Below the pieces are notes generated by a model. The model did no database searches, was not told the DNA's origin, and saw only the letters and a program-made list of their open reading frames with translations. A stretch of 64,000 nucleotides of DNA from Thelonectria olida (Eukaryota > Ascomycota > Sordariomycetes > Hypocreales > Nectriaceae). Numbering within the stretch: the stretch's first letter is position 1; each line of letters starts with the position of its first letter. The stretch covers positions 1-64,000 of the forward strand of contig JAGPYM010000030.1 in the NCBI GenBank assembly GCA_020736575.1, written 5' to 3'. The translations under genes and the position numbers were made by a program. Of this stretch, positions 1 to 64,000 are shown piece by piece.

Positions 1-887
1 GGCCAAGAGAGAGCAGGATTGAGGCGGGTTATCAGTCGGTCCGTAGAGGCGCTAATTTCCGCTGGTCAAGGCAGTTAGTCAGGCAGCTTCTTGGAGAAAC
101 TCCGCACGGGTATGTCTCCTGAAGCATGAGATGCCGTGAACCACCGCGTTCTTCTCCGCCCCCTTGTACCTCCAGTCCTCCCTTCACCGGTAAACGTGGC
201 GCCAACTCCTCTTGAGGAAACTAACTAAGTGCCTCCCTATCATCGGTGTCCGCAGAGGCTTGTGAAAATCTCATTACCAGGCTCTTGGTCATCAATGCTG
301 TAAAAGCATCTCAAAAACCGCCGTAGCCAGCTTCGTTCCTCAAGGCTCTTTTGCGCAAACCACGACGGTTTGCCTCTCCTGTATTAGTATAGGAGTTGAA
401 GGTTGAGTATGCATCTGTTGATGACTATTGGCCGGAATTCATGACAAAGCCTTGCAATTAGGTAACCTAATATTAAGACGACGGATACACCCTAGCTACA
501 GCGAGCTCCCAGCTAATATGGAGATCATTTAAGAAACAGAACATCAGTAATTCGAATGTTGGGATGATACGCCATAAATCCGTTAATGCCCTTGGCAGAT
601 TACTGTGTTAGCACGAATAGGCACTCAGAATGCGCAGGGCGAGCTCGAGGAAGTAAATACAGGACGCGACACCCTACTGGTCGAATCAAATTATCACAAA
701 TAACACCATTTCGTTGCTGCCTATAACCAAGTAGCATAGGTACCGTGATACGTCCCCCCAACGCGCAACGTGCCCAAAGCATTATTCCGGTGCCTAATAT
801 TCGTTTCTATTGTTTAAAGCAGCTCAACTTCCATGTACTGCGCACTTCGAAGCAATCGCACACTTTGGCCCGGCCACTTCTCACGCT
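1..887. other. Gene-free left edge
   Basis: I see no credible gene in this stretch. The short open frames here lack family features and have no matching introns. It includes the upstream region of the GNAT gene, but no clear TATA box or repeat stands out. Confidence 0.5.
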
Positions 888-1598
888 ATGCCTATTTCCG
901 TCTCCATCCAGCCAGTCTCTGGCGCCGACCTTCCTGCCCTAGCCGACTTCCTCTACACTTCCAAGCTCTCGCTCTCGATCAATCGCCTTTTGTATAAAGA
1001 TTGGCCGAATGAAAGCGCTCAGAGGCCCATATATGCAGGTGCCATAAAGACCAGCTTGTCGGATCCGTCCAGTGAATGTTTGAAGGCAGTTGATGCCAAA
1101 ACAGGCAATGTTCTTGGTTTTGTCGTTCTCACCAAGAAACCGGCACAGAAAAACGAGGACGTTTCTCGTACAGATGATGGGGCTGCGAAGTCGAGCGTGC
1201 CCGAGAGCATGAATCCCGAAGTATTCTGGACTGTCATGAAAGCCACTGCAGAACTCAGTCATGGAGCAGAGAACATTGACCACTTGGGTAAAGATCTCTA
1301 CCTCAGGTGCATAATTACGAGACTCCTTTCTAATCAGATCATAGAAGTAACATACGTTTTTGTCAAGCCGTCAAACCGCAGGATTGGGATAGGCTCTCAA
1401 CTGGTGCGAGAGTGTTGCATGAGAGCCAAAGATGCGGGACTCCCACTCATTGTCTCGTCGGAGCCAGCAGGGTATGACTTCTTCTTGAAGAATGGTTTCA
1501 CTAAGTCGAAGCACTTTGACATTGATCTGAGAAAATGGGCTCCGCCATATAACGGATTCGGCATCTTCAGACTCGCACGACTAGCCTGGAACGCTTGA
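888..1598 (+). CDS. GNAT-family N-acetyltransferase
   Basis: Probable acetyl-CoA-dependent N-acyltransferase of the GNAT fold, substrate unknown. The frame is open throughout, but a 57-nt intron (1288-1344, GTAAAG...CTAATC...ATAG) lies in frame. Removing it joins His-Leu directly to EVTYVFVKP, the normal GNAT beta-strand, and gives about 217 residues. The acetyl-CoA loop is RRIGIGSQLV, near residues 144-154 of the spliced protein, followed by a helix and a YDFFLKNGF segment typical of the C-terminal half. I chose the ATG at 888 because it starts the conserved region; an in-frame ATG at 810 would add 26 residues. The domain is seen directly. The substrate is not predictable, and the gene has no functional link to its neighbours. 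Confidence 0.8.
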   Translation: MPISVSIQPVSGADLPALADFLYTSKLSLSINRLLYKDWPNESAQRPIYAGAIKTSLSDPSSECLKAVDAKTGNVLGFVVLTKKPAQKNEDVSRTDDGAAKSSVPESMNPEVFWTVMKATAELSHGAENIDHLGKDLYLRCIITRLLSNQIIEVTYVFVKPSNRRIGIGSQLVRECCMRAKDAGLPLIVSSEPAGYDFFLKNGFTKSKHFDIDLRKWAPPYNGFGIFRLARLAWNA

Positions 1599-2917
1599 TT
1601 ATAGATGAATCCGATCACAGCTTTGAAAGGTAGCTACGAATACAGTAACATCCAGACAGCAAGCAAAGCTCTGAATAAAGTTCACTGTCGTTGTTGCTTC
1701 CGTCCTCGATAATAATATAACGCAAGATGCCACAGGAACCATACTACTTCCTTCTTAGAATGTCCCCAGTGTCTACTCGACCTTAGCTTACGGCCATCTT
1801 AACTCCTAGGGAGCGCAACAGCTCCCTGATCCTTCCAAGAAGCAAGATTACAGATACAGAGAGAAAGCAACTACTGGGGGCGTTTCCACGGTATGAGCTT
1901 CTATGTGAGATCGTCGCCCTCAAAAGCGTGATGAAATTTAATGGGGACGGAAGCCGGTATGTGAGTACAAGTACAGGGGCCAGAAGTTTCAGCCATCAGA
2001 ACGAGAGATCATTCAATATGTCTACGAATATCTAAAATCATTTGCTGAGTCTATGTTTTCCTAGTGCAACAGTTCTTAGATACTGGGTATTCCCGCGGGT
2101 TCTGGTTCTCTTTCTTCTCATACGACCGGCTTACTATTGAGGAACGATTCTTGAATTCTACACATACTAGAGCTCTGCTTCGGTTGCATAAATGGCACGA
2201 CGAGCGGCTTTGGACGTCTTCCGATGGTCAAAGGGTCAAAGAATCACAAGACTCGAGTCTGGAGATGGAGTGTCACACTCCACTGCGTTCCGAAACAGAA
2301 GATGGGACTTTTGGAAAACTACACCCGTTCTGGCAATGAGTACGGCTTCCAGTTCAGGGGCGACTCGTCTGATTATAAGTCTTGCCTTGGCTTTTGAACA
2401 TCACACCGTGTGGCGACGACCCGATCCAAAGTACCATTAATCCTGTTGTCAGGGTTGGTAAGTTTGGGCAACCTTCTTATTCTATCTTAGCACTCCTACA
2501 GATAACATGAAAATCAACAAGCGGTTTTCAAAAGTGCAACCACAGGCCTACATATGAGCTATGCTAGAGAGATAGCTGCGATACGGTCCAGTTGGGGAGG
2601 GCAAGGTTACTACTGCATATGGAATAGTATGCGTACTTTGCAATCGATGCTGTCAGCACAAAAGTGCCAAGATGCCGAGTCACCCCAATGCTTCAGAGTA
2701 TCTGAATTGGGAAACTCTAAGGATCTTTTGATCCTACAACAAGGTACTTTGCATCGTCGAATTCTGGTGCGAAGAGGGGGAATGGTTGTAAATAGCCCCA
2801 AGGTCAAGCAACGCCCCTGGCAATTGCGTATAAATACGACAAGCCGGCCCACGATGTTAATTCAACAAGTTATTCACATTATCAAACCAAGCATCATTAC
2901 AAACTCAAATACATAAA
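1599..2917. other. Intergenic region upstream of the peptide-precursor gene
   Basis: No supported gene. The frames at 2064-2440 and 2554-2916 have no recognisable domain, biased composition or splice structure. The 3' part is the promoter region of the gene starting at 2918. Confidence 0.45.
2829..2836 (+). promoter_or_regulatory. TATA box of the Cys-rich precursor gene
   Basis: TATAAATA lies 81 nt before the ATG at 2918, the usual distance for a fungal TATA element plus a short 5' leader. The A-rich context just before the ATG (AATACATAAAATG) is a good fungal initiation context. Confidence 0.6.
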
Positions 2918-3283
2918 ATGAAGATCTCCTCCTTTGCCTTTGCTCTTCTCGCCTCCTTTGTCGCGGCAGCCCCTGCCCCAGACGGTGGGCTTGTCGCTCG
3001 ACAATGCTCATGCCACAAAGTTGGAGACGAGTGGATTTGTAGCGGCCGACTCTGCCCCAAGGACTTGAGCTTCGAAAGCCACACGAAGAGGGCGAAGCTC
3101 AACCAGCCAGGCTGCACGTGTCACCAAGCTGGAGATGAGTGGGTTTGCGCTGGAAAGCTTTGCTTCAGGGACTTCATCCCTGAAAGCCACACGAAGAGGC
3201 AGGAGGTCGACCAGCCAGAGTGTTCGTGTCACAAGGTTGGAAATGAGTGGGTTTGCGGTGGAAAGGCTTGTGACAAGCACTAG
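2918..3283 (+). CDS. Secreted Cys-rich repeat precursor with Lys-Arg processing sites
   Basis: A 121-residue secreted protein that I cannot assign to a named family. It has a signal peptide (MKISSFAFALLASFVAAAPA), then three copies of a cassette of the form C-x-C-H-[KQ]-x-G-[DN]-E-W-[IV]-C-x-G-[KR]-x-C. The cassettes start at bases 3005, 3113 and 3221, an exact 108-nt period (36 residues). Copies 1 and 2 end in SHTKR, a Kex2-type dibasic site, so processing would release three peptides of about 30, 36 and 27 residues, each with four cysteines (possibly two disulfides). The layout matches kexin-processed repeat peptides known from fungi (precursors of cyclic peptides, repellents and effectors). 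Those parallels are known biology; processing here is inferred. No modifying enzyme (DUF3328/UstY or tyrosinase type) is adjacent. A cell-wall or effector protein that is not cut is the alternative. Confidence 0.75.
   Translation: MKISSFAFALLASFVAAAPAPDGGLVARQCSCHKVGDEWICSGRLCPKDLSFESHTKRAKLNQPGCTCHQAGDEWVCAGKLCFRDFIPESHTKRQEVDQPECSCHKVGNEWVCGGKACDKH
3005..3276 (+). repeat. Three in-frame 108-nt repeats encoding Cys-rich cassettes
   Basis: Tandem units begin at 3005, 3113 and 3221; the third is shortened by the stop codon. DNA identity between units 1 and 2 is high, including the spacer coding for ESHTKR, so the array arose by tandem duplication. Cys, His, Gly, Glu and Trp positions are kept in all three, while intervening residues differ. 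Confidence 0.8.
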
Positions 3284-4250
3284 GGACTACAATGTGAGGA
3301 TGATGCAGACTTGACTACATGTTGACATGATACTAACGCGCTATCAAGAATCATTATTGGAAAGAACGTGGACTTAAGGGAATGCTGTGGGCAGTACTAT
3401 CTACCCAGTCCATCCTACAATTGATGATTTCCAATTGAAAGTATAAGTGTATACCTATTGTGTGTGCCCCGGGAGGTTTGAGTCCGAGCAAGTCATCGAT
3501 AGGCCAGAGGTTTTCCTTCCGAGTTAAGATTGTAAATATGGCAGCTATTAAATACAAGTATTTAATTACCCACAAGCTCTTTAGGTATATGGGCCTGGGA
3601 ACAAGCCGACTATCGATGTAAAACAAGTGTACACAGAAAACAACGATTGGCACGGCGTCAGGCTCTCTGGGACTGGTACCTTTGCTGATTCCGTACCTTA
3701 CGCTCCGGTGGAACTTCATAGACGTTATGACGATGCGTATCTCGATCAGAATTCCACTGTCGACCTGTCGGTGTACGTCCTTTCATTGAGAGCTATTATT
3801 GCCCCGATGCGCCATTCGGACCCTACTCCATTCTGGGGGTTTGCCTTTCATTCGGCTCGCTAGGACCTCCTCACAACTCTCGTCGAACCCAATCTCTCTG
3901 ATCTGTTTCATCTATGCTTTTTCATGCGTGTAGACCTGGGAGGCGTTCTCGGTTGGGGACATGAGTACGGGGGAGCTGTCCACATCGACCACCCGCCCTT
4001 TGACAGTATGAGCTGTCCGCACCATCAAGGGCGAGGTATCACACACAACGGCAAAAAAATAACCTGGATGTACCAAGCCCGCATCAAAGCCTTTTGAACG
4101 ACCCTCCAGACAGTGGCTTGCAATCGCAGTGGCTCTGTGTTTGCTTTGCAGGGACAGTGTAACCGGCTGTAACAGGTTCTCCTATCACCGCGAGACAAAA
4201 GGCCCACCTTCATTCGCTGGATATACAGCCGATGGGAAATTTTCTTAGAT
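3284..4250. other. Intergenic region
   Basis: No supported gene. The open frames on both strands (for example 3354-3719 and 3627-3863) have no domain-like features. Confidence 0.4.
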
Positions 4251-4590
4251 TTGGAGCGAAAGGAACACAACACATCCACGGGGAGACGCTTTTCGTCTTC
4301 GAGCAGTGACTGCAAGGTGACCAAGAGGTTAGACAATGATAATCTCAGACTGTTTACCACTGACACCTGCATCAGACGCACCTATAAGTGTCGAGAACAT
4401 GGATGTGGCAAGATGTACCAAACTGCAGCTGGGTTCATTCAGGTGTCCCTTTAAGAATTGTTCCTACAGCTCTGATGGACGGGGCCGCGTGAAACAGCAC
4501 TTTCGCAACAAGCGCAAGCAAGAGCCGGGCGAGATTCCGCAAGAAACTAGACGACGAGGCGTGGGAGGATTGGGACAGACAATAGTATCA
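4251..4590 (+). pseudogene. Degraded C2H2 zinc-finger fragment
   Basis: Two finger-like segments sit in different frames. One reads YKCREHGCGKMYQ (frame of 4251-4454). The next, about 30 nt on, reads FRCPFKNC followed by VKQHFRNKRKQ (frame of 4336-4695). Both keep the Cys-x4-Cys half, but the His pairs are incomplete. No GT-AG intron restores a sensible join. I read it as the decayed remnant of a zinc-finger gene; a very diverged exon pair is possible. Confidence 0.35.
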
Positions 4591-4600
4591 TCATGTTTAC

Positions 4601-7600
4601 CTAGCGAACCACTACATTACTGCATGGGCCGAGCAGATTTTGCAATCCCTCCCTTAGCTGCATCATTTTCAAGTTCTGCGACTTTGCCTCTCTAAAATCT
4701 CTGTTTGCCATCAGTGCCAACTCTGTCGCCGCACGCATCCCACCCACGCCACCTCGCTTTGTCGCCCACCACAGTCGGAGTATGCGAAGAGATGGCAAGA
4801 GAGGCCTGCCGAGGTTTCTCTGTGCCTCTAATTTGCTGATCAGCTCCGCCTCCGCTTCTAGGTCGCCGTGGCTAGGCAGTGCGCCGTCCATGTGATTCAA
4901 CATGACCTTGTGGCCATCGTTGAGACGGCCGCCATGTTGAACGAGAACCTGGAGCACCTTGACATGGTGGTCAGGCATCTCAGGTCCGATTAACATAATA
5001 TGGGGAAACCCCCCTAATATGCAATTTTCAAACGCATTCATCAGGCGGGTAACTCGGTAGTCCATGCCAGTTTGGTCGGCGTCAGTCGTGGCATTCGGAT
5101 CGGCACCATGCCTCAGTAGGGTTTCCAAAATGGCAGAATCGTCGAGGCTCGTGAAACTTGCGCTCCCTTTGGCAGTATATGATAGGACCCATATGCCCTT
5201 GATTGCGATATTGAACAGCGTTTGTACCGTTCCAAGCTCCATCTCTGGTCCGACACAAAACCTCGGCAACAAAGCCTCCAACAAGTTACGGTGTTGGAAA
5301 CACCACGGCAGTTCGGAAAGAGGCGAGTGGGCGGCACTCAGAAGAATTTCGTGGGCGATTGCTAGAGGCAGAGCATTGAAGGCCGCGACTATAGAGTCAG
5401 CGTATCGCGGGGCCGCCATCAGGTCAGGGAGCGTTCGAACGAGCAGCTGCGCCGTCTCAACGTCTCCTTTCTCGGTTTCCTTCAAAGACAGGAGATAGTC
5501 GACAACTTCCTTATGGCCATAAGCGACAGCATACCACAAAGGAGTTCCTCCTTGCTCGTCGTGAATGTTGGCACGCGCATTGAGTATACGAGACCTCGTC
5601 TTTGAATCGACCGGTGCCAGGAGAGTCTTGATCACCTCAACGCAACTTTTAGGCTGTTGGTCACCTTTTGGCAAGGCCCGCGGACGAGCGATGGCTAGGA
5701 AGTGCAGAGGCGTGAGCCCAGCCACTAAAAGTAGCCAACTTAGTTCAATATGTTGGTTCAAGTTCGGGGCGTCACGACTCACGTCTTGGGCTAGTTGGAG
5801 ATGTTTCGAGCCCTGTACGGCTTGCATCTGTATGGTTTGGACATGTCGCACCTTGCTTGAATGCCAGGAGGGAGCCTTGCCCTTCTAGGAGATGCGCCCA
5901 AATGCACTCCCGGCATACCTCTCGATAATGGCGCGTCAAAAAGCTCGCCGGCGATATGTCCAGTTCGAAGCAGGAAAATAAATACCTATCACCCACCATT
6001 GCAGCTAGGAGTTTGAATTGGGGGACAAGAACGCGCATGTAGAAGCAGCACGACTGGACGCTATTCACCGCACTAGGCAATGATGCTATGGCATCCTGTG
6101 TGCCAGCAGGAAGCATGTCTCGCCACAGATCCTCATCCGGATTGCTGGTCTCGTAGCAGATGTAGATCATAAGAACAATTGAGGCGGAAGTAAACTCGTG
6201 ATCGCGGCCGAGGGCATCCATATTGAGCTGAACAGACTGCATTCCATGAGATGTGGCATTCTCCCACTGACGTTGAGAGCAATAGACCTCAGCTAGAAGG
6301 CTGTGGGCGTTGGCCTTCTGGATGGGTTGCAGTCCGGGCTGCGCAACCACCCACCCGAGCATTGGCAGAGACTCGCCTGGTACACCAGACTGAATCAATG
6401 CAGAAGAGAGGATGATCCGTAGTTTAACGAGGGTGTCTACGTTGCTGCCGGCCTCAGGGTCACTTCTCCGCACGATTGTCTGTTCTTGAGACGCCGTTTC
6501 ATGTAGTCTGTACTGCCGGAGCAGCTGGATAACCTGGTTGAACTCGTTTCGATCCATCAGTTTGCGTGCCTCTTCCAACCGAATCCCATTGAGCTTGTCT
6601 CTAATACCGGGGAACTTTTCGCAGAGGCGCCCCGTCTCGTGGCCAGCGGCATCGGTCTCATGCAGAGCCTTGCCGAGCAAGCGGGTCAGAAGATCCTTCT
6701 GCTCTTCATCTTTCTCGTCACCATCAGCTTCAAGAAGGCGCTCCAGGTGCGGAATTGTCTTTTTGAACTCCTTAGCTTTTACCAGAGTGTGGACTGCCTG
6801 TAATCGTCTCTGATGGAGCTCCCCGACCAGGCTTTGGCTACTGATGGTGGTGAGACCTGTGTTGCCGGATGTCGTTGTCGATGCGTCCGTGACCGAGGGT
6901 GCCGATTCACGCTTCAGGTTCGGCGGAAGAGACGGTACTGAGGCGGCATCAGCTGTCTCGACGCCCGCTACCCAAGATGCCACAGATTGTTTCTGACGGT
7001 GGGTGACGGGCAGGCCAAGAAGAGCCCCAGACAATAGTGAATCCAGCCCTTCGTTCTCTGTCCTTTCCGGTGAGCCGTTCCTCGATCTCAGATGGTGGCT
7101 TCCGGACGTTAGAGAGAGGGTATCGAGGGTGGATGCGTAGTCTCTGGTATAGTTGATGAGATGTTTTGTTTTACTGAGCATAGCGCGGGTGTCGTCTTCA
7201 ATCTCAAGTGCACCTCTGGTATCGGCGTCATTTTCTTCTTGGGGGGAATGGAGACTTTCTTTCTCATCATCCGGCTGTGAGTTCTTCTGAACAGCCGCAT
7301 CCACAGAGTGCAGATTCGGCTGGGAGGCTGTCAAATTCGAGATTTCGAGCTTGAGTCCTCGAAGGGTGTCCTCGAGGCTCCCCATGCCAGCAATTTTTGA
7401 AGACGCCACCTCATCCCTTTCGCGGACTCTTGCCATGAGATCCTGTTGCGCACGAGTCATTGAATTCTCAAGATCGGTCATGCGCTTTCCGAGGTCACTC
7501 AGCAGGCGAATCTGTTCCTCGTCCGATATGTGTTGCGATTGAACCTGGGAGGTGCTGGGGTCCTTTTGGTTAGCTTTGAATCTGTGAAGGTCGAGGGCAA

Positions 7601-8044
7601 TAGAGGCTCTTACATGCTCTGGATGAGGACTGGCAGCTGCAAGGCCGACGTGTAGGTATTGATACAAAGCCGCAGATGACTGATGTCGCCATCGTAGCGC
7701 TTGAGCTTGATGTAAGACCTCACTGCTGCAGCCGACGATCTCTGACGAGCAATCTTGGTGAAAATGACCATGAGCCTCTCATATGTTCTTTGGCAGCCAC
7801 TGAGGAGGCCCTTGATGTCTGTCTGGGTCCACCAAGCCTTCATGCTCTCGCTCAAGTCGCCTCTCTCGATAATTCCTTCGATGACAGACAATTGGAATCG
7901 GGTGGCTTCGAGCTGGCTGTCAAAGTCGTGGGTCATCTCGTCCATGCCTCGAATGTCCGCGTATGCTTGGCTGACCTGAAGGGCTGTCTTACCCACAGTC
8001 TGGACCAGCTGCAGCACCGTCGCTGCTCCGGCAAGTGCCTCCAT
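4601..8044 (-). CDS. PigL_N-like, coiled-coil and ankyrin protein
   Basis: A protein of 1108 residues; exons on the minus strand are 8044-7614, 7554-5783 and 5724-4601. The introns (7555-7613 and 5725-5782) have GTAAGA...CCCAG and GTGAGT...TTTTAG borders. Residues 1-144 (MEALAGAATVLQLVQTVGKT...) resemble the fungal PigL_N / NLR-type N-terminal helical domain. Next come a coiled coil (about 155-190), a low-complexity Ser/Thr-rich stretch, and a TPR-like helical region with 'AKEFKKTIPHLERLL' and 'RNEFNQVIQLL' units. The C-terminus (from about 735) has ankyrin-like repeats such as TPLHFLA, TPLWYAVAYGHKEVVDYLL and LLRHGADPN. No P-loop or NACHT motif is visible, so this is an NLR-related adaptor-like architecture rather than a STAND ATPase. 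A role in fungal recognition or cell-death signalling is an inference from domain type. Confidence 0.72.
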
Positions 8045-8600
8045 CTGGTCTTGGCCTTAACAGATAGTCCGGGGCCAGACGGCCGTATCGGATTTTCGTC
8101 AGTGTTGAAGAAGAGGTTGGGGGGTTGAAAATTGCCAGAAATCGCCATTCTATGCGGGGTTGATCGCCTTGCCTAGGTAGCTATCAAGTGCTGCGATCCT
8201 TGCCCAGCTGAGCAAGGCAGATTTGTTGATAACCGCCAATAGCAGAGACGAAGCGCTGCGCCAGGTGAGGCTGAAAGTTGAAAGTGCAAATGCGATAGCG
8301 CGGCCACATGTCTGTGTTTGGTTCGCTCGCTCAGCTCTTGTAGCTTGCGCCACAAAAAGTGATTTGTGTGTCCATGTGTGTGCTTCGTAGCATTCAAATC
8401 CCAATCTTCAGTCTCGTCCCTACTGAACTCTCGTAGTAGATATCTCGAAGAAGATTAGTTCAAAGCCGCCGTAGAACGAAGTCCAGTCTGGTTTCTTACT
8501 ATTTAAAAGGGGGCGATTATCATGACGGCTCAAGAGTGAGACAAGCTCCCTAGCTGCACGGGCACCTTGACTTGACTCACTGACTCCGAGACTCGGTTGC
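8045..8600. other. Upstream region of the PigL_N/ankyrin gene
   Basis: No supported gene. This is presumably the promoter of the gene starting at 8044 on the minus strand. A run ATTTAAAAGGGGG occurs near 8502-8514. Confidence 0.35.
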
Positions 8601-8603
8601 GGA

Positions 8604-8810
8604 ATGTGGCGCCGTCAAAGAACGCAATATGGGCGAACATGGCCGAGTGGTCATCGCTGTCCTTCCTCCAAACGCTCTCGAGGCGAGGCTCTACTTCCCT
8701 TTGCGCGGGCTGCTAAGCTCGCCGGTGCAAAGCGGTTAGTCCCTAGCGCCTTCGCCATGGCCATAGCCCCCAATGGCGTCTCTGCCATTCACTTGATGGT
8801 ACGTCTCTCT
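8604..8810 (+). pseudogene. Relic of an NmrA-like / isoflavone reductase-type gene
   Basis: The frame around 8704-8800 encodes FARAAKLAGAKRLVPSAF and then NGVSAIHLM. The first matches the helix plus 'AGVKRFVPSEFG' strand of NmrA-like NAD(P)-binding proteins (PF05368/PF13460); the second matches the downstream 'HxxK' helix region. There is no Rossmann GxxGxxG upstream and no continuation downstream, where the frame runs into unrelated sequence with a possible GT at 8800. This is a short remnant, probably from a deletion. Family assignment is from motif memory only. Confidence 0.5.
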
Positions 8811-9219
8811 TTCAGGAAATGTCTAGAGAACGAGGGAGTAGGGGAGATTCTCAGGGAGTAAATGGATGGAGGGATCCTCCCGTCAGTCAAGTCGACACCG
8901 TTAATTCCATTGCAAAAACAGAATGAATGGACATCCCGCCTCTTCATAATGTTGAATGAGATGAGATGAATACCAATTTACTTGTCCTCCCCATCCATGC
9001 TCGGAAAGAAGTTACGCACATTGAGAGGGTATTTGGCGTTGCAACTTGTGGAAGACACGATCAATAACTTGAAGACTGGAATCAATTAATCAAGCCCATG
9101 GCCAACAATCCGCTTTTTGAGATCTAATAATCCCACCATGAATACTCCAAGCCTATGATGAAGGAGGATAAACCAAGCTGATAAACCAAGCCGTGTACGA
9201 ATATGCTGTGTATGCTCGC
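8811..9219. other. Short intergenic stretch
   Basis: Nothing recognised. It lies downstream of the Zn2Cys6 gene, whose stop is at 9220. Confidence 0.4.
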
Positions 9220-11826
9220 TTAGAGGATGGGGTTGGCAGCAAACCCAAGATCCAAACTCTCCCAGTTCCACAAATCAGCAAGATCACCGAGTTCTGCCTC
9301 GGAAAGAATGCGTCCGTCTACATTCTGGTAGTCCTGCGCAATGCCCTGCTGCTGCATGTTCAGACCTCCTTGGCCCAAGCTTTCATTGGACCAACCCTTG
9401 TCGAGAGGTACCGGGACGTACGTCTGGGGTATGGGAGGACGGCTGTTGGTCGTGTTTTCCATGTGCATGCCAACCATGGACTGCTGTTGCATCTGTCCAG
9501 AGATTGGATGATGAACAGGCTGGTAGCCGTCGATCGGCGCCGTCGCGATTGGCTGGTTGCCGGGTGGGCTGCCTGGGCCCCACGGGACATAAGAGTCGTA
9601 TGAGATGGTGGAGTGCAGCACGACGCCATCGCCTGGGCTGCTAGTTCCAGGCGGCGACGGCGTCTGTCCAACTGCCGTGTCGGGGAGTGTGGAGCTACTA
9701 ATGCCACGTTCGGGGCTTGAGTTCGGGCCCGCAAGTGGCATGTTGGCATATGCATCGGCATGCGGCGCTTGTTGCGCTGGGAGATGGGCGACCGGGTTGT
9801 AGGGAACACTTGCTTGGACAGGGGGCACCATCTGTCTCTCATCATCGCGTCTAGGTCGCTTGCGATGGCTCTCATCGGGCATGTTGGGTAGGGTAGCCCT
9901 GGCTCTCTGCACAAGACGGCGCAAAACGTCATACGGCTTCTTGGCCGTGTCAGTAGCGGTACGCAGGCGCTTAAGCGTGTCAAGGGCCGTGTCAATGGCC
10001 ATGACAATGTTGTCCCGCTGGGGAATACTGCTGTCTGCGTCATGAAGAAGTGCAGAGCAGAGCAGTGCGGCCGTATCAAAGATGCAGAACGGGACAAAGT
10101 GGAACGTGCTGTCTCGGGACCAAACCCACTCGAAGAACGACTGGACAGAGTTCATGAGTCGCAAGGCGTAGCTGACTCCGTCTCGTCTGAACTGCTGCTC
10201 AATCGCCGGGGTTGCTCGCGACATCTGCTTTGCCATGAATGGTCTAAACGGACCAAGAGTGATGGAGAGGGTACATGTGTGCATGTAGTGGCGGTGCAGG
10301 GCAATCCACGGGTACTCTTTCTCCGGCTGCGTGTCTGGATTGCTAAAGCCATACGCTGGCGGGAACGTCTTCATGAAGTCTTCAAGGATCTGCTGATACT
10401 CGAGAATGTCGCCATGGTCGTCGAGGATACTGGGCGGCCCAAACCGTTTGAAAATGATACCCACAAGCTCAGACTGCAGCTTCAGGTGCAACAGGGGAGA
10501 GACGGGGTAGTTCTCAATTGTGAGAGCCGGGAGAGCCACAGTAGAATCACTTCGGTTAATGAGCATGGGTCGAGCAAGCAAGCAGGAAACCAGCCAGTCC
10601 CAAGAGTCTACGATACACCAAAGTCGTCTGCGCATTTCCCGGTCAAACTCTGACATGCGTGCTTCAGACTCTTGATGCAGGCCTGTGAGATGGCGGTTAG
10701 CCGCGTGTTCCGGACTTGTCATCCGGACAGGGGTGAGATGTGAGCATACCTAAGGCCTGGGCCTCTCGAACGGTCGCACCCAGAATCTGCCAGCATTCGA
10801 CGAAGCGAGCTTCAGCCTTGAACCAATAGCACGAGTGCAGCAAATACTGGACGCTGTAGATGTGGCTATGGCCGACGGGAATGGCACTGTGGAGCTCACG
10901 CGCGGCATTGTGATACTGATCTGTCAGCTGCTTCACCGAGAAACCAAGCTCGTTCTTCAGTCTAGCCGCTAGTTCGGCATTGGTGTGCTGCACAGAGCAG
11001 GCACAGATCATGATGAGCAGACAGGTCCATTGCAGCCCCAAGGGTCGGTCAGCGTCACGGTCCTTCCACCAAGCAGCATATTCTTTGATGAAGCTGGGGG
11101 GATAGACGATGTAGTAGTAAAAGTTGACGTCTTCCACAAAGTTCTGGACCAAAGAATCTACGCAAGCGTCAGCAGTTTCAAACGAGGTGGTGTCTCAGAT
11201 TGTCACCGTACCGATGTAAGCCCTCGGCGGGAGGATCTGGAGAGCTCGCTGGAGGGCAGGGCTCTGGGTGATGTGCATCCGGTACTGTTCCGGGGTCTCG
11301 CCATTGGACTGGTAGTGGTTAACATGCATAACATAATCGTACGATGGCTGGTACCAAGCATCACGGTGGCAGGTGTCAAGGAGTCTCGACTACTTACGCC
11401 AATGTTCAGGTTGGAGAGCAGATGAGAGGTGGCATAACCAATGGCCTCGAGGCCTGCGCCAGCATCCCATTCATCGCCCGCGGCTTCGCTCTCTAATTCG
11501 CGCTTTCTCTTCACCTCAAAGGACGGCTCCCAGACGCTATTGGCCTTGTTGTGGTCCGTTTCAGGGCGATAATTGCATTTATCGGCAACCTTGCGCTTCT
11601 GACAGTGATTGCAAGGCCATTCCCGGTTGCACTATGTCTAGAATGAGCATTGGCCTCCGAAGAATATCGGGATGCCTGGGGAGGGGTGGGGTTCGTGGGG
11701 CATGGGCAAGGGGAGGGATCGAGATCTCACCTTTTGCTTGCGACGCTGGCACTCGGTGCAGGCAGGACGAAGTGAAGCTGCGTCTTTTGGCGACTTCTCG
11801 GTGGGAGAGTGAGTGGCGTCCATCAT
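9220..11826 (-). CDS. Zn2Cys6 transcription factor with fungal_trans domain
   Basis: A nuclear regulator of 778 residues with five minus-strand exons: 11826-11731, 11631-11398, 11347-11212, 11157-10750 and 10682-9220. The binuclear zinc cluster is split by the first intron after residue 32. Its six cysteines are at 23, 26, 33, 39, 42 and 51 (C-x2-C-x6-C-x5-C-x2-C-x8-C), with the basic run QRRKQK. The middle (about 160-480) is a fungal_trans-like helical region including EMRRRLWCIVDSWDW and a ligand-domain style 'YRMHITQSPALQRALQ'. The C-terminal third is Pro/Gln/Ser-rich and probably an activation domain. Two Met codons start the frame and the first is used here. It diverges from the FAD monooxygenase at 13112 across about 1.3 kb and is the obvious candidate regulator of the 13-26 kb metabolic block; that link is inferred. 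Confidence 0.85.
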
Positions 11827-13111
11827 CGACGAGTTTTTGGTCCGGTGAGAGGCCGATGGATGATCTGCGGGGAAGAATGACTTGATTCACGCGCCTTGAC
11901 TCGCCGGACAGGGCGACGAATCTTGGGCTTTGGACCCCAAGCAAGGGAGAGAGGGCGCACAAGCACGTGACTGGGTCGGGGTAACGATGATCCAGCGCCT
12001 GCGGAAGTACGGAGTACCGACGGAATTTCTGTGCGACGTGAGAAGTCGTGCTACCCTAAAGGGGCTGGCATTGAATTCCTACAAAAAAAAAAGGATATTA
12101 TTCTCGAGTAGGGATCTCGGTAGTAACGCGAAAGAACGGGTTAAGAATGAGCGCGAGCATGAGCGCGAGCATGAGATGGAATAAAGTGGGCAGCTTTTCA
12201 TTCGATCAATCGAGCCATCTGTGGATTAATGGTTAGTGGCTTCAAGTACAGGGAGCCGTTTGGTGCTTGATTACTTGCCTGCGCAGTAGGCTACTCGAGG
12301 GAGAGCCTCGCTGACAAGTTTGGTAGGTTACATGAAAATGGTAAACGGCTCGTAGCCATGTCATGTAGGTAGTCGAAATATTGCATATCTCCAGACTCAT
12401 GCGTAGCACCAACACGCGAATACGTATTCGTAACACCCGAACCGTTGACACTAGATAATTCATACGAAGTACGAAATGCAAGCTGACGTACGAACACCTA
12501 CCGACAAGAGCGTTTGTTGCAGAACTAGGGACTAGGGAAGTTCCTTTGGACCCTTGACCAATATTCGCATTGCGTATGTATGTCTCGGGACCCGTCAGCC
12601 AACGGTCGTGTCAGGCAGCAGACTTTCTCGGCACTTGAGATGGTAGTGTTACACCCAGGCAGCCTTACAAGTACGCAATTAGTATCGTATCATATACCTA
12701 GGGCTGATGAAGGGAGTGACGCGTCCCTGCGCTAGACGCTAGATGATCCTACCGTTTGCCCGTTTTATGTCTAATTTTCGTGCCGGACCCAGGAACCGGG
12801 GACGAAGCTCGTGGAGATGCCCGGGAGAGACCCACCGTGGCCCGGCTCAGCGCCGAGATAGCTTCAGTAGCCGCCAACTCGACATGGACGCCGTTGAAGC
12901 TTGTCGGACTTCGGACCACTTTGACGTCCGAGATGAAACCGTCTTACGGAGGATGCTCGCGTGGCTATGGGCTTGCGTGAGACGAAACAAAGTACATAAC
13001 CGCTGTGATACAAGCTGTGTGACTCTGAGAGGAAGAGCCCAACAGCGACGTATTTCATCACAGGGAACACAAACGCCCAAGACAACTCTCTCATTAACCA
13101 TCACTTCAAAA
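11827..13111. other. Divergent intergenic region between regulator and monooxygenase
   Basis: A 1.3-kb region shared by two divergent genes and so a likely site of common control. I see no protein-coding gene. A perfect 12-bp tandem pair (GAGCGCGAGCAT twice, 12149-12172) is present. Some open frames run through 12743-13111 into the monooxygenase, but the conserved protein starts at 13112. Confidence 0.45.
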
Positions 13112-14347
13112 ATGAGCCACTTCCTCGAAGGCAAAAAAATCATCGTCGCGGGCTCGGGCTTTGCTGGCCTTGCCTTTGTCGTCACCCTCCGTCAAAGATG
13201 GGACAACGCACTGGAATTCCCCGATATTGTCATCTACGACCGTGACTCGCGAGAGCTCAGCCAAAAGCGCGAGGGGTATTCTCTCTCAGTCAACGGCATG
13301 GAAAAAGACAGCGGACTCATTGCCATGCGCGACGTGGGCCTTCTTGACGAGGCGCTCAAGCACGCTGTGACGGGAGCCGACAGCGTGAGGTCGTTTCGCA
13401 TGTGGGACAAGGATTGGAATGCGTTGATGGCCATGAACTTTAAGCCGTATGATGGGCTGCCTACTGCAGGAATTCGTATCGCGCGCAAGGACTTGAGGAA
13501 CATGCTGCTGGAAGCCGGTGAAAGTAGCGATAAGATTGTCTGGGACACCATCTGCACCTCTGCTGAGCGTCTGGACAGTGGTCGGATCCGCATTCATCTC
13601 TCGCACGGGGATGAGACGTCGACGGACGAATGCGACCTGTTGATTGCAGCAGACGGCGCGCATAGCAAAATCCGAGCGTCAGTCAGGCCCGAAGATGGCC
13701 TCATTTACGAAGGCGTGACGCAGATGGGAGGCATCGGAGTATTCCCCGACGGCATCCCCAAGCCCGTCGACGAAAGCTGGGGCGTCGCAGTGTCGGGCCA
13801 GGGCGTCTCGTGCTTCATGTCGCCAATTGACAAGCAAAGGGTCGTGTGGGCGCTGAGCCAGGAAGAGGCAGAGCCACGGCCGAAGCTCGACAACACGTCG
13901 GCCGAACAGACGGCAGCGTTCATGGACGAAGCGAAACGGATTGGACACATGATGGGCGGGCCATTTCCAGCCGTGCTCGCAGCCACGGATCCCAACAGCG
14001 CGTTTGTCCTCCCCGCACGAGACAAGCAGCCATTCTCGCACGAGACGGTTCCCTCGGGCATCGTCTTCATCGGCGACAGCAACCACGCTGTCAGTCCGTT
14101 CGCGGGCAACGGCGCAAACCTGGCGTTGAAGGACGGCTGGGACCTGGCGACGCAGCTGTGCGGGAGCAAAACGCTGGAGGAGGCCGTGTCAGCGTACGAT
14201 AAGCTCGCGGTGCCGCGGGCGGTGAGGACGGTGAAGAGTTCGCATAACAGGATGGGGATTGCGCATTGCACGGGAGTCAAGTATACGTTGCTGAGGGGTG
14301 CGTTTGGGGTTGGGAGTTGGTTTATGTGGATGGCAGGGAAGTCGTAG
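13112..14347 (+). CDS. FAD-dependent monooxygenase (aromatic hydroxylase type)
   Basis: A single-exon flavoprotein of 411 residues in the PF01494 class (salicylate hydroxylase / zeaxanthin epoxidase-like), which uses NAD(P)H and O2 to hydroxylate or epoxidise small molecules. The FAD-binding GSGFAG lies near residue 14 after beta-strand KKIIVA. The DG motif (AADGAHSKIR) is near 182 and the GD motif (FIGDSNHAVSPFAGNG) near 318, followed by the LALKDGWDLA helix. I chose the ATG at 13112 because the Rossmann strand begins 8 residues later and the context CTTCAAAAATG is good; the same frame is open upstream to 12743, but that extension looks non-coding. It is first in a run of plus-strand redox genes. 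The substrate cannot be told from sequence. Confidence 0.85.
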   Translation: MSHFLEGKKIIVAGSGFAGLAFVVTLRQRWDNALEFPDIVIYDRDSRELSQKREGYSLSVNGMEKDSGLIAMRDVGLLDEALKHAVTGADSVRSFRMWDKDWNALMAMNFKPYDGLPTAGIRIARKDLRNMLLEAGESSDKIVWDTICTSAERLDSGRIRIHLSHGDETSTDECDLLIAADGAHSKIRASVRPEDGLIYEGVTQMGGIGVFPDGIPKPVDESWGVAVSGQGVSCFMSPIDKQRVVWALSQEEAEPRPKLDNTSAEQTAAFMDEAKRIGHMMGGPFPAVLAATDPNSAFVLPARDKQPFSHETVPSGIVFIGDSNHAVSPFAGNGANLALKDGWDLATQLCGSKTLEEAVSAYDKLAVPRAVRTVKSSHNRMGIAHCTGVKYTLLRGAFGVGSWFMWMAGKS

Positions 14348-14828
14348 GGGACGATTCTCTAATTCGGATCATGAATTGAACCCCCTCAACTTGATTCCAT
14401 TCTGTAAGATAATGGTTACCTGGTTCGCTCTAGTTGATCATTAACAGCTTCATCTCATCCCACCCCGCCCGCCATGACACCGACATGTTCGAATTGCTTA
14501 CCAACCAACCAAAATAGTGACCAGCATTATCCCAAATCAAAGCTATCAGCATTCCACCGCAGCACTACCTCGTACAAATACAGACATGTCGTCATTATCT
14601 GCCCCGCGTCCACCAGTAAGCGTCACCGTATTGTCATCCCCCACTTACCACCCGCATCACGGATCCCACCCACATGCTTCGTTTTTGGCTGGTGGATGGA
14701 AGCTTCGGCAGTTGGAGACTAAGTACTTATGTAGGGAGGTAGGAGCTTGGGTGGCCTGTGAATCGCGTTGTTCTGTATTGTCTCGTCTTATCTCGTGTAG
14801 CTTCCAATTGCACGAATCTTGGCTGTTC
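14348..14828. other. Spacer between monooxygenase and Rieske/FAD reductase
   Basis: No gene seen. It acts as the 3' end of the first gene and the promoter/leader of the second; pyrimidine-rich tracts precede 15036. Confidence 0.4.
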
Positions 14829-16738
14829 ATGTTTCTCGCAAAAACACCATCAATCCCATCTCGTCGTTTCTCTGCCTTCGCTCTCTGCCGAGCGAGACCT
14901 CTACCTCTCCGTAATTGGCACCCGACAGCGACTAGAAGCTACATTTCTTGCACGCCATCGCCATCATCCAGAGCTCCCCCGCCTCGTCCGTCCCCTGCCC
15001 CGCCGCGTCATCAACCCCCCGCCTCACATAGCACAATGGCGAAAGAATACAAGCTCAAAGGCGTCTCGTCTCTCGACCTTTCGCCCGGCGACAAGCAACA
15101 GGTTGAAGTCGAAGGCATCCAAGACGCAAAGGTTTTGCTCGTCAATGCTGGCGGCAAAATCCACGCCACTGGTGCGAGGTGCACTCATTATGGTGCTCCG
15201 CTGGTGAAGGGAGTTTTGACGACGAGTGGACGATTGACCTGCCCCTGGCATGGAGGTTCGTCGCAGACGATATCACTTCAATATACATGAACTAACAAGT
15301 GTTTATTTCAGCTTGTTTCAATGCAAAGACTGGCGATATCGAGGACGCCCCAGCTCTCGACGCCCTCCCCATTTTTGGCGTCACCGAACGAGACGGTGCC
15401 GTGTACCTCACCGGCGAGGAATCCGCCATCAAGTCCTCCCGCAGAAAGCCCAACTTTGAATGCGCAGTCGCCGGAGACGCTCAAAAGGACCACGTCGTCA
15501 TCGTAGGAGGTGGCTCCGGTACCCTAGGAACCATCGAGGGTCTTCGCGAAAATGGATACAAGGGCAATTTGACCGTCGTCTCCAACGAGGGATACCTCCC
15601 AATTGATCGTACCAAGCTGAGCAAGGCTCTTATGACGGACGAGAAAAAGCTCGCGTGGAGGGACAAGGCCTGGTACGACAGCGGCTCTGTGAAATGGGTC
15701 GAGGGTGAAGTCAATTCGGTTGATTTTTCAGGTCGCTCCGTCTCAACTAAGGATGGAGAGAAGATCTCTTACACCAAGCTCGTTCTGGCGACGGGTGGCA
15801 CGCCTCGACGACTGCCCCTGCAAGGTGTCTCAGTTCTCGAAAACGTCCACACCCTGCGAAATGTCCACGACACCAAGAAGATTGTCGAGTCCATTGGCGA
15901 CAAGGAGGAAGGCCGAAGTATCACCATTATCGGCTCTTCATTCATCGGGATGGAAGTCGCCAACGCAACTGCCGGTGGCAAGAACCCTGTCACCGTAATT
16001 GGCATGGAAAAGGCTCCTCTCGAGCGTGTCCTCGGCGAGCTAGTCGGTTTGGGCATTCAAAAGTCGCTCGAAAGCAAGGGTGTCAAGTTCTATATGGGCG
16101 CCAGCGTTGACAGGGTTGAGCCGTCTGGAAAGGACCCTCGCAAGATAGGAGCTGTTTTCCTCAAGGACGGCACAGAGATTCAAACGGACGTGCTGATCCT
16201 TGGCGTCGGCGTAGCGCCTGCAACCGAGTACTTAAAGAATAACAAGGCGATAACCTTAGAGAAGGACGGGTCGATCAAGACGGACGAGAACTATAGCATC
16301 GCTGGTCTCGATGATGTCTACGCCATTGGCGACATCGCCACGTTCCCATATTACGGCCCAGGTGGAGACGGCAACTTTGTCCGCATCGAGCATTGGAACG
16401 TGGCCCAGCAATCGGGACGAGTTGTTGCTAGGCACATCGTCGACTCCTCCACCACCGCCGAACACTTTATCCCTGTTTTCTGGTCGGCTCTGGGAGCTCA
16501 GCTGCGATACTGCGGCAATTCATCCATTGGATGGGATGATCTCGTCCTGCAAGGAAATCCAGCAGAGTCAAAGTTCGTTGCGTACTACTGCAAGGGAGAT
16601 ACGGTTGTGGCGATGGCGAGCATGGGCAAGGATCCCGCCATGACGCAGAGCGCGGAGCTGATGAGGCGTGGGAAGATGCCATCCAAGAGCAAGTTCAATG
16701 AGGGCTTGGATGTTTTGAGTCTTGGGCCGCCTGAGTAA
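14829..16738 (+). CDS. AIFM3-like Rieske / FAD-NAD(P) oxidoreductase
   Basis: A fusion of an N-terminal Rieske [2Fe-2S] domain and a pyridine nucleotide-disulfide oxidoreductase, the plan of AIFM3/AIFL and of ferredoxin reductases feeding oxygenases. One 56-nt intron (15256-15311) interrupts the second Rieske ligand motif. The spliced ligands are CTHYGAPL and CPWHGACF. Two FAD/NAD Rossmann motifs follow (VVIVGGGSGTLGTIEGL and ITIIGSSFIGMEVA), then the DDVYAIGDIA motif that contacts FAD. From the ATG at 15036 (MAKEYKLKG) the protein has 548 residues. From an in-frame ATG at 14829 it has 617, with an Arg/Ser-rich, acid-free leader (MFLAKTPSIPSRRFSAFALC...) that looks like a mitochondrial presequence. 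The two starts may give dual localisation. It could supply electrons to a neighbouring oxygenase, but the flavin hydroxylases nearby do not need a partner. Confidence 0.85.
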
Positions 16739-17744
16739 GTATTAAAGCGTGTTCACGAACAGTTCAGAAGTACCTTGGTAATGAGAAGTCAAACAAGTGG
16801 AACGCGACCCCAAGAGTCCAATGTGTTGTTGAGTTGGTAGCTGAGTCTACAAGTGATGAGAAACACAGGATGACTGTAATTATTGAACCGGATCAATGCG
16901 AATGAATTTCTCTAGCTTATGATGCTCTCCTTTCTGACGCCGGTCGGCGAGTTAAGACTAGTTCCAGCCAGTGCAAGTATAGATATCGTTCAAGACGTTT
17001 CTTAGCTCCTTTGTTGGATTTCCATCCCGTACTAATCCTTGACTACCTACTTGAAAGAGGAGTGAAATGTCGAGGCGTGCTTTAGTAAGCTGTAGAGTAT
17101 CAGGTAGTTGAGCTGCAAGTGTCCAACCAATATCCCGCTCTGTAGATGTCCATGCCGGATCAGGGTAGATATGGATCAGATCGCCATGACCGAAAAGAGA
17201 CGAAAAGAGCTTCAAAAAAAAAACATGAAATTGGATTTTGAGATCTAAATTGTTACTGGCTTTCTCCCCAATGGTGTAGACCAGATGTTACTTACCTTAC
17301 GTGCACTCTATTGACTACTATTAATACTTGTCCACATCTCCGAATGCGCTACGCAATAGGGTTCGGGGGTAAAAGCTCCGTGGTCGATGTCCGCTTAAAG
17401 TATTTGTCGACATCGAGCAAGGTATGCCGGTAAGTATTATTTCCGAAGAATTTGACATGCATTCTTGGATATTGGCCTCTTTTCCTGTCCTGAACTGCTC
17501 CAGAGCTGGGGCGAACTGCTCAAGATCGATGACGTAGGCATGACACTCAATCCCAATCAAGGAATGATCGTGTATCTACGTCTGTCTGACGAAGTCATGA
17601 CAGCTATACTGGATTTCGATCCATGGTTATAGGAGAATAAATTGGGTTGACGGGAGCTTCTGTGGTGTGTGAGTGCTGAGATGTGAGTGTGATTGAAATT
17701 GCGATCCCGTTCAAATCAAATCTTCAACAGCAAATCAACTCAAA
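16739..17744. other. Intergenic region with possible degraded gene
   Basis: About 1 kb. Minus-strand frames at 17560-17321 and 17215-16958 have protein-like composition (for example DLEQFAPALEQF and DPAWTSTERDIGW) but are separated by stops and a poly-A/T tract, with no start codon and no clean intron. They may be the remnant of one unknown gene. The 3' end is the promoter of the alcohol dehydrogenase. Confidence 0.3.
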
Positions 17745-19258
17745 ATGGCGACTTCAAAGTTAGCATACCAAGTCGAGAAGAAAATCCTCGGACATGATGA
17801 CAATGCAATCACTCAGCAGGATGTCTCTGATCCAAGCAAGGCCGGGGACCCAAGCGAGACGATGAAAGCTCTGGCATGGATGGGCAAGAATAAGGTCCAA
17901 GTCGGTATGTATTGTGCTATTTATTTCAGCACAGCTAGTTGCTAATTGAACGGGTTAGTTGATGTCCCAAGACCCAAGATAATGGAAGACCGTGATGTGA
18001 TTCTCAAAGTAACCGGCACGACTGTCTGCGGCTCCGACCTTCATCTCTACCACGGCACCGTCATCCAGCTAGCCGAGGGAGATATTCTCGGGCATGAGTT
18101 TTGCGGCGTCGTCGACGAAATTGGTCCTGGTGTAAAGGGCATCGAAGTCGGCAAGCGATACGTGGCTTCGTTCCAGATTGCATGTGGCGACTGCTACTAC
18201 TGCAAGAAGAAGCTTTCGTCGCAGTGCGAAAAGACCAACTCGAACACCACCGAGAAAGCCATGTATGGCGGTCGGACAGCGGGAATGTTTGGATACTCTC
18301 ACTTTACGGGAGGCTTTGCAGGTGGACAAGCGGAGTACGTCCGTGTTCCATTGGGTGATGTGAACTTGCTGGAGATTCCCAATGATGTTCCTGATGAGAA
18401 AGGTGAGGTTGATCTTTGTACTGAGGAATCGGCACTAATTAGACGCAGCGCTGTATATCTCCGACGTCCTGGCTACATCCTATCACTGCGTTCAAGACAC
18501 CGGAGTGTACGAAGGCGACGAAGTCGCCATATTCGGAGTTGGCCCCATTGGCCAGATGGCTGGTATCTTCGCTCTCGAGAATGGTGCATCAAAGATCATA
18601 TTTGTCGATACCGAGCCCCGTCTATCGTTTGTCCACTCACGATGGCCCGCAGAGCACAAGGGCAAGGTGCATCTGGTTGACTATAAGAAATTGTCCTCTG
18701 GAATCACGTCAAAGGAGACTGTGGTTAGCAAGCTCAAGGAGGTGTGTGGTGGAAGAGGTCCCGATGTTGCCCTTGAATGTGCTGCTGGAGAGTACCCAAA
18801 GGGATGGGCTCATTGGCTGGAGATGGCTGTGGGAGCCGAGACAGACACGAGCGAGATCATCAACGAGATGGTTGAATCGGTGCGCAACTACGGTCGTTGT
18901 GGTGTCACAGGTGTTTATGTTGGATATGTGGGTGTTTTCTTCTTCTACCTCCTGTCCTACTGTGACTAACACCCGACAGACTAACCATTTCAACATTGGC
19001 TCCCTCATGCAGCGCGGCATCAAACTAATCGGAAACGGCCAGGCACCTGTTCACATGTACTGGCGCGAGTTGATGGACAAGCTCAAGACAGGAAAGCTGG
19101 ACCCGCTCCAGATGGTTTCTCATCGCGCGAGGGTCGAGGATCTGGACAAAGTGTATGCCAAATTTGAGGCTCGCGAGGATGGGATGCAAAAGGTCTTTGT
19201 AGAGACTAGGTTTTCGTTTCCGAGAGACCCGAACAGTCCTGAGTTGACTACATATTGA
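17745..19258 (+). CDS. Zinc-dependent alcohol dehydrogenase (FDH-like MDR)
   Basis: A 453-residue medium-chain dehydrogenase; exons 17745-17904, 17959-18402, 18449-18927 and 18980-19258. The catalytic-zinc ligands lie in VCGSDLHLYHG and GHEFCGVVDEIGPGV. The structural-zinc Cys quartet is in ACGDCYYCKKKLSSQC. NAD(P) binding uses AIFGVGPIGQMAGIFAL. The segment MYGGRTAGMFGYSHFTGGFAGGQAEYVRVP and the insert before RNYGRCGVTG are typical of the formaldehyde-dehydrogenase-like, glutathione-independent subgroup. It would interconvert an alcohol and an aldehyde, or process a hydroxylated product. It is tail-to-tail with the second FAD monooxygenase, only 64 nt apart. The family is certain; the substrate is not. 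Confidence 0.88.
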
Positions 19259-19322
19259 GACGATGGATAGTTGAATAGTAACCCAATCGAGTTTAATCGA
19301 TAGGTACTTTCGGCGTCGTTTT

Positions 19323-20722
19323 TCATAGTTGACTCTCAACTGTTGGACTAGGAATCGCGTGTTCCCAAGTTACTCTTCCGGCAGGAAGCTCGGCAGCTCG
19401 TACATAGTCGAGAACAAAGCCTTTTCTGAAAGCAGGGCTGGTGCTGAACCTGGCCATGAGATTTGTGACAAAGTTTTGCGATAGGATGAATCGATTTAGC
19501 ACATAGTGAATGCTATTTACCCACGCGTGCAGTCGAGTAACCAGTGCGGACTTGTCGTAATCTTTCTGCAGTGGTTCTGCCCGGGTCTCGCGATATCGTT
19601 GGAACACATCGGTGAGTGTTTCGTTTGTCGGCACGCCGTTGGGTGATGTCTGGATGGCTGAGTGAAGCAAATTGGATAAGACGACAACATCTTGAATGCC
19701 ATTGTTCAGTCCCAGCCCAGCGTTGGGAGTGAACTTGTGGCACGCGTCTCCCACAAGAACAATGCGACCCCAACTCCAATTCTTGACGATGCCTTCCTGA
19801 AGATCTGCAATGCCGGCAGTGAGTCTCCTAGAGAAGACGTCTTTGACCTTGAGAGTTTCGTTGACGGGGAATTCGGCAATTCTTTGGCCGAAATCTTCAA
19901 TGTCCTTGTCGGTATAGTCGTGTCGTTCCTTGGTCGGCTCTGGGAACTTTTCATACGCCAAGATCCAACCACGCTCGGGACCAGTGATGTACATGACGGA
20001 TTGATCCTTGTGTGTCGTCTCGAAGCTCACTCCAGGTTCCGAGGGACGAGGGAAACTGCACCACATACATTTATACTCGGTGGTGAAGGGATTCTCATCG
20101 TCCCAAACGGCATTCGGGTCTTGTTGGAGCGCGAGGGTGCGCATCAGTCGTCGCGTGACGCTGTGCACGCCATCTGCGCCGAGAATAATCGAACCGTCGT
20201 AAGTGCTGCCGTCAGTGCACGTCACCAATACCCCTTCGCCAGTCGACGCTATGTCTGCAACCTTCTTGTTCGTGAAATAGCGAGCTTTGGCGGACTCGTC
20301 GAGTTCATCATAGATTGTTTGTATGAGCTGCGCGCGGTGGAACGCCACAAGTCCTGCGCCATGACTGTCCTCTCACGTCAATAATTACGGACTAAATGCT
20401 ATAAATACCAGGAAAAGGAGCTTTACTTGTCTTTGAGTGTTTGTAGATCTGTGCTGTGCTTATACTCGTAACCGCTCAGGAGAAAGGCCTTGGACGAAAG
20501 CAACTCTCCACCGATATCTCTCAGTTTACCGAGCAGACCAAGTTGATGCATAACACGGAGATTTTGCGGCCCGAGAACAAGACAGGCACCAAGATCGACG
20601 GTGACCTCTTCTCGTTGTTCGAGCACCACAAAGTCGATGTTCGCTTGATAGAGGGCATGGGCTGCGACTAAGCCGGCTGGGCCGCCGCCGACAATGATGA
20701 CTTTGAAGTTCCCGCTGGTCAT
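19323..20722 (-). CDS. FAD-dependent monooxygenase (second copy type)
   Basis: A 445-residue flavin hydroxylase with two minus-strand exons (20722-20427 and 20364-19323; intron 20365-20426 with GTAAAG...GACAG). The FAD Rossmann motif VIIVGGGPAGLVAAHAL starts near residue 8. The DG motif reads ILGADGVHSVTRR and the GD motif VLVGDACHKFTPNAGLGLNNGIQD. The C-terminal region (SIHYVLNRFIL...) is hydrophobic and may be membrane-associated, as in the fungal PhqK/meroterpenoid-epoxidase-like subgroup. It is not a recent duplicate of the monooxygenase at 13112; the two are quite different in sequence. It lies close to the alcohol dehydrogenase (convergent) and 5' to 5' distance rules out a shared promoter. 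Confidence 0.87.
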
Positions 20723-21260
20723 GGTTGTGGCTCGGGAGACTGTCTAGTAAACTGACCATTGACGTTGAACGATTGGGTTGCGGCCGAGATAAAAGGTCTT
20801 TGCTTGAGGTGGGCCACATAGTGATGATGTGATCGATGGCCAAGATAGCGTCAGTCACATCGGGAAAACGCGCAAATGTCCTTGGGTTTATCAGGAGATC
20901 AGTGCATGTGTGGCCTAGGATAGAGATCTCTTCAGTTTTCGTTGATGATGGATATCAGCTCATTGCAAGAATTGCGTTATTCAGGGAGCGCATGGTTCAT
21001 AATATATTGTTGTACGCGGTGTAAAGGCGAATTGGTCTTATCAAATGAAAACTCGAATGATACGATCCTTGATATCTAATCTTCGTAATGAAATGATTGA
21101 GCGAGTCTCAGTGGCCATGAACAATGTATTGTGCGTTCTTATGAAGTTTCTTATGTTGGTCCCTACCAGCACGCGCATAATTCCGCACTCAGCTGATAAG
21201 ATGCATCACATGCCTGCAGGCGACCATGGAACCGAGAGCATGGACATCCTTGTATGGAGC
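20723..21260. other. Spacer between monooxygenase and MFS gene
   Basis: No gene recognised. It contains the promoter of the monooxygenase (minus strand) and the 3' flank of the transporter. Confidence 0.4.
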
Positions 21261-23226
21261 TTACACGTCCGATTTACCCTCTTCTATCTTTCCCTTGGCC
21301 CCAGTGGTAACTAGGCTGATACTTGTATGTTCTCTCACATTTCGCCGGATGACTTTACGGTGGTTGCCGTTAAGCCCCATCAAGATCCTGGGCTCATCAA
21401 AGAACATCTGATCAACCTCCTCGAGAGTTCGACCCGATGTCTCGACACCAAAGAGATAGATGAGGGGAACAAACAAGGCACAGATGACGGCCCAGATCCA
21501 AAAGAAGTTGCCCCCAATGTTGGTAATGCCCACTGGCGTCACCATGACCACGGCAAAATTGCTGATCTGAATGAGTGTCAGCATGCTCAATGAGGCTCGA
21601 GTGAAGATTTCAAGTAGAGGAACATACCCAGTGAGCAAACACTCCCACGGCAGTGGCCTTGTTTCGAACTCGAAGTGGCTGAATCTCGGCCGAGTAAGAC
21701 CAAGAAACGGGTAAGAATCCGAGCACATAACAATCAAGGAAGAGGAACATAAATGCAGTTGCGGCTGCTGCGCCTGCATGTCTGTGGTCTAACAAACATC
21801 CAGAGATGATAGCCAGGCAGACTGCGCAAAGGGCGGATGATATCATCAGAGTGTTTCGACGGCCAATTCGATCAATAAAGAAATATGGCGGAGCCGACAC
21901 CAGAGCGCATTGTGTGAAAGCGACGCCAGCTAAGATGAGGGACACGAGTTGGCTGTATCCGAGGTATGTCTGCAGAATGTATCCCAGATAACTTTTCAGT
22001 CAGCACACATTCAAGTGTCGAATAATCACGATGACTTACTAGGTCAAGGAATTAATGCCAGACCACTGGTTCATCAAGAACGGCCCCATTCCCAAGAGGG
22101 CTCGTTGGAGATTGCGAGCTTTGGTGTTATTCCTGAAAACCTCACCCCAAGAAGCCTCTCCTGCCTCCTTTTCCAGTTCGATGAATTTGAGAATTTCGCC
22201 CAGTTGGTATTCTACTTCTGCACCATCCGGCTCCTTGTCTAGGATGCGAGAGAGAAGGTGCCGTGCTTCTTCGACATTGCCCCTTTGAGCTACCCATCTT
22301 GGGCTCTCTGGAAGCCATAGGGATAGAACCAAAACGATGGACGAGAAGAGAATTTGGCAAGCAACCTGCTCACCGATTAATATCACTGATGTCAGAGGGA
22401 TTAGTCCTGAGTCCTGACTTACCGGAAAGCGCCACTGCATCGAGCTCTCGGCAAAAAGCGTCGCAAGGCAAAGCCAAGAAGCGATGGCAATGCCAGATAC
22501 GAGCAGAGTCGACTGAATGACTAGCAAGGACCCGCGATTGTGCGCTGGAAGTGTCTCGGACTGAAGAATTGGAACCGCCACGGTGCTGAGGCCGATGCCA
22601 ATGCCGGCGATGATACGAGCAACGAACCTGCGCAAGGGCGTCTTAGTATGAAAATATGAGCGATTGGTATACACTTACATCTGAGCATATGTGTACGAGG
22701 CAGTCTGAATGGTGGCACCAATGATGACTGCGGAAGTTAGCCTCTTCAATCAACCCAGGAGACGAGGCTATTACCAATGACATTGGCGTAGACTATAGAG
22801 CGTTTGCGTCCAAGTTTCTCACCGAAGAAGAAGGCACCGAGAGCTCCGAATGCGCACCCAACATCGTAAATTGCAGTGACGAGACCGCTCATTGTGGAGC
22901 TTGCTATTTCACCACTGTCAATCTCCAAACTGTCTACTGTCGGAACATGCTGATTAACTCACGGTTGCCAAGCATTGCCTGAAACCGTTCACCGGCCAGA
23001 ATACCGCCAAACAGACCTATGCAAGACCTGTAAGCAAGAAGGGCCATTGAATAAACTCTTGATGTAAGTCAAGTACCTTGATCATACTATAAATAAGCGG
23101 ATTGAAGTCAGTCCGAGGATTCATAGTCGCTGGAGAATAGTGACTTACACCAAAGAGCAAAAAGTCGACCCCTGACGTCAGGAGGATAATGCTCACGAGG
23201 GCCCGACCCCTCAGTTCAGCAAGCAT
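21261..23226 (-). CDS. MFS sugar-type transporter with nine exons
   Basis: A plasma-membrane transporter of 506 residues, 12 predicted helices, of the sugar porter family (PF00083). Minus-strand exons: 23226-23149, 23086-23077, 23016-22963, 22903-22775, 22727-22679, 22627-22423, 22365-22040, 21991-21628 and 21566-21261; the sum is exactly 1521 nt. The second exon is only 10 nt and codes for the YDQ of the family signature FGYDQGLFGG, which appears only after splicing. Other signatures are GEKLGRKR, LPESPRWV, FIDRIGRRN and VETSGRTLEEVD. It could import the substrate handled by the flanking oxidoreductases and amidohydrolase. Sugars, quinate and other small polar compounds are all possible. Confidence 0.88.
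23077..23086 (-). other. 10-nt micro-exon
   Basis: It reads TATGATCAAG on the minus strand, flanked by AG (…TTATAG) and GT (GTACTT). Its flanking introns are 62 and 60 nt. It supplies Tyr-Asp-Gln and the first base of Gly in the conserved sugar-porter motif, and skipping it would shift the frame. Confidence 0.8.
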
Positions 23227-23307
23227 TGTAGTCTAGTAGAGCCAGTGTTTGAAGAGTGAGGACAGAGATATTTGACACTCAGGCTCAACATGTTTCCCTT
23301 TCCCAGG

Positions 23308-23314
23308 CTTTATA
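23308..23314 (-). promoter_or_regulatory. TATA box of the MFS transporter gene
   Basis: TATAAAG on the minus strand, 82 nt upstream of the ATG at 23226. Spacing matches that of the other TATA boxes in this window. Confidence 0.45.
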
Positions 23315-23873
23315 CTCGTGTCATGAACTTGAGCGCAGGGGTGGTTGCACAAGTCAGTAAACTTGCGTCATCGAAGCGATGCATTACGACTTCTTGGAAG
23401 CATGGATGCGCTCAGGGCTAGCCTTATGCAAGGATATTCGGATCCTTCGTGCGTGTCTATTCATAAGCGATGGTCGCAGTGTTCAAGGGCAACATGACGC
23501 CAATGGGGTTGTCTTCGCTGAGATGTCGATTGAGAGCTGAAGGAGTTTCGAATGGGGCACATATTTGACAAGCATTGCCATGGGAGAGCTGTTGTGACAG
23601 ACCTATCCACAAATCAGCTCATGAACGGGTATGTATTGTACAGGGATATGTCTGACAGAGAGAATGCTCCTTTTCGCAGTTGATCAATTATCACTCTCTC
23701 CAGTTCAGATGTGAAAGGCCACTTGCTAATGGTCCGTTATTGACTGGAAGAGGTAACCCCTTCACGGGCGACATTTATACACATATAACTATGAACTAGA
23801 AACAAAACTCTCGGGGCACAGTCGCCTCTTCTTCTACTCATTTCTCATCGACTCATCTCATCACAGCATCTTC
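23315..23873. other. Intergenic region
   Basis: Nothing recognised apart from promoter sequence of the transporter and the 3' flank of the amidohydrolase. Confidence 0.4.
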
Positions 23874-25896
23874 CTAGTGTTTATGCACACACTTCCCACG
23901 CTTCCTCAACGTAGCAGCCGCAGCTTGCGCCTCTTCAGAAAGACCCTTCGCAGCAAAGCCCCCGATGGTACGACGCGCCATCTTTGAGCTGGCCGTATCG
24001 TTGTTGGGGAACTTGGGCGTCACACCAAAGTCCACGCCCTCTGCCACATATACCACTTCGCCGCCCACCATGGTCAGCAGAACTTTGTTGCGGCCCGTCT
24101 CCTCCACTGGGACCTCGAAGAAGTTCTTGTTTAGGATGATAACGTCAGCAAGCTTCCCGCATTCGAGCGAGCCAATTTGCGTGTCCGCGCGGAGGAAGCC
24201 GGCACCGTTGATGGTGATGGAGCGCAGCGCCGACTTGCGAGAAATGGCGTCGCCGGGGAAGACGCCGTCGTAGGGCGAGCCCTGCGAAGCCGGAGAGTTG
24301 GGGTTCTCGGGGTCTCCAGAGCGAGTGACGGCGACCTTGAGGGCGAGAAACTCATCGAGGGGATCAATCTGTGACCATTGTTAGGCACATGACACATTCT
24401 AGGGGACGCAAGAGGGAACTCACCGGCCAGTCGCTGCCGTAAATAAGATTGCGACCGTACTTCTCAAACTGCGCCCAAGCCTGCAGGTTCTTGTGACGAT
24501 ACTCGCCGAGCGACTCGAACGTGTCGGGGAGGTAAAAGGAGCTGAGCTGCGACCACTGGTAGCTCACAATGGGATCGACGCGCAGCTCGGCGAAGCGCGG
24601 CCAGTCATCTTCGTGCGAGAGCTCATCGTGCGCAAGACCCAACCGGAAATCCTTCTTCGGATACTTCTTGCGGAAGGACTCGGCGGCGTTGAGAGCGGTG
24701 CGCACGGCCAAGTCGCCGTCTACATGCAGCTGAGCATCGACGCCGGCCAGGAACAAGAGCTCTAGCGTCTTGGTGAGAATGGTAGCGTTCCAGTACGGGT
24801 CGTTGAGGGTGTCTGGGTCAGGCGCCCACTCGGTCTCTGAGCCGTTGACGGGCACCCAGTACGGCTCGATGAGAGCGGCCGTGTTGGCGGGATACGTAAT
24901 GACGCCGTCGATAAAGGCCTTGATTGCCTGCCACTTCAGCGTCGGCTTGGGCTTCAGCTTCTTCGTCTTGTCGTGAAAGCCGGCGAGAGTATCAACAGTT
25001 TTAGAGACGAGACTGGCGACACCGCTGAGTGAGCTTGGGGCTTCGATGCGATAGTCGAACCAAGCACGGGCACTGAGCCCATCCTCCTCCTTGATGGCGC
25101 TGAAGACGGTGTGATGTTCATCAGTAGAAGCTGCCTCTTGAAAGGTGGTGATGCCAGCTTCGCGCAGAAGCTTGAGCGCAGCGCGGCCGGCTTCGATGTT
25201 TTCCTCTTCTGTAGGGTCTGGCGGCCCAGCGAGCAAGCTGGAAGCACCGTCCATGAGAACACCCGAGGGCTCGTTGCTGCCAGACAGACGGCCAATCTTG
25301 CCGCTTGCCGGATCTGGCGTGTCCGAGGTAATGTTGGACAACTCCAGAGCACGCGAGTTGGCGAGGATGGTGTGGTAGTCGCTGGAGCGAATAATCAGAG
25401 GGCGTTTTGTGTCGAGCTTGTCGAGCTGGACCTTGCCCACCGAGCCGCTCTTGTCGACGAGACTGGGATAGTCCATGTTGACGACCTCGAGCCAGTCGTC
25501 GTCGGTCTTGTCAGTCTCGCTGTCGATACAACCCTGGATATGCTTGGACAAATCCTCCAGAGCCAGGGCCTGGTAGCTGAGATCACACTTCAGAAGGAAA
25601 AGACCGCCGGAGAGAACGTGCATGTGGGAGTCGACCAAGCCGGGCATGGCCATGCGGCCCTCCAGGTTGATGACCTTGGTCTTGCTGCCAATGTATTTCT
25701 TCACGCTCTTGTCGGTTCCTACATAAGATATCACACCGTCCTTGACAGCTATGGCTTCGGCCTTGGAATTAGCCTTGTCCATGGTGTAAAGCGAGCCATT
25801 GCGCAAGACAAAGTCAGCGGCTGGCACGGCGGCAGCCAGCGGTGATAGAGCAGCCACAATGGCGCTGATACCAAGAAACACGGATCCCGGCGCCAT
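23874..25896 (-). CDS. Secreted YtcJ-like amidohydrolase (Amidohydro_3)
   Basis: A 655-residue hydrolase with two minus-strand exons (25896-24424 and 24368-23874). It has a signal peptide (MAPGSVFLGISAIVAALSPL...), then the composite beta-sandwich and TIM-barrel of amidohydrolase family 3. Metal-binding features: LVDSHMHVL (HxH, near residue 90), a barrel lysine region, and HVDGDLAVR and LAHDELS with the later His ligands. The GSDWP motif carries the catalytic Asp just before the intron. These enzymes cleave amide or C-N bonds in imide, N-acyl or cyclic substrates. Its secretion suggests extracellular nutrient breakdown, or vacuolar/ER residence. It sits head-to-tail with the transporter, as expected for a catabolic set, though the substrate is unknown. 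Confidence 0.85.
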
Positions 25897-25970
25897 GGTG
25901 ATGATGGACAGCGTGAGGGTTGAGTGAGAGAAGGTGGAAGCCTGCCGAGCATTGCGGTCGGAGAGGTCCT

Positions 25971-25976
25971 ATATAT
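25971..25976 (-). promoter_or_regulatory. TATA box of the amidohydrolase gene
   Basis: A TATATA-rich core (minus strand reads GTATATATAGG) lies 75 nt upstream of the ATG at 25896. Confidence 0.5.
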
Positions 25977-25979
25977 ACG

Positions 25980-27346
25980 TACTTGTCGTTGATGGTGTTG
26001 AGGAGTCGGACCGGGGAGCCCGGATCTGATCCATGTCACCATGTGGTTTGAACCGACATGCGAGCCTGGAAAGTCTGTGTTAGTTCAGCATGAGGCCCAG
26101 CTTCCTTAACGGGCCATGGACTCCGCTTGGGAGAACGGAGGAGGCTGAATCGCTGATCATGATGGGGGAAGCTCTCTTCAACGCTGGTTCTTCTGTCATG
26201 CGTGAGATGCAGTTACCGACTCTCAGTCTGGATTCACCACAGCCGATCGGAATCCATGAGAAGGCCGTGTCGTTCTTCGCTTCGTATGGGCTTTTCGAAA
26301 AGACACATTCAGCAGGCAGCATGTCTCTCATCAATAAGCTTATTCTTATGGATATGGCACCGGCAACACAAAATAACGCTTGAATCCGAGGACGGAGGAT
26401 TCGGAACGAGTCAAGGATGCCCCGGCCGTGCTTTTATTTCGGTTAAGATGCAGCAACCAACCACCGAACGGACTCCGCTAATCAGGGGTTCTACAGCGGC
26501 CCTCCGCATGATGCTGATGATGGTTCGTTGGCTTGCATGGAGCCGGCGCGTGCAATGCCTGATTTAAGTAAGGCTCCAAGCGGTCGATCACCCTGGAGCT
26601 GGCCGGATCTTCCCTGTGCGTGCCGGCTAACAGGGGTCGTGGGAAGGCTTTATCATCACATCTGTGATTACGGATATTGAGATGAGAATTAATAAAAACT
26701 GTTCCTGCATGATCGAAGGACTAGGGTATGGAGTGGTAGAGGTCCAGGAATAACATGAACTGATTTGTGGTCATGGCAGTTCGATGTGAGCCGAGACACT
26801 TATAACGGACCCTGAAGTCTTTAACGTATGTTTTCCTACCGTTTGCCGACGTCTTTAGCCTTTCTCATCGTAGCCGTTGAGGTATACGCAGCCTTGGAAT
26901 ATTGTTTCCACTAGGTATCTGTAATGGGAGTAGTGCCTCGTATCCTAGATATGCCTCCAAAAGGGCGGCCCTTATCGCCACTATTGACCAAGCTTAACTA
27001 CCATTCACATATTCAAAAGTCCTGCTTCGTATCATTCGATGCGTCTTTTGCCAAGAGATCCACCACGTGCGTGCTTTCTCATCACCAAGTTAGCGTTGAG
27101 CCATGACTCGGCCTGTGAGGCTGTGAGCCGATCGTTTCAGTGCCCCGCCGGCGACCCATCAGCGTCTTTCCACCTTGGTTGCTTGGCTTAATATCGTGGA
27201 AATGCATACTTTACGAGGTAACTATCGTGGACCCGTGGTGTGATCAATACTTGGAAGCCGGGAAAACTATTCATGTGGTTCATGTACACTGGTTATCATT
27301 TGATATAGGTAGATCTGCATAGTCCCAACACAACCCTTCAATTATT
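25980..27346. other. Intergenic region of about 1.4 kb
   Basis: No supported gene. Frames at 26090-26383 and 26202-26567 overlap each other on the same strand without domain content. No repeat was recognised. Confidence 0.4.
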
Positions 27347-29269
27347 CTAAATAGCCACATCAAGAACGATGGTGGGCACCTCTTTAAGCCCACCAGGAAC
27401 AGTATATGTAAAGTTCCAATACTCAAAGTCTCGGATCGGGCTGCTGCTACCTCCATACGAGCCTGCAAACGACAACTCATACGTTTTGTTGATGTTGCCC
27501 GAGACGTTCACCTTGAGCCCCTGCACGTCTTTCCAGCCTGAAATTGTTCGCTTCTTGGCAAAAGTGCCCACGGCAAAAGTGAAGATGGAACTCGAGTTTC
27601 CATAAGGGTATGACAGAGTCAGCTGTCCCGCCTTGACCTTGGCGTCCACAGCCTTTTCAGTGGGATAAAGCTACGAGGTATTAGTGGCTCAGTCCTTAAC
27701 TGGCAGTCTTCACGAAACGGTCGCAAAGCATACAGGATGTCTGGCTTCATTAATCAGACTTACCGAAATAAAGGAGATCTCGCTGCCAGTGTTCCACTGA
27801 ATCACAGCTGGGTTAAAAGACTCTTGCGACCGAGCAGGTCCTCCGACGACAATCTCATCAAACGACTCGGCTCCAATTGTCACGTTATCAGACAGCCAAG
27901 TGGTGAAGTTGCGCGGGGCGTTGTCGAAAGGTGGCGACCTCGTCGACGTCTTAAACGTGTGCTCGCCCTTGAAAGTCGACAAGCCCTTGATGATCTTCTT
28001 CGGGATGAGACTCTTATGGGCGACTGCGAGAACGGCAAAGAGCGGCGCCCACGCGTAATCGGCCATATGCGACATGACTTGGGGCTAGATTGTGTGTTCT
28101 TGTCAGCATTGAACGGAAGCCATACATCGGATTCATCAGCGCAGTGAACCAACCTTAGAAATGAGCCCGGATGCTTCCTTTCCGATCAAAGGCCAGAACC
28201 AGAGAGCCATCAGACTCAAGTAGCGGTTCATGTCATAGCCGTACGACCGATCCCACGGGCCGGCCATGTTCTTCAAACCCGGATGCCAGAGCTCAGAGAC
28301 AGCCTCCCACGTGTAGTTGATCATTCGAGGGCCATTCTTGCTCATGACAGAGGTGCTGGGAAGGTATTTGCTCCACAAGATCAGGCCGAAGAGCGAAACT
28401 CCCGTGTAAGTGCCCGAGTTGAACTCGGATAGCGTGTTCCTCTCATTAAAGAGATCGATGATTTCTTGGGCGTACTTTTCGCCTGCTTTGGTCATGTTGG
28501 TATCCTTGAGACGTCGACCAGTCCAGCCAGAGACAAAGGCTCGCATGATTGACTGGACACCAAGAACAGTCAGTTTCAAACACCACCCATCTTGCGGTTC
28601 AGTCCGCTTCTCTGATTACTCACCGGGTTGCTGTACGCAGGATAGAGGTTATCCTGGGAAGAATCCAGATGGCCAAATCGATACGAGTCGCCGACAGTTG
28701 CATTATAGAGCGATTCCAAGATGAGCTTCTGAGTCTTTGCGTTGAGCAGGTGAGAAAACTCCTCCATGGCGAGAACCAAGGTCGTGCCGACAAAGCCACG
28801 CCAGTTGGGGTCCCAGGAGCCGTAGATCTTGGCCGGATAATACGTCGAACCGACGTATGGTTCTTCGGGTTCCTGTTGGTAGTCTCCATACCTGTACTGA
28901 TGAGTCGTTGTATTCTCAGATAGCGCTGATGCGAATTCGGGCATTGACGTACCATTCCTCCGACTCAACCTTGTACTGGGCCGAAATAATGTTCTTAATG
29001 ATTTTCTCGGCCTCGGCGACGTCGTTGCCCTCATTTCGGGCCAATAGACCAAATGCATACCAGGCCGAACTGCGAGTTTCATGTCGTAGGGCTACACTGG
29101 CACTAAAGTCGTAGAGATAGCCTGCGTCCGAGTCGTAGTAAAGATCCATCCATTCCATAGACTCGGTGAACATTTGCTTCGCGTTGGGCGACAGCTTATT
29201 GATGTACGATCCGAAGACGCCATTGGCCAGGGCAAGTAGCCCGACCGCGTTGGAAGTGAACAGCCGCAT
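27347..29269 (-). CDS. Secreted conserved fungal protein, possibly alpha/alpha-toroid enzyme
   Basis: A 542-residue secreted protein with five minus-strand exons: 29269-28953, 28891-28624, 28552-28154, 28084-27764 and 27670-27347. The N-terminus MRLFTSNAVGLLALANGVFG is a signal peptide. Several N-x-S/T sequons are present. Conserved-looking blocks are WDPNWRGFVGTTLVLAMEEF, DNLYPAYSNPSIMRAFVSG, ERNTLSEFNSGTYTGVSLF and GPWDRSYGYDMNRYLSLMALW, which recall helical-hairpin glycosidase-like enzymes. I remember similar uncharacterised proteins in other ascomycetes but cannot name a domain. A role in polysaccharide breakdown is a guess. The C-terminal about 150 residues look like a beta-rich domain. 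Confidence 0.75.
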
Positions 29270-29850
29270 TGTTGCCAGTCTCCAAAGACAATTCAGAGTT
29301 GGTAGGACGGTACCGATCGACAATGGGACGGAAATGGCTCTTATGTCAACTCGGCGGTGTAGAATCGGGCTATACTATTTGCATGACTATATCCCGCTGC
29401 TGCTGGTGCTCGGCCGTATTGCTCAAAGGAGGGCATCATAGACCCATCATGTCGGAGCAGGGGCGATGATAGGACATTGCGCCGATTATCTGCCTCGGCA
29501 CCCAAGGATACAACATTTCGAACCAATGGAATGATGCTATCTATTGCCATTAGTACTAGCATCGACGGCCAAATGCAGTTTTCCCTGATCTGGGGTCCGG
29601 CATCCGGCCCGATGTTCACCGGACACACCACAACCCCGCGTTTCTGTCCAAAGCGGTCAAGAGCACGACGATCACTATCATGCGAGAGATGGAGAACTGG
29701 CGGGGCTTTGAACTCAAAATGTTCAGGCCAATGCCTGTCATAACCCTGGTTCTCCGGGTGTCGACGACTATCAATGAGGGGTTGGGTGGAACATGTTACC
29801 GGTCACAATTACCCGGATTTACCGGCCTCAATTCAACAAGCAACCGGGCT
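29270..29850. other. Promoter side of the secreted-protein gene, next to the transposon
   Basis: No supported gene. It ends at the TA duplication of the Tc1-like element. Confidence 0.4.
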
Positions 29851-29852
29851 TA

Positions 29853-31230
29853 CAGTGGGTACCCAAAAGTTCCAAGCAGTCCTCGATACATGACCACACC
29901 CACGCCCCAACACATGAACTTTGAAGTCATATTTCTCAGCCAAATGAAGGTCAATTGATTCATCGAAAATAGCATTATAACGGCAAATGATAGGACTTTC
30001 TTCTGGTATAGATTAGTATTTAGTATACCAGCCATTTGCATCTCTCACGGCCTTCAACCTCTTGGGCATTAATTTCCATAGGCTGGCTAGGACCCTATCT
30101 TCAATGCCCTCCCAGGCTTCAACAGCAGCCTGCACAAGCAGCTGTTTAGTCCTATCTGTACGAGGCATCTTATTTAATTCGGGATATGCCTGAATGATCT
30201 GGGTTTTTATTAGGGGCTAGATGTTTTCGATAGGGTTGAGGTTAGGGCTATAAGGGGGGAAATTGGCGATGGCGACCCCATTCTCTTCAGCCCAGTCTTA
30301 GAGCCAGATTTAAACTATTCCAGCTGTATGCACGGGTGCATTATCTTGTTGGAATGTATAGCCCGGTTCAGCTATAGTTGGGAGGTTTTCTTCAAGGCAG
30401 GCTTGAATTCGGCGGCCTGTTACTCCCCCCCGAGGTGCCTCGGGGTCCCCAATTAAAGGCACTAGAGACGTGCGTCTTAAGCCTGCAATTCCGCCCTAAA
30501 ACATTTGAGAATATTGTGACGGCTTCTCCTTTAGCTGTATATGCTTTAGATATAATCGCTCTCCCTATATCTCTATTAGTTGTTAAGAAATCGCGGAGTT
30601 TAGAAGTCGCACCCTTTAGTAGAAAACCCACTTCTGTCTCTCTCCTTATCCCCTAATAATAGTAACTTTATCTATAAAAATCCAAACCTTCCAAAAGCTA
30701 ACTAGCTTTTCTAAATAGCTTCTTGCAAATTCAAGCCGTATTTGAGCTATTTCTAGCGTCAATTTGGGCCGCCGTAGAGCTGTCTAGTGTTCAATACCCT
30801 CTTTTCGAAGGTACCGGCTTATAGTCAGAATTGAACAGCTTAGGCTAGCTTCTTTAATTAAATCCCTATGCTGTATGAAAGGGTTGCTATTAATAAGTAT
30901 AAAGATATGTCTTTTATCGCGTTCGGTTAATACGGAAGGGCGGCCAGAGCGAGGTCGGTCTTATGCACTCTCTTGGTCCCTATAACGCGCAACAATCGCA
31001 TAGACAGCTCGGTCGGAAATGCCCTCTTCAGCCCCAATTCTACGCGCTATCTTGCCTAAAAAATAGGATGTTGCAATCCTTATTCTTTTGTGAGGTGAAT
31101 GATTCGGCCCTGACCTCGGCATGATTAAAATTGACTGAGATATATGCGATTGAATTTAATGTGTGATATTGAGGATGTTAGTGTTGAGGAGCGGGGTTGC
31201 GGAACTGCTCGGAACTTTCGTGACCCACTG
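29853..31230 (-). mobile_element. Decayed Tc1/mariner element with TIRs and TA duplication
   Basis: A 1378-bp element bounded by TA dinucleotides at 29851-29852 and 31231-31232. The inverted repeats are about 30 bp. Both start CAGTGGGT and, after a short mismatch and one gap, share AAAGTTCC[AG]AGCAGT. One ORF lies inside (minus strand, 31122 to 30013). Structure and size match the IS630-Tc1-mariner superfamily, and the TA duplication is its hallmark target. A DNA transposon of fungal Fot/Ant type is the natural label; I did not match a named family. Confidence 0.85.
30013..31122 (-). pseudogene. Tc1/mariner transposase pseudogene
   Basis: The minus-strand frame begins MPRSGPNHSPHKRIRIAT and continues with helix-turn-helix sequence (GISDRAVYAIVARYRD, RPRSGRPSVLTERD). 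The DDE segment reads FQQDNAPVHTAG, then FPPYSPNLNPIENI, with a C-terminal helix ending LWKLMPKRLKAVRDANG. At least ten stop codons interrupt it, mostly TAG/TGA in place of Gln/Trp/Arg codons. That pattern fits C-to-T decay such as repeat-induced point mutation (RIP), although ordinary decay is possible. The second catalytic Asp and the Glu (D...34-38...D/E) lie in the two quoted motifs. Confidence 0.85.
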
Positions 31231-31232
31231 TA

Positions 31233-31876
31233 CTATTCGTGTTAGATACTCTACAACTAGGCCATGCGAAATAAGAGCTGGTTATCTATCTGAACCATTT
31301 CGGATACACACTTGGCTCGTACGTCGAGCGAGCACCATCAGATTGACCCAGTGTATCGAGCGTGTGAATATCCCCCGGGGGCTCAAAAGCATACCCGCCC
31401 TCGGTCGCCCACCACGGATGCTCCAGGTAATGCGGAGGACTGTCGCGTGGACGGGACCCGCGTGGTGATGGCGGGAGACGATGCCCGATTTACGCACGCG
31501 TAGGACATTAGAGAGTAGCCTTAGGAGACGGAGAAGAGGAGAGGGCGGAACCAAACGTCAGGAGCTTGAAGGACCCAGAACCGCGCGATAAATGCAATAA
31601 GATCTCAACCTCCGTCATCGTGGAGAAGCGGGCGCTATTAGCTGTTTTGGCCGTACGGTATGCCGGAGTTCTCTTATTACCACAAAGACGTCCTTTCTAC
31701 GTGTCGAGCCGGGCTTAGACATTCTTACACTATCAATTGTATTATAGGTATGTTGTCATCAAATGTCCCACAGTGAAGCTTTAAAACCATCATGTCGTAA
31801 AAAAGACGTATCTATTTTTGCCTGTCCAGCTCCAGTAGACCATTACCACCGCCCGTACTTTTGTCTAACCGTAACC
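31233..31876. other. Intergenic region right of the Tc1-like element
   Basis: No supported gene. It contains the 3' flank of the DHA2 pump gene. Confidence 0.4.
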
Positions 31877-33516
31877 TCACTTCGCTCGAATCCCTTCAGT
31901 GCGCATCCTCCTAAAAAAGTAGGCCAAGCTAATCACCAATCCCAACCCTGCCAGACCAACAGCCATGTACCATGCTGCTCTGTACCCAAACAAAATCTCC
32001 TCGTTCGTTTCTCCCCCATCATTCATGTGTACCTCGACAGTCGCCGCAAACCCAAGACCCAGACTGATGCTGTAGTTCACCACCGTGCTGACCAAACTCG
32101 CCGCGATGCCCTGGTGTTCTTTCTTCATCGAGTTGGACAGGATCAACGTTCCGGCCGGAAACGACATGTCCATGCCCCATGTCATGACGATCAAACTGAA
32201 AAAAGACTGGAACCAGTACGACTGGTCGACAGGAGCCGTCATCATCAGGACAGTCCCGACGGTGAAGGAGATGAGAGCGATGAGCATCACCAAAGCCGGG
32301 TGAGTAAAGTGCAGCAACCACGCCGTACACATGGAAGCCAGTGCTCCAGATACAGCGACCGGGCTCATCCACGCCGCCGTGAGTAACGGCGACGCCCCGC
32401 GCAATAACTGGAAGAATTGCCACGTGTAATAGATCCAGATTCCAAACGACGCCCAGCCACATGCGATGCAAGCCAGAATGAAGGCAACATCACTGCTCAA
32501 GACGTCAAAGGGAATAAGAGGATTCGACGCAACGCGAAGTTCAATGTAGAAGAAAACAGGAACCAGCAAAACGCCCACGATAAGAAGCACGTAGACGTAT
32601 GGCTTGTCCCATCCGACAATCGGCGCCTGGTTCCAGGCAAAGTTGAAGAGCACCAGAGCGGTAATTCCGACGGTAGCGCCGAGCAAGTCTAGCTGAGCCA
32701 GTATTTCTCCGTAGCTCATGTGCGCCAACGAGACCTTATGAGGCGGATCGGGGATGATCACGGCTGCGATGGCAGTGATGGCTGCCAGGCCGATCGCAAA
32801 TGAGTAAAACGCCCAAGGCCACCAAGACTCGTGTCCATGAACGAAGAGTCCAGCAAAGGCGGCAGCAAAGACATTGCCTCCAGGCGCACAAGCTCCAAAG
32901 AGAGCAAATGCAATGGTTTTCCTTGGACCAGGCCGGTACGTAGCTCCCAGAATCGCCAGTCCATTGGGCATCACAATGGCTGGCCCAATGCCCTGAAGCA
33001 CCCGCGCAAAGATGAAGAGGACATGGTTGGAGTATGTCGAAAGGCCCAATACCATGGACCAAAGCGCGAACCACACGAAGCCGATGATGAACATGCGCTT
33101 GTAGCCGAAAATATCGCCAAATCGACCGGACACGAGGATAAAAGTGCCTACTGTCAAGCTGTAGCCGGCAATCAACCAGCTGAGCTCTGCCGGGTTGCTG
33201 AGAGAGAACGAGTCACCAATGACGTGAAGAAGGTTGAGGCAGTTTCCGAGGGCGCCTTGGGTCATGAACTGGGCCATGCAAATGATGGAGACGAAGAGGA
33301 TCTCGTGCGGCAACGAGAAGGTGTCGGCGATGGAAGCGGCGGATTTCGTGCGAGCGAGTTCTTCATCGTTGGAGCTCAACGGTCTGTCATTGGCCCTGTC
33401 GCCATCGTCGGCCAGGTCGTAGTCTGGAGATATCTGCGTTAGCAAAGGATTCCATTGTGAATGCGAGGCAAAATCTCCGGCATCGGCGTACCTGATAGCG
33501 GTTCAACAACCCCCAT
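31877..33516 (-). CDS. DHA2 (14-helix) MFS drug efflux pump
   Basis: A 523-residue membrane transporter. The main exon is 33423-31877 (minus). A 25-nt first exon (33516-33492) supplies MGVVEPLS, giving DYDLADDGD after splicing (GTACGC...CTCCAG, 68-nt intron). An unspliced alternative starts at the ATG at 33445. Fourteen hydrophobic segments are visible. MFS motif A (VSGRFGDIFGYKR) and motif C-type sequences (RVLQGIGPAIVMPNGLAILG, FGACAPGGNVFAAAFAG) mark a proton-driven antiporter of the DHA2/ATR1 type, exporting toxic compounds or boron/aminotriazole-like molecules. It diverges from a Zn2Cys6 regulator at 34618, the usual pairing for an inducible pump. Confidence 0.87.
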
Positions 33517-34617
33517 TTTGATCCTGATTGGGAACCTGACAGAGTAGTGTGAATGGAATCTCTGATTGAGACGCGACAACAGGACCGGCCTGGTCGATTG
33601 TCTCACCGTGGCGGATGGCTTCGATATATGCTTGCGAAAACAGGGGAGGCAACAAATTTTTGAATTGATTAATCAGTCTGCAGCTTGCATGATTAGTGAC
33701 GAAGAAAGGCCTTGACATCATCATCGGTCGCACCGGCCGGAATTACACGACTTAAAATGAGATAGCGGGGTCAGGAGGTGGATACTGGAATGTAGATCGT
33801 GCTTGTTTCGGAGAGGAAGCGGATATAGGGTGTGTTTGTACTTCCGAGTGTGAGGTAGTTTGAAGGATGGTCGATACATAGTTCGTTCTACCCAGCTGGG
33901 TAAGTCATATCTGTCTCGGTATACGTTGATGCAGGTCACTCTTTGTCCTCTATCTTAGTTGTTAAGTTGTGTGAAGGAGCTGGCAAATCGACTAGGTAAA
34001 TAGGTGTGATGCTGTGGAAGGCTGAGAGCCATGATGACGCATCTGGATTGTACGTTATCATGGATTGAAGCGAGACCCGCCATCTTCTGCATTTGAGATT
34101 CTTCAAATTGCTTCTCAATGATACCTTACGCTCTGAGGTCTCGTTTTGCATGCAGCAACTGAACCTTATATAGATGGCCAGCTCTCATCGAGGCATTTCT
34201 TTGAGGTGGTTACCCTGTAGCTAGAGGCTTGAAGAAGGCGTCTGCTCGCGATTCGCCGTGCCTCGCATAGTCTCAGAACTCGCGCGTCCAGATCTTGTAG
34301 CTTGGGGGTCCTCTCTGCAGATAGGTCCCGATAATTACAAACATGGGGCAGCCGATCGGGCAGTTTATCTGATCTACCTAAGGTAGCTCTAAGATCTAGA
34401 CATCCGCTGGTACGTACCTGTGAATAGCGCACGTGCCACTCTGCCTGTCGTCAAGTTGTGCGAATCCGCATTTCACTCCTTTTTCTCCTCTTTACGAATC
34501 CGATAACCGACGCCGAATCCGACGTAAACAACACAACGAGAGATACTCGAGTTGAACAACACTCGAATCAACCCACTCAGCCGTCTTCATCATACCGATT
34601 GGTCTCAGAGAAGGAAG
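33517..34617. other. Divergent promoter region of pump and regulator
   Basis: 1.1 kb between two head-to-head genes and the probable site of shared control. I see no additional gene; small frames (33503-34432, minus) lack protein features. Confidence 0.45.
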
Positions 34618-36154
34618 ATGCCCCCCGGCTCTACCCGTCTCGGCCATAGAAAGTCTAGAAACGGTTGTCTTCGCTGCAAAGCACGCCATGTCAAGGTAAG
34701 ATCCAAGTGCTGAATGAATGCCCAATACAGCCTCTGACCCTGCTCGAAGTGCGATGAGAAGCGGCCATGTACAAACTGTGTCCGCTTCGACCTTCCTTGT
34801 AGTCTGTTGAATAACCCGAGCTCAACCAACACCTCTCCCGATGAAGCCGCGGCTGGAGATCCGTCAGCGTCACCACCTCTGTCTCGGGGCACGCGGAGAT
34901 CTCGAGAGCCGCCAGCTGGCAGAGCCCGACTTGCAACTTCTCCCCGGAAAGCTCAAAACGAAGCTATCGTTGCTCCTACTCCCCGTGTGTCAAGTCCGGC
35001 CCCAACTGCAGTGCCGTCGCCACAGACGGTCCATGTACCATCGCCTTTGAGCTTTGATGGCCATGAAGCCGACCATGAGCTGTCGCCGTTATGGATGCAA
35101 AGTCTTCGGCTCCTCCATCACTATAGCACCGAGGTGTATATATCACTATCCCGAGATCCAGCTGTTGCCGGCATATGGAAGACCGTCGTACCTGAGACGG
35201 CCTTCACTCACGTGAGTCCACCTCACGCATACGTCTGCCTCTGATATTCTAATCAGCATGTTCATATTTTTATAGAAATTCTTGATGCATGGTCTCCTTG
35301 CCGTCTCTGCTGTTCACTACGCCCACACACACCCAGAGCACAGGAAAGAATATGTCCTCGTCTCAAACCACTATCAAACGCTCGCTCTCCAATTTTTTGC
35401 CTCACATCTCGACGAGATCAGCAGGGATAGCTTCGAGCCATACTTCTTTCTCGCCACTTTCATCTTCCTGCTGACCATGTGGTCGATATCCCATCCGGAG
35501 GATGATGAAAAGCTGACCCCAAGTGCTGTCGCACAATCGTTTCAGCTCCTCCAAGGAATCAAGCTCATAATTACGTTCAAGCCAATGGAGGATTGGAGCC
35601 AAGATGGACCGCTGGCGCCTCTAATACACTCGTGGCAGCCTGCTCAAACAAGGCACTCAGGACCGTTTCAGGCACGAATGGACCAACTCTCTGTCCTAGC
35701 CAGAGCCCTGGCCCCGTCACTCGACGTCATCAACAACCAATCCTCCTGCCTGCTGGCCATTGAGTCACTTCGAAATACCCATAGTGCCAGCCACGACAGA
35801 AACGTTAACCTTGGGGCGCGTGAAATTTGGATTTGGCCCATCACGTTGACGCGACATTTCATTGACCTGATCAGTGAGAATCACCCGGTCGCCTTGATCA
35901 TTGTCGCGCACTACGCAGCTTTGGCGAGGCCGTTTGAGCACCCGAGCTGGGTCAACCAAGGGTGGACAACGAAAGTGTTGGCGGCCATCGAGGCCGCTCT
36001 GGATGAGGCGTCGCGGGAGTGGATTTCCTGGCCCATGAAGTCGATGCAAGAGTGTATACACGTTGATGAGATGAGTCAGATGAGCTCTCCAGTTGATGGC
36101 TCGTTTGACGTCCGGTCAGCAGGTCTCGTGTCAGAGTCTGGTGATCGAAGATAA
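34618..36154 (+). CDS. Zn2Cys6 transcription factor adjacent to DHA2 pump
   Basis: A 472-residue regulator; exons 34618-34695, 34750-35211 and 35276-36154. The zinc cluster begins at residue 17: CLRCKARHVK, then CDEKRPCTNCVRFDLPC, Cys at 17, 20, 27, 33, 36 and 43 (C-x2-C-x6-C-x5-C-x2-C-x6-C). An intron falls between Lys26 and Cys27, a position used widely in this family. A Pro/Ser linker (about 55-110) follows. The C-terminal region (LLHHYSTEVYISLSR, HGLLAVSAVHYA) is the fungal-specific TF-2 type domain. It is a natural candidate to control the divergent DHA2 pump. Confidence 0.88.
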
Positions 36155-37019
36155 AGGCAGCAGAAGGCGGTGCCTGTGCTATTCAAAAGACCTATTGAAA
36201 GAACTTCAGTCAGACCAGAGCCCGGAGTCCTAAATGCGCAAAACAACGAGGATAATCCACTCTCCAGCGCCAGTTGGATGGAAGCCCCCCCGGCTCAATA
36301 CAGTTGTGAGTCGGGTAAATAGGCGCCCACAGTTTGGTCTAGAATGCCTCGTGAACTTGAGGTAGGCACTTCATTCGGTGCTGCAACATTTCTACGCCGT
36401 GACGTTTCTTGAAAAATGGGCATGTGAAACAATTCATCCGTCTGACTTACTACAGAGAACATGTGTTCGGCTCGTCCGTCATCTTGCAGCTGCCGTTGCA
36501 CTTGTGTGAGATATTTCCCACACTTGTGAGAGCAATATATCGGATGGAATTTGAACGGGGCTGCAGTGGGCCTAATCTAACTGATTTGAAGGCAGCCAGC
36601 CCAAGCACACAGCTGTGCCTTGACGGAATAGGTTAGACGGCCGAGTGATCCTGGCGAACCACGTTTCGCAGGGCCATGAGAACACACAACTGTGTAGTAC
36701 CGATAATAGCTGGCATCCATCGTGCATTCTACGACACATTTGTGTGGTAGGGCGCCTGCTGCGCAAAGGAACCCGGGAAGCTTGCCGTCGCTAATCTACT
36801 ACGTAGTATGTACGTCGCCCGATGGTCTCCATGAGTGTGGGCAAACGAACATGCCATAGCAGTTCGCTGATGACCGTTCAGCGCAAGATAAAATGGTCCC
36901 CTCCCCAGCGCATTTGCCACCATCTATCTCTTGCCTCAGCCCATTTTCATCTAAGAGACTACCCTTTCGTTCGACCTTTGCCTTGTATCTCATTGACTGC
37001 ATCGGTTGCTCAGACAACC
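36155..37019. other. Intergenic region
   Basis: No supported gene. The start of the zinc-finger frame at 36822 has weak coding character, and the conserved protein begins later. Confidence 0.4.
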
Positions 37020-38252
37020 ATGGCTCGCTACATAATCCTGTCTTGTCGCGGGAAACGATGCCCTCACAGGTCGACACAACCAAGCCAAAACAGGTCGTCG
37101 ACCATACGCGTCTACCAGCTGTCGTATACGCCTCTCGACAACGAAATATCCCGCGTGCATACAGACCTCGCGTCAGTCGGCACTAAACGGCGCAGACCTG
37201 ACCAATCCCAAGGGTCTGTTCGTCGCCACGCTTGCCACATTTGCCGCACGCAAGGAAGCCCTCCTTACGTCACACTAGTTTCTTCCGACAGCGAGTGCGG
37301 TGAGAGTGACTCTGGCAATGATCTGGACAGTGACGATTCTTGGGAGACCGAGGACTCGTGGGAGACCGACGATCCTTGGGGGAGCGAAAGCCCCGAGGAG
37401 AACGAGGATCAAGAGTCTCGTCTTCTTGCAGAGCTCGCAATCAATGGTAATTGCGAGCCTCAGAGCCTGAGAGAAGGCTCGCTGCAGTTTTCCTACCCAA
37501 AGCTCAAAGCCTCGATGGACGCCGCACAATATGGCCCTCCCCCAAACCACCGCCAATTGTCGCTTCGCAAACGCTCCCGAACTTCGAATTGGGCATCACA
37601 CTCGCCATGCCACGAGGACGAAGCCTATCAAAGCGACTCCGAATCCGCCGACGTATCGAGCGAATCGGGGTGCTACCATTTCGGATGCCCATTCTACTTT
37701 TCCGATCCTGAAAAATATCACAAATGCCTGATGAATCATGACTTGCGGTCTGCTCGGGACACAAGAAGGCACGTCCAACTGTATCATATGAAGCCACTGT
37801 ACTGCCCCATGTGCTACGAAACTTTCACCATGGTACGGGATCGGGATATGCACATCTCAAAGAGGTCATGCAACATGTGCGACGAGAGGGAAGTCGACGG
37901 AATCAACGAGTACCAGAGAGCGAGGCTATCGAAGCGGGACATGCCATGCCTCAGCGAGACGGCTCGTTGGAAGCGCATTTGGGATACCATTTTCCCCAAT
38001 CGTGAAGCTCCCCGTTCTCCATATTTGACGGACAACTGTGGGCTGGCAGTGTCCAAGGCTCGGGACTATTGGAGACAGTATGGTGCCAGTTGTGTTTCAC
38101 AGTACTTGGGGAGTCTAGGTCTTCTTGGTCGTCGTCGGGAGGGCGACGGGAAAGCGGAAGTCGCCTTGGTCAAGTTGACCCTGAAGGATTTGTTGAGCCA
38201 AATAGCGGCGGAGCATCGGCCGGTCAAGGATAGTAATAGTCACACAGAATAG
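37020..38252 (+). CDS. CPFY-type C2H2-like zinc-finger protein, paralogue A
   Basis: A protein of 410 residues (start ATG 37020, good context CAACCATGG). It has an acidic, Trp-containing tandem stretch (DDSWETEDSWETDDPWGSE, near 100-120), then the family core GCPFYFSDPEKYHKC, RDTRRHVQLYHMKPLYCPMC, and a third Cys pair after HISKRSC. It ends with W-x2-IW-x3-FP and PYL boxes. This core is shared with the two neighbours at 38.7-43.8 kb and 46.3 kb. It is seen in many filamentous fungi as a lineage-expanded family of unknown function; DNA binding is inferred. The 3' end may be wrong: another frame at 38402-38491 encodes a coiled-coil tail (KFQVVNELQGELERMDAKI...), preceded by a TACACAG acceptor, which could be a last exon. 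Confidence 0.75.
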   Translation: MARYIILSCRGKRCPHRSTQPSQNRSSTIRVYQLSYTPLDNEISRVHTDLASVGTKRRRPDQSQGSVRRHACHICRTQGSPPYVTLVSSDSECGESDSGNDLDSDDSWETEDSWETDDPWGSESPEENEDQESRLLAELAINGNCEPQSLREGSLQFSYPKLKASMDAAQYGPPPNHRQLSLRKRSRTSNWASHSPCHEDEAYQSDSESADVSSESGCYHFGCPFYFSDPEKYHKCLMNHDLRSARDTRRHVQLYHMKPLYCPMCYETFTMVRDRDMHISKRSCNMCDEREVDGINEYQRARLSKRDMPCLSETARWKRIWDTIFPNREAPRSPYLTDNCGLAVSKARDYWRQYGASCVSQYLGSLGLLGRRREGDGKAEVALVKLTLKDLLSQIAAEHRPVKDSNSHTE

Positions 38253-38701
38253 GAAGTTGAAGCGAAAGCTGGAGTTGCAAGATGCTCTGGCCATGAGCGG
38301 GCATGGTCTCAGTTTCCAGATTCTAGTGGTATTTTGGCGCAGGACACATATCGATACCCGAGCTGCCAGCCAAAGGGATGAATTAGTAGGTAGTTACACA
38401 GAAGCGCAAGTTCCAGGTAGTCAACGAGTTACAGGGCGAGCTCGAAAGAATGGATGCCAAGATTCGTCAATTGATCCAGACGCAATCGTGATGTCTCTGG
38501 GGAGATCTAAATAAGGACAAAGCCCATGTAATGAACGTGATTGATGCCAAACCAAACAATTCCACGCCAAAGCTGATCGGTCCTTGTGCGAGTGTTAGTA
38601 ACAGAAGCATCGCGAGTGGCGCGATTCTGATAGAGCACTCACTGGGATGAAAGATAGCAAAGGATTGGATGATACAATGACAGCCGCCGTATTGCGGGAA
38701 A
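38253..38701. other. Possible 3' coding extension of paralogue A, then intergenic
   Basis: At 38402-38491 one frame encodes an amphipathic coiled coil and stops at TGA. It is probably a missed final exon of the upstream gene, but I could not fix the donor. The rest (38500-38701) separates it from the disrupted gene on the other strand. Confidence 0.35.
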
Positions 38702-39820
38702 TCAATTGTACGTACTTCCGCTTGGATTCTGTCCCTGGCTATTAGGCTGCACGGAGTAGGGCGGCGGCCAGCTCTGTGACTCGTGGGTGGGCATCTGCAA
38801 GTTGTGACCTTGAGGGAATTCGAAACCTCGGGTGTCGTCGAAGGGCATCTGTAGCTGTCCACTATTGGCTTGCAGGAGGTTGTTTTCTTCGCTACCGAAC
38901 ACCTGGGTCTCGAGAGTGGTTAGGTTGGCTTGAGAAGAACCGGAGAACTGGTTCGATGGCCCAGGGTCTTGCGTCGGCCATCCTGGTGAATCAGTTGGGA
39001 TGCCATCGAATTGGCTGTCGGGCAGAGGAACAAGCACCTGACCCTGCATACCGGCATTGCTGAAGAAGTAGTTTGCCACATCAGTCGGGATGCAGCCGAA
39101 TTGGTCGTCGGGATGAGGAACAGGCAGCTGGCTTGACGAACCGACACTCGCAGGCTGACCCTGCATACTGGCATTGGCGAAAGAGCAGTTCGCCATAGCA
39201 GTCGGGGGCAAGGAAGACTCAGAACCCAGGTTTTGACTAGAGGCCAAAAGCATATCGTTATGCATCTGCCGTCCGCTGAAACGGCTCAATTGCGTCGACG
39301 GGAATGCGGCAGTGGCAGCGGCCGAGGAAGAAGGGTCTCTATGCCTGTTGTCCCTAAGCCTATGGGCTTCAATCGGGGTTTCGAAGTCCGTAGCGTCTTC
39401 CAGTCCGGTTTCCCCTGGGGGTTGATAGAGTTGTCCGGCATGCCCCTCGATGCCGCCGTCCGCAAGGGTCACTCCAGGGGCTGAGGTTGGAGCAGCTCTT
39501 CCGCCAAAACCTCGGACGAGATCGACGACCCTGCGTCTGTTCTCCTCATCCAAGAAGTTCAAGCCAGGCTCAATACAGCTGGCGATATGGTTGGCAGCCT
39601 CCACAAAAGCGTCGCCGAGGTATGGTGACGGATCGTCAGTGGCATAGAGCTTACGCCATGTCCAACGCCACTTCTCAGTGTCGTCAAGTTTGCGACTGGT
39701 CATTTTCTTCTTATCATCTTTATCGTCCTTTGAGAATGTGCATGTCTGAAATGCGTCCCAGGATAGCTTCTCTGGTCCGGCTTCCTCGACTGCTGCGGCT
39801 GGCCTGCAGCCTTGACGGAT

Positions 39821-39828
39821 GTGATCGT
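39821..39828. repeat. Left copy of 8-bp target-site duplication (GTGATCGT)
   Basis: Identical to 42891-42898 on the other side of the element. Eight bp is the standard hAT duplication length. Confidence 0.9.
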
Positions 39829-39840
39829 CATACCTGGGCG

Positions 39841-39945
39841 TTTGAGTTAACTCATGAGTTTCGACCCTTTTAACTCACTCATATGAGTTACGGCCTAGCC
39901 ATAACTCACTCATGAGTTTAACTCAGACTCATGAGTCAACTCACC
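39841..39945. repeat. Left subterminal ACTCATGAGT cluster of the hAT element
   Basis: Repeated palindromic or near-palindromic CTCATGAGTT and CTCATATGAGTT motifs. Similar copies recur at 42770-42875 near the other end. Their density and position indicate transposase-binding repeats rather than gene promoter elements. Confidence 0.7.
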
Positions 39946-40031
39946 TATAATGATCATGTGACATCGCCAGCTTCCCAAATAGGAAGTTGGTGATAAGAAT
40001 CTATGGTATTGAAGTGCAGAAAATCGCCGCG

Positions 40032-42304
40032 CTATTCAATATCACTAATTTCTATATCAATATCATCATTAGCAATGTCCGGATCACATACTAGCCCCAG
40101 CCCACCGTGCCGAGTCCCGACAATATGCCCATTCCGCATCCAGTTGCCGAGACACTCAACTTCCTGCAGCCGCTCGCACGTCATCGACAGCCGGTCCCAT
40201 GATGCGGTCCTACGAGCGCCTGAGAAGGTCCTTTCTGGCTCTGCCGACTGAGGGCTTATCGAGAGTATATCGATGGCCATACGGCTAAGGCGTGGAAACT
40301 GCCGTCGTTGTTCAATGCGACACCACCACTCCAGAGGTTTGCAATCGATCTTGACAGCCGGAGAATTAATAAATGCGTCTAGGTTATCGCCATCGGTTGA
40401 AAGAGCCGTCTCGACCTCCATCTCCTGTAGCAATAGCTGTAGCTGCGAAGGCGGCTTCCCCGGCGCAGCTGGCATATCCTCCGGAGTAGTTTCTATGTCT
40501 CCATCGATATTGGTATTGTATTCCTCCTCCCATATTTGCCGGGCTCCCACAATCGCTGGATTAATCCACGCACTCTTCCAGTTCTTATCCAAGTATGCTT
40601 TTCGACAGCGTGGATCGAGAAGAAGAGCGGCGACGTAAACGGGAGCCTCATCAGACATAGAGTAGTATTTATCGAGTACAAACCATCCCATCTCGATAGA
40701 ATGGAGCATACGGCTATCATGGAACTCCGGGGTCGAGTAGTGTATCTAACAAATTAGTTAAAGGCTGTCTCTTTAACGGAGATAGACCTTACCTTCGCTT
40801 TCTCAAAGTGGCTGAGAAGACCATCCATCAGCCGCAGCGTACTGCAGAGGCTCGCTTTATCGCCTTCTGTTATCAAAGTTGCCTCGGTAAAGGGCTGGAG
40901 GAAAGTATGCGTTTTCGACAGTATATCCCAGTCGGCGCCTGATAGAAGATGAGCACAGCCGATGTCCTTGTCATGGTCTACCATAAACTGGACGATCTGT
41001 GCCTTCTTATCGAGGGCGACACTGATAACTTTATACCATGAGGACCACCGTGTTGCGTTATCGATCCCGAGACTGCGACCCACAGCTTCGCGCCAGTTAT
41101 CACTATGGATTGGAGAGCTTCCAATCCAGACTGCGAGATGGTGGAGCTTCTGGAGAGCATTAATGCCTTCCCATCCGCTAAATTCTAATTGCTGAGTAGT
41201 CCTCTCTCTCGTCGGAGGTCTCTGCTGTCTCCCCTGGTTCTCCTCTGATGTGTGATCCACCGTGGTATCGGGTCCTGAAAGCGTATTCTCATTCAGAGCA
41301 GTAGAGAAGGTTTCGATAGACTGCGCACCAGCGGCGTTGCCGGCGGCATTAAGGGCAGCGCGTAAAGCTTCTTTCGAGCGCGCGAGAAGGAAAGCTTGAA
41401 GGGAAAGGTTAATAATATGGCCGAAACAGCGGACACGGCGGCGGACAGGATCGAAGATTATCTAGACGAAACTCAGCTGGCACAGCCATAGAAATTTATC
41501 TTTACTTACTCCTCGCCCGTGAAGTAGCTTCTTTGATAAAGCTTCTAGGCAGGTATTGTTCGAGGATGCGTTATCCCCAGTATGATAACCCACGCGTCGA
41601 ATTTCGAATCGCCCCAAGACATCAGCGATCAGGCCGGCCTGGGACTCGCCAGAGTGGTCTTTTCGACACTCTAGCAGACCTAGAAGCGCCTTTCGAAGTT
41701 TATAGCCCTTATCGACCCACTGTCCGCATACTGCAAGCATACCATGTCGGTGTGGTGATGTCCAGAGATCAGATGAGAGGTGAATCATCGAAATGGCAGA
41801 TTGAAGGGACTCGGCCAACTGAGCAGCGTAGAACTCATAGCTAGCTGAGATGTAGCGCATCACTGTACGTCGGGAGGTAATCAGACTATCCTCGATGGCA
41901 GGATTACATGCTAGTGCTAGGTCCTTTATCTCATCCCACTCAACCATCGAAAAGGCCACTCTGCGACGTGTGAGAAGGCTGATAAGAGCTTCGATGTAAG
42001 CCTGTCGATTGAAGGCATTCCGTAATGCCGCTTCGGATGGCGTAGTCGATGATGTGATATATACGTCGAGCGATTGCTGAGATTGATTCTGCCGGCTAGA
42101 GAGCCCGATCAGATATGGATGATTATTCCTTATGTGGCGCCGCGCATTGCCCTTATAGCCATCCTTCCATGGCTTCGCCGTACAGTATAAGCAGACATAT
42201 AAAGTGCGAGGCTTCGCCTTCTCTCTGGTGAAAAATCTCTCAATATCGATGAAGTCGGGGGCGGAAGAGGGTGTCCTCGGTACAGACGAAGTTTCGGATG
42301 CCAT
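40032..42304 (-). CDS. hAT-family transposase
   Basis: A 725-residue transposase; minus-strand exons 42304-41510, 41461-40793 and 40745-40032. The introns (41462-41509 and 40746-40792) use GTAAGT...TCTAG and GTAAGG...TTAG. An N-terminal BED-like zinc finger is at about residues 30-65: C-x2-C in YVCLYCTAKPWKDG, with H-x4-H in RRHIRNNHP. The catalytic core has LSSDLWTSP (first Asp) and HTGDNASSNNT (second Asp). RCFGHIINLSLQA follows after the first intron. The C-terminal hATC dimerisation region reads LSRMAIDILSISPQSAEPERTFSGARR. There are no internal stops or frameshifts. It excises and reinserts hAT DNA by cut-and-paste in the nucleus. Confidence 0.92.
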
Positions 42305-42769
42305 GGCGATGGCTTGATGGTATAGATAATGGATCGAGGCGATGAAGAGTCTGCCGATAAATCGTACTAGAAACTGCAGTAGCTACTCGGAAGACTTTTT
42401 TTACCTTAAGATTCTTGTCAATTTCTGATGGATCTGGATCATAGGGATAGAAGCTCTTGATTCTCTATCTAATGAGTGGAAACAGGTCGGTTTCTTATAC
42501 ATAAGATGAATTGGTCCTCCGGGGCCGTTGTGTTTAAGAACTTGCTTTTTGGGAGACATAGGTGATACCAACCACTGACGGGAAGTCCGGACTTCCGGGC
42601 TGCCGGTCTGAACTGCCTGTCTGAACTGCTGGAAGACCTTCCTTCCGGTTTGATCAAATGTATGACCCTTTGGTCTGTTGGATGTGATAATTCTGAATAT
42701 AGAGGGGTTGCGATAGATTAGATTAGATTATAGAGCGGGCTAATCAGACGCCAGGAACGCCGTTGTGAG

Positions 42770-42890
42770 TTTATGAGTTAACTCATGAGTTAGCAGCGAT
42801 AACTCAGACTCAACTCATATGAGTTTTATGAGTTAGAGTTATGAGTTAACTCATGAGTTAGGTTTGAGTTAACTAAAATGCCCAGGTATG
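42770..42890. repeat. Right terminal and subterminal repeats of the hAT element
   Basis: Holds the right TIR (42865-42890) preceded by copies of ATGAGTTAACTCATGAGTTA, matching the left end in inverted orientation. The most extended palindrome is GAGTTAACTCATGAGTTA at about 42772-42789. Confidence 0.75.
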
Positions 42891-42898
42891 GTGATCGT
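42891..42898. repeat. Right copy of 8-bp target-site duplication (GTGATCGT)
   Basis: Exact match to 39821-39828; defines the insertion boundary together with the right TIR. Confidence 0.9.
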
Positions 42899-43853
42899 CG
42901 AACAATGACTGCGCATCATCATCTTTCTTCTTTTCAACCCACTCTTCATGGCAGTTCTCGCATCGGAACCTCGAATGCGTATGAATTCGTTTCATGTGCT
43001 GTACAACGTATGAATATGAGCTCAGTTGGTAATTGAGGCAATGTTGATGGGCGAGAGGGTATCGCCTATAGAGAGGACAGGCAAACAATCGCTCGTAGAC
43101 CTTTTTGTGTTTGCCAGGCCTGATGGTCTTGTCGTTAATCGGTGGCCTGCCACTTACGTCGTCTTCATCGTCGCCATTTGGGCCGAACGGATCCTTTTCG
43201 TTGCGCTCTTGTCTTTGTTTCTTGGCCTTGGTTCCCTCGTCCTCGCCTCCGCCCTTTGTGGCAGGTCGTTTTTGGTTGTGTGGGGACGTAGTGGACGTCC
43301 CGTAACTCTGAAAGAGAGGATTCGGTGAGGGACCATATTGCTGTCGGGCTACATCTCCCCAAGGCGTCGCATTAGTACCGCCATGACCCAGATATGGGTT
43401 AGGCACGGTCCATGTGTCGTCGCGATGTCTTTTCTCCTTGTTCGTTGCTATCTTCGGAACATGTAAGAGATCTCCTGAATAGTAGAAGACGTTAGTAAAA
43501 CGTGCAGCAGTCGAGTTTGTAAGTCATCTATATCTCAAGTACACCTCACCATTATTTTGAGCTTCGCGCAGATCTCCCAGTGTGAATGAGACTTGAGGAC
43601 AGAGGCCGTCGGAAATAACGGGTGTGTTCGTGAGCTCCTGTTTCTCGAAGGAAGTTCCCACTGAAGAAGCGCCTGGGTTCCCAGGCAAGCTCTGGAAAAG
43701 GTTGGTCCGCTTTGGATCGGACGAAACATATTGAGTCGAGTTACGATCTTCGGTCGCTCTTTGGATGATTGGTTGGTATTGAGCACTTGAAGACTGAGCC
43801 GTCCCCGAAGGAGAGTCATGGGGCAAACTCGCAGTCATGGCTGGAGAGGTCAA

Positions 43854-45488
43854 GAAAGGACTGATAGCGAAACGGTGACTGGAAAGGGCGATAGGAGAGG
43901 CATCGACGATGATAAAGGAATGGACGACTTCAAGTCAGAGGGAATCAAGGGCATTGTTTGGTTTGTTTGTGAGAGGTCCAGGACTGCACCGAGAATGAAT
44001 TTGACGCCGTCCTCGAGCAGCCTTTTGTCAATTGGGTAAATGTGCAAATGCCAGCCGCGCTTCCTCACATCGGTGACAAGCGCCTAACAAGGCAGCCACA
44101 GGATAATTTGGCATGGTTGTGACCGCAATAGTGGCCACAACGGCGGGCTTCACTGCTTCACCAAGAGTGAGACTGCTCCCGCCGATGTGGTGGGCTTTCG
44201 CAGCAAGGTGGACTGGCCAGATTGTGGACGCAAGGCGTATAGATTAGAAACTAACAAGATACGATATGCATAACAGCTAGCTAAGCCTCTTCAACCTTCA
44301 AACCCCTGCCTCTATGTGACAGGAAGTGGACCAAGGCCTGTCCTTTTCGCCCACGGCTTCTTAAATCACCCGAGTGACGTTTGAAGTCGTTGTTTTGGTA
44401 TCCAGTTGAATCGGATCACCCCCATTGACTGATCAAGTGCGGGCTGGCGATAGGAGCATGAAGGGTGAGGCCATTGAGGCTATAGTTCAAGGAACCGAAT
44501 GAATCACGCCAGACTGAGAGTTCTAGAGGATTCTCAATGCCGTCCATGGACCATTTGGCTTGTGGATTTCCAATGAACTTATATGCTGATCGATGCGCTG
44601 AAGCTCAGAGAGCTTCCCACCGATGTGGTGAACTCCCACATCTGTGAAGGGCCTCGATCCCACAGCCGCTCGGGTGGATCTTGAGCACCAATCATACCCC
44701 TAAACACGACGGGGGTCTGTGGTCTGCCGCAGTTGTGATGCTGCTTCTGATCCTATCATTTTTGGGCTCCCACAGTTGTGACAGACTTGAGGGGGGGTGG
44801 CACACGGCGTATGCACCCCCGGCCGTGGTTGAAATAAAGCAATTCTTGGCAGGGTTGATTCGACTAGATCGGGTCATTGGAGGTCTGAGGGCCTCAAATG
44901 GAGCCCAACGCTTCAAAGGTAGAAATCTCTGACGGGGCTGAGAGTTTGCACCCTTCAGCATGAGCATCTACTGAGAAACGCCCTGGAACGGACTGGTTGA
45001 TCTACTAGCAGATTTAACGTAGCGAGGGACTGATTGATACATGCTAGGGCCTGTCCCGAAGAGCTCCCACTGCAAACGCATGTCTTGAGCGGAGGCTGAT
45101 GGAGGAGATGCCTGTACGAAACATTCCACTCGAATTGCATCGGCAAGGGTGCGTCCATATCGTCAACACCATGGACAGAGCTCTAGGCTGCACAGTTCGT
45201 CATTCTACAAGACTCAAAGCGATCCTTGACCTTGCGAAAAGCAATTCAGCCGCGTTGTCGACCACAATGGCGGTAGAGTTGACGTGGGCTCCTCACAACT
45301 GTACCCCACGAATTTGACACAGCCGTGAGAACGTTTGCATTGAAAGATCCGCGACGTCTATAAGATATCTCGTAGGCTACCTCTTGATGCGAGGAAGAAC
45401 AGTCGTCTTTCTGATTTTCTGGACAACTGCGAGACGCGACGCAAGTACATTCTATCTGATAATTACCCGCCTCATCACTTCCGTCATC
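43854..45488. other. Gene-poor region, about 1.6 kb
   Basis: No supported gene. Fragments such as 'CCACCGATGTGGTGAACTCCCACA' appear near 44616 and a related CCGATGTGGTGGGC near 44179. These could be a short diverged repeat but are too few to call. Confidence 0.35.
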
Positions 45489-45733
45489 ATGCCAGCAACT
45501 CCGGAGCCCAGGTATGTGTGCCTCTACCTTCTGTGCAGGAGAGTACATGTGAGGCTCATCTCTTTAGTGACCCCACGAGTCCGTCTCAGGGCGAGAAAGA
45601 GCGACAGCAACGCATCCAAGACTGGCTAGCAGACGGTGGCCTTGACATCCAGGACAGACTATTGGCAGGCGGCGGCGGCACCCCTCAGCCGCCGCCAAAG
45701 CAGCGTCCACCTAAGGCGTCTGGAAACAGCTGA
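45489..45733 (+). CDS. Small two-exon protein of unknown function (62 residues)
   Basis: Exons 45489-45511 and 45568-45733; a 56-nt intron with GTATGT...TTTAG borders. The spliced protein starts MPATPEPSDPTSPSQGEKE and has a Gln/Arg-rich helix (RQQRIQDWLADGGLDIQDR), then a Gly run and a Pro/Lys-rich tail (TPQPPPKQRPPKASG). Splicing is required for an open frame. It is not recognised and may be a fragment of a larger gene. It lies between paralogues B and C. Confidence 0.4.
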
Positions 45734-46270
45734 GCTGAGACGAAGACTGGAGGAAGGGTGAAAGAAGGAGCTTCTGGAGGAGTGCACAGTGATTCGAAGA
45801 AGGCACTGTTTGAGACATCCCCGCCTGCTATTATTCTTATAGAGATGCAATCTAGTATATGTCGTTATCCCGGTGCTTTTCGCCATGATGCACGGATAGA
45901 TCTTGATGACCAGGGTGTGTCTCTTAGTTTTCTTCCGTTGAATCCATCCCTTTTCCGATTGCGCCCCTTGCTTGGGCTTATTACCCCGATCGGCCGAATT
46001 AGATGTGCACCCATGGATGCGTCTCGTGGCACCACGCAGAGTGGGCAGTGCTTTTATATACGGACACCCGCTACAACGCACGCTAGGGCCGCATCGAGAA
46101 TCAATCTAAGTATTTATGTGTGCGAAGCCCAAGTCACTAGTAGCCTCAGGACGTGTGTCTCCCTGCCTGAGTTCAACTAGATTTCCGAAAAATACTCGTA
46201 CTTCATTCATTGCTCCCTCACAATTGTTCGTTGCATCTCCTCTTGCCGCACCCTTGTTAATCCACTACGA
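45734..46270. other. Intergenic region
   Basis: No supported gene. The upstream exon of paralogue C may start here; see that entry. Confidence 0.35.
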
Positions 46271-46357
46271 GTGTTCTCACCCAATTCACCTATTTCAGGT
46301 CTGTACGGACTTGGCATACTGGCGAGACCACGTTCACTGACAATCCTGCATAGACAG

Positions 46358-47509
46358 ATGAAGCTTCGAGCATCACCCAGTCTGACCGCCTCAAGGCCTC
46401 CCCACCCAAAGTCTCGGACTTTTGGGAGGAGGTTTTCGACAACCTCGTCCCGCCACAATAGAAAGGCCGATACTAAAGTCGCCTCACCGAAACACCCAGC
46501 CGGTGATGCGGTGAAAAAGGGGCGTCGAAAACGTCTCCGTGACACTAATCGTGCCGAGGACATCTCACACGACGAGGACCCCTATTTTCAAAAACCGCAG
46601 AAGCAAAACTTTGCTTGCCCATTCTACAAGCTGGATCCCTTTTATTACCAGGACTGCATCCATCTCAAGTTGCAGCGCATCTCAGACGTGAAGCAGCATC
46701 TCAAGCGACGGCATAGCCTACCACAACACCAATGCCCAAGCTGCTTGCAGGCTTTCTCCTCCAAGAGACTGATCTCATACCATGTCCAAGACGATGGCTG
46801 CGAGCGACCCGGCTTCCCGTTGCACAAACGTGGAGTTTCGCCCGAGAAACAAGAAGTGTTAGCGCACCGGGTTCCCCGGAGCCTGGAACCCGTTGATCAG
46901 TGGATGAAGATTTGGAGCATTCTGTTCGACGACAAGCCTTGTCCGGAGGATCCTCATCTTGGGACCGTTGTGGAAGAGGTGTTTGGCATGCTTCGTCACT
47001 TTTGGAAGCGTGAGGGCTCTCCCACTGCCTCCACCTTCGTCAAGGATGAAAAGGATGTTCCAGAACTCCTCAAGCGAATCCTGGACGAGGCCCAAGACCA
47101 CTTCAAGCAAAGAAGTGATGGGCCGGAATTCATGGAGGCATTCAACGAGAGGAGCGGCAGCAATTCCCGCATGATTGCCAACGCCTCCGGACTAGTCAAC
47201 GAACCTCCTCCCGATTCTGTATCGGTCAAGGACGAAAGTCAATCTTATCGATCTATTGACTCAGTGCAAGCATTTCCCTCTTTGCCGGGTCCTTGCATCG
47301 AGACAGGATTCTCATATGGGGAGTCGATACCACCCACAAGCTCGCCTTATATGCCCGATGATTCCATGTTCGCCACGCCAGTTCTATCAGGCGGACTTTT
47401 TGATCAGTTCATGAACGACGCCTCTTTTCCTGGAGCCATTCTCGGTGACGCGTCGGATGGCTTGGATGGGTCATTTTCACTCTCTTATGGGATATTTTAT
47501 GATCCGTGA
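46358..47509 (+). CDS. CPFY-type zinc-finger protein, paralogue C
   Basis: A protein of about 412 residues if read from 46271 and about 383 from the ATG at 46358. The core is FACPFYKLDPFYYQDCIHL, then VKQHLKRRHSLPQHQCPSC, and AFSSKRLISYHVQDDGC, then W-x2-IWSILF and a PHL box, all aligned with paralogues A and B. The C-terminus is Ser/Asp-rich. Its N-terminal 35-40 residues look like frame noise, whereas the +1 frame there encodes TDEASSITQSDRLKASPPK and SDFWEEVFDNLVPP, ending at a TAG near 46462. Either a 5' exon joins through an unrecognised intron, or an indel shifted the frame near 46460. Confidence 0.7.
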   Translation: MKLRASPSLTASRPPHPKSRTFGRRFSTTSSRHNRKADTKVASPKHPAGDAVKKGRRKRLRDTNRAEDISHDEDPYFQKPQKQNFACPFYKLDPFYYQDCIHLKLQRISDVKQHLKRRHSLPQHQCPSCLQAFSSKRLISYHVQDDGCERPGFPLHKRGVSPEKQEVLAHRVPRSLEPVDQWMKIWSILFDDKPCPEDPHLGTVVEEVFGMLRHFWKREGSPTASTFVKDEKDVPELLKRILDEAQDHFKQRSDGPEFMEAFNERSGSNSRMIANASGLVNEPPPDSVSVKDESQSYRSIDSVQAFPSLPGPCIETGFSYGESIPPTSSPYMPDDSMFATPVLSGGLFDQFMNDASFPGAILGDASDGLDGSFSLSYGIFYDP

Positions 47510-48332
47510 TTGTCTCAAACCCTATTATCCCTCATAGCCTCATGTTCTTCGGTTTTTTTCTGAACTGGAGTTTTCAAGAATTACCACCTTTTAAGAGATT
47601 TGAAATAGCTACTCTTCCAAATTGTTGTAAGCGACAAGGCTGGAAAAGCTTGATTTTTGGTCACTATGGAAGCATTGGGTTTCAAAATGCTACATTGTAG
47701 AAAGAAATTGTGGTGTTGTGCCCTTTTGAGTGTAGCATCTCGTCCTTGATGGAGTCAACAGCTTATACGGCAGTTGTAAGTGACATTGACCTGGCTCAGG
47801 TTGATGTATTCACTTAGTGCTTGATAACGGCCCAAGGAAGGATGTGCTCTCATCCAAAATGATTACCAATCGGGCAGTTGTGACTGCAAGTGTCTGTCGA
47901 AGCCGTGTGAAATTCTAAGCCCCAAGCGGAACATGGAATGTCGAGTAGAAGGTAAACCCAATAGAATGCACTCATTGACTTTTCTAAATACCTACCTACT
48001 CACTAACCCCAGCTTCTTGAGGATTAGAATGATGGTTAGATTACTGGCAGCCTGACAACTAGTTGTCATCTTCTACAGCTACCTCTCCGCCGGACAGGGC
48101 AATATCACTAGCATCCGCACACCAACCGGTGACGAGGCTATCCTACATCAAACAAGGCGGGGCGACGAAATAGAACATTCCTCTACTGATCAGGAACAAG
48201 AATTCCCCTTTCACCATCCCAACTAGTCTTATGTTGAATAACCCTATCACCGGTTCGCACGTGGATGCCGGTGCTATCACCCTCTCCAGCAGAGAGGTGG
48301 TTCGTCATTCTGGGCGTTGGTCTCTGAGTTGC
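47510..48332. other. Intergenic region
   Basis: No supported gene; AT-rich 3' flanks of two converging genes. Confidence 0.4.
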
Positions 48333-49866
48333 TTAGTTTTCCCCTTCCACGGGTTTCTGGCCATAAATAATGGTCCTGCATGAAGGCATGATTAGCGACC
48401 TGCCAAACAGGGGAGAGAACAATGTTGCTTACATTTCCACGTATGCGTGCGTGGCGGGGTTCGTCAGCTCCTTTCGAAGTGAAGCAAGGAACAGCTGTGC
48501 GTCGTCATATTTCCACTGCAAAATCAACCGTCAGTCACACATGCCCTCTTTCGACACCCTAGCTCCAGCAAGGAAAAGACTCACCCCGAGCATCTCAGTC
48601 AGGCCGCGAATGGAAAAGCCCTCGATCCCTTGCAGCACGAACTGGCGGTTCCAAGCCCCCCACGCCTTGAGCTTCTTGTCCTTGGGCCACGTGCCGATGG
48701 GGACCTTGACCCTGCGCTCCGACACGTTGACGAAGCCTGCATCGCGGACGGCGTCGGCGGCCTTTTGGTCGTAGAAGAAACACTTGCCCATTGCGTCACC
48801 AATCTTCTCAAAGATTTCCACCCACGTCCTGAGCGGAGAATCGTCCTTCAGCGAGCCGTCGTCGGATCTCGCGATGCCCCACAGCTCGACGTGCTCTACG
48901 TAGCCGCCGGGCTTGACGTGCCTGCGAGGAGAGTCAGAATGTCGCGTTTCGTTTTGTGGGCGAGTGCTGGGTGGCTTACTTGAAGGCCTTCTTGTGGAAT
49001 TCGGGCCAGTCGGGGATGCAGCCCGTCATGGCGCGGATATGGACCAGGTCGAATTTGTTCTCGGGATAGGTCCAGTCCTTGTTGATGTCGTCAACCTCGA
49101 ATTTGCAGTTGGGTGGGACAAAGGATGGCTGAATTGGAGAAAGGTCGACTCCAACGACATCGGCAGAGGGATGTTCGTCTGCGAATTCGCTGCACCATTC
49201 GTTAGAGACGCAGGTTGTTCCTGGCCTTATCACGGTGGACGGCTTACATTGCCCAGACACCAGTTCCACAGCCAACATCCAGCACGTCCTGGACTTTGAG
49301 TCAGTGCTGCACATCATGTGTTGACGGAGGACGCAAAAATACCTGAGGGCTGTCTCCGATGGGCGCAGCGGAAAGCTCGCCATTGAGCACGATTCGATAC
49401 ATCTCGTGCCTACCACGTGTCAGAAACCAAGATCAACTCATTTTCCAACCTTGAATTAGGCAATAAACACTTACATCAAGTCTTCAGCCTCCTGTTGGCG
49501 GTCATCGTTGGGACCCCTGCGTGTGTGCGTAAGCATGGCACCCTCACAGTTGGCTTAACACTAACTCACCAGTAGGAGCCATCCTGGTAGGCATGATATC
49601 GTCGGCCATTCTCCCACTTGTAGGCCAAGATGGAGGTTCTGAGCGATGTGGTATCGGTAACGCCTGTTCTGTTCACTCATTAACGACCGAACGTAGAAAC
49701 AAAGCGACTCGTTGTCTTACGATGCTGAATAAGTGGAGTCAGAGTCGTTGGCATCCTATCAGAGTGTGAGCCCGAGTAATCTGTCGCCGAGGAGGGAAGA
49801 GTCAAGGAGACATACAACTTCAATTGCGGCGTCGGCCGGCCGGGCTTCGTCTGTCTCGGGACACAT
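48333..49866 (-). CDS. LaeA-like SAM-dependent methyltransferase
   Basis: A 335-residue methyltransferase with ten exons (minus): 49866-49816, 49755-49721, 49668-49570, 49516-49475, 49409-49343, 49288-49248, 49189-48980, 48921-48585, 48515-48433 and 48375-48333. Total 1008 nt, in frame throughout. Motif I is [20 protein letters not shown], with the acidic loop VVGVDLSPIQPSFVP and motif DWTYPENKFDLVHIR. The N-terminal ENGRRYHAYQDGSYW box and the C-terminal HAYVEM-TIIYGQKP are hallmarks of fungal LaeA-like proteins. The last 14 residues were found only by extending past an apparent stop that sits inside a GTAAGC intron. Members regulate or modify secondary metabolism; most family members, unlike LaeA itself, have no known target. 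Confidence 0.88.
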
Positions 49867-50689
49867 GGCGTCACTGGAAGGGTATGTAGTTGAGGCGAAA
49901 CAAATGTCAGGAGGGTCCAGTGAGGTGAGGGGAATAAACAAGTCTCGATTAATTATTATTAAACCGGGGGTGAATGGGTCAAGAGGCTATCCTTGTTCAT
50001 GCATACAGCAGCCAACAGTACACGCTGTCGGGAGAACAGATGGCTCGTGGGAAGACAGGACGACCCGGTTACCATCATACGCAGGGACCAGCGTATGCTT
50101 CAAAGCCCTTCTTTTTGTGCGACTCGTCAAATGAGTTGTCCGGTTACGCGAATGGTTGCATCAGTTACGGGACTTGGAGCGTAGGATTCAGCGTCGTCCT
50201 GTAGCCGCCAAGAGCGCTGATGGGACAGGTCACATTTAAGTGCATCACGCGGCATTTCTTTCTTTTCTCTTTTCTCTTCCCGTGCCCCGAGAGAAGAAAG
50301 ATGTGAGACACAAGGAATCAGTGACAAGGGGGCATGATTGGCCGGTTGGTTTGCGTCCAAGGCGGTTACTGTGACACGGGAGCAACTGGAGTCAATATTT
50401 CCAGCCATCGATATGCGTCTCGGGCTCGCTTAAGGGTTTGTGGCTGAATTGCGACTTTGCGAGTCGTCTATTCTGCGGCTTCGGACCGAGAGTTTCCGAC
50501 GGAAATTGAGGTTGGAATTGATGAAATATTCAGGTACGAAAGATAACTTGTGAATATTACTCGCCCTGATGATCTGATCTTGATCCCCAGAATTGCCCGT
50601 CTACAGTCTAGCCCAATTGAACATTAGTGATTCTCCCCCGTAATCTAAATTTTAACGACGTCCAGAACTTTCCCCAAAGACAAGTCCAA
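49867..50689. other. Intergenic region between methyltransferase and MFS gene
   Basis: No supported gene. Weak CT-rich tract near 50255-50285. Confidence 0.4.
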
Positions 50690-52383
50690 CTAGAGATCAC
50701 GTATCACAAACCTCCTCCTCAACCGCTCGCCGTATTTCTGCACCATGAACGCACCCGGAATCAAAACCAAGGCAACGAGCCCGAGCAGAGTATTGCCCCA
50801 TCCCACGCCGAGAGAGTCGTACATCTTCAAGCCGCACAGCGGCAGCACAGCGCCCGCTACGGATCTCATAATCGTGTTGGCTGCCAATGCCGACGCCGCA
50901 TACGTTTCGAAAGCGTCGACCAAATACACCATGACCGCCATAAAGATCATGAGATTGCCTGTGAAGTAGCAATTAGCATCTTGATTTCTTCCAAGTGACT
51001 AAACCAACCCAACGTACCAACACCAATGAGACACAGTCCCAAGATCGGCGCGATCCAGTGTGTCTCATAATCAGCCGTCCACCCGTAGATAAAGAAGCCA
51101 ATCGGAAACACAATCGCTCCGGCTGGAAGTAGTTTGAGGCGGACCTCGGGTTTCACAGTCCCTTGACCCCCTCCAGACTCGCCTTTCTTGAACTCTCTCC
51201 CGCTGTCCCAGCTAAACAGGGCCATGCCAACGAAGCACCCAATGCCCAAGCCCAGGTACACCAGCCCGACAGTGCTGGTGCTGAAATGGTAGTTCTGCTG
51301 AAAAACAAAAGTAACGGAAGTGAACAAAAGGTAGAGGTATCCGTACACCAGCATCAGGTACACGGCAAAGATGGTGCAAATGGGCGAAAAGAGTAGTAGC
51401 TTCATCGGTCGGACTATGCATCGCCGGAAGAGTTCCTTGGTAGAAAGCCCAGTGTCGAGTTTCGAACGAAGCTGCACGTTTCCCGTTTCCTTGCGCAACC
51501 TCTCGGCCCTTCGCTCAAGGATAATCGGCGCATAGGTTTCGCGCATCGCCAAGAGCATGACCACCATGAGCACGCCACTGATAATAGCAATAAGCCAAAA
51601 GGCCCATCGCCACCCCTTAGCATCTGATAAGAACCCGCCGATGACAGGACCAACGATGGGGCCGATCAACGGGCCGATGCTGAAGGTTGCCATGACGCCC
51701 GCACGCTGCTCTGCGTCAAACATGTCGGCGATGCTGCCTCCTCCGTTGGTAAGCGGCGCCGCTCCGAAGCACCCAGCGAGAAAACGAAAGGCAATCAGGG
51801 CGCCCATGGAAGGGGCTTCTGCGCACGCAATTGTGAAAGCAAAGAAGCACAAGTTGCAGGTGTGATAGATAGGCAGACGCCCGTACATCTCTGACAGCGG
51901 TGCTAGCAACATTGGTCCGACGGCAAACCCGAGGACATATACCGAGACGACAAAGGCAGCAAGTTCGGCGCTCGTTTCTTCAAAGTCCCTCAAGAGTTCG
52001 GGCACTCCGGGAGCAAAAATGGACGATGCCAAGGGAGTGACGAAAGTGCTTGCACTGATCAATAAGCCGTTGGTGTATTTGACCTTCGTGGACCAGTTTC
52101 GAGGGTTGTCGGGGTCCTTTTCGCCGTCCCACCAAACTATGTTCGCATCGGTTGGGTTATTCGAGGGATCAGGGCCGTTATCGTCGGTGCCGTCGGCTTG
52201 TAGGGTTTGGCAGGACAGACTTGACAGATCCGCGGCATCGGTCTGAGTTTGGTCATCGGTCACCTTCGGGGCGCGGTTCATTTCTAGATCGTCTTCCTCC
52301 GAGAGACAGACCCAGGTCCCATCGTGATCGGAGTTTGGTGGTTTTGCTTCCATGTTTGGACTCGATGATGCATTGAAGCCCAC
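50690..52383 (-). CDS. DHA1 MFS multidrug transporter
   Basis: A 544-residue, 12-helix proton antiporter with two minus-strand exons (52383-51018 and 50958-50690); the intron is 58 nt (GTACGT...TTCACAG). A long acidic cytoplasmic N-terminus (about 1-100) ends with the NPRNWSTKVKY box that precedes TM1 in the fungal DHA1 family. Motif A reads LAPLSEMYGRLPIY, and motif C reads SIGPLIGPIVGPVIGGF. The joined C-terminus (GVGNLMIFMAVMVYLVD...AYAASALAANTIMRS) completes TM12. It exports small drugs or fungal metabolites. It could serve the LaeA-like neighbour's pathway; no clear evidence either way. Confidence 0.88.
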
Positions 52384-52734
52384 ATAGGTATGTGAAAAAC
52401 GCGATGGAAAGAATGTATAAAGACGCTACATTTTAAAGAAACGAGAAAGTGAGAAGATGCGCATAATTATCAGTTGCGATCTTTAAGCCCCTGAGGCACA
52501 GACAAGACAATGCGAATCCGATCCCGACGCGATTCGACACGAGAGTCTCTCTCGCGCCTCGTCACGCGAACAGGGACCCATGGTTTTGGTCGTACATCGG
52601 GTTCGCATATCGTATTGCTACGTACCCTCGAATTCTGCTTTTAGCGACGGCCCATTAGAAATATAAGTGCCACCACAATCCAGCAATAATATGGGCCGAG
52701 GTCCGTCAACACTCAATAGTTCCAACCTTGACAG
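52384..52734. other. Short intergenic stretch
   Basis: Nothing recognised; promoter of the DHA1 gene and 3' end of the large ankyrin gene. Confidence 0.4.
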
Positions 52735-55700
52735 TCAAGACGTAAAAACCTGGAACGGAGAGCTGGCTATCTTAGAGGCGCGAGTCACCACCTCTTCAGA
52801 TAAATCCCCAATCTCGGCCAAGCCATCTGAACTCACGTCCCTTCTGTGCTTCCACCACGTCCCCCATTTCCGCCAGTCTACGCGGTCTTCGATATACCGC
52901 CACACCTCCTCCAAACCATGAGCTTCTAGCAGCTCCTTTGCATGGTGTTTATCTCTCACTCTGGATGGGAGAAGCTTTCCAACGATGGTCATATGCCCGT
53001 TCTTGGCTGCAATGAAAATCGCCTTCAAGCTGACGGTTGGGTGACGTTGTACGAACCAGAGTTGATCAACAATCTCCAGATGACCCAATTGCACTGCAAT
53101 TGAGAGAGTCGTGTCTTCCTTCTTGTCTGTCGCAGCAAATTCATGTACTTTTCCAGAGTAGAGGAGCTTGTTGGTGTAGGTCTCTAGACCCAAAGCTGCA
53201 GCCCACCAGAGAGGCGTCCGGCCATCTTGGTCTGCAGTATCCGCGTTGACGAAAGCTGAGTCCAAAATTTTGTCGAATATAGACTCCCGTCTTAATCTGA
53301 CGGCGCAGATTAGAGGTGTAGCAGTAACATGAATGTTGGGGTCGCTGGCAAGGTTGACATTCACGTTTGGAGCTTCCAATAGCACATCCACCATGTCCGC
53401 CCATCCTCTCTCGACAGCCAAATGGAGTGCCCGGGTCGGGATCTTGGAATAACCATCGGACAAGATGACCTGGAGGGTAGCAACGCTTCCTAATTCGATT
53501 GCCCAATCCAATGGTGTCATGCCCTCGTCATCCGTCACATTGAGATCAAAGGCACAGTGCGATGCCTTCATGAGATCTCCCATGATCAGCCCATGTCCTT
53601 GTTTTGCAGCATAGTGACAAGGTGACCAATTAGTTTCCTTCGGGTTTCCGTTCCGGGGATCAGCTCTTTCTCCGAGAAGTATTCTCACTGTGTTGATGTC
53701 GCCGTGCTCCAAAGCATATGACAGTGCGGATCGTCCATTCGCGTCATTCTCCTCGATGGCTGCACCAAGCTTGACCAGAGCCTCAACAACCATGTACCAG
53801 CCGTTCTGAGATGCACATACAAGCGCTCCAGCCGTCTCATATTTCTCGAGACGGTATCTTTCCAAAAGACACAGTGTCGAGCTCAAGTCGAATGTCTCAA
53901 TCGCTTTGAGAAGGCTACCCGCAACATTTCTTGGTCTGAAGTGCGACTTTAAATCGGATTTGAGCTGTTCTTGAACGGTTGAAGCAGTTTGAATTTCCAA
54001 GTGCCACAAGGCAACTCTGCCGTAGCATCGAACTGCGTCAGCTAGACTGAATGAGGAACTCGTTGAACCGGGGCCATCCGGCACACTCCCACGGCCCCCG
54101 CCATCCACCAAGACGAACGGTGTGTTTATGAGGTGGTGGTTTCCCGAGTACTGTTCAAGTAATTCGAGCATTCCTTTGCCACCGTATTCGTTTGCTTTCT
54201 TCTCGTCTTCTAGAAGAGCTTTGTGGTAGATTTCGCAGGTCTCGATGAGAGACAGCCTGAATCTGTTCATAGCCTCAACTCGTCCTGCCAAATCTTGCGA
54301 ATCGCGAATTGCGTCCGATGACTCTGCTCTTATGTATCGATCACGGAGCATTCGATTGAGGAGCGCTCTGGATGCCTCCCATTTCCCTTGCCGGCGATAT
54401 TGGTCTGCCAAATCACTCGCCAAGGAAAGGACCTCGTCTGGAGGCTTTAGTAGACCCTGATTTCTCAGTACCGGAATGGTGCACGCGAAGGCGTCATCCG
54501 AGTCACACAAACCTCGCTTGACAAGGGCGCTTTGTATCTTGTCAACGTTTTCGTTTCTGGCAGTGAAACGTTCCTCATATTGCCTGACCTCTGACCCGCC
54601 AAGGTCTTTGACGGCGTGTATGATTGCCGTCAAGAAGATGGAGTAGAGCTCTTGTGCACAATTCAACAGCAGAGAGCCATTGGAAGGGATCTCCAAGACG
54701 GAAAGACTCTCCCATTGTGTGTACTCCTTCAGTTTGTGCTTCTTCAAGTTGTGCCATCCAAAGAACCGTCGCTGGTCGCGTGAGTCTCTAGGTGGCCCAG
54801 GCGGGCCGTTAACAAAGTCTTCACCGTTCTTCCACCACACCGCATTCTGAGTGTCAGCCGGTGTTGACCACCAGCTCGTTTCTAGCCGTTGCTTTTGTAT
54901 CTTGACCCCGCCTCTGTCCCGCCACATATCCAACTCCAGTGTTTCACCAAACGCAGTTCCTAGATTTTGATGGGCCAAGAGAATCCGACTTATGGACTGA
55001 CGAGGCCTTTTAGTGTCGCCTTCGTCCACACCTGGTTTCTCACTTTCCTCTTTCAATGACCACAGCCACAGACCGAGCACTGCTTCTATCGCTGAGCTAT
55101 CGGCCTTCCATGGACTCTCGGGCACCCCCCTCACATCAGTCGTTCTTCGCAGTGACATTTGTATTTCACCGTCTTCTGCATCCAATATAAAGTAAGAAGA
55201 ACACTGATGAATGGTCCAGAATATGGCAAAAGCTTGTTCCCAGGACTCATGCAGTAATGCGGGCTGCTGTGAGTCTGAAGTAAAGAGTATCTTCATCGTG
55301 TCCTCGATGGAATGCGTCAAAATGAGGGCAACATCTCGGACTGCAACGAACTTTGCGCCCCAGTAACTGCTATGCTCCAATTCTGGCTCTTCTAACCCAG
55401 TCATGCGAGCAAGACGACTCCTGTAAAAAACCGACTTGGCGGCAAAGCTTGGGCTGGTTTCGCAACTATGGTTTGCGTATTGATATTTGAAATTGCATCG
55501 AAAGCAGTGCTTCGTCGAGATCCACGAAAGCAAATCTTTTTCAGCCTCATAAACCAGATCCTGACCAGTCATAGCTTCAAACTGTCCAAAAGGATCGGCC
55601 GAGGCATTGTTGGTAGGTGGAGACCTGATGCAAAACCCGGCAAGGCCACTTCCAGATGGTACTACGAGCTTTTCCAATGCGTCCGATCGAAGCGTATCAA

Positions 55701-57083
55701 AAGCGAAGTGGTTGGAAGATGTGTTTCTGGCAGTGCTGTCCGGGGCGGTGAAAACCTTCCATATGGGATGATCCTGGGCGTAAGCTGGCGAACGTGACAC
55801 AGCAAGCTTTAACGCGAGACAGTCCAGTTCATGTCCTTGAAATAATTCTGGATGCTCGGCCATGAAGTTGTCTTTTGTCTCCAATCGTTGTGTTCTCAGA
55901 CCTGCACGAATGAGGCTCATTATGACTGTGATGCCCAACTGCATGACTGCCACAGATGAGTGACAGGCTCTAAGACCCAAAAACTGGCATATGAAGCCAA
56001 TAATGGTTGTTACGACTGCAGTCCAAATCCAGAAAATGGTAAACGAGTCTTCAGTCGTGTCCTTCCATGAAGTGATGTATTTTCCGAGGGGTGATTCCGA
56101 GTCGGAGTACCCAAAAGAGTCGAAAATCTGATCACCTATGTTTTGGTTTCCTGGCTGAACCCAGTAGATGGTCGAGAAATCATCTCGGAGGTTCTTTGGC
56201 ATTTGCCTATGGTAGATGCGTTCCTTGGTTTTACTTTCGACGAGGTGGGCACACAAGGCCATTCCTAGGCTGAACAAGACCGTTCCAATGACGGTTAATG
56301 GAACCGCGTATTCATCTGGAGATTCCAAGTCAGATTCGAATAATTACTGAGCCCGAAGTCTCCAACCCGGGCACGAGTGAGGGATCACTTACCTTCCCGG
56401 CTGTTCCTCAGCCACTGGTAGTAGTACCTTGTGAGACTTGCCCATACCAAAACGAACCACTGCAACGTGACTCCCAGTGTAGCTGCAGCGATAAACCAAG
56501 CACGGTTACGTGGTTTAATCCCGATATTTAGAGAGAGATTTGGGTTTGGCGCGAAGCGTGGCGGTTTTTGCTTGACACTGCCCTTTTCGTTCGGCTCCGA
56601 GGACTTCTGGTGCAGCCCCGATTGAGTCCATTCCTCCTTTCCTCTCTCTGTCTTGATGTAGTCCTGGAATGAGTAGATGCCAGCCGACGGCTTGCTTCCG
56701 TCCTCTGAGTAGAATTTTTCTGAGGACACATCGTGTACAATCTCAAGGAGCTTCGGACGCCCAAAGACGCGTGCAATACCGCCATTGCTGTAGAGCTCAC
56801 ACACCTCGCGGCTTGTGGAAGAACACAGCTCAGCTTCCGCAGTGCCAGTTCCTTCTTGGGCTCTCCCAACGAACGCCCTAAGTGAGGGCGTTCCGCGTAC
56901 GCGGATTGCTGACACGACAGCGGTAATGACGCCCAGAGGAGCCGTCGCAAAGATGATTTTGTCCTCAATTGTTAGGCACTCGCTCAGGTATTGTTTCGTT
57001 GGAGATTCCCCAAACAGAGCAACAAGGGGAGCGAGATCCGTGGCGAGATTGTTTGAGAAGTCATCCCACCAGCTGCTAGCCAT
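52735..57083 (-). CDS. Large membrane-anchored ankyrin-repeat protein
   Basis: A 1423-residue protein with two minus-strand exons (57083-56393 and 56315-52735; intron of 77 nt, GTAAGT...CTCCAG). The N-terminal box QYLSECLTIEDKIIFATAPLG and EGTGTAEAELCSSTSREVCELY is a familiar conserved feature of a fungal family I cannot name. Hydrophobic segments lie near residues 43-60 (IIFATAPLGVITAVVSAI), 200-220 (AWFIAAATLGVTLQWFVLV), 238-260, 325-345 and 350-370, so it is probably membrane-bound. The C-terminal third (about 1050-1330) has ankyrin repeats such as GRSALSYALEHGDINTVRILL, GMTPLDWAIELGSVATLQVIL and GRTPLWWAAALGLETYTNKLL. A surface or vesicle receptor or self-recognition role is an inference only. 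Confidence 0.8.
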
Positions 57084-57484
57084 TGTGATTGTAATTGTTG
57101 AAAGAAGGGCATGTGGATGAGTGGATGAGAAATCAGCATTGGGGGCGCAGCCTTGGGTTTAAATAGAAGCTCCCAGCCTGAACAAAGTGGCTGGCCAACT
57201 GACCTGATGCGCCACTGGACATGCAGGTTACCGAAGCCCAACCACTGAGCGATTGGATTATCCTGCATGTTAAGCTGAAATGCCCAACCACAAGCCTTGG
57301 GCTGGGGCGCAGACCTCGAAATGCATGACTAGCTCCGGCTTTGGGCGCGTAGAGAGCCTGCAAGTAGGCCAATATCGTTGAATAGAGCAACATCTTAGTA
57401 CAGACAATTTATGAAAGAAATGGAACCTTTCCGCTTGGTACTACCATCGTCTTGTAAGGCGTAGTAATATCTATTAATCATTCA
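57084..57484. other. Promoter region of the large ankyrin gene
   Basis: A TATA-like TATTTAAA (minus) lies at 57158-57165, about 75 nt upstream of the ATG at 57083, similar in spacing to other TATA boxes here. No gene otherwise. Confidence 0.45.
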
Positions 57485-59646
57485 TCATACAGGTAACACA
57501 TGACACCCTAAAAGCTGATACACCTCTATCCAATCCAGTCTATCGGAGCCTGCGTGCTGCATCTGGTCCATCTTTTCCCAGATCATTTGCACAATTTCCC
57601 ATTGCTTACGTACGTTTGCAATCTTGTAATGTTCAACTCCTTCCCACCACTCTCTCCAAGTATCTCGGGCACCGTCGACAGCTTCGCAAGAAGCAATAAA
57701 AGCTGGCCAAGAAATGGGTGCCAGTATGCCCTCGATGTTGCGATGGGCATGGGCCTTGATCTCTTCGACAGCATGCATGTGCGCAGCCACGCCTAATACT
57801 TCTTGCACAATATCAGAAGCGGTGGCGCGCTGGATGCGTCGGTGGTAGTAGATAAGAGCAGCGAGGTGCCAGGCGCTAGCGTGGTGCGTGAAGATGGTCA
57901 ACATCAACTCGTCGTTTGCTGGAATTGATACAACGGGTTCAGATGCAAGAGTCCATGAGAGAAGCTTGTCGCCTAGTGCCTCGCAGGCCTCGAGTAGATC
58001 ATCGGGAACACGAGACTCTGGTTGGTTCTCAAACTGAGCCATCCACTCAGCAAGGCGACAAGTTTCTTGAATAGCTGCTGCAATAGACGGCGTGATGCCA
58101 TATATGAACTCACAGAAATTGCTTGGCCGGATGAGGTCGTCATCTGGTTGTACTTGGGCAACTAGAGATGACGAAGCCGGAGAAGATGAGGGCCGAAAAG
58201 CCGTGGTCCTGGCCAGAAGAGCCAAGAAAGCACTGATGTCGTTGAGCTGTCGAGTCGGGCGACTGACTATTCTCCACTGAGCTCGCGATTGCCGTAATTG
58301 CACGGCACCCTTGATATGAACTGCAATGTCATCATCTTCTCCCGACATGATCTACAAATAATAAGCAAATTAGACAGCGCATAACGAGAATGCAGTCGCA
58401 CTTACCCCGATAGTAATCAATGATAGGATAGCGATCATGAAGAGTTTGTAATCTGCGCCCGGGACCGAGGTATTCACAGCGAATTGTAAGAAATAATGAG
58501 CCTGGTGTCGATGCTTGGCACCGATCCTTTGATACCTGGTTTGGCTCCTGTCGCAGTTCCAAATATGATAGGCCGACGCCGACAGTAGAGAGTGATAGAG
58601 TGCTGTCTGAGCCATGGCCTTCGGTGTCTCGGGGTTCAGCAGAGGGGTTGACACCCCCTCGAGAGCAGTTGGAAGATATAAATGACGATAAGTGTTTTGT
58701 ACGTGCGATATAGGTTGAAGGAGGTCAGCCATGTGAATTCCGTAGTGGTGGATGAGCGAGTCGATTTCATTGTCGCCAGAGAGGCTTATTGAGAGGCTTT
58801 GTATCAGGGGGGAATTCATATCGGGTGTTTGAGGTGACGCAGATGATAACACCAATGCTTGGTCTGATATAATATCGCTTGAATCTGTAGTTGAACCGTG
58901 ATCTTGTGACGAGTCATTGTCCATCATTTCTTCAACCCGCTCAATCATTTCTGGATGCTGTGTCTGAAAAGGAGAGGCCGATGAGGCGTTGCGAATGACA
59001 AGGGGCCATTCAAAATCGCTCCCCAACAAGGCTGAAGGCGTAGGCTGGCTGTAGTAAGAACGAGGTGTATTGACAATAGTGTCTTGGGTAATATCCTGAG
59101 CCAGGCTCGCTTGCCTTGGCGATTCACGAGATGAGGCATCGTCGGGAGGTTCATCGAGACCGAACAGGGTGTGTGGTGTAGTCTCTTGGGGAAGCGATTC
59201 TGGATGAGTTGAAAAGAAAGAAAAGGGGCCTTGTCTGAACGGAAGCCCAGATTCGGCCTTGTTGTCGAGAGTATAAAGAAACTCATCAATTTCATCCATC
59301 CGATATTGATGGCCACCTCCTTCATCTATGTGATTGTCAGGTCCTCATTCCGCACTGTCCAAAGGGCTCTTATTTGCTTACCGAGCTTGATACTCCTGCG
59401 TCCTCTGCCCTTGGATGGAGAAGGCTCCGCAAATGGATCTGAGACCCATTGCAGCCTGATGTCGTAACCGCCACAGGTGATTCCTCTCTTTTCGCAGTTG
59501 CCGCAAGAAACCGGCTTCTCGTCGCACCTAATCTTGCGAGATTTGCAGGTCCAGCATCTGGCATGTTAGCGATATGAAATTCGGGCGATCAATCAGGAGT
59601 CGTACCCCGTAAACGTCATCGGCCGATTCCTTGCTTGAGGAGGCAT
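57485..59646 (-). CDS. Zn2Cys6 transcription factor
   Basis: A 667-residue regulator with four minus-strand exons: 59646-59606, 59557-59382, 59325-58406 and 58351-57485. Introns are 48, 56 and 54 nt. The first exon gives only MPPQARNRPMTFTG before the zinc cluster CWTCKSRKIRC and CGNCEKRGITC, Cys at 15, 18, 25, 32, 35 and 42 (C-x2-C-x6-C-x6-C-x2-C-x6-C). The first Cys codon follows the first intron. A Ser/Pro-rich middle is followed by the fungal TF-2 type domain (LLQPISHVQNTYRHLYLP, ALYHSLLSASAYHIWN). Neighbouring genes are unrelated in function, so its targets are unknown. Confidence 0.88.
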
Positions 59647-60428
59647 AATGGTGAGTGAGCCTCGACGATGAGCCGATGGTGCTCCCTCCAATCTTGCCAC
59701 ATTTACGTTCCAATATCCAGGTCCAAAATCGGCTGAAGACACGGCCCCAAGAGTTTCGATGAATTGATTACATGAGAGAGTGTTGACGTCTGGTGGAGTT
59801 CAATTAAGCTCTTATCATCAGATTTGAGGCCTGAGGCATCAATACCAACTGATCGGTTTTGGTCTAGGGTATGCTGCCTTTGATCGAGCCGAATCTTCAC
59901 TCACGCGCTGGACCACGGGGTATCAAAGACGGTGCCCCTGTGTCGCTCATGTTAAAGGGGAAGTTTGCTCGCGGGGCTGAAATGAACTGGACGCCTGAGG
60001 AGTTGCCTTTCCTGTACTTGTTGATGCATCGTTGGTACATGTGGCTTCTCAAAGCGATCAGAGATCATTGCGATCCTGATCCGAAGCGCATCTATGGCCC
60101 AGCCTGCATGCAACAGGAGAACGAGTTACCTTAGGTAGTGGTACATTCTCATAGCAAATGTGCGCCGTGATGGAGCCAAGCCAGACCCGAGCTTGCTGCA
60201 AGGCGCTGCGGAGGGTGCAAATGGCATGATACCCAGCGGCTCTGGAGAGATTGCCCTGAAGATCGCAGCGACGTATGGCTTGCACATGAAATTTAGCGAG
60301 GAGGGAGATAATTCAGATGAAGAAGGGAGGGATGCCGATTTCGAGGGAGTCTTGTCAGAGTTAGTGGAGGACCTAGACTAGGTAATTAAGTATATAGAGT
60401 AGCGGTTGATACTATCTGTCCGTTGACA
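59647..60428. other. Intergenic region with two weak open frames
   Basis: Frames 59871-60134 and 60160-60381 (plus) encode protein-like but unrecognised segments, including an acidic tail (DNSDEEGRDADFEGVLSELVEDLD). They lie in different frames with no adequate intron between them (only about 20 nt). Possibly a decayed gene. Confidence 0.3.
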
Positions 60429-61778
60429 TTATACACAAACAGGAAACTTTTCCAATGCGCACCAGTCTCGATACTCCTTGTCTCGATCGCCACCAACTTG
60501 ACAAAGAGCAGGCTGGACAACGAATTTCACCTTGGGTGAGTCCTCCCCGCCTCCCACAACCTTCATTGTATCCTCATCCAAGGGGAAGTCATGTCGCCCA
60601 GCATGCGGCCAGGAGAGGAAGTAAAACGCATCTTGCCCCCAGAACAATTGATCCAGTCGCACTGCTTCGTGGACGATGCGTTGTAGTGCACGCCGGAAGG
60701 CTGCCTGGGACGACTGATCATAGATCGGCGCGAGCATGTGATCTAGTGCCTTCACGACTTCATCGGTCCGAGGACTGGTCACTGAACCAAGTTGAGGGTT
60801 GGCGAGAGACATAATGTTCGTGGTTAGGGTTCGCCAGCGATGCCAAATCGCCATGTTGTCTTCCGATCGCGCGAGGTCGAGGTCGCGGTAAAACTCGCCA
60901 TCTGTCACACAACAGAGGTTAGGCAAACTCGGAAAGTTGAGACAAGGACGAAAACACGTACTCAGTTTAGACAGAGACGGGCCGAACTTCCCAGCCCATC
61001 GCACGGGTGACTCGCTCCCCGATTGCCCAAAGACAAGTCGGAGGAGAGTGTTCCAAATAATCGCCTCGGCTAAGTGACTGTTGTAGTCAACTTTTGTGAT
61101 CATTTCCATATATGATGGCGTGATCTCTTGGAGATCAGGTCCCTGTTTCTTTGCCCAATCTCTCAGTTTGTTCTGCTCGGTGTCATCGAACCGGAAGTGA
61201 TTCATGACTAGATTGCGGACGTCATATGTAAAGCCCTGCCACCTGTCTAAGATGTCGTTCCGCGAGCGATGCATGAGGGACCTGTCGGGTAGTTTGGTGG
61301 TTTTAGCCGCTGAATTGATTAATTGGGCACGGAGCTCCTCAATGTCTTGATGGGATTTCTCCAACTGCGCTTCGTAATGTTGTTCATCGCTTCGTAGCCT
61401 TTGTAAGTCTTCTCGTGCTTCTTTCAACCGTTCCTGTATGTACGACATCTGTCGCTGTATGTTGCGATGACTTTGATGTCGTCTATATGGATCGTTACGG
61501 TACGCGCCGTGCCGAGTGCTCGTGCCTATGTCCTCGAGTTCAATACCGTCTGTGTAAGTGGTGCCGTTGTTGCGCGTCCGTACTCGAACCATTCCTGGTT
61601 CCTGAAGCGGAGATCTCCTAGCGGAACCCGAAGTTGAAGTCGAAGAGCCAAAAAGCCTATTGAGCTTTCTCTTGACGCCCCGTTTGTGACTGAGCTTGTT
61701 GGAGATGGGCCGTAATATGCTCTTGACCGCTGACGCAACGGTTTCGAGGCAGCCCATCGTGAACCGTAGTGTGTCCAC
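60429..61778 (-). CDS. Coiled-coil protein of unknown function
   Basis: A protein of 429 residues after removal of an in-frame 60-nt intron (60902-60961; GTACGT...CTAACC...GACAG), which turns KLSTCFRP... into KLNGEFYRD; without splicing it would be 449. The N-terminus is basic (SNKLSHKRGVKRKLNRLFGSS). A strong coiled coil (about 115-165) includes ERLKEAREDLQRLRSDEQHYEAQ. The C-terminal half is a globular, unrecognised region. I cannot assign a domain. It precedes the GTPase gene in the same orientation but is not obviously co-transcribed. Confidence 0.6.
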   Translation of the reverse strand: MDTLRFTMGCLETVASAVKSILRPISNKLSHKRGVKRKLNRLFGSSTSTSGSARRSPLQEPGMVRVRTRNNGTTYTDGIELEDIGTSTRHGAYRNDPYRRHQSHRNIQRQMSYIQERLKEAREDLQRLRSDEQHYEAQLEKSHQDIEELRAQLINSAAKTTKLPDRSLMHRSRNDILDRWQGFTYDVRNLVMNHFRFDDTEQNKLRDWAKKQGPDLQEITPSYMEMITKVDYNSHLAEAIIWNTLLRLVFGQSGSESPVRWAGKFGPSLSKLSTCFRPCLNFPSLPNLCCVTDGEFYRDLDLARSEDNMAIWHRWRTLTTNIMSLANPQLGSVTSPRTDEVVKALDHMLAPIYDQSSQAAFRRALQRIVHEAVRLDQLFWGQDAFYFLSWPHAGRHDFPLDEDTMKVVGGGEDSPKVKFVVQPALCQVGGDRDKEYRDWCALEKFPVCV

Positions 61779-62984
61779 CTAGGGAGAGAATAGACAATGA
61801 GATAATAGTCTAGATGCGGGCCAGTGGCCGACAAACTACCCTCAGACCTGCTATGGCATTTGGTGTCCGGGCCTTGGAAGGGCCATAGGCCAAGGATCAG
61901 TCAAGACTGCCAGATGAATAGGGGATTCTCAAGCCAGTCTGATTGAAAGCGAAATGTGAGAAGGTAGGTAAGATGCATCCAGGGAAGCACTAGCAGAAGT
62001 GGAGTGAACAAGAAAGGATAGAGGGAGCCTGACAAAAGAATCTCAAGCTTGGAAGAGCGAGGACGGACAGAGGGTTGTGGTAGGGAGAGACTCCAGCGCA
62101 GGAGAAAGACTCACACGCGCAAACTAGACCAATTGCTTGTAAATTACAAACATTACGAAATGAAAACTGAAACGTTTCAAGCTTCATCTCCACAGTAGCT
62201 ACTAGGTGGTGTGGTGACGCGTAATTATTTCTGCGAAGCGTAGCCTTACTTCGTATTCACTCTCGAGACAGCCTGGGCTCAAACTTGTCCTACCCTCCGA
62301 CGGGCAAAGCTGAATGCTTCGGCCGGGAGCCTGACCGAATCAAGAAAACTTGAAAGTTCTAGACTCGGCCACTTCAAGAACTGTCCACTATTGGCTATTA
62401 CTAAATGCCTCTTGACGGGGAATCTAGGCGGGATTTCATGTATCTGTGGAGGGCTGCAGGGAGTGTCAGCGCATCGTCTCCAACTTGGTCAGCCCGTTGG
62501 CCGTTGGATACCACCCAAGACACATTTATTTCTATGTTTGCTGACTGCATGGCTCGCAGAAGCAATTCTAGACCTCGCAGCCTTTCCATCAAGTATTGGC
62601 TCAGACCCCACACAACATTTCCATGCTCATCTGGGGGTAAGCCCAGCTGACCAGCTGCAGAGCCGGAGAACGCGGAGATAAGATGGATGCGGCTGAAGGA
62701 TAATAACCAATACTGATGGCGCGCAGTAAATTCGACCCTATCATCTTATGCATCTGCAACTGCCCGTGTTGCCCAAAGCCCTTGAGTTGGTTAGCCGCCT
62801 CCAACCAACAGGTATGCAACGTGACCAAAAGGTATTGAAGCATTGATGAAGACGAATTAAAATCCCAGATTAGCGAGACCGGATAACACGGGAACAAAAC
62901 GCTTGGCAAAGTGAACTCGGTCAATTCCGCTCCTCGTTGCTGCTCTACCACCCTCTGTGATTTGGAACCCCTCTACCCACTCGA
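61779..62984. other. Intergenic region, 1.2 kb
   Basis: No supported gene; overlapping frames on both strands near 62391-62951 lack protein character. Confidence 0.4.
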
Positions 62985-64000
62985 TCAAAAACCCGTCGTC
63001 AGATGGACAACGAATACAGTCAAGTTAAGCATGGCGGACAGGATCGCGACTGCGCCCCCAAGAGCCTCGGCACCTCGAGCCTTCATCAACTCTCGGAGTT
63101 GCTGCCGGAAACCCGGCCCAGGCTTTGTCTCCATGTGGGCAATTGACGATTGGAATTTGGCCAGGATTTCGTCCACCCGAGCCTTCGTATCCTTGAGACG
63201 ACGTATCTCATCCTTGTTTTGCGGCACCTTCTTCCGTTCTTCCTCGATCTGACTCTCCAGTGCCATTGCCTCCTGTCTGTAGGTTCTCACATCCTCCTCA
63301 AGCTGGTGTAGAAGGTTCGTGCCTGCGCCTGTTTCGAGTACACTCAGCTCCTGATCAACAAGTTCTCTCTGAACATTGAGCACGACACTATCTTTTCCAG
63401 ATAGCTGGTAGACAAGAGAGAATGCCGAGCCTCGGGTACCGTCAAAAGGTGCGAGGAAGGCACCTTTCTGCACCATAGGCTCCCAGAAATCGTTAATGAG
63501 TTCTTGTTCCCTTCGCAGTGCCTCTACCTTGTCCTCGTCTCGTAGCTTGTTCCACATCGTTGTGACGAAAATGACATTTTGGAGTGCGTCATCTCCGACC
63601 AGAGATTTGAGGAGGCGCAGGTATTTCATCGAAGAGCCCGTCATCCGATTGTCGGAGATCTTGTGTAAATAGAGCACGCCTCGCAGGGGCATGCCTACAC
63701 TGTGCTGAGCCGCGAGAAACGAGGTGATTTCGGCCAAGACTTCCCCAGCGGGCTTCTCAGTGTCGTCAAAGCCAGGAGTGTCAACAACTGTGATAGTTCG
63801 TTCTTTTTCATCGTCGAGGAATATCCGAACCGCAGAACACTCGGAGGTCTCTGCAAAGGATGGAATTAGTGCCTTGAATGACTTTGAGAGGAAATCAATG
63901 GCTCCCCATCCATGGAAAATGTACCTGAATGAAGGGTATGACCTTCTACAGCGCTGCCCTGCTTCAGCTGGTTTAAGAAAAAACTTTTCCCAGCTCCTGT
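62985..64000 (-). CDS. P-loop GTPase, AIG1/septin-like, truncated at window edge
   Basis: The gene runs off the right edge; its N-terminus lies beyond 64000. Exons here are 64000-63925 and 63850-62985. The visible N-terminal part carries TGAGKSFFLNQL (P-loop, G1, Walker A), then after the intron DTPGFDDTEKP (G3) and a G4-like TTMWNKL in the position of T/NKxD. It continues with a region rich in coiled coil (EEDVRTYRQEAMALESQIEEERKKV) and ends with a basic amphipathic helix and the hydrophobic tail AILSAMLNLTVFVVHL. The family of fungal G-domain proteins that switch on GTP and may act in defence or membrane signalling is a reasonable guess. The G4 Asp is absent, so nucleotide choice is uncertain. 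Confidence 0.8.
   Translation of the reverse strand, partial: RSWEKFFLKPAEAGQRCRRSYPSFRYIFHGWGAIDFLSKSFKALIPSFAETSECSAVRIFLDDEKERTITVVDTPGFDDTEKPAGEVLAEITSFLAAQHSVGMPLRGVLYLHKISDNRMTGSSMKYLRLLKSLVGDDALQNVIFVTTMWNKLRDEDKVEALRREQELINDFWEPMVQKGAFLAPFDGTRGSAFSLVYQLSGKDSVVLNVQRELVDQELSVLETGAGTNLLHQLEEDVRTYRQEAMALESQIEEERKKVPQNKDEIRRLKDTKARVDEILAKFQSSIAHMETKPGPGFRQQLRELMKARGAEALGGAVAILSAMLNLTVFVVHLTTGF

Follow-up and report, generated by a model that had tools for sequence, protein, structure and literature searches.

Positions 38702–43853 of the window (the whole stretch of 64,000 nucleotides that was analysed) hold a zinc-finger gene in two pieces with a transposon between them, and we consider it very probable (about 0.93) that this is one C2H2-type gene of Thelonectria olida split by the insertion of a cut-and-paste hAT transposon. 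Target-site duplications, inverted ends, a hAT dimerisation domain in the encoded protein and paralogues which carry both halves all support the proposal made in the initial annotation of this DNA, namely that a hAT insertion had divided a single gene. The splitting of genes by hAT elements inserted into exons is a well-known kind of event, and the value of this copy lies in its setting: a genome in which the element has 20 identical copies, their target sites known, alongside decayed kin, and close relatives in another genus. The name T. olida was taken from the protein record; the one isolated match to 5.8S rRNA (52.7 bits) had no normal rDNA unit in the surroundings that were read.

Boundaries and coding capacity of the insert

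The full-length element is 3,062 bp long and lies on the reverse strand at 39829–42890, one of 20 copies in the genome which are identical over their entire length. It is flanked by two copies of the 8-bp target-site duplication GTGATCGT (39821–39828 and 42891–42898, neither assigned a strand), which agree at 8/8 bp, so that the perfect duplication reported earlier is confirmed and this hallmark of the hAT superfamily is present. The short terminal inverted repeats of hAT elements start with CA, and those found here do so as well. The repeat at the far end (39829–39854, forward strand) and that on the transposase side (42865–42890, reverse strand) are 26 bp long as first described and match at 24/26 positions: the outer 11 bp are perfect and are followed by two mismatches, with CATACCTGGGC as the perfect terminal sequence at both ends (the computed chance of such a match is ~7e-13). 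Immediately within the ends are two subterminal arrays of TGAGTT/AACTCA (no strand assigned), with nine hits in 130 bp at 39829–39958 and twelve hits in 130 bp at 42761–42890, giving densities of 69 and 92 per kb compared with 0.41 per kb outside the element. A non-coding part of the element (element bases 192–472; 42419–42699, reverse strand) recurs at 17 other places with 82–91% identity, and an Rfam search over 42350–42750 returned no match up to E 1.

The transposase frame is intact and codes for 725 aa in three exons on the reverse strand, at 41510–42304 (exon 1, with the ATG at 42304), 40793–41461 (exon 2) and 40032–40745 (exon 3, stop included). Exon 3 contains the C-terminal hAT dimerisation region PF05699 (49.6 bits, the cut-off being 21.4; 3.4e-13), and an N-terminal BED-type finger in exon 1 is suggested by a weak match to PF18658 which, at 18.8 bits, falls below the 27.3 cut-off. 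The only matches among solved structures were to the Hermes transposase of the house fly, with a whole-sequence E of 4.1e-5 in which residues 620–668 are aligned; the best single stretch reached 0.0011, none passes the threshold alone, and the remainder of the transposase has no significant alignment. As for the DDE region, ERTFS aligns with Hermes, and DLWT aligns only in a stretch without significance. The element is complete and probably autonomous.

Relatives in Fusarium and the case for horizontal transfer

Unnamed hAT elements from the Fusarium oxysporum complex (records P0008, P0009, P0010, P0012 and P0013, with P0016 from F. commune) have transposases which are 90.6–95.2% identical to the T. 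olida protein over aligned residues, with four of the F. oxysporum records at 93.9–95.2%, and the records from the complex form one clade with T. olida (support 100/99). These records contain gaps, truncations or a translated intron, whereas the T. olida element is represented by 20 intact identical copies. One of them, P0010, is readable through intron 2, where 11/12 residues are identical to T. olida. As a yardstick for ordinary genes we used a cellulase exon from a putative orthologue, in which 122/183 residues (67%) are identical; trypsin, tried for the same purpose, had no match in the T. olida genome. No DNA relatives of the transposase were found in viral contigs.

Since 20 copies are identical, the Fusarium transposases are 94–95% identical and the likeness extends to an intron, compared with 67% for the cellulase exon, we infer both a recent burst and a recent horizontal transfer, by which the elements of T. 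olida and F. oxysporum would have a common ancestor much more recent than that of the two host fungi. Probably no more than a few million years ago, the element passed between the lineages of Fusarium oxysporum and Thelonectria, and in T. olida its burst is likely still under way. An unlikely alternative, though one with some weight, is that the likeness was inherited vertically and kept by strong constraint, or stems from a contaminated genome record, as both hosts belong to the Nectriaceae and have many hAT lineages in common, and as the comparison is one of protein records. Against this alternative, at least five records contribute the F. oxysporum proteins, and next to the intact transposase these show gaps or truncations, like unconstrained remnants; intron sequence is conserved in P0010, and the cellulase exon, which is selected for function, is far less alike. 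The T. olida copies are found on many contigs, each with its own flanks. If horizontal transfer followed by a burst is the true history, fresh identical insertions are cutting genes as if at random, ahead of silencing or decay, and the split zinc-finger gene is one frame of a running transposon invasion. The identical copies, their decayed kin and the relatives in another genus also make this a ready system for testing the horizontal transfer of a DNA transposon between root-associated fungi.

The host gene and its break

The host gene lies on the reverse strand. Exon 1 (43550–43838) has its ATG at 43838 and an in-frame TTG at 43853, and is followed by a 75 bp intron (43549–43475). Exon 2 up to the insert (42891–43474) includes the first finger, most of the second and one copy of the duplication, and the 3' half (38702–39820; 372 residues plus stop) completes the second finger with its last Cys and continues with a conserved W-rich region and the tail. 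When the flanks were joined by script with one duplication copy and the intron spliced, an open frame of 663 aa was obtained from the ATG, or of 668 codons from the TTG. The rejoined 668-codon frame of the initial annotation is thus recovered from the TTG after splicing; left unspliced, the joined frame stops at codon 104. The break had also been placed after the zinc-finger core, and this was wrong: the 5' half ends in CENCHEEW...FDDH and the 3' half begins with IRQGC, and within the second finger the insert comes after the His and before the last Cys.

The exon 2 frame as it stands enters the transposon and stops after HTWAF, so that the 5' piece consists of 291 native residues and five from the transposon. 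Because the insert parts the His from the last Cys, this piece lacks both the fourth zinc ligand and the 372-residue remainder of the protein, and the split gene would be expected to be inactive or to yield only a truncated product. Part of the 3' half is annotated in databases as a gene in its own right, B0T10DRAFT_464615, and our analysis corrects the public annotation here, as this entry is a portion of the broken gene.

Evidence that the halves belong together comes from nine related frames of the T. olida genome, which we aligned together. The 5' half matches eight frames in the genome by BLASTP, and five of the nine related frames match both halves in a single frame, with the start of the 3' half resembling these five beyond at least 498/500 shuffles. 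A sixth is the neighbouring gene at 36822–38252 (forward strand), a member of the same finger family whose single frame holds both the fingers and the W-rich region; its likeness to the start of the 3' half is beyond 500/500 shuffles, and it matches the 5' half only by the finger pattern. The remaining 3/9 showed no resemblance to the region after the break in the 500-shuffle test. The host gene fits this paralogous two-finger family, in which a FACP-type first finger, a CxxC...H...C second finger and then the W-rich region follow in one frame (no Pfam model reaches its cut-off).

We regard the halves as one gene because paralogues (6/9 related frames) carry both in one frame, and the finding that had been named beforehand as refuting this, halves lying in different genes in relatives, does not apply to these six. 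For the other such finding, many differences from a clean homologue, no close homologue of the 3' half was found for comparison. It is very improbable that the two pieces are instead separate genes flanking the transposon, with an open frame across the empty site by coincidence. In favour of separate genes are the record of part of the 3' piece as its own gene, the lack of any other match in the T. olida genome for the 3' half alone at E 0.001, and the lack of a BLASTP match between the whole 3' half and the paralogues, the link lying in the region just after the finger. However, with one duplication copy kept, the join is exact in reading frame, in finger spacing and in the placing of the last Cys, the annotated start of B0T10DRAFT_464615 is non-contiguous in the DNA, and a pair of unrelated genes was rejected on account of the paralogues.

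Copies across the genome and comparison with known elements

The search for other copies suggested at the outset brought the number of identical ones to 20, the split-gene copy included, a count with which scans for element ends agree. Perfect duplications, mutually different, flank 17/20 of these. The other three have none, and simple insertion does not explain them; a reciprocal rearrangement was considered and rejected, as the three have no matching partner ends among them (8-mers compared by hand). Among the duplication-bearing insertions, 7/18 fall in frames of at least 300 codons compared with 38% of random points, and there is therefore no sign of sorting by selection; these copies let insertions be watched ahead of selection or silencing. 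Across 18 duplications, T as the second base and A as the seventh account for 13/36, a weak target preference which was not retained. Older decayed copies of the same hAT family are also present in the genome. One older copy, L030 (98.4%), has no repeat-induced point mutation signature, since 15 of its 44 substitutions are G-to-A or C-to-T and 14 are in the opposite sense.

The identical full-length copies support a recent insertion more strongly than the initial annotation could, and if each site changes at 1e-8 to 1e-9 per year, we infer that the element amplified very recently, within roughly the last 5,000–50,000 years. Insertion of the hAT element would have duplicated 8 bp of target within the zinc-finger gene, and because amplification was so recent the host gene would have had no time to decay; its frame is otherwise clean. 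That the identical copies, or the split-gene junction, are assembly products at a 3-kb repeat is most improbable, for although the three copies with unmatched flanks are what misjoins at identical repeats would yield, misassembly would not make 17 different and internally perfect duplications, and the two flanks of the split-gene copy are in frame with each other.

Among the matches listed in our literature search, no title or abstract start describes the T. olida element, which does not establish its absence from print, and the listed papers containing the 11-base element end are all unrelated by title. Hornet1 and Hormin of Fusarium oxysporum, as described in PMC3428301, are hAT elements with 8-bp duplications, Hormin being a 759 bp derivative of Hornet1 without transposase. 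Their ends are given there as CAGGGTTCAAATCCA, and the T. olida element, with CATACCTGGGC instead, falls outside this family as so described. The same paper provides a parallel for the split zinc-finger gene, in that Hormin likewise lies in an exon, where it gives rise to a chimeric product (PMC3428301).

Structure of the insert and the gene it interrupts

The hAT element occupies positions 39829–42890 (3,062 bp) near the beginning of contig C90 (479,846 bases; the assembly has 165 contigs and 52.5 Mb), and the perfect 8-bp duplication reported in the initial annotation, GTGATCGT, is found on either flank. The 26-bp terminal inverted repeats also described there are present, with the correction that 24 of the 26 positions match and the outer 11 are perfect. 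TGAGTT/AACTCA hexamers are concentrated at both ends, with nine in the first 130 bp and 12 in the last 130 bp (69 and 92 per kb, compared to 0.41 per kb in the remainder of the window), and similar hexamer arrays serve as binding sites for the transposase in better studied hAT elements. The transposase is encoded on the minus strand by three exons (42304–41510, 41461–40793 and 40745–40032) separated by introns of 48 and 47 bp, which join to give a 725-residue protein with no internal stops. It includes the hAT dimerisation region (PF05699, E = 3.4e-13), and its only matches amongst solved structures were four distinct Hermes sequences (whole-sequence E = 4.1e-5), the match being best at about residues 620–668 with no single stretch over the threshold alone.

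The host gene also lies on the minus strand, with exon 1 at 43838–43550 followed by a 75-bp intron, and exon 2 running from 43474 into the insert. When the flanks were joined by script at one copy of the duplication, the frame stayed open to 38702 and encoded 663 amino acids. The previously proposed 668-codon frame is recovered when the same spliced frame is read from TTG at 43853, but it depends on removal of the intron, as the unspliced joined frame has a stop at codon 104. The 5' piece retains 291 native residues, the last part of which reads RCENCHEEW...FDDH, and the 3' piece starts with IRQGC; the insert therefore interrupts the second finger, separating its His from the last Cys, rather than lying after the zinc-finger core as first suggested. 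In the present DNA, the 5' frame continues as HTWAF read from the transposon and then stops. The description of a zinc-finger gene split by a hAT element is right in substance, given the duplications, the inverted ends and the open joined frame.

Relationship between the two halves

Genome searches at E 0.001 matched the 5' half to itself and eight other places, and the 3' half to no place but its own. Similarly, all eight related frames matched the 5' half by BLASTP and none matched the whole 3' half. From each of the eight frames matching the 5' half, and from the adjoining finger-family gene (36822–38252, plus strand), we then took a stretch of at most 138 residues starting at the finger and set it against residues 1–110 of the 3' half, in nine separate, uncorrected comparisons of 500 shuffles each. 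The score exceeded all 500 shuffles in five of the nine frames (L022, L024, L026, L028 and the adjoining gene) and 498 of 500 in L023, and was not exceptional in the remaining three, where it was reached by 13, 464 and 260 of the 500 shuffles; the L026 match starts at the first residue past the break. The adjoining gene, which is on record as a T. olida protein, resembles the 5' half in its finger pattern when aligned, and gave no BLASTP match to it at E 0.01. The six frames resembling both halves argue against the halves belonging to different genes in relatives; in this family, fingers and a W-rich region form one unit within a single frame, and the insert lies inside this unit. Outside of T. 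olida, a search relying on shared exact words found no relatives of the 3' half or the adjoining gene at E 0.001.

The database entry B0T10DRAFT_464615 annotates part of the 3' half (38702–39820) as an independent gene, in which 291 residues of this half follow a start that is not contiguous with them in the DNA. We note that the finger family occurs in small clusters, with three members within about 11 kb in the window (36822–38252, 42891–43838 and about 46180–47510), and pairs within about 5 kb on contig C79 (L022 and L026) and about 4 kb on contig C16 (L024 and L027).

Copies of the element in the genome

A whole-element search, in which 40 of 65 candidates were scored, found 20 copies, including the window copy, without a single difference across the 3,062 bp, plus a 98.4% copy with its own perfect duplication (L030), a deleted copy of about 98% (L031) and a relic of about 78% (L032). 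Scans with the two 30-bp ends gave 22 exact hits for the transposase side, plus one carrying two mismatches, and 21 exact hits for the far side; the exact hits are explained by the 20 copies together with L030 and L031. Of the 20 identical copies, 17 lie between perfect 8-bp duplications, which all differ from one another, and no matching duplication was found for L008, L011 and L015. On both sides of L011 and of L015, long open frames stop at the element, resembling rearrangement points or misjoins. With no change among 61,240 bases, divergence is at most about 5e-5 per site, which corresponds to some 5,000–50,000 years at rates of 1e-8 to 1e-9 per site per year, provided that the copies arose in a star-like burst and were not evened out by the assembler. 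The recent insertion originally proposed is thus supported more strongly than claimed.

Seven of the 18 duplication-bearing copies (the 17 plus L030) lie in frames open for at least 300 codons, compared to 38% of random points (taken from the window only), and there is therefore no sign in this small sample that insertions were sorted by selection. Besides the window copy, the identical copies L007, L012, L014 and L019 also lie in long open frames of 501–936 codons over both flanks together, and the burst has probably broken more genes.

A non-coding stretch upstream of the transposase (42419–42699, about 165–280 bp) recurs at 17 other places with 82–91% identity; a SINE-like repeat and a shared promoter module are candidate explanations, and Rfam gave no match. 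In L034 it is 90% alike, compared to 68–77% for the transposase exons. It is oriented opposite to these exons in L034 and L039–L041 and in the same direction in L036, and occurs without transposase within the stretch fetched in L033, L035, L042 and L043. A solitary 89-bp transposase-side end (L038, 3487–3575; 95.5% identity, two mismatches in the terminal repeat) is either a remnant or a short non-autonomous copy. The only 5.8S rRNA-like match found in the assembly is a diverged one in L037 (1501–1631), scoring 52.7 bits against a cut-off of 42.

Relatives in Fusarium and known hAT insertions

Among the best 120 of 163 transposase relatives (E 0.001), the closest named belong to the Fusarium oxysporum complex. 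Identity to the T. olida protein over aligned residues is 95.2% for P0009, 94.6% for P0013, 93.9% for both P0008 and P0010, and 90.6% for P0012, with 91.2% for F. commune P0016, 85.8% for Dactylonectria P0014, 80.7% for another F. oxysporum family (P0006) and 73.1% for Cordyceps javanica P0007. It should be noted that gaps occupy 89 to 219 columns in P0008, P0012, P0014 and P0016, and that the other way of counting, used when relatives were listed, gives 66% for P0008 and 70% for P0014. A tree of the T. olida protein and 18 others picked from these 120 placed it with six F. oxysporum complex records in one clade (100/99), the order within which is weakly supported.

The P0010 record reads across intron 2 and ends at the same stop, and 11 of the 12 intron-encoded residues (counted by hand) are identical to T. 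olida. The older copies differ from the young ones at 1.44% of bases and 2.8% of residues (L030) and at 1.61% and 2.6% (L031). At four positions both share the state of the F. oxysporum records rather than that of the young copies (at one of these, other relatives have the young state), and at five further positions a state common to at least three F. oxysporum records is absent from all T. olida copies. This pattern fits two sister groups of elements with a young common ancestor. As a yardstick, a T. olida endoglucanase exon shares 122 of 183 residues (66.7%) with chain 1ovw, which we take to be an F. oxysporum protein, in a comparison of putative orthologues of one gene. A published estimate puts the divergence of Pseudonectria from the Dactylonectria and Fusarium lineages, rather than that of Thelonectria, at about 132 million years (PMC6110257). 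Readable intron sequence would not survive vertical descent over such times, and horizontal transfer between the T. olida and F. oxysporum lineages would be the better account of these protein records.

Forty-one Arabidopsis root fungi have been PacBio-sequenced in a study whose main text does not name Thelonectria (PMC8664821). Taken alone, a gene split by a hAT element is ordinary, and the parts worth following are the burst of identical copies and the cross-genus relationship. In F. oxysporum, the 759-bp hAT Hormin is described as inserted in a gene exon with an 8-bp duplication and a chimeric product (PMC3428301); this is the same kind of event, whereas the T. olida element is distinct and full-length.
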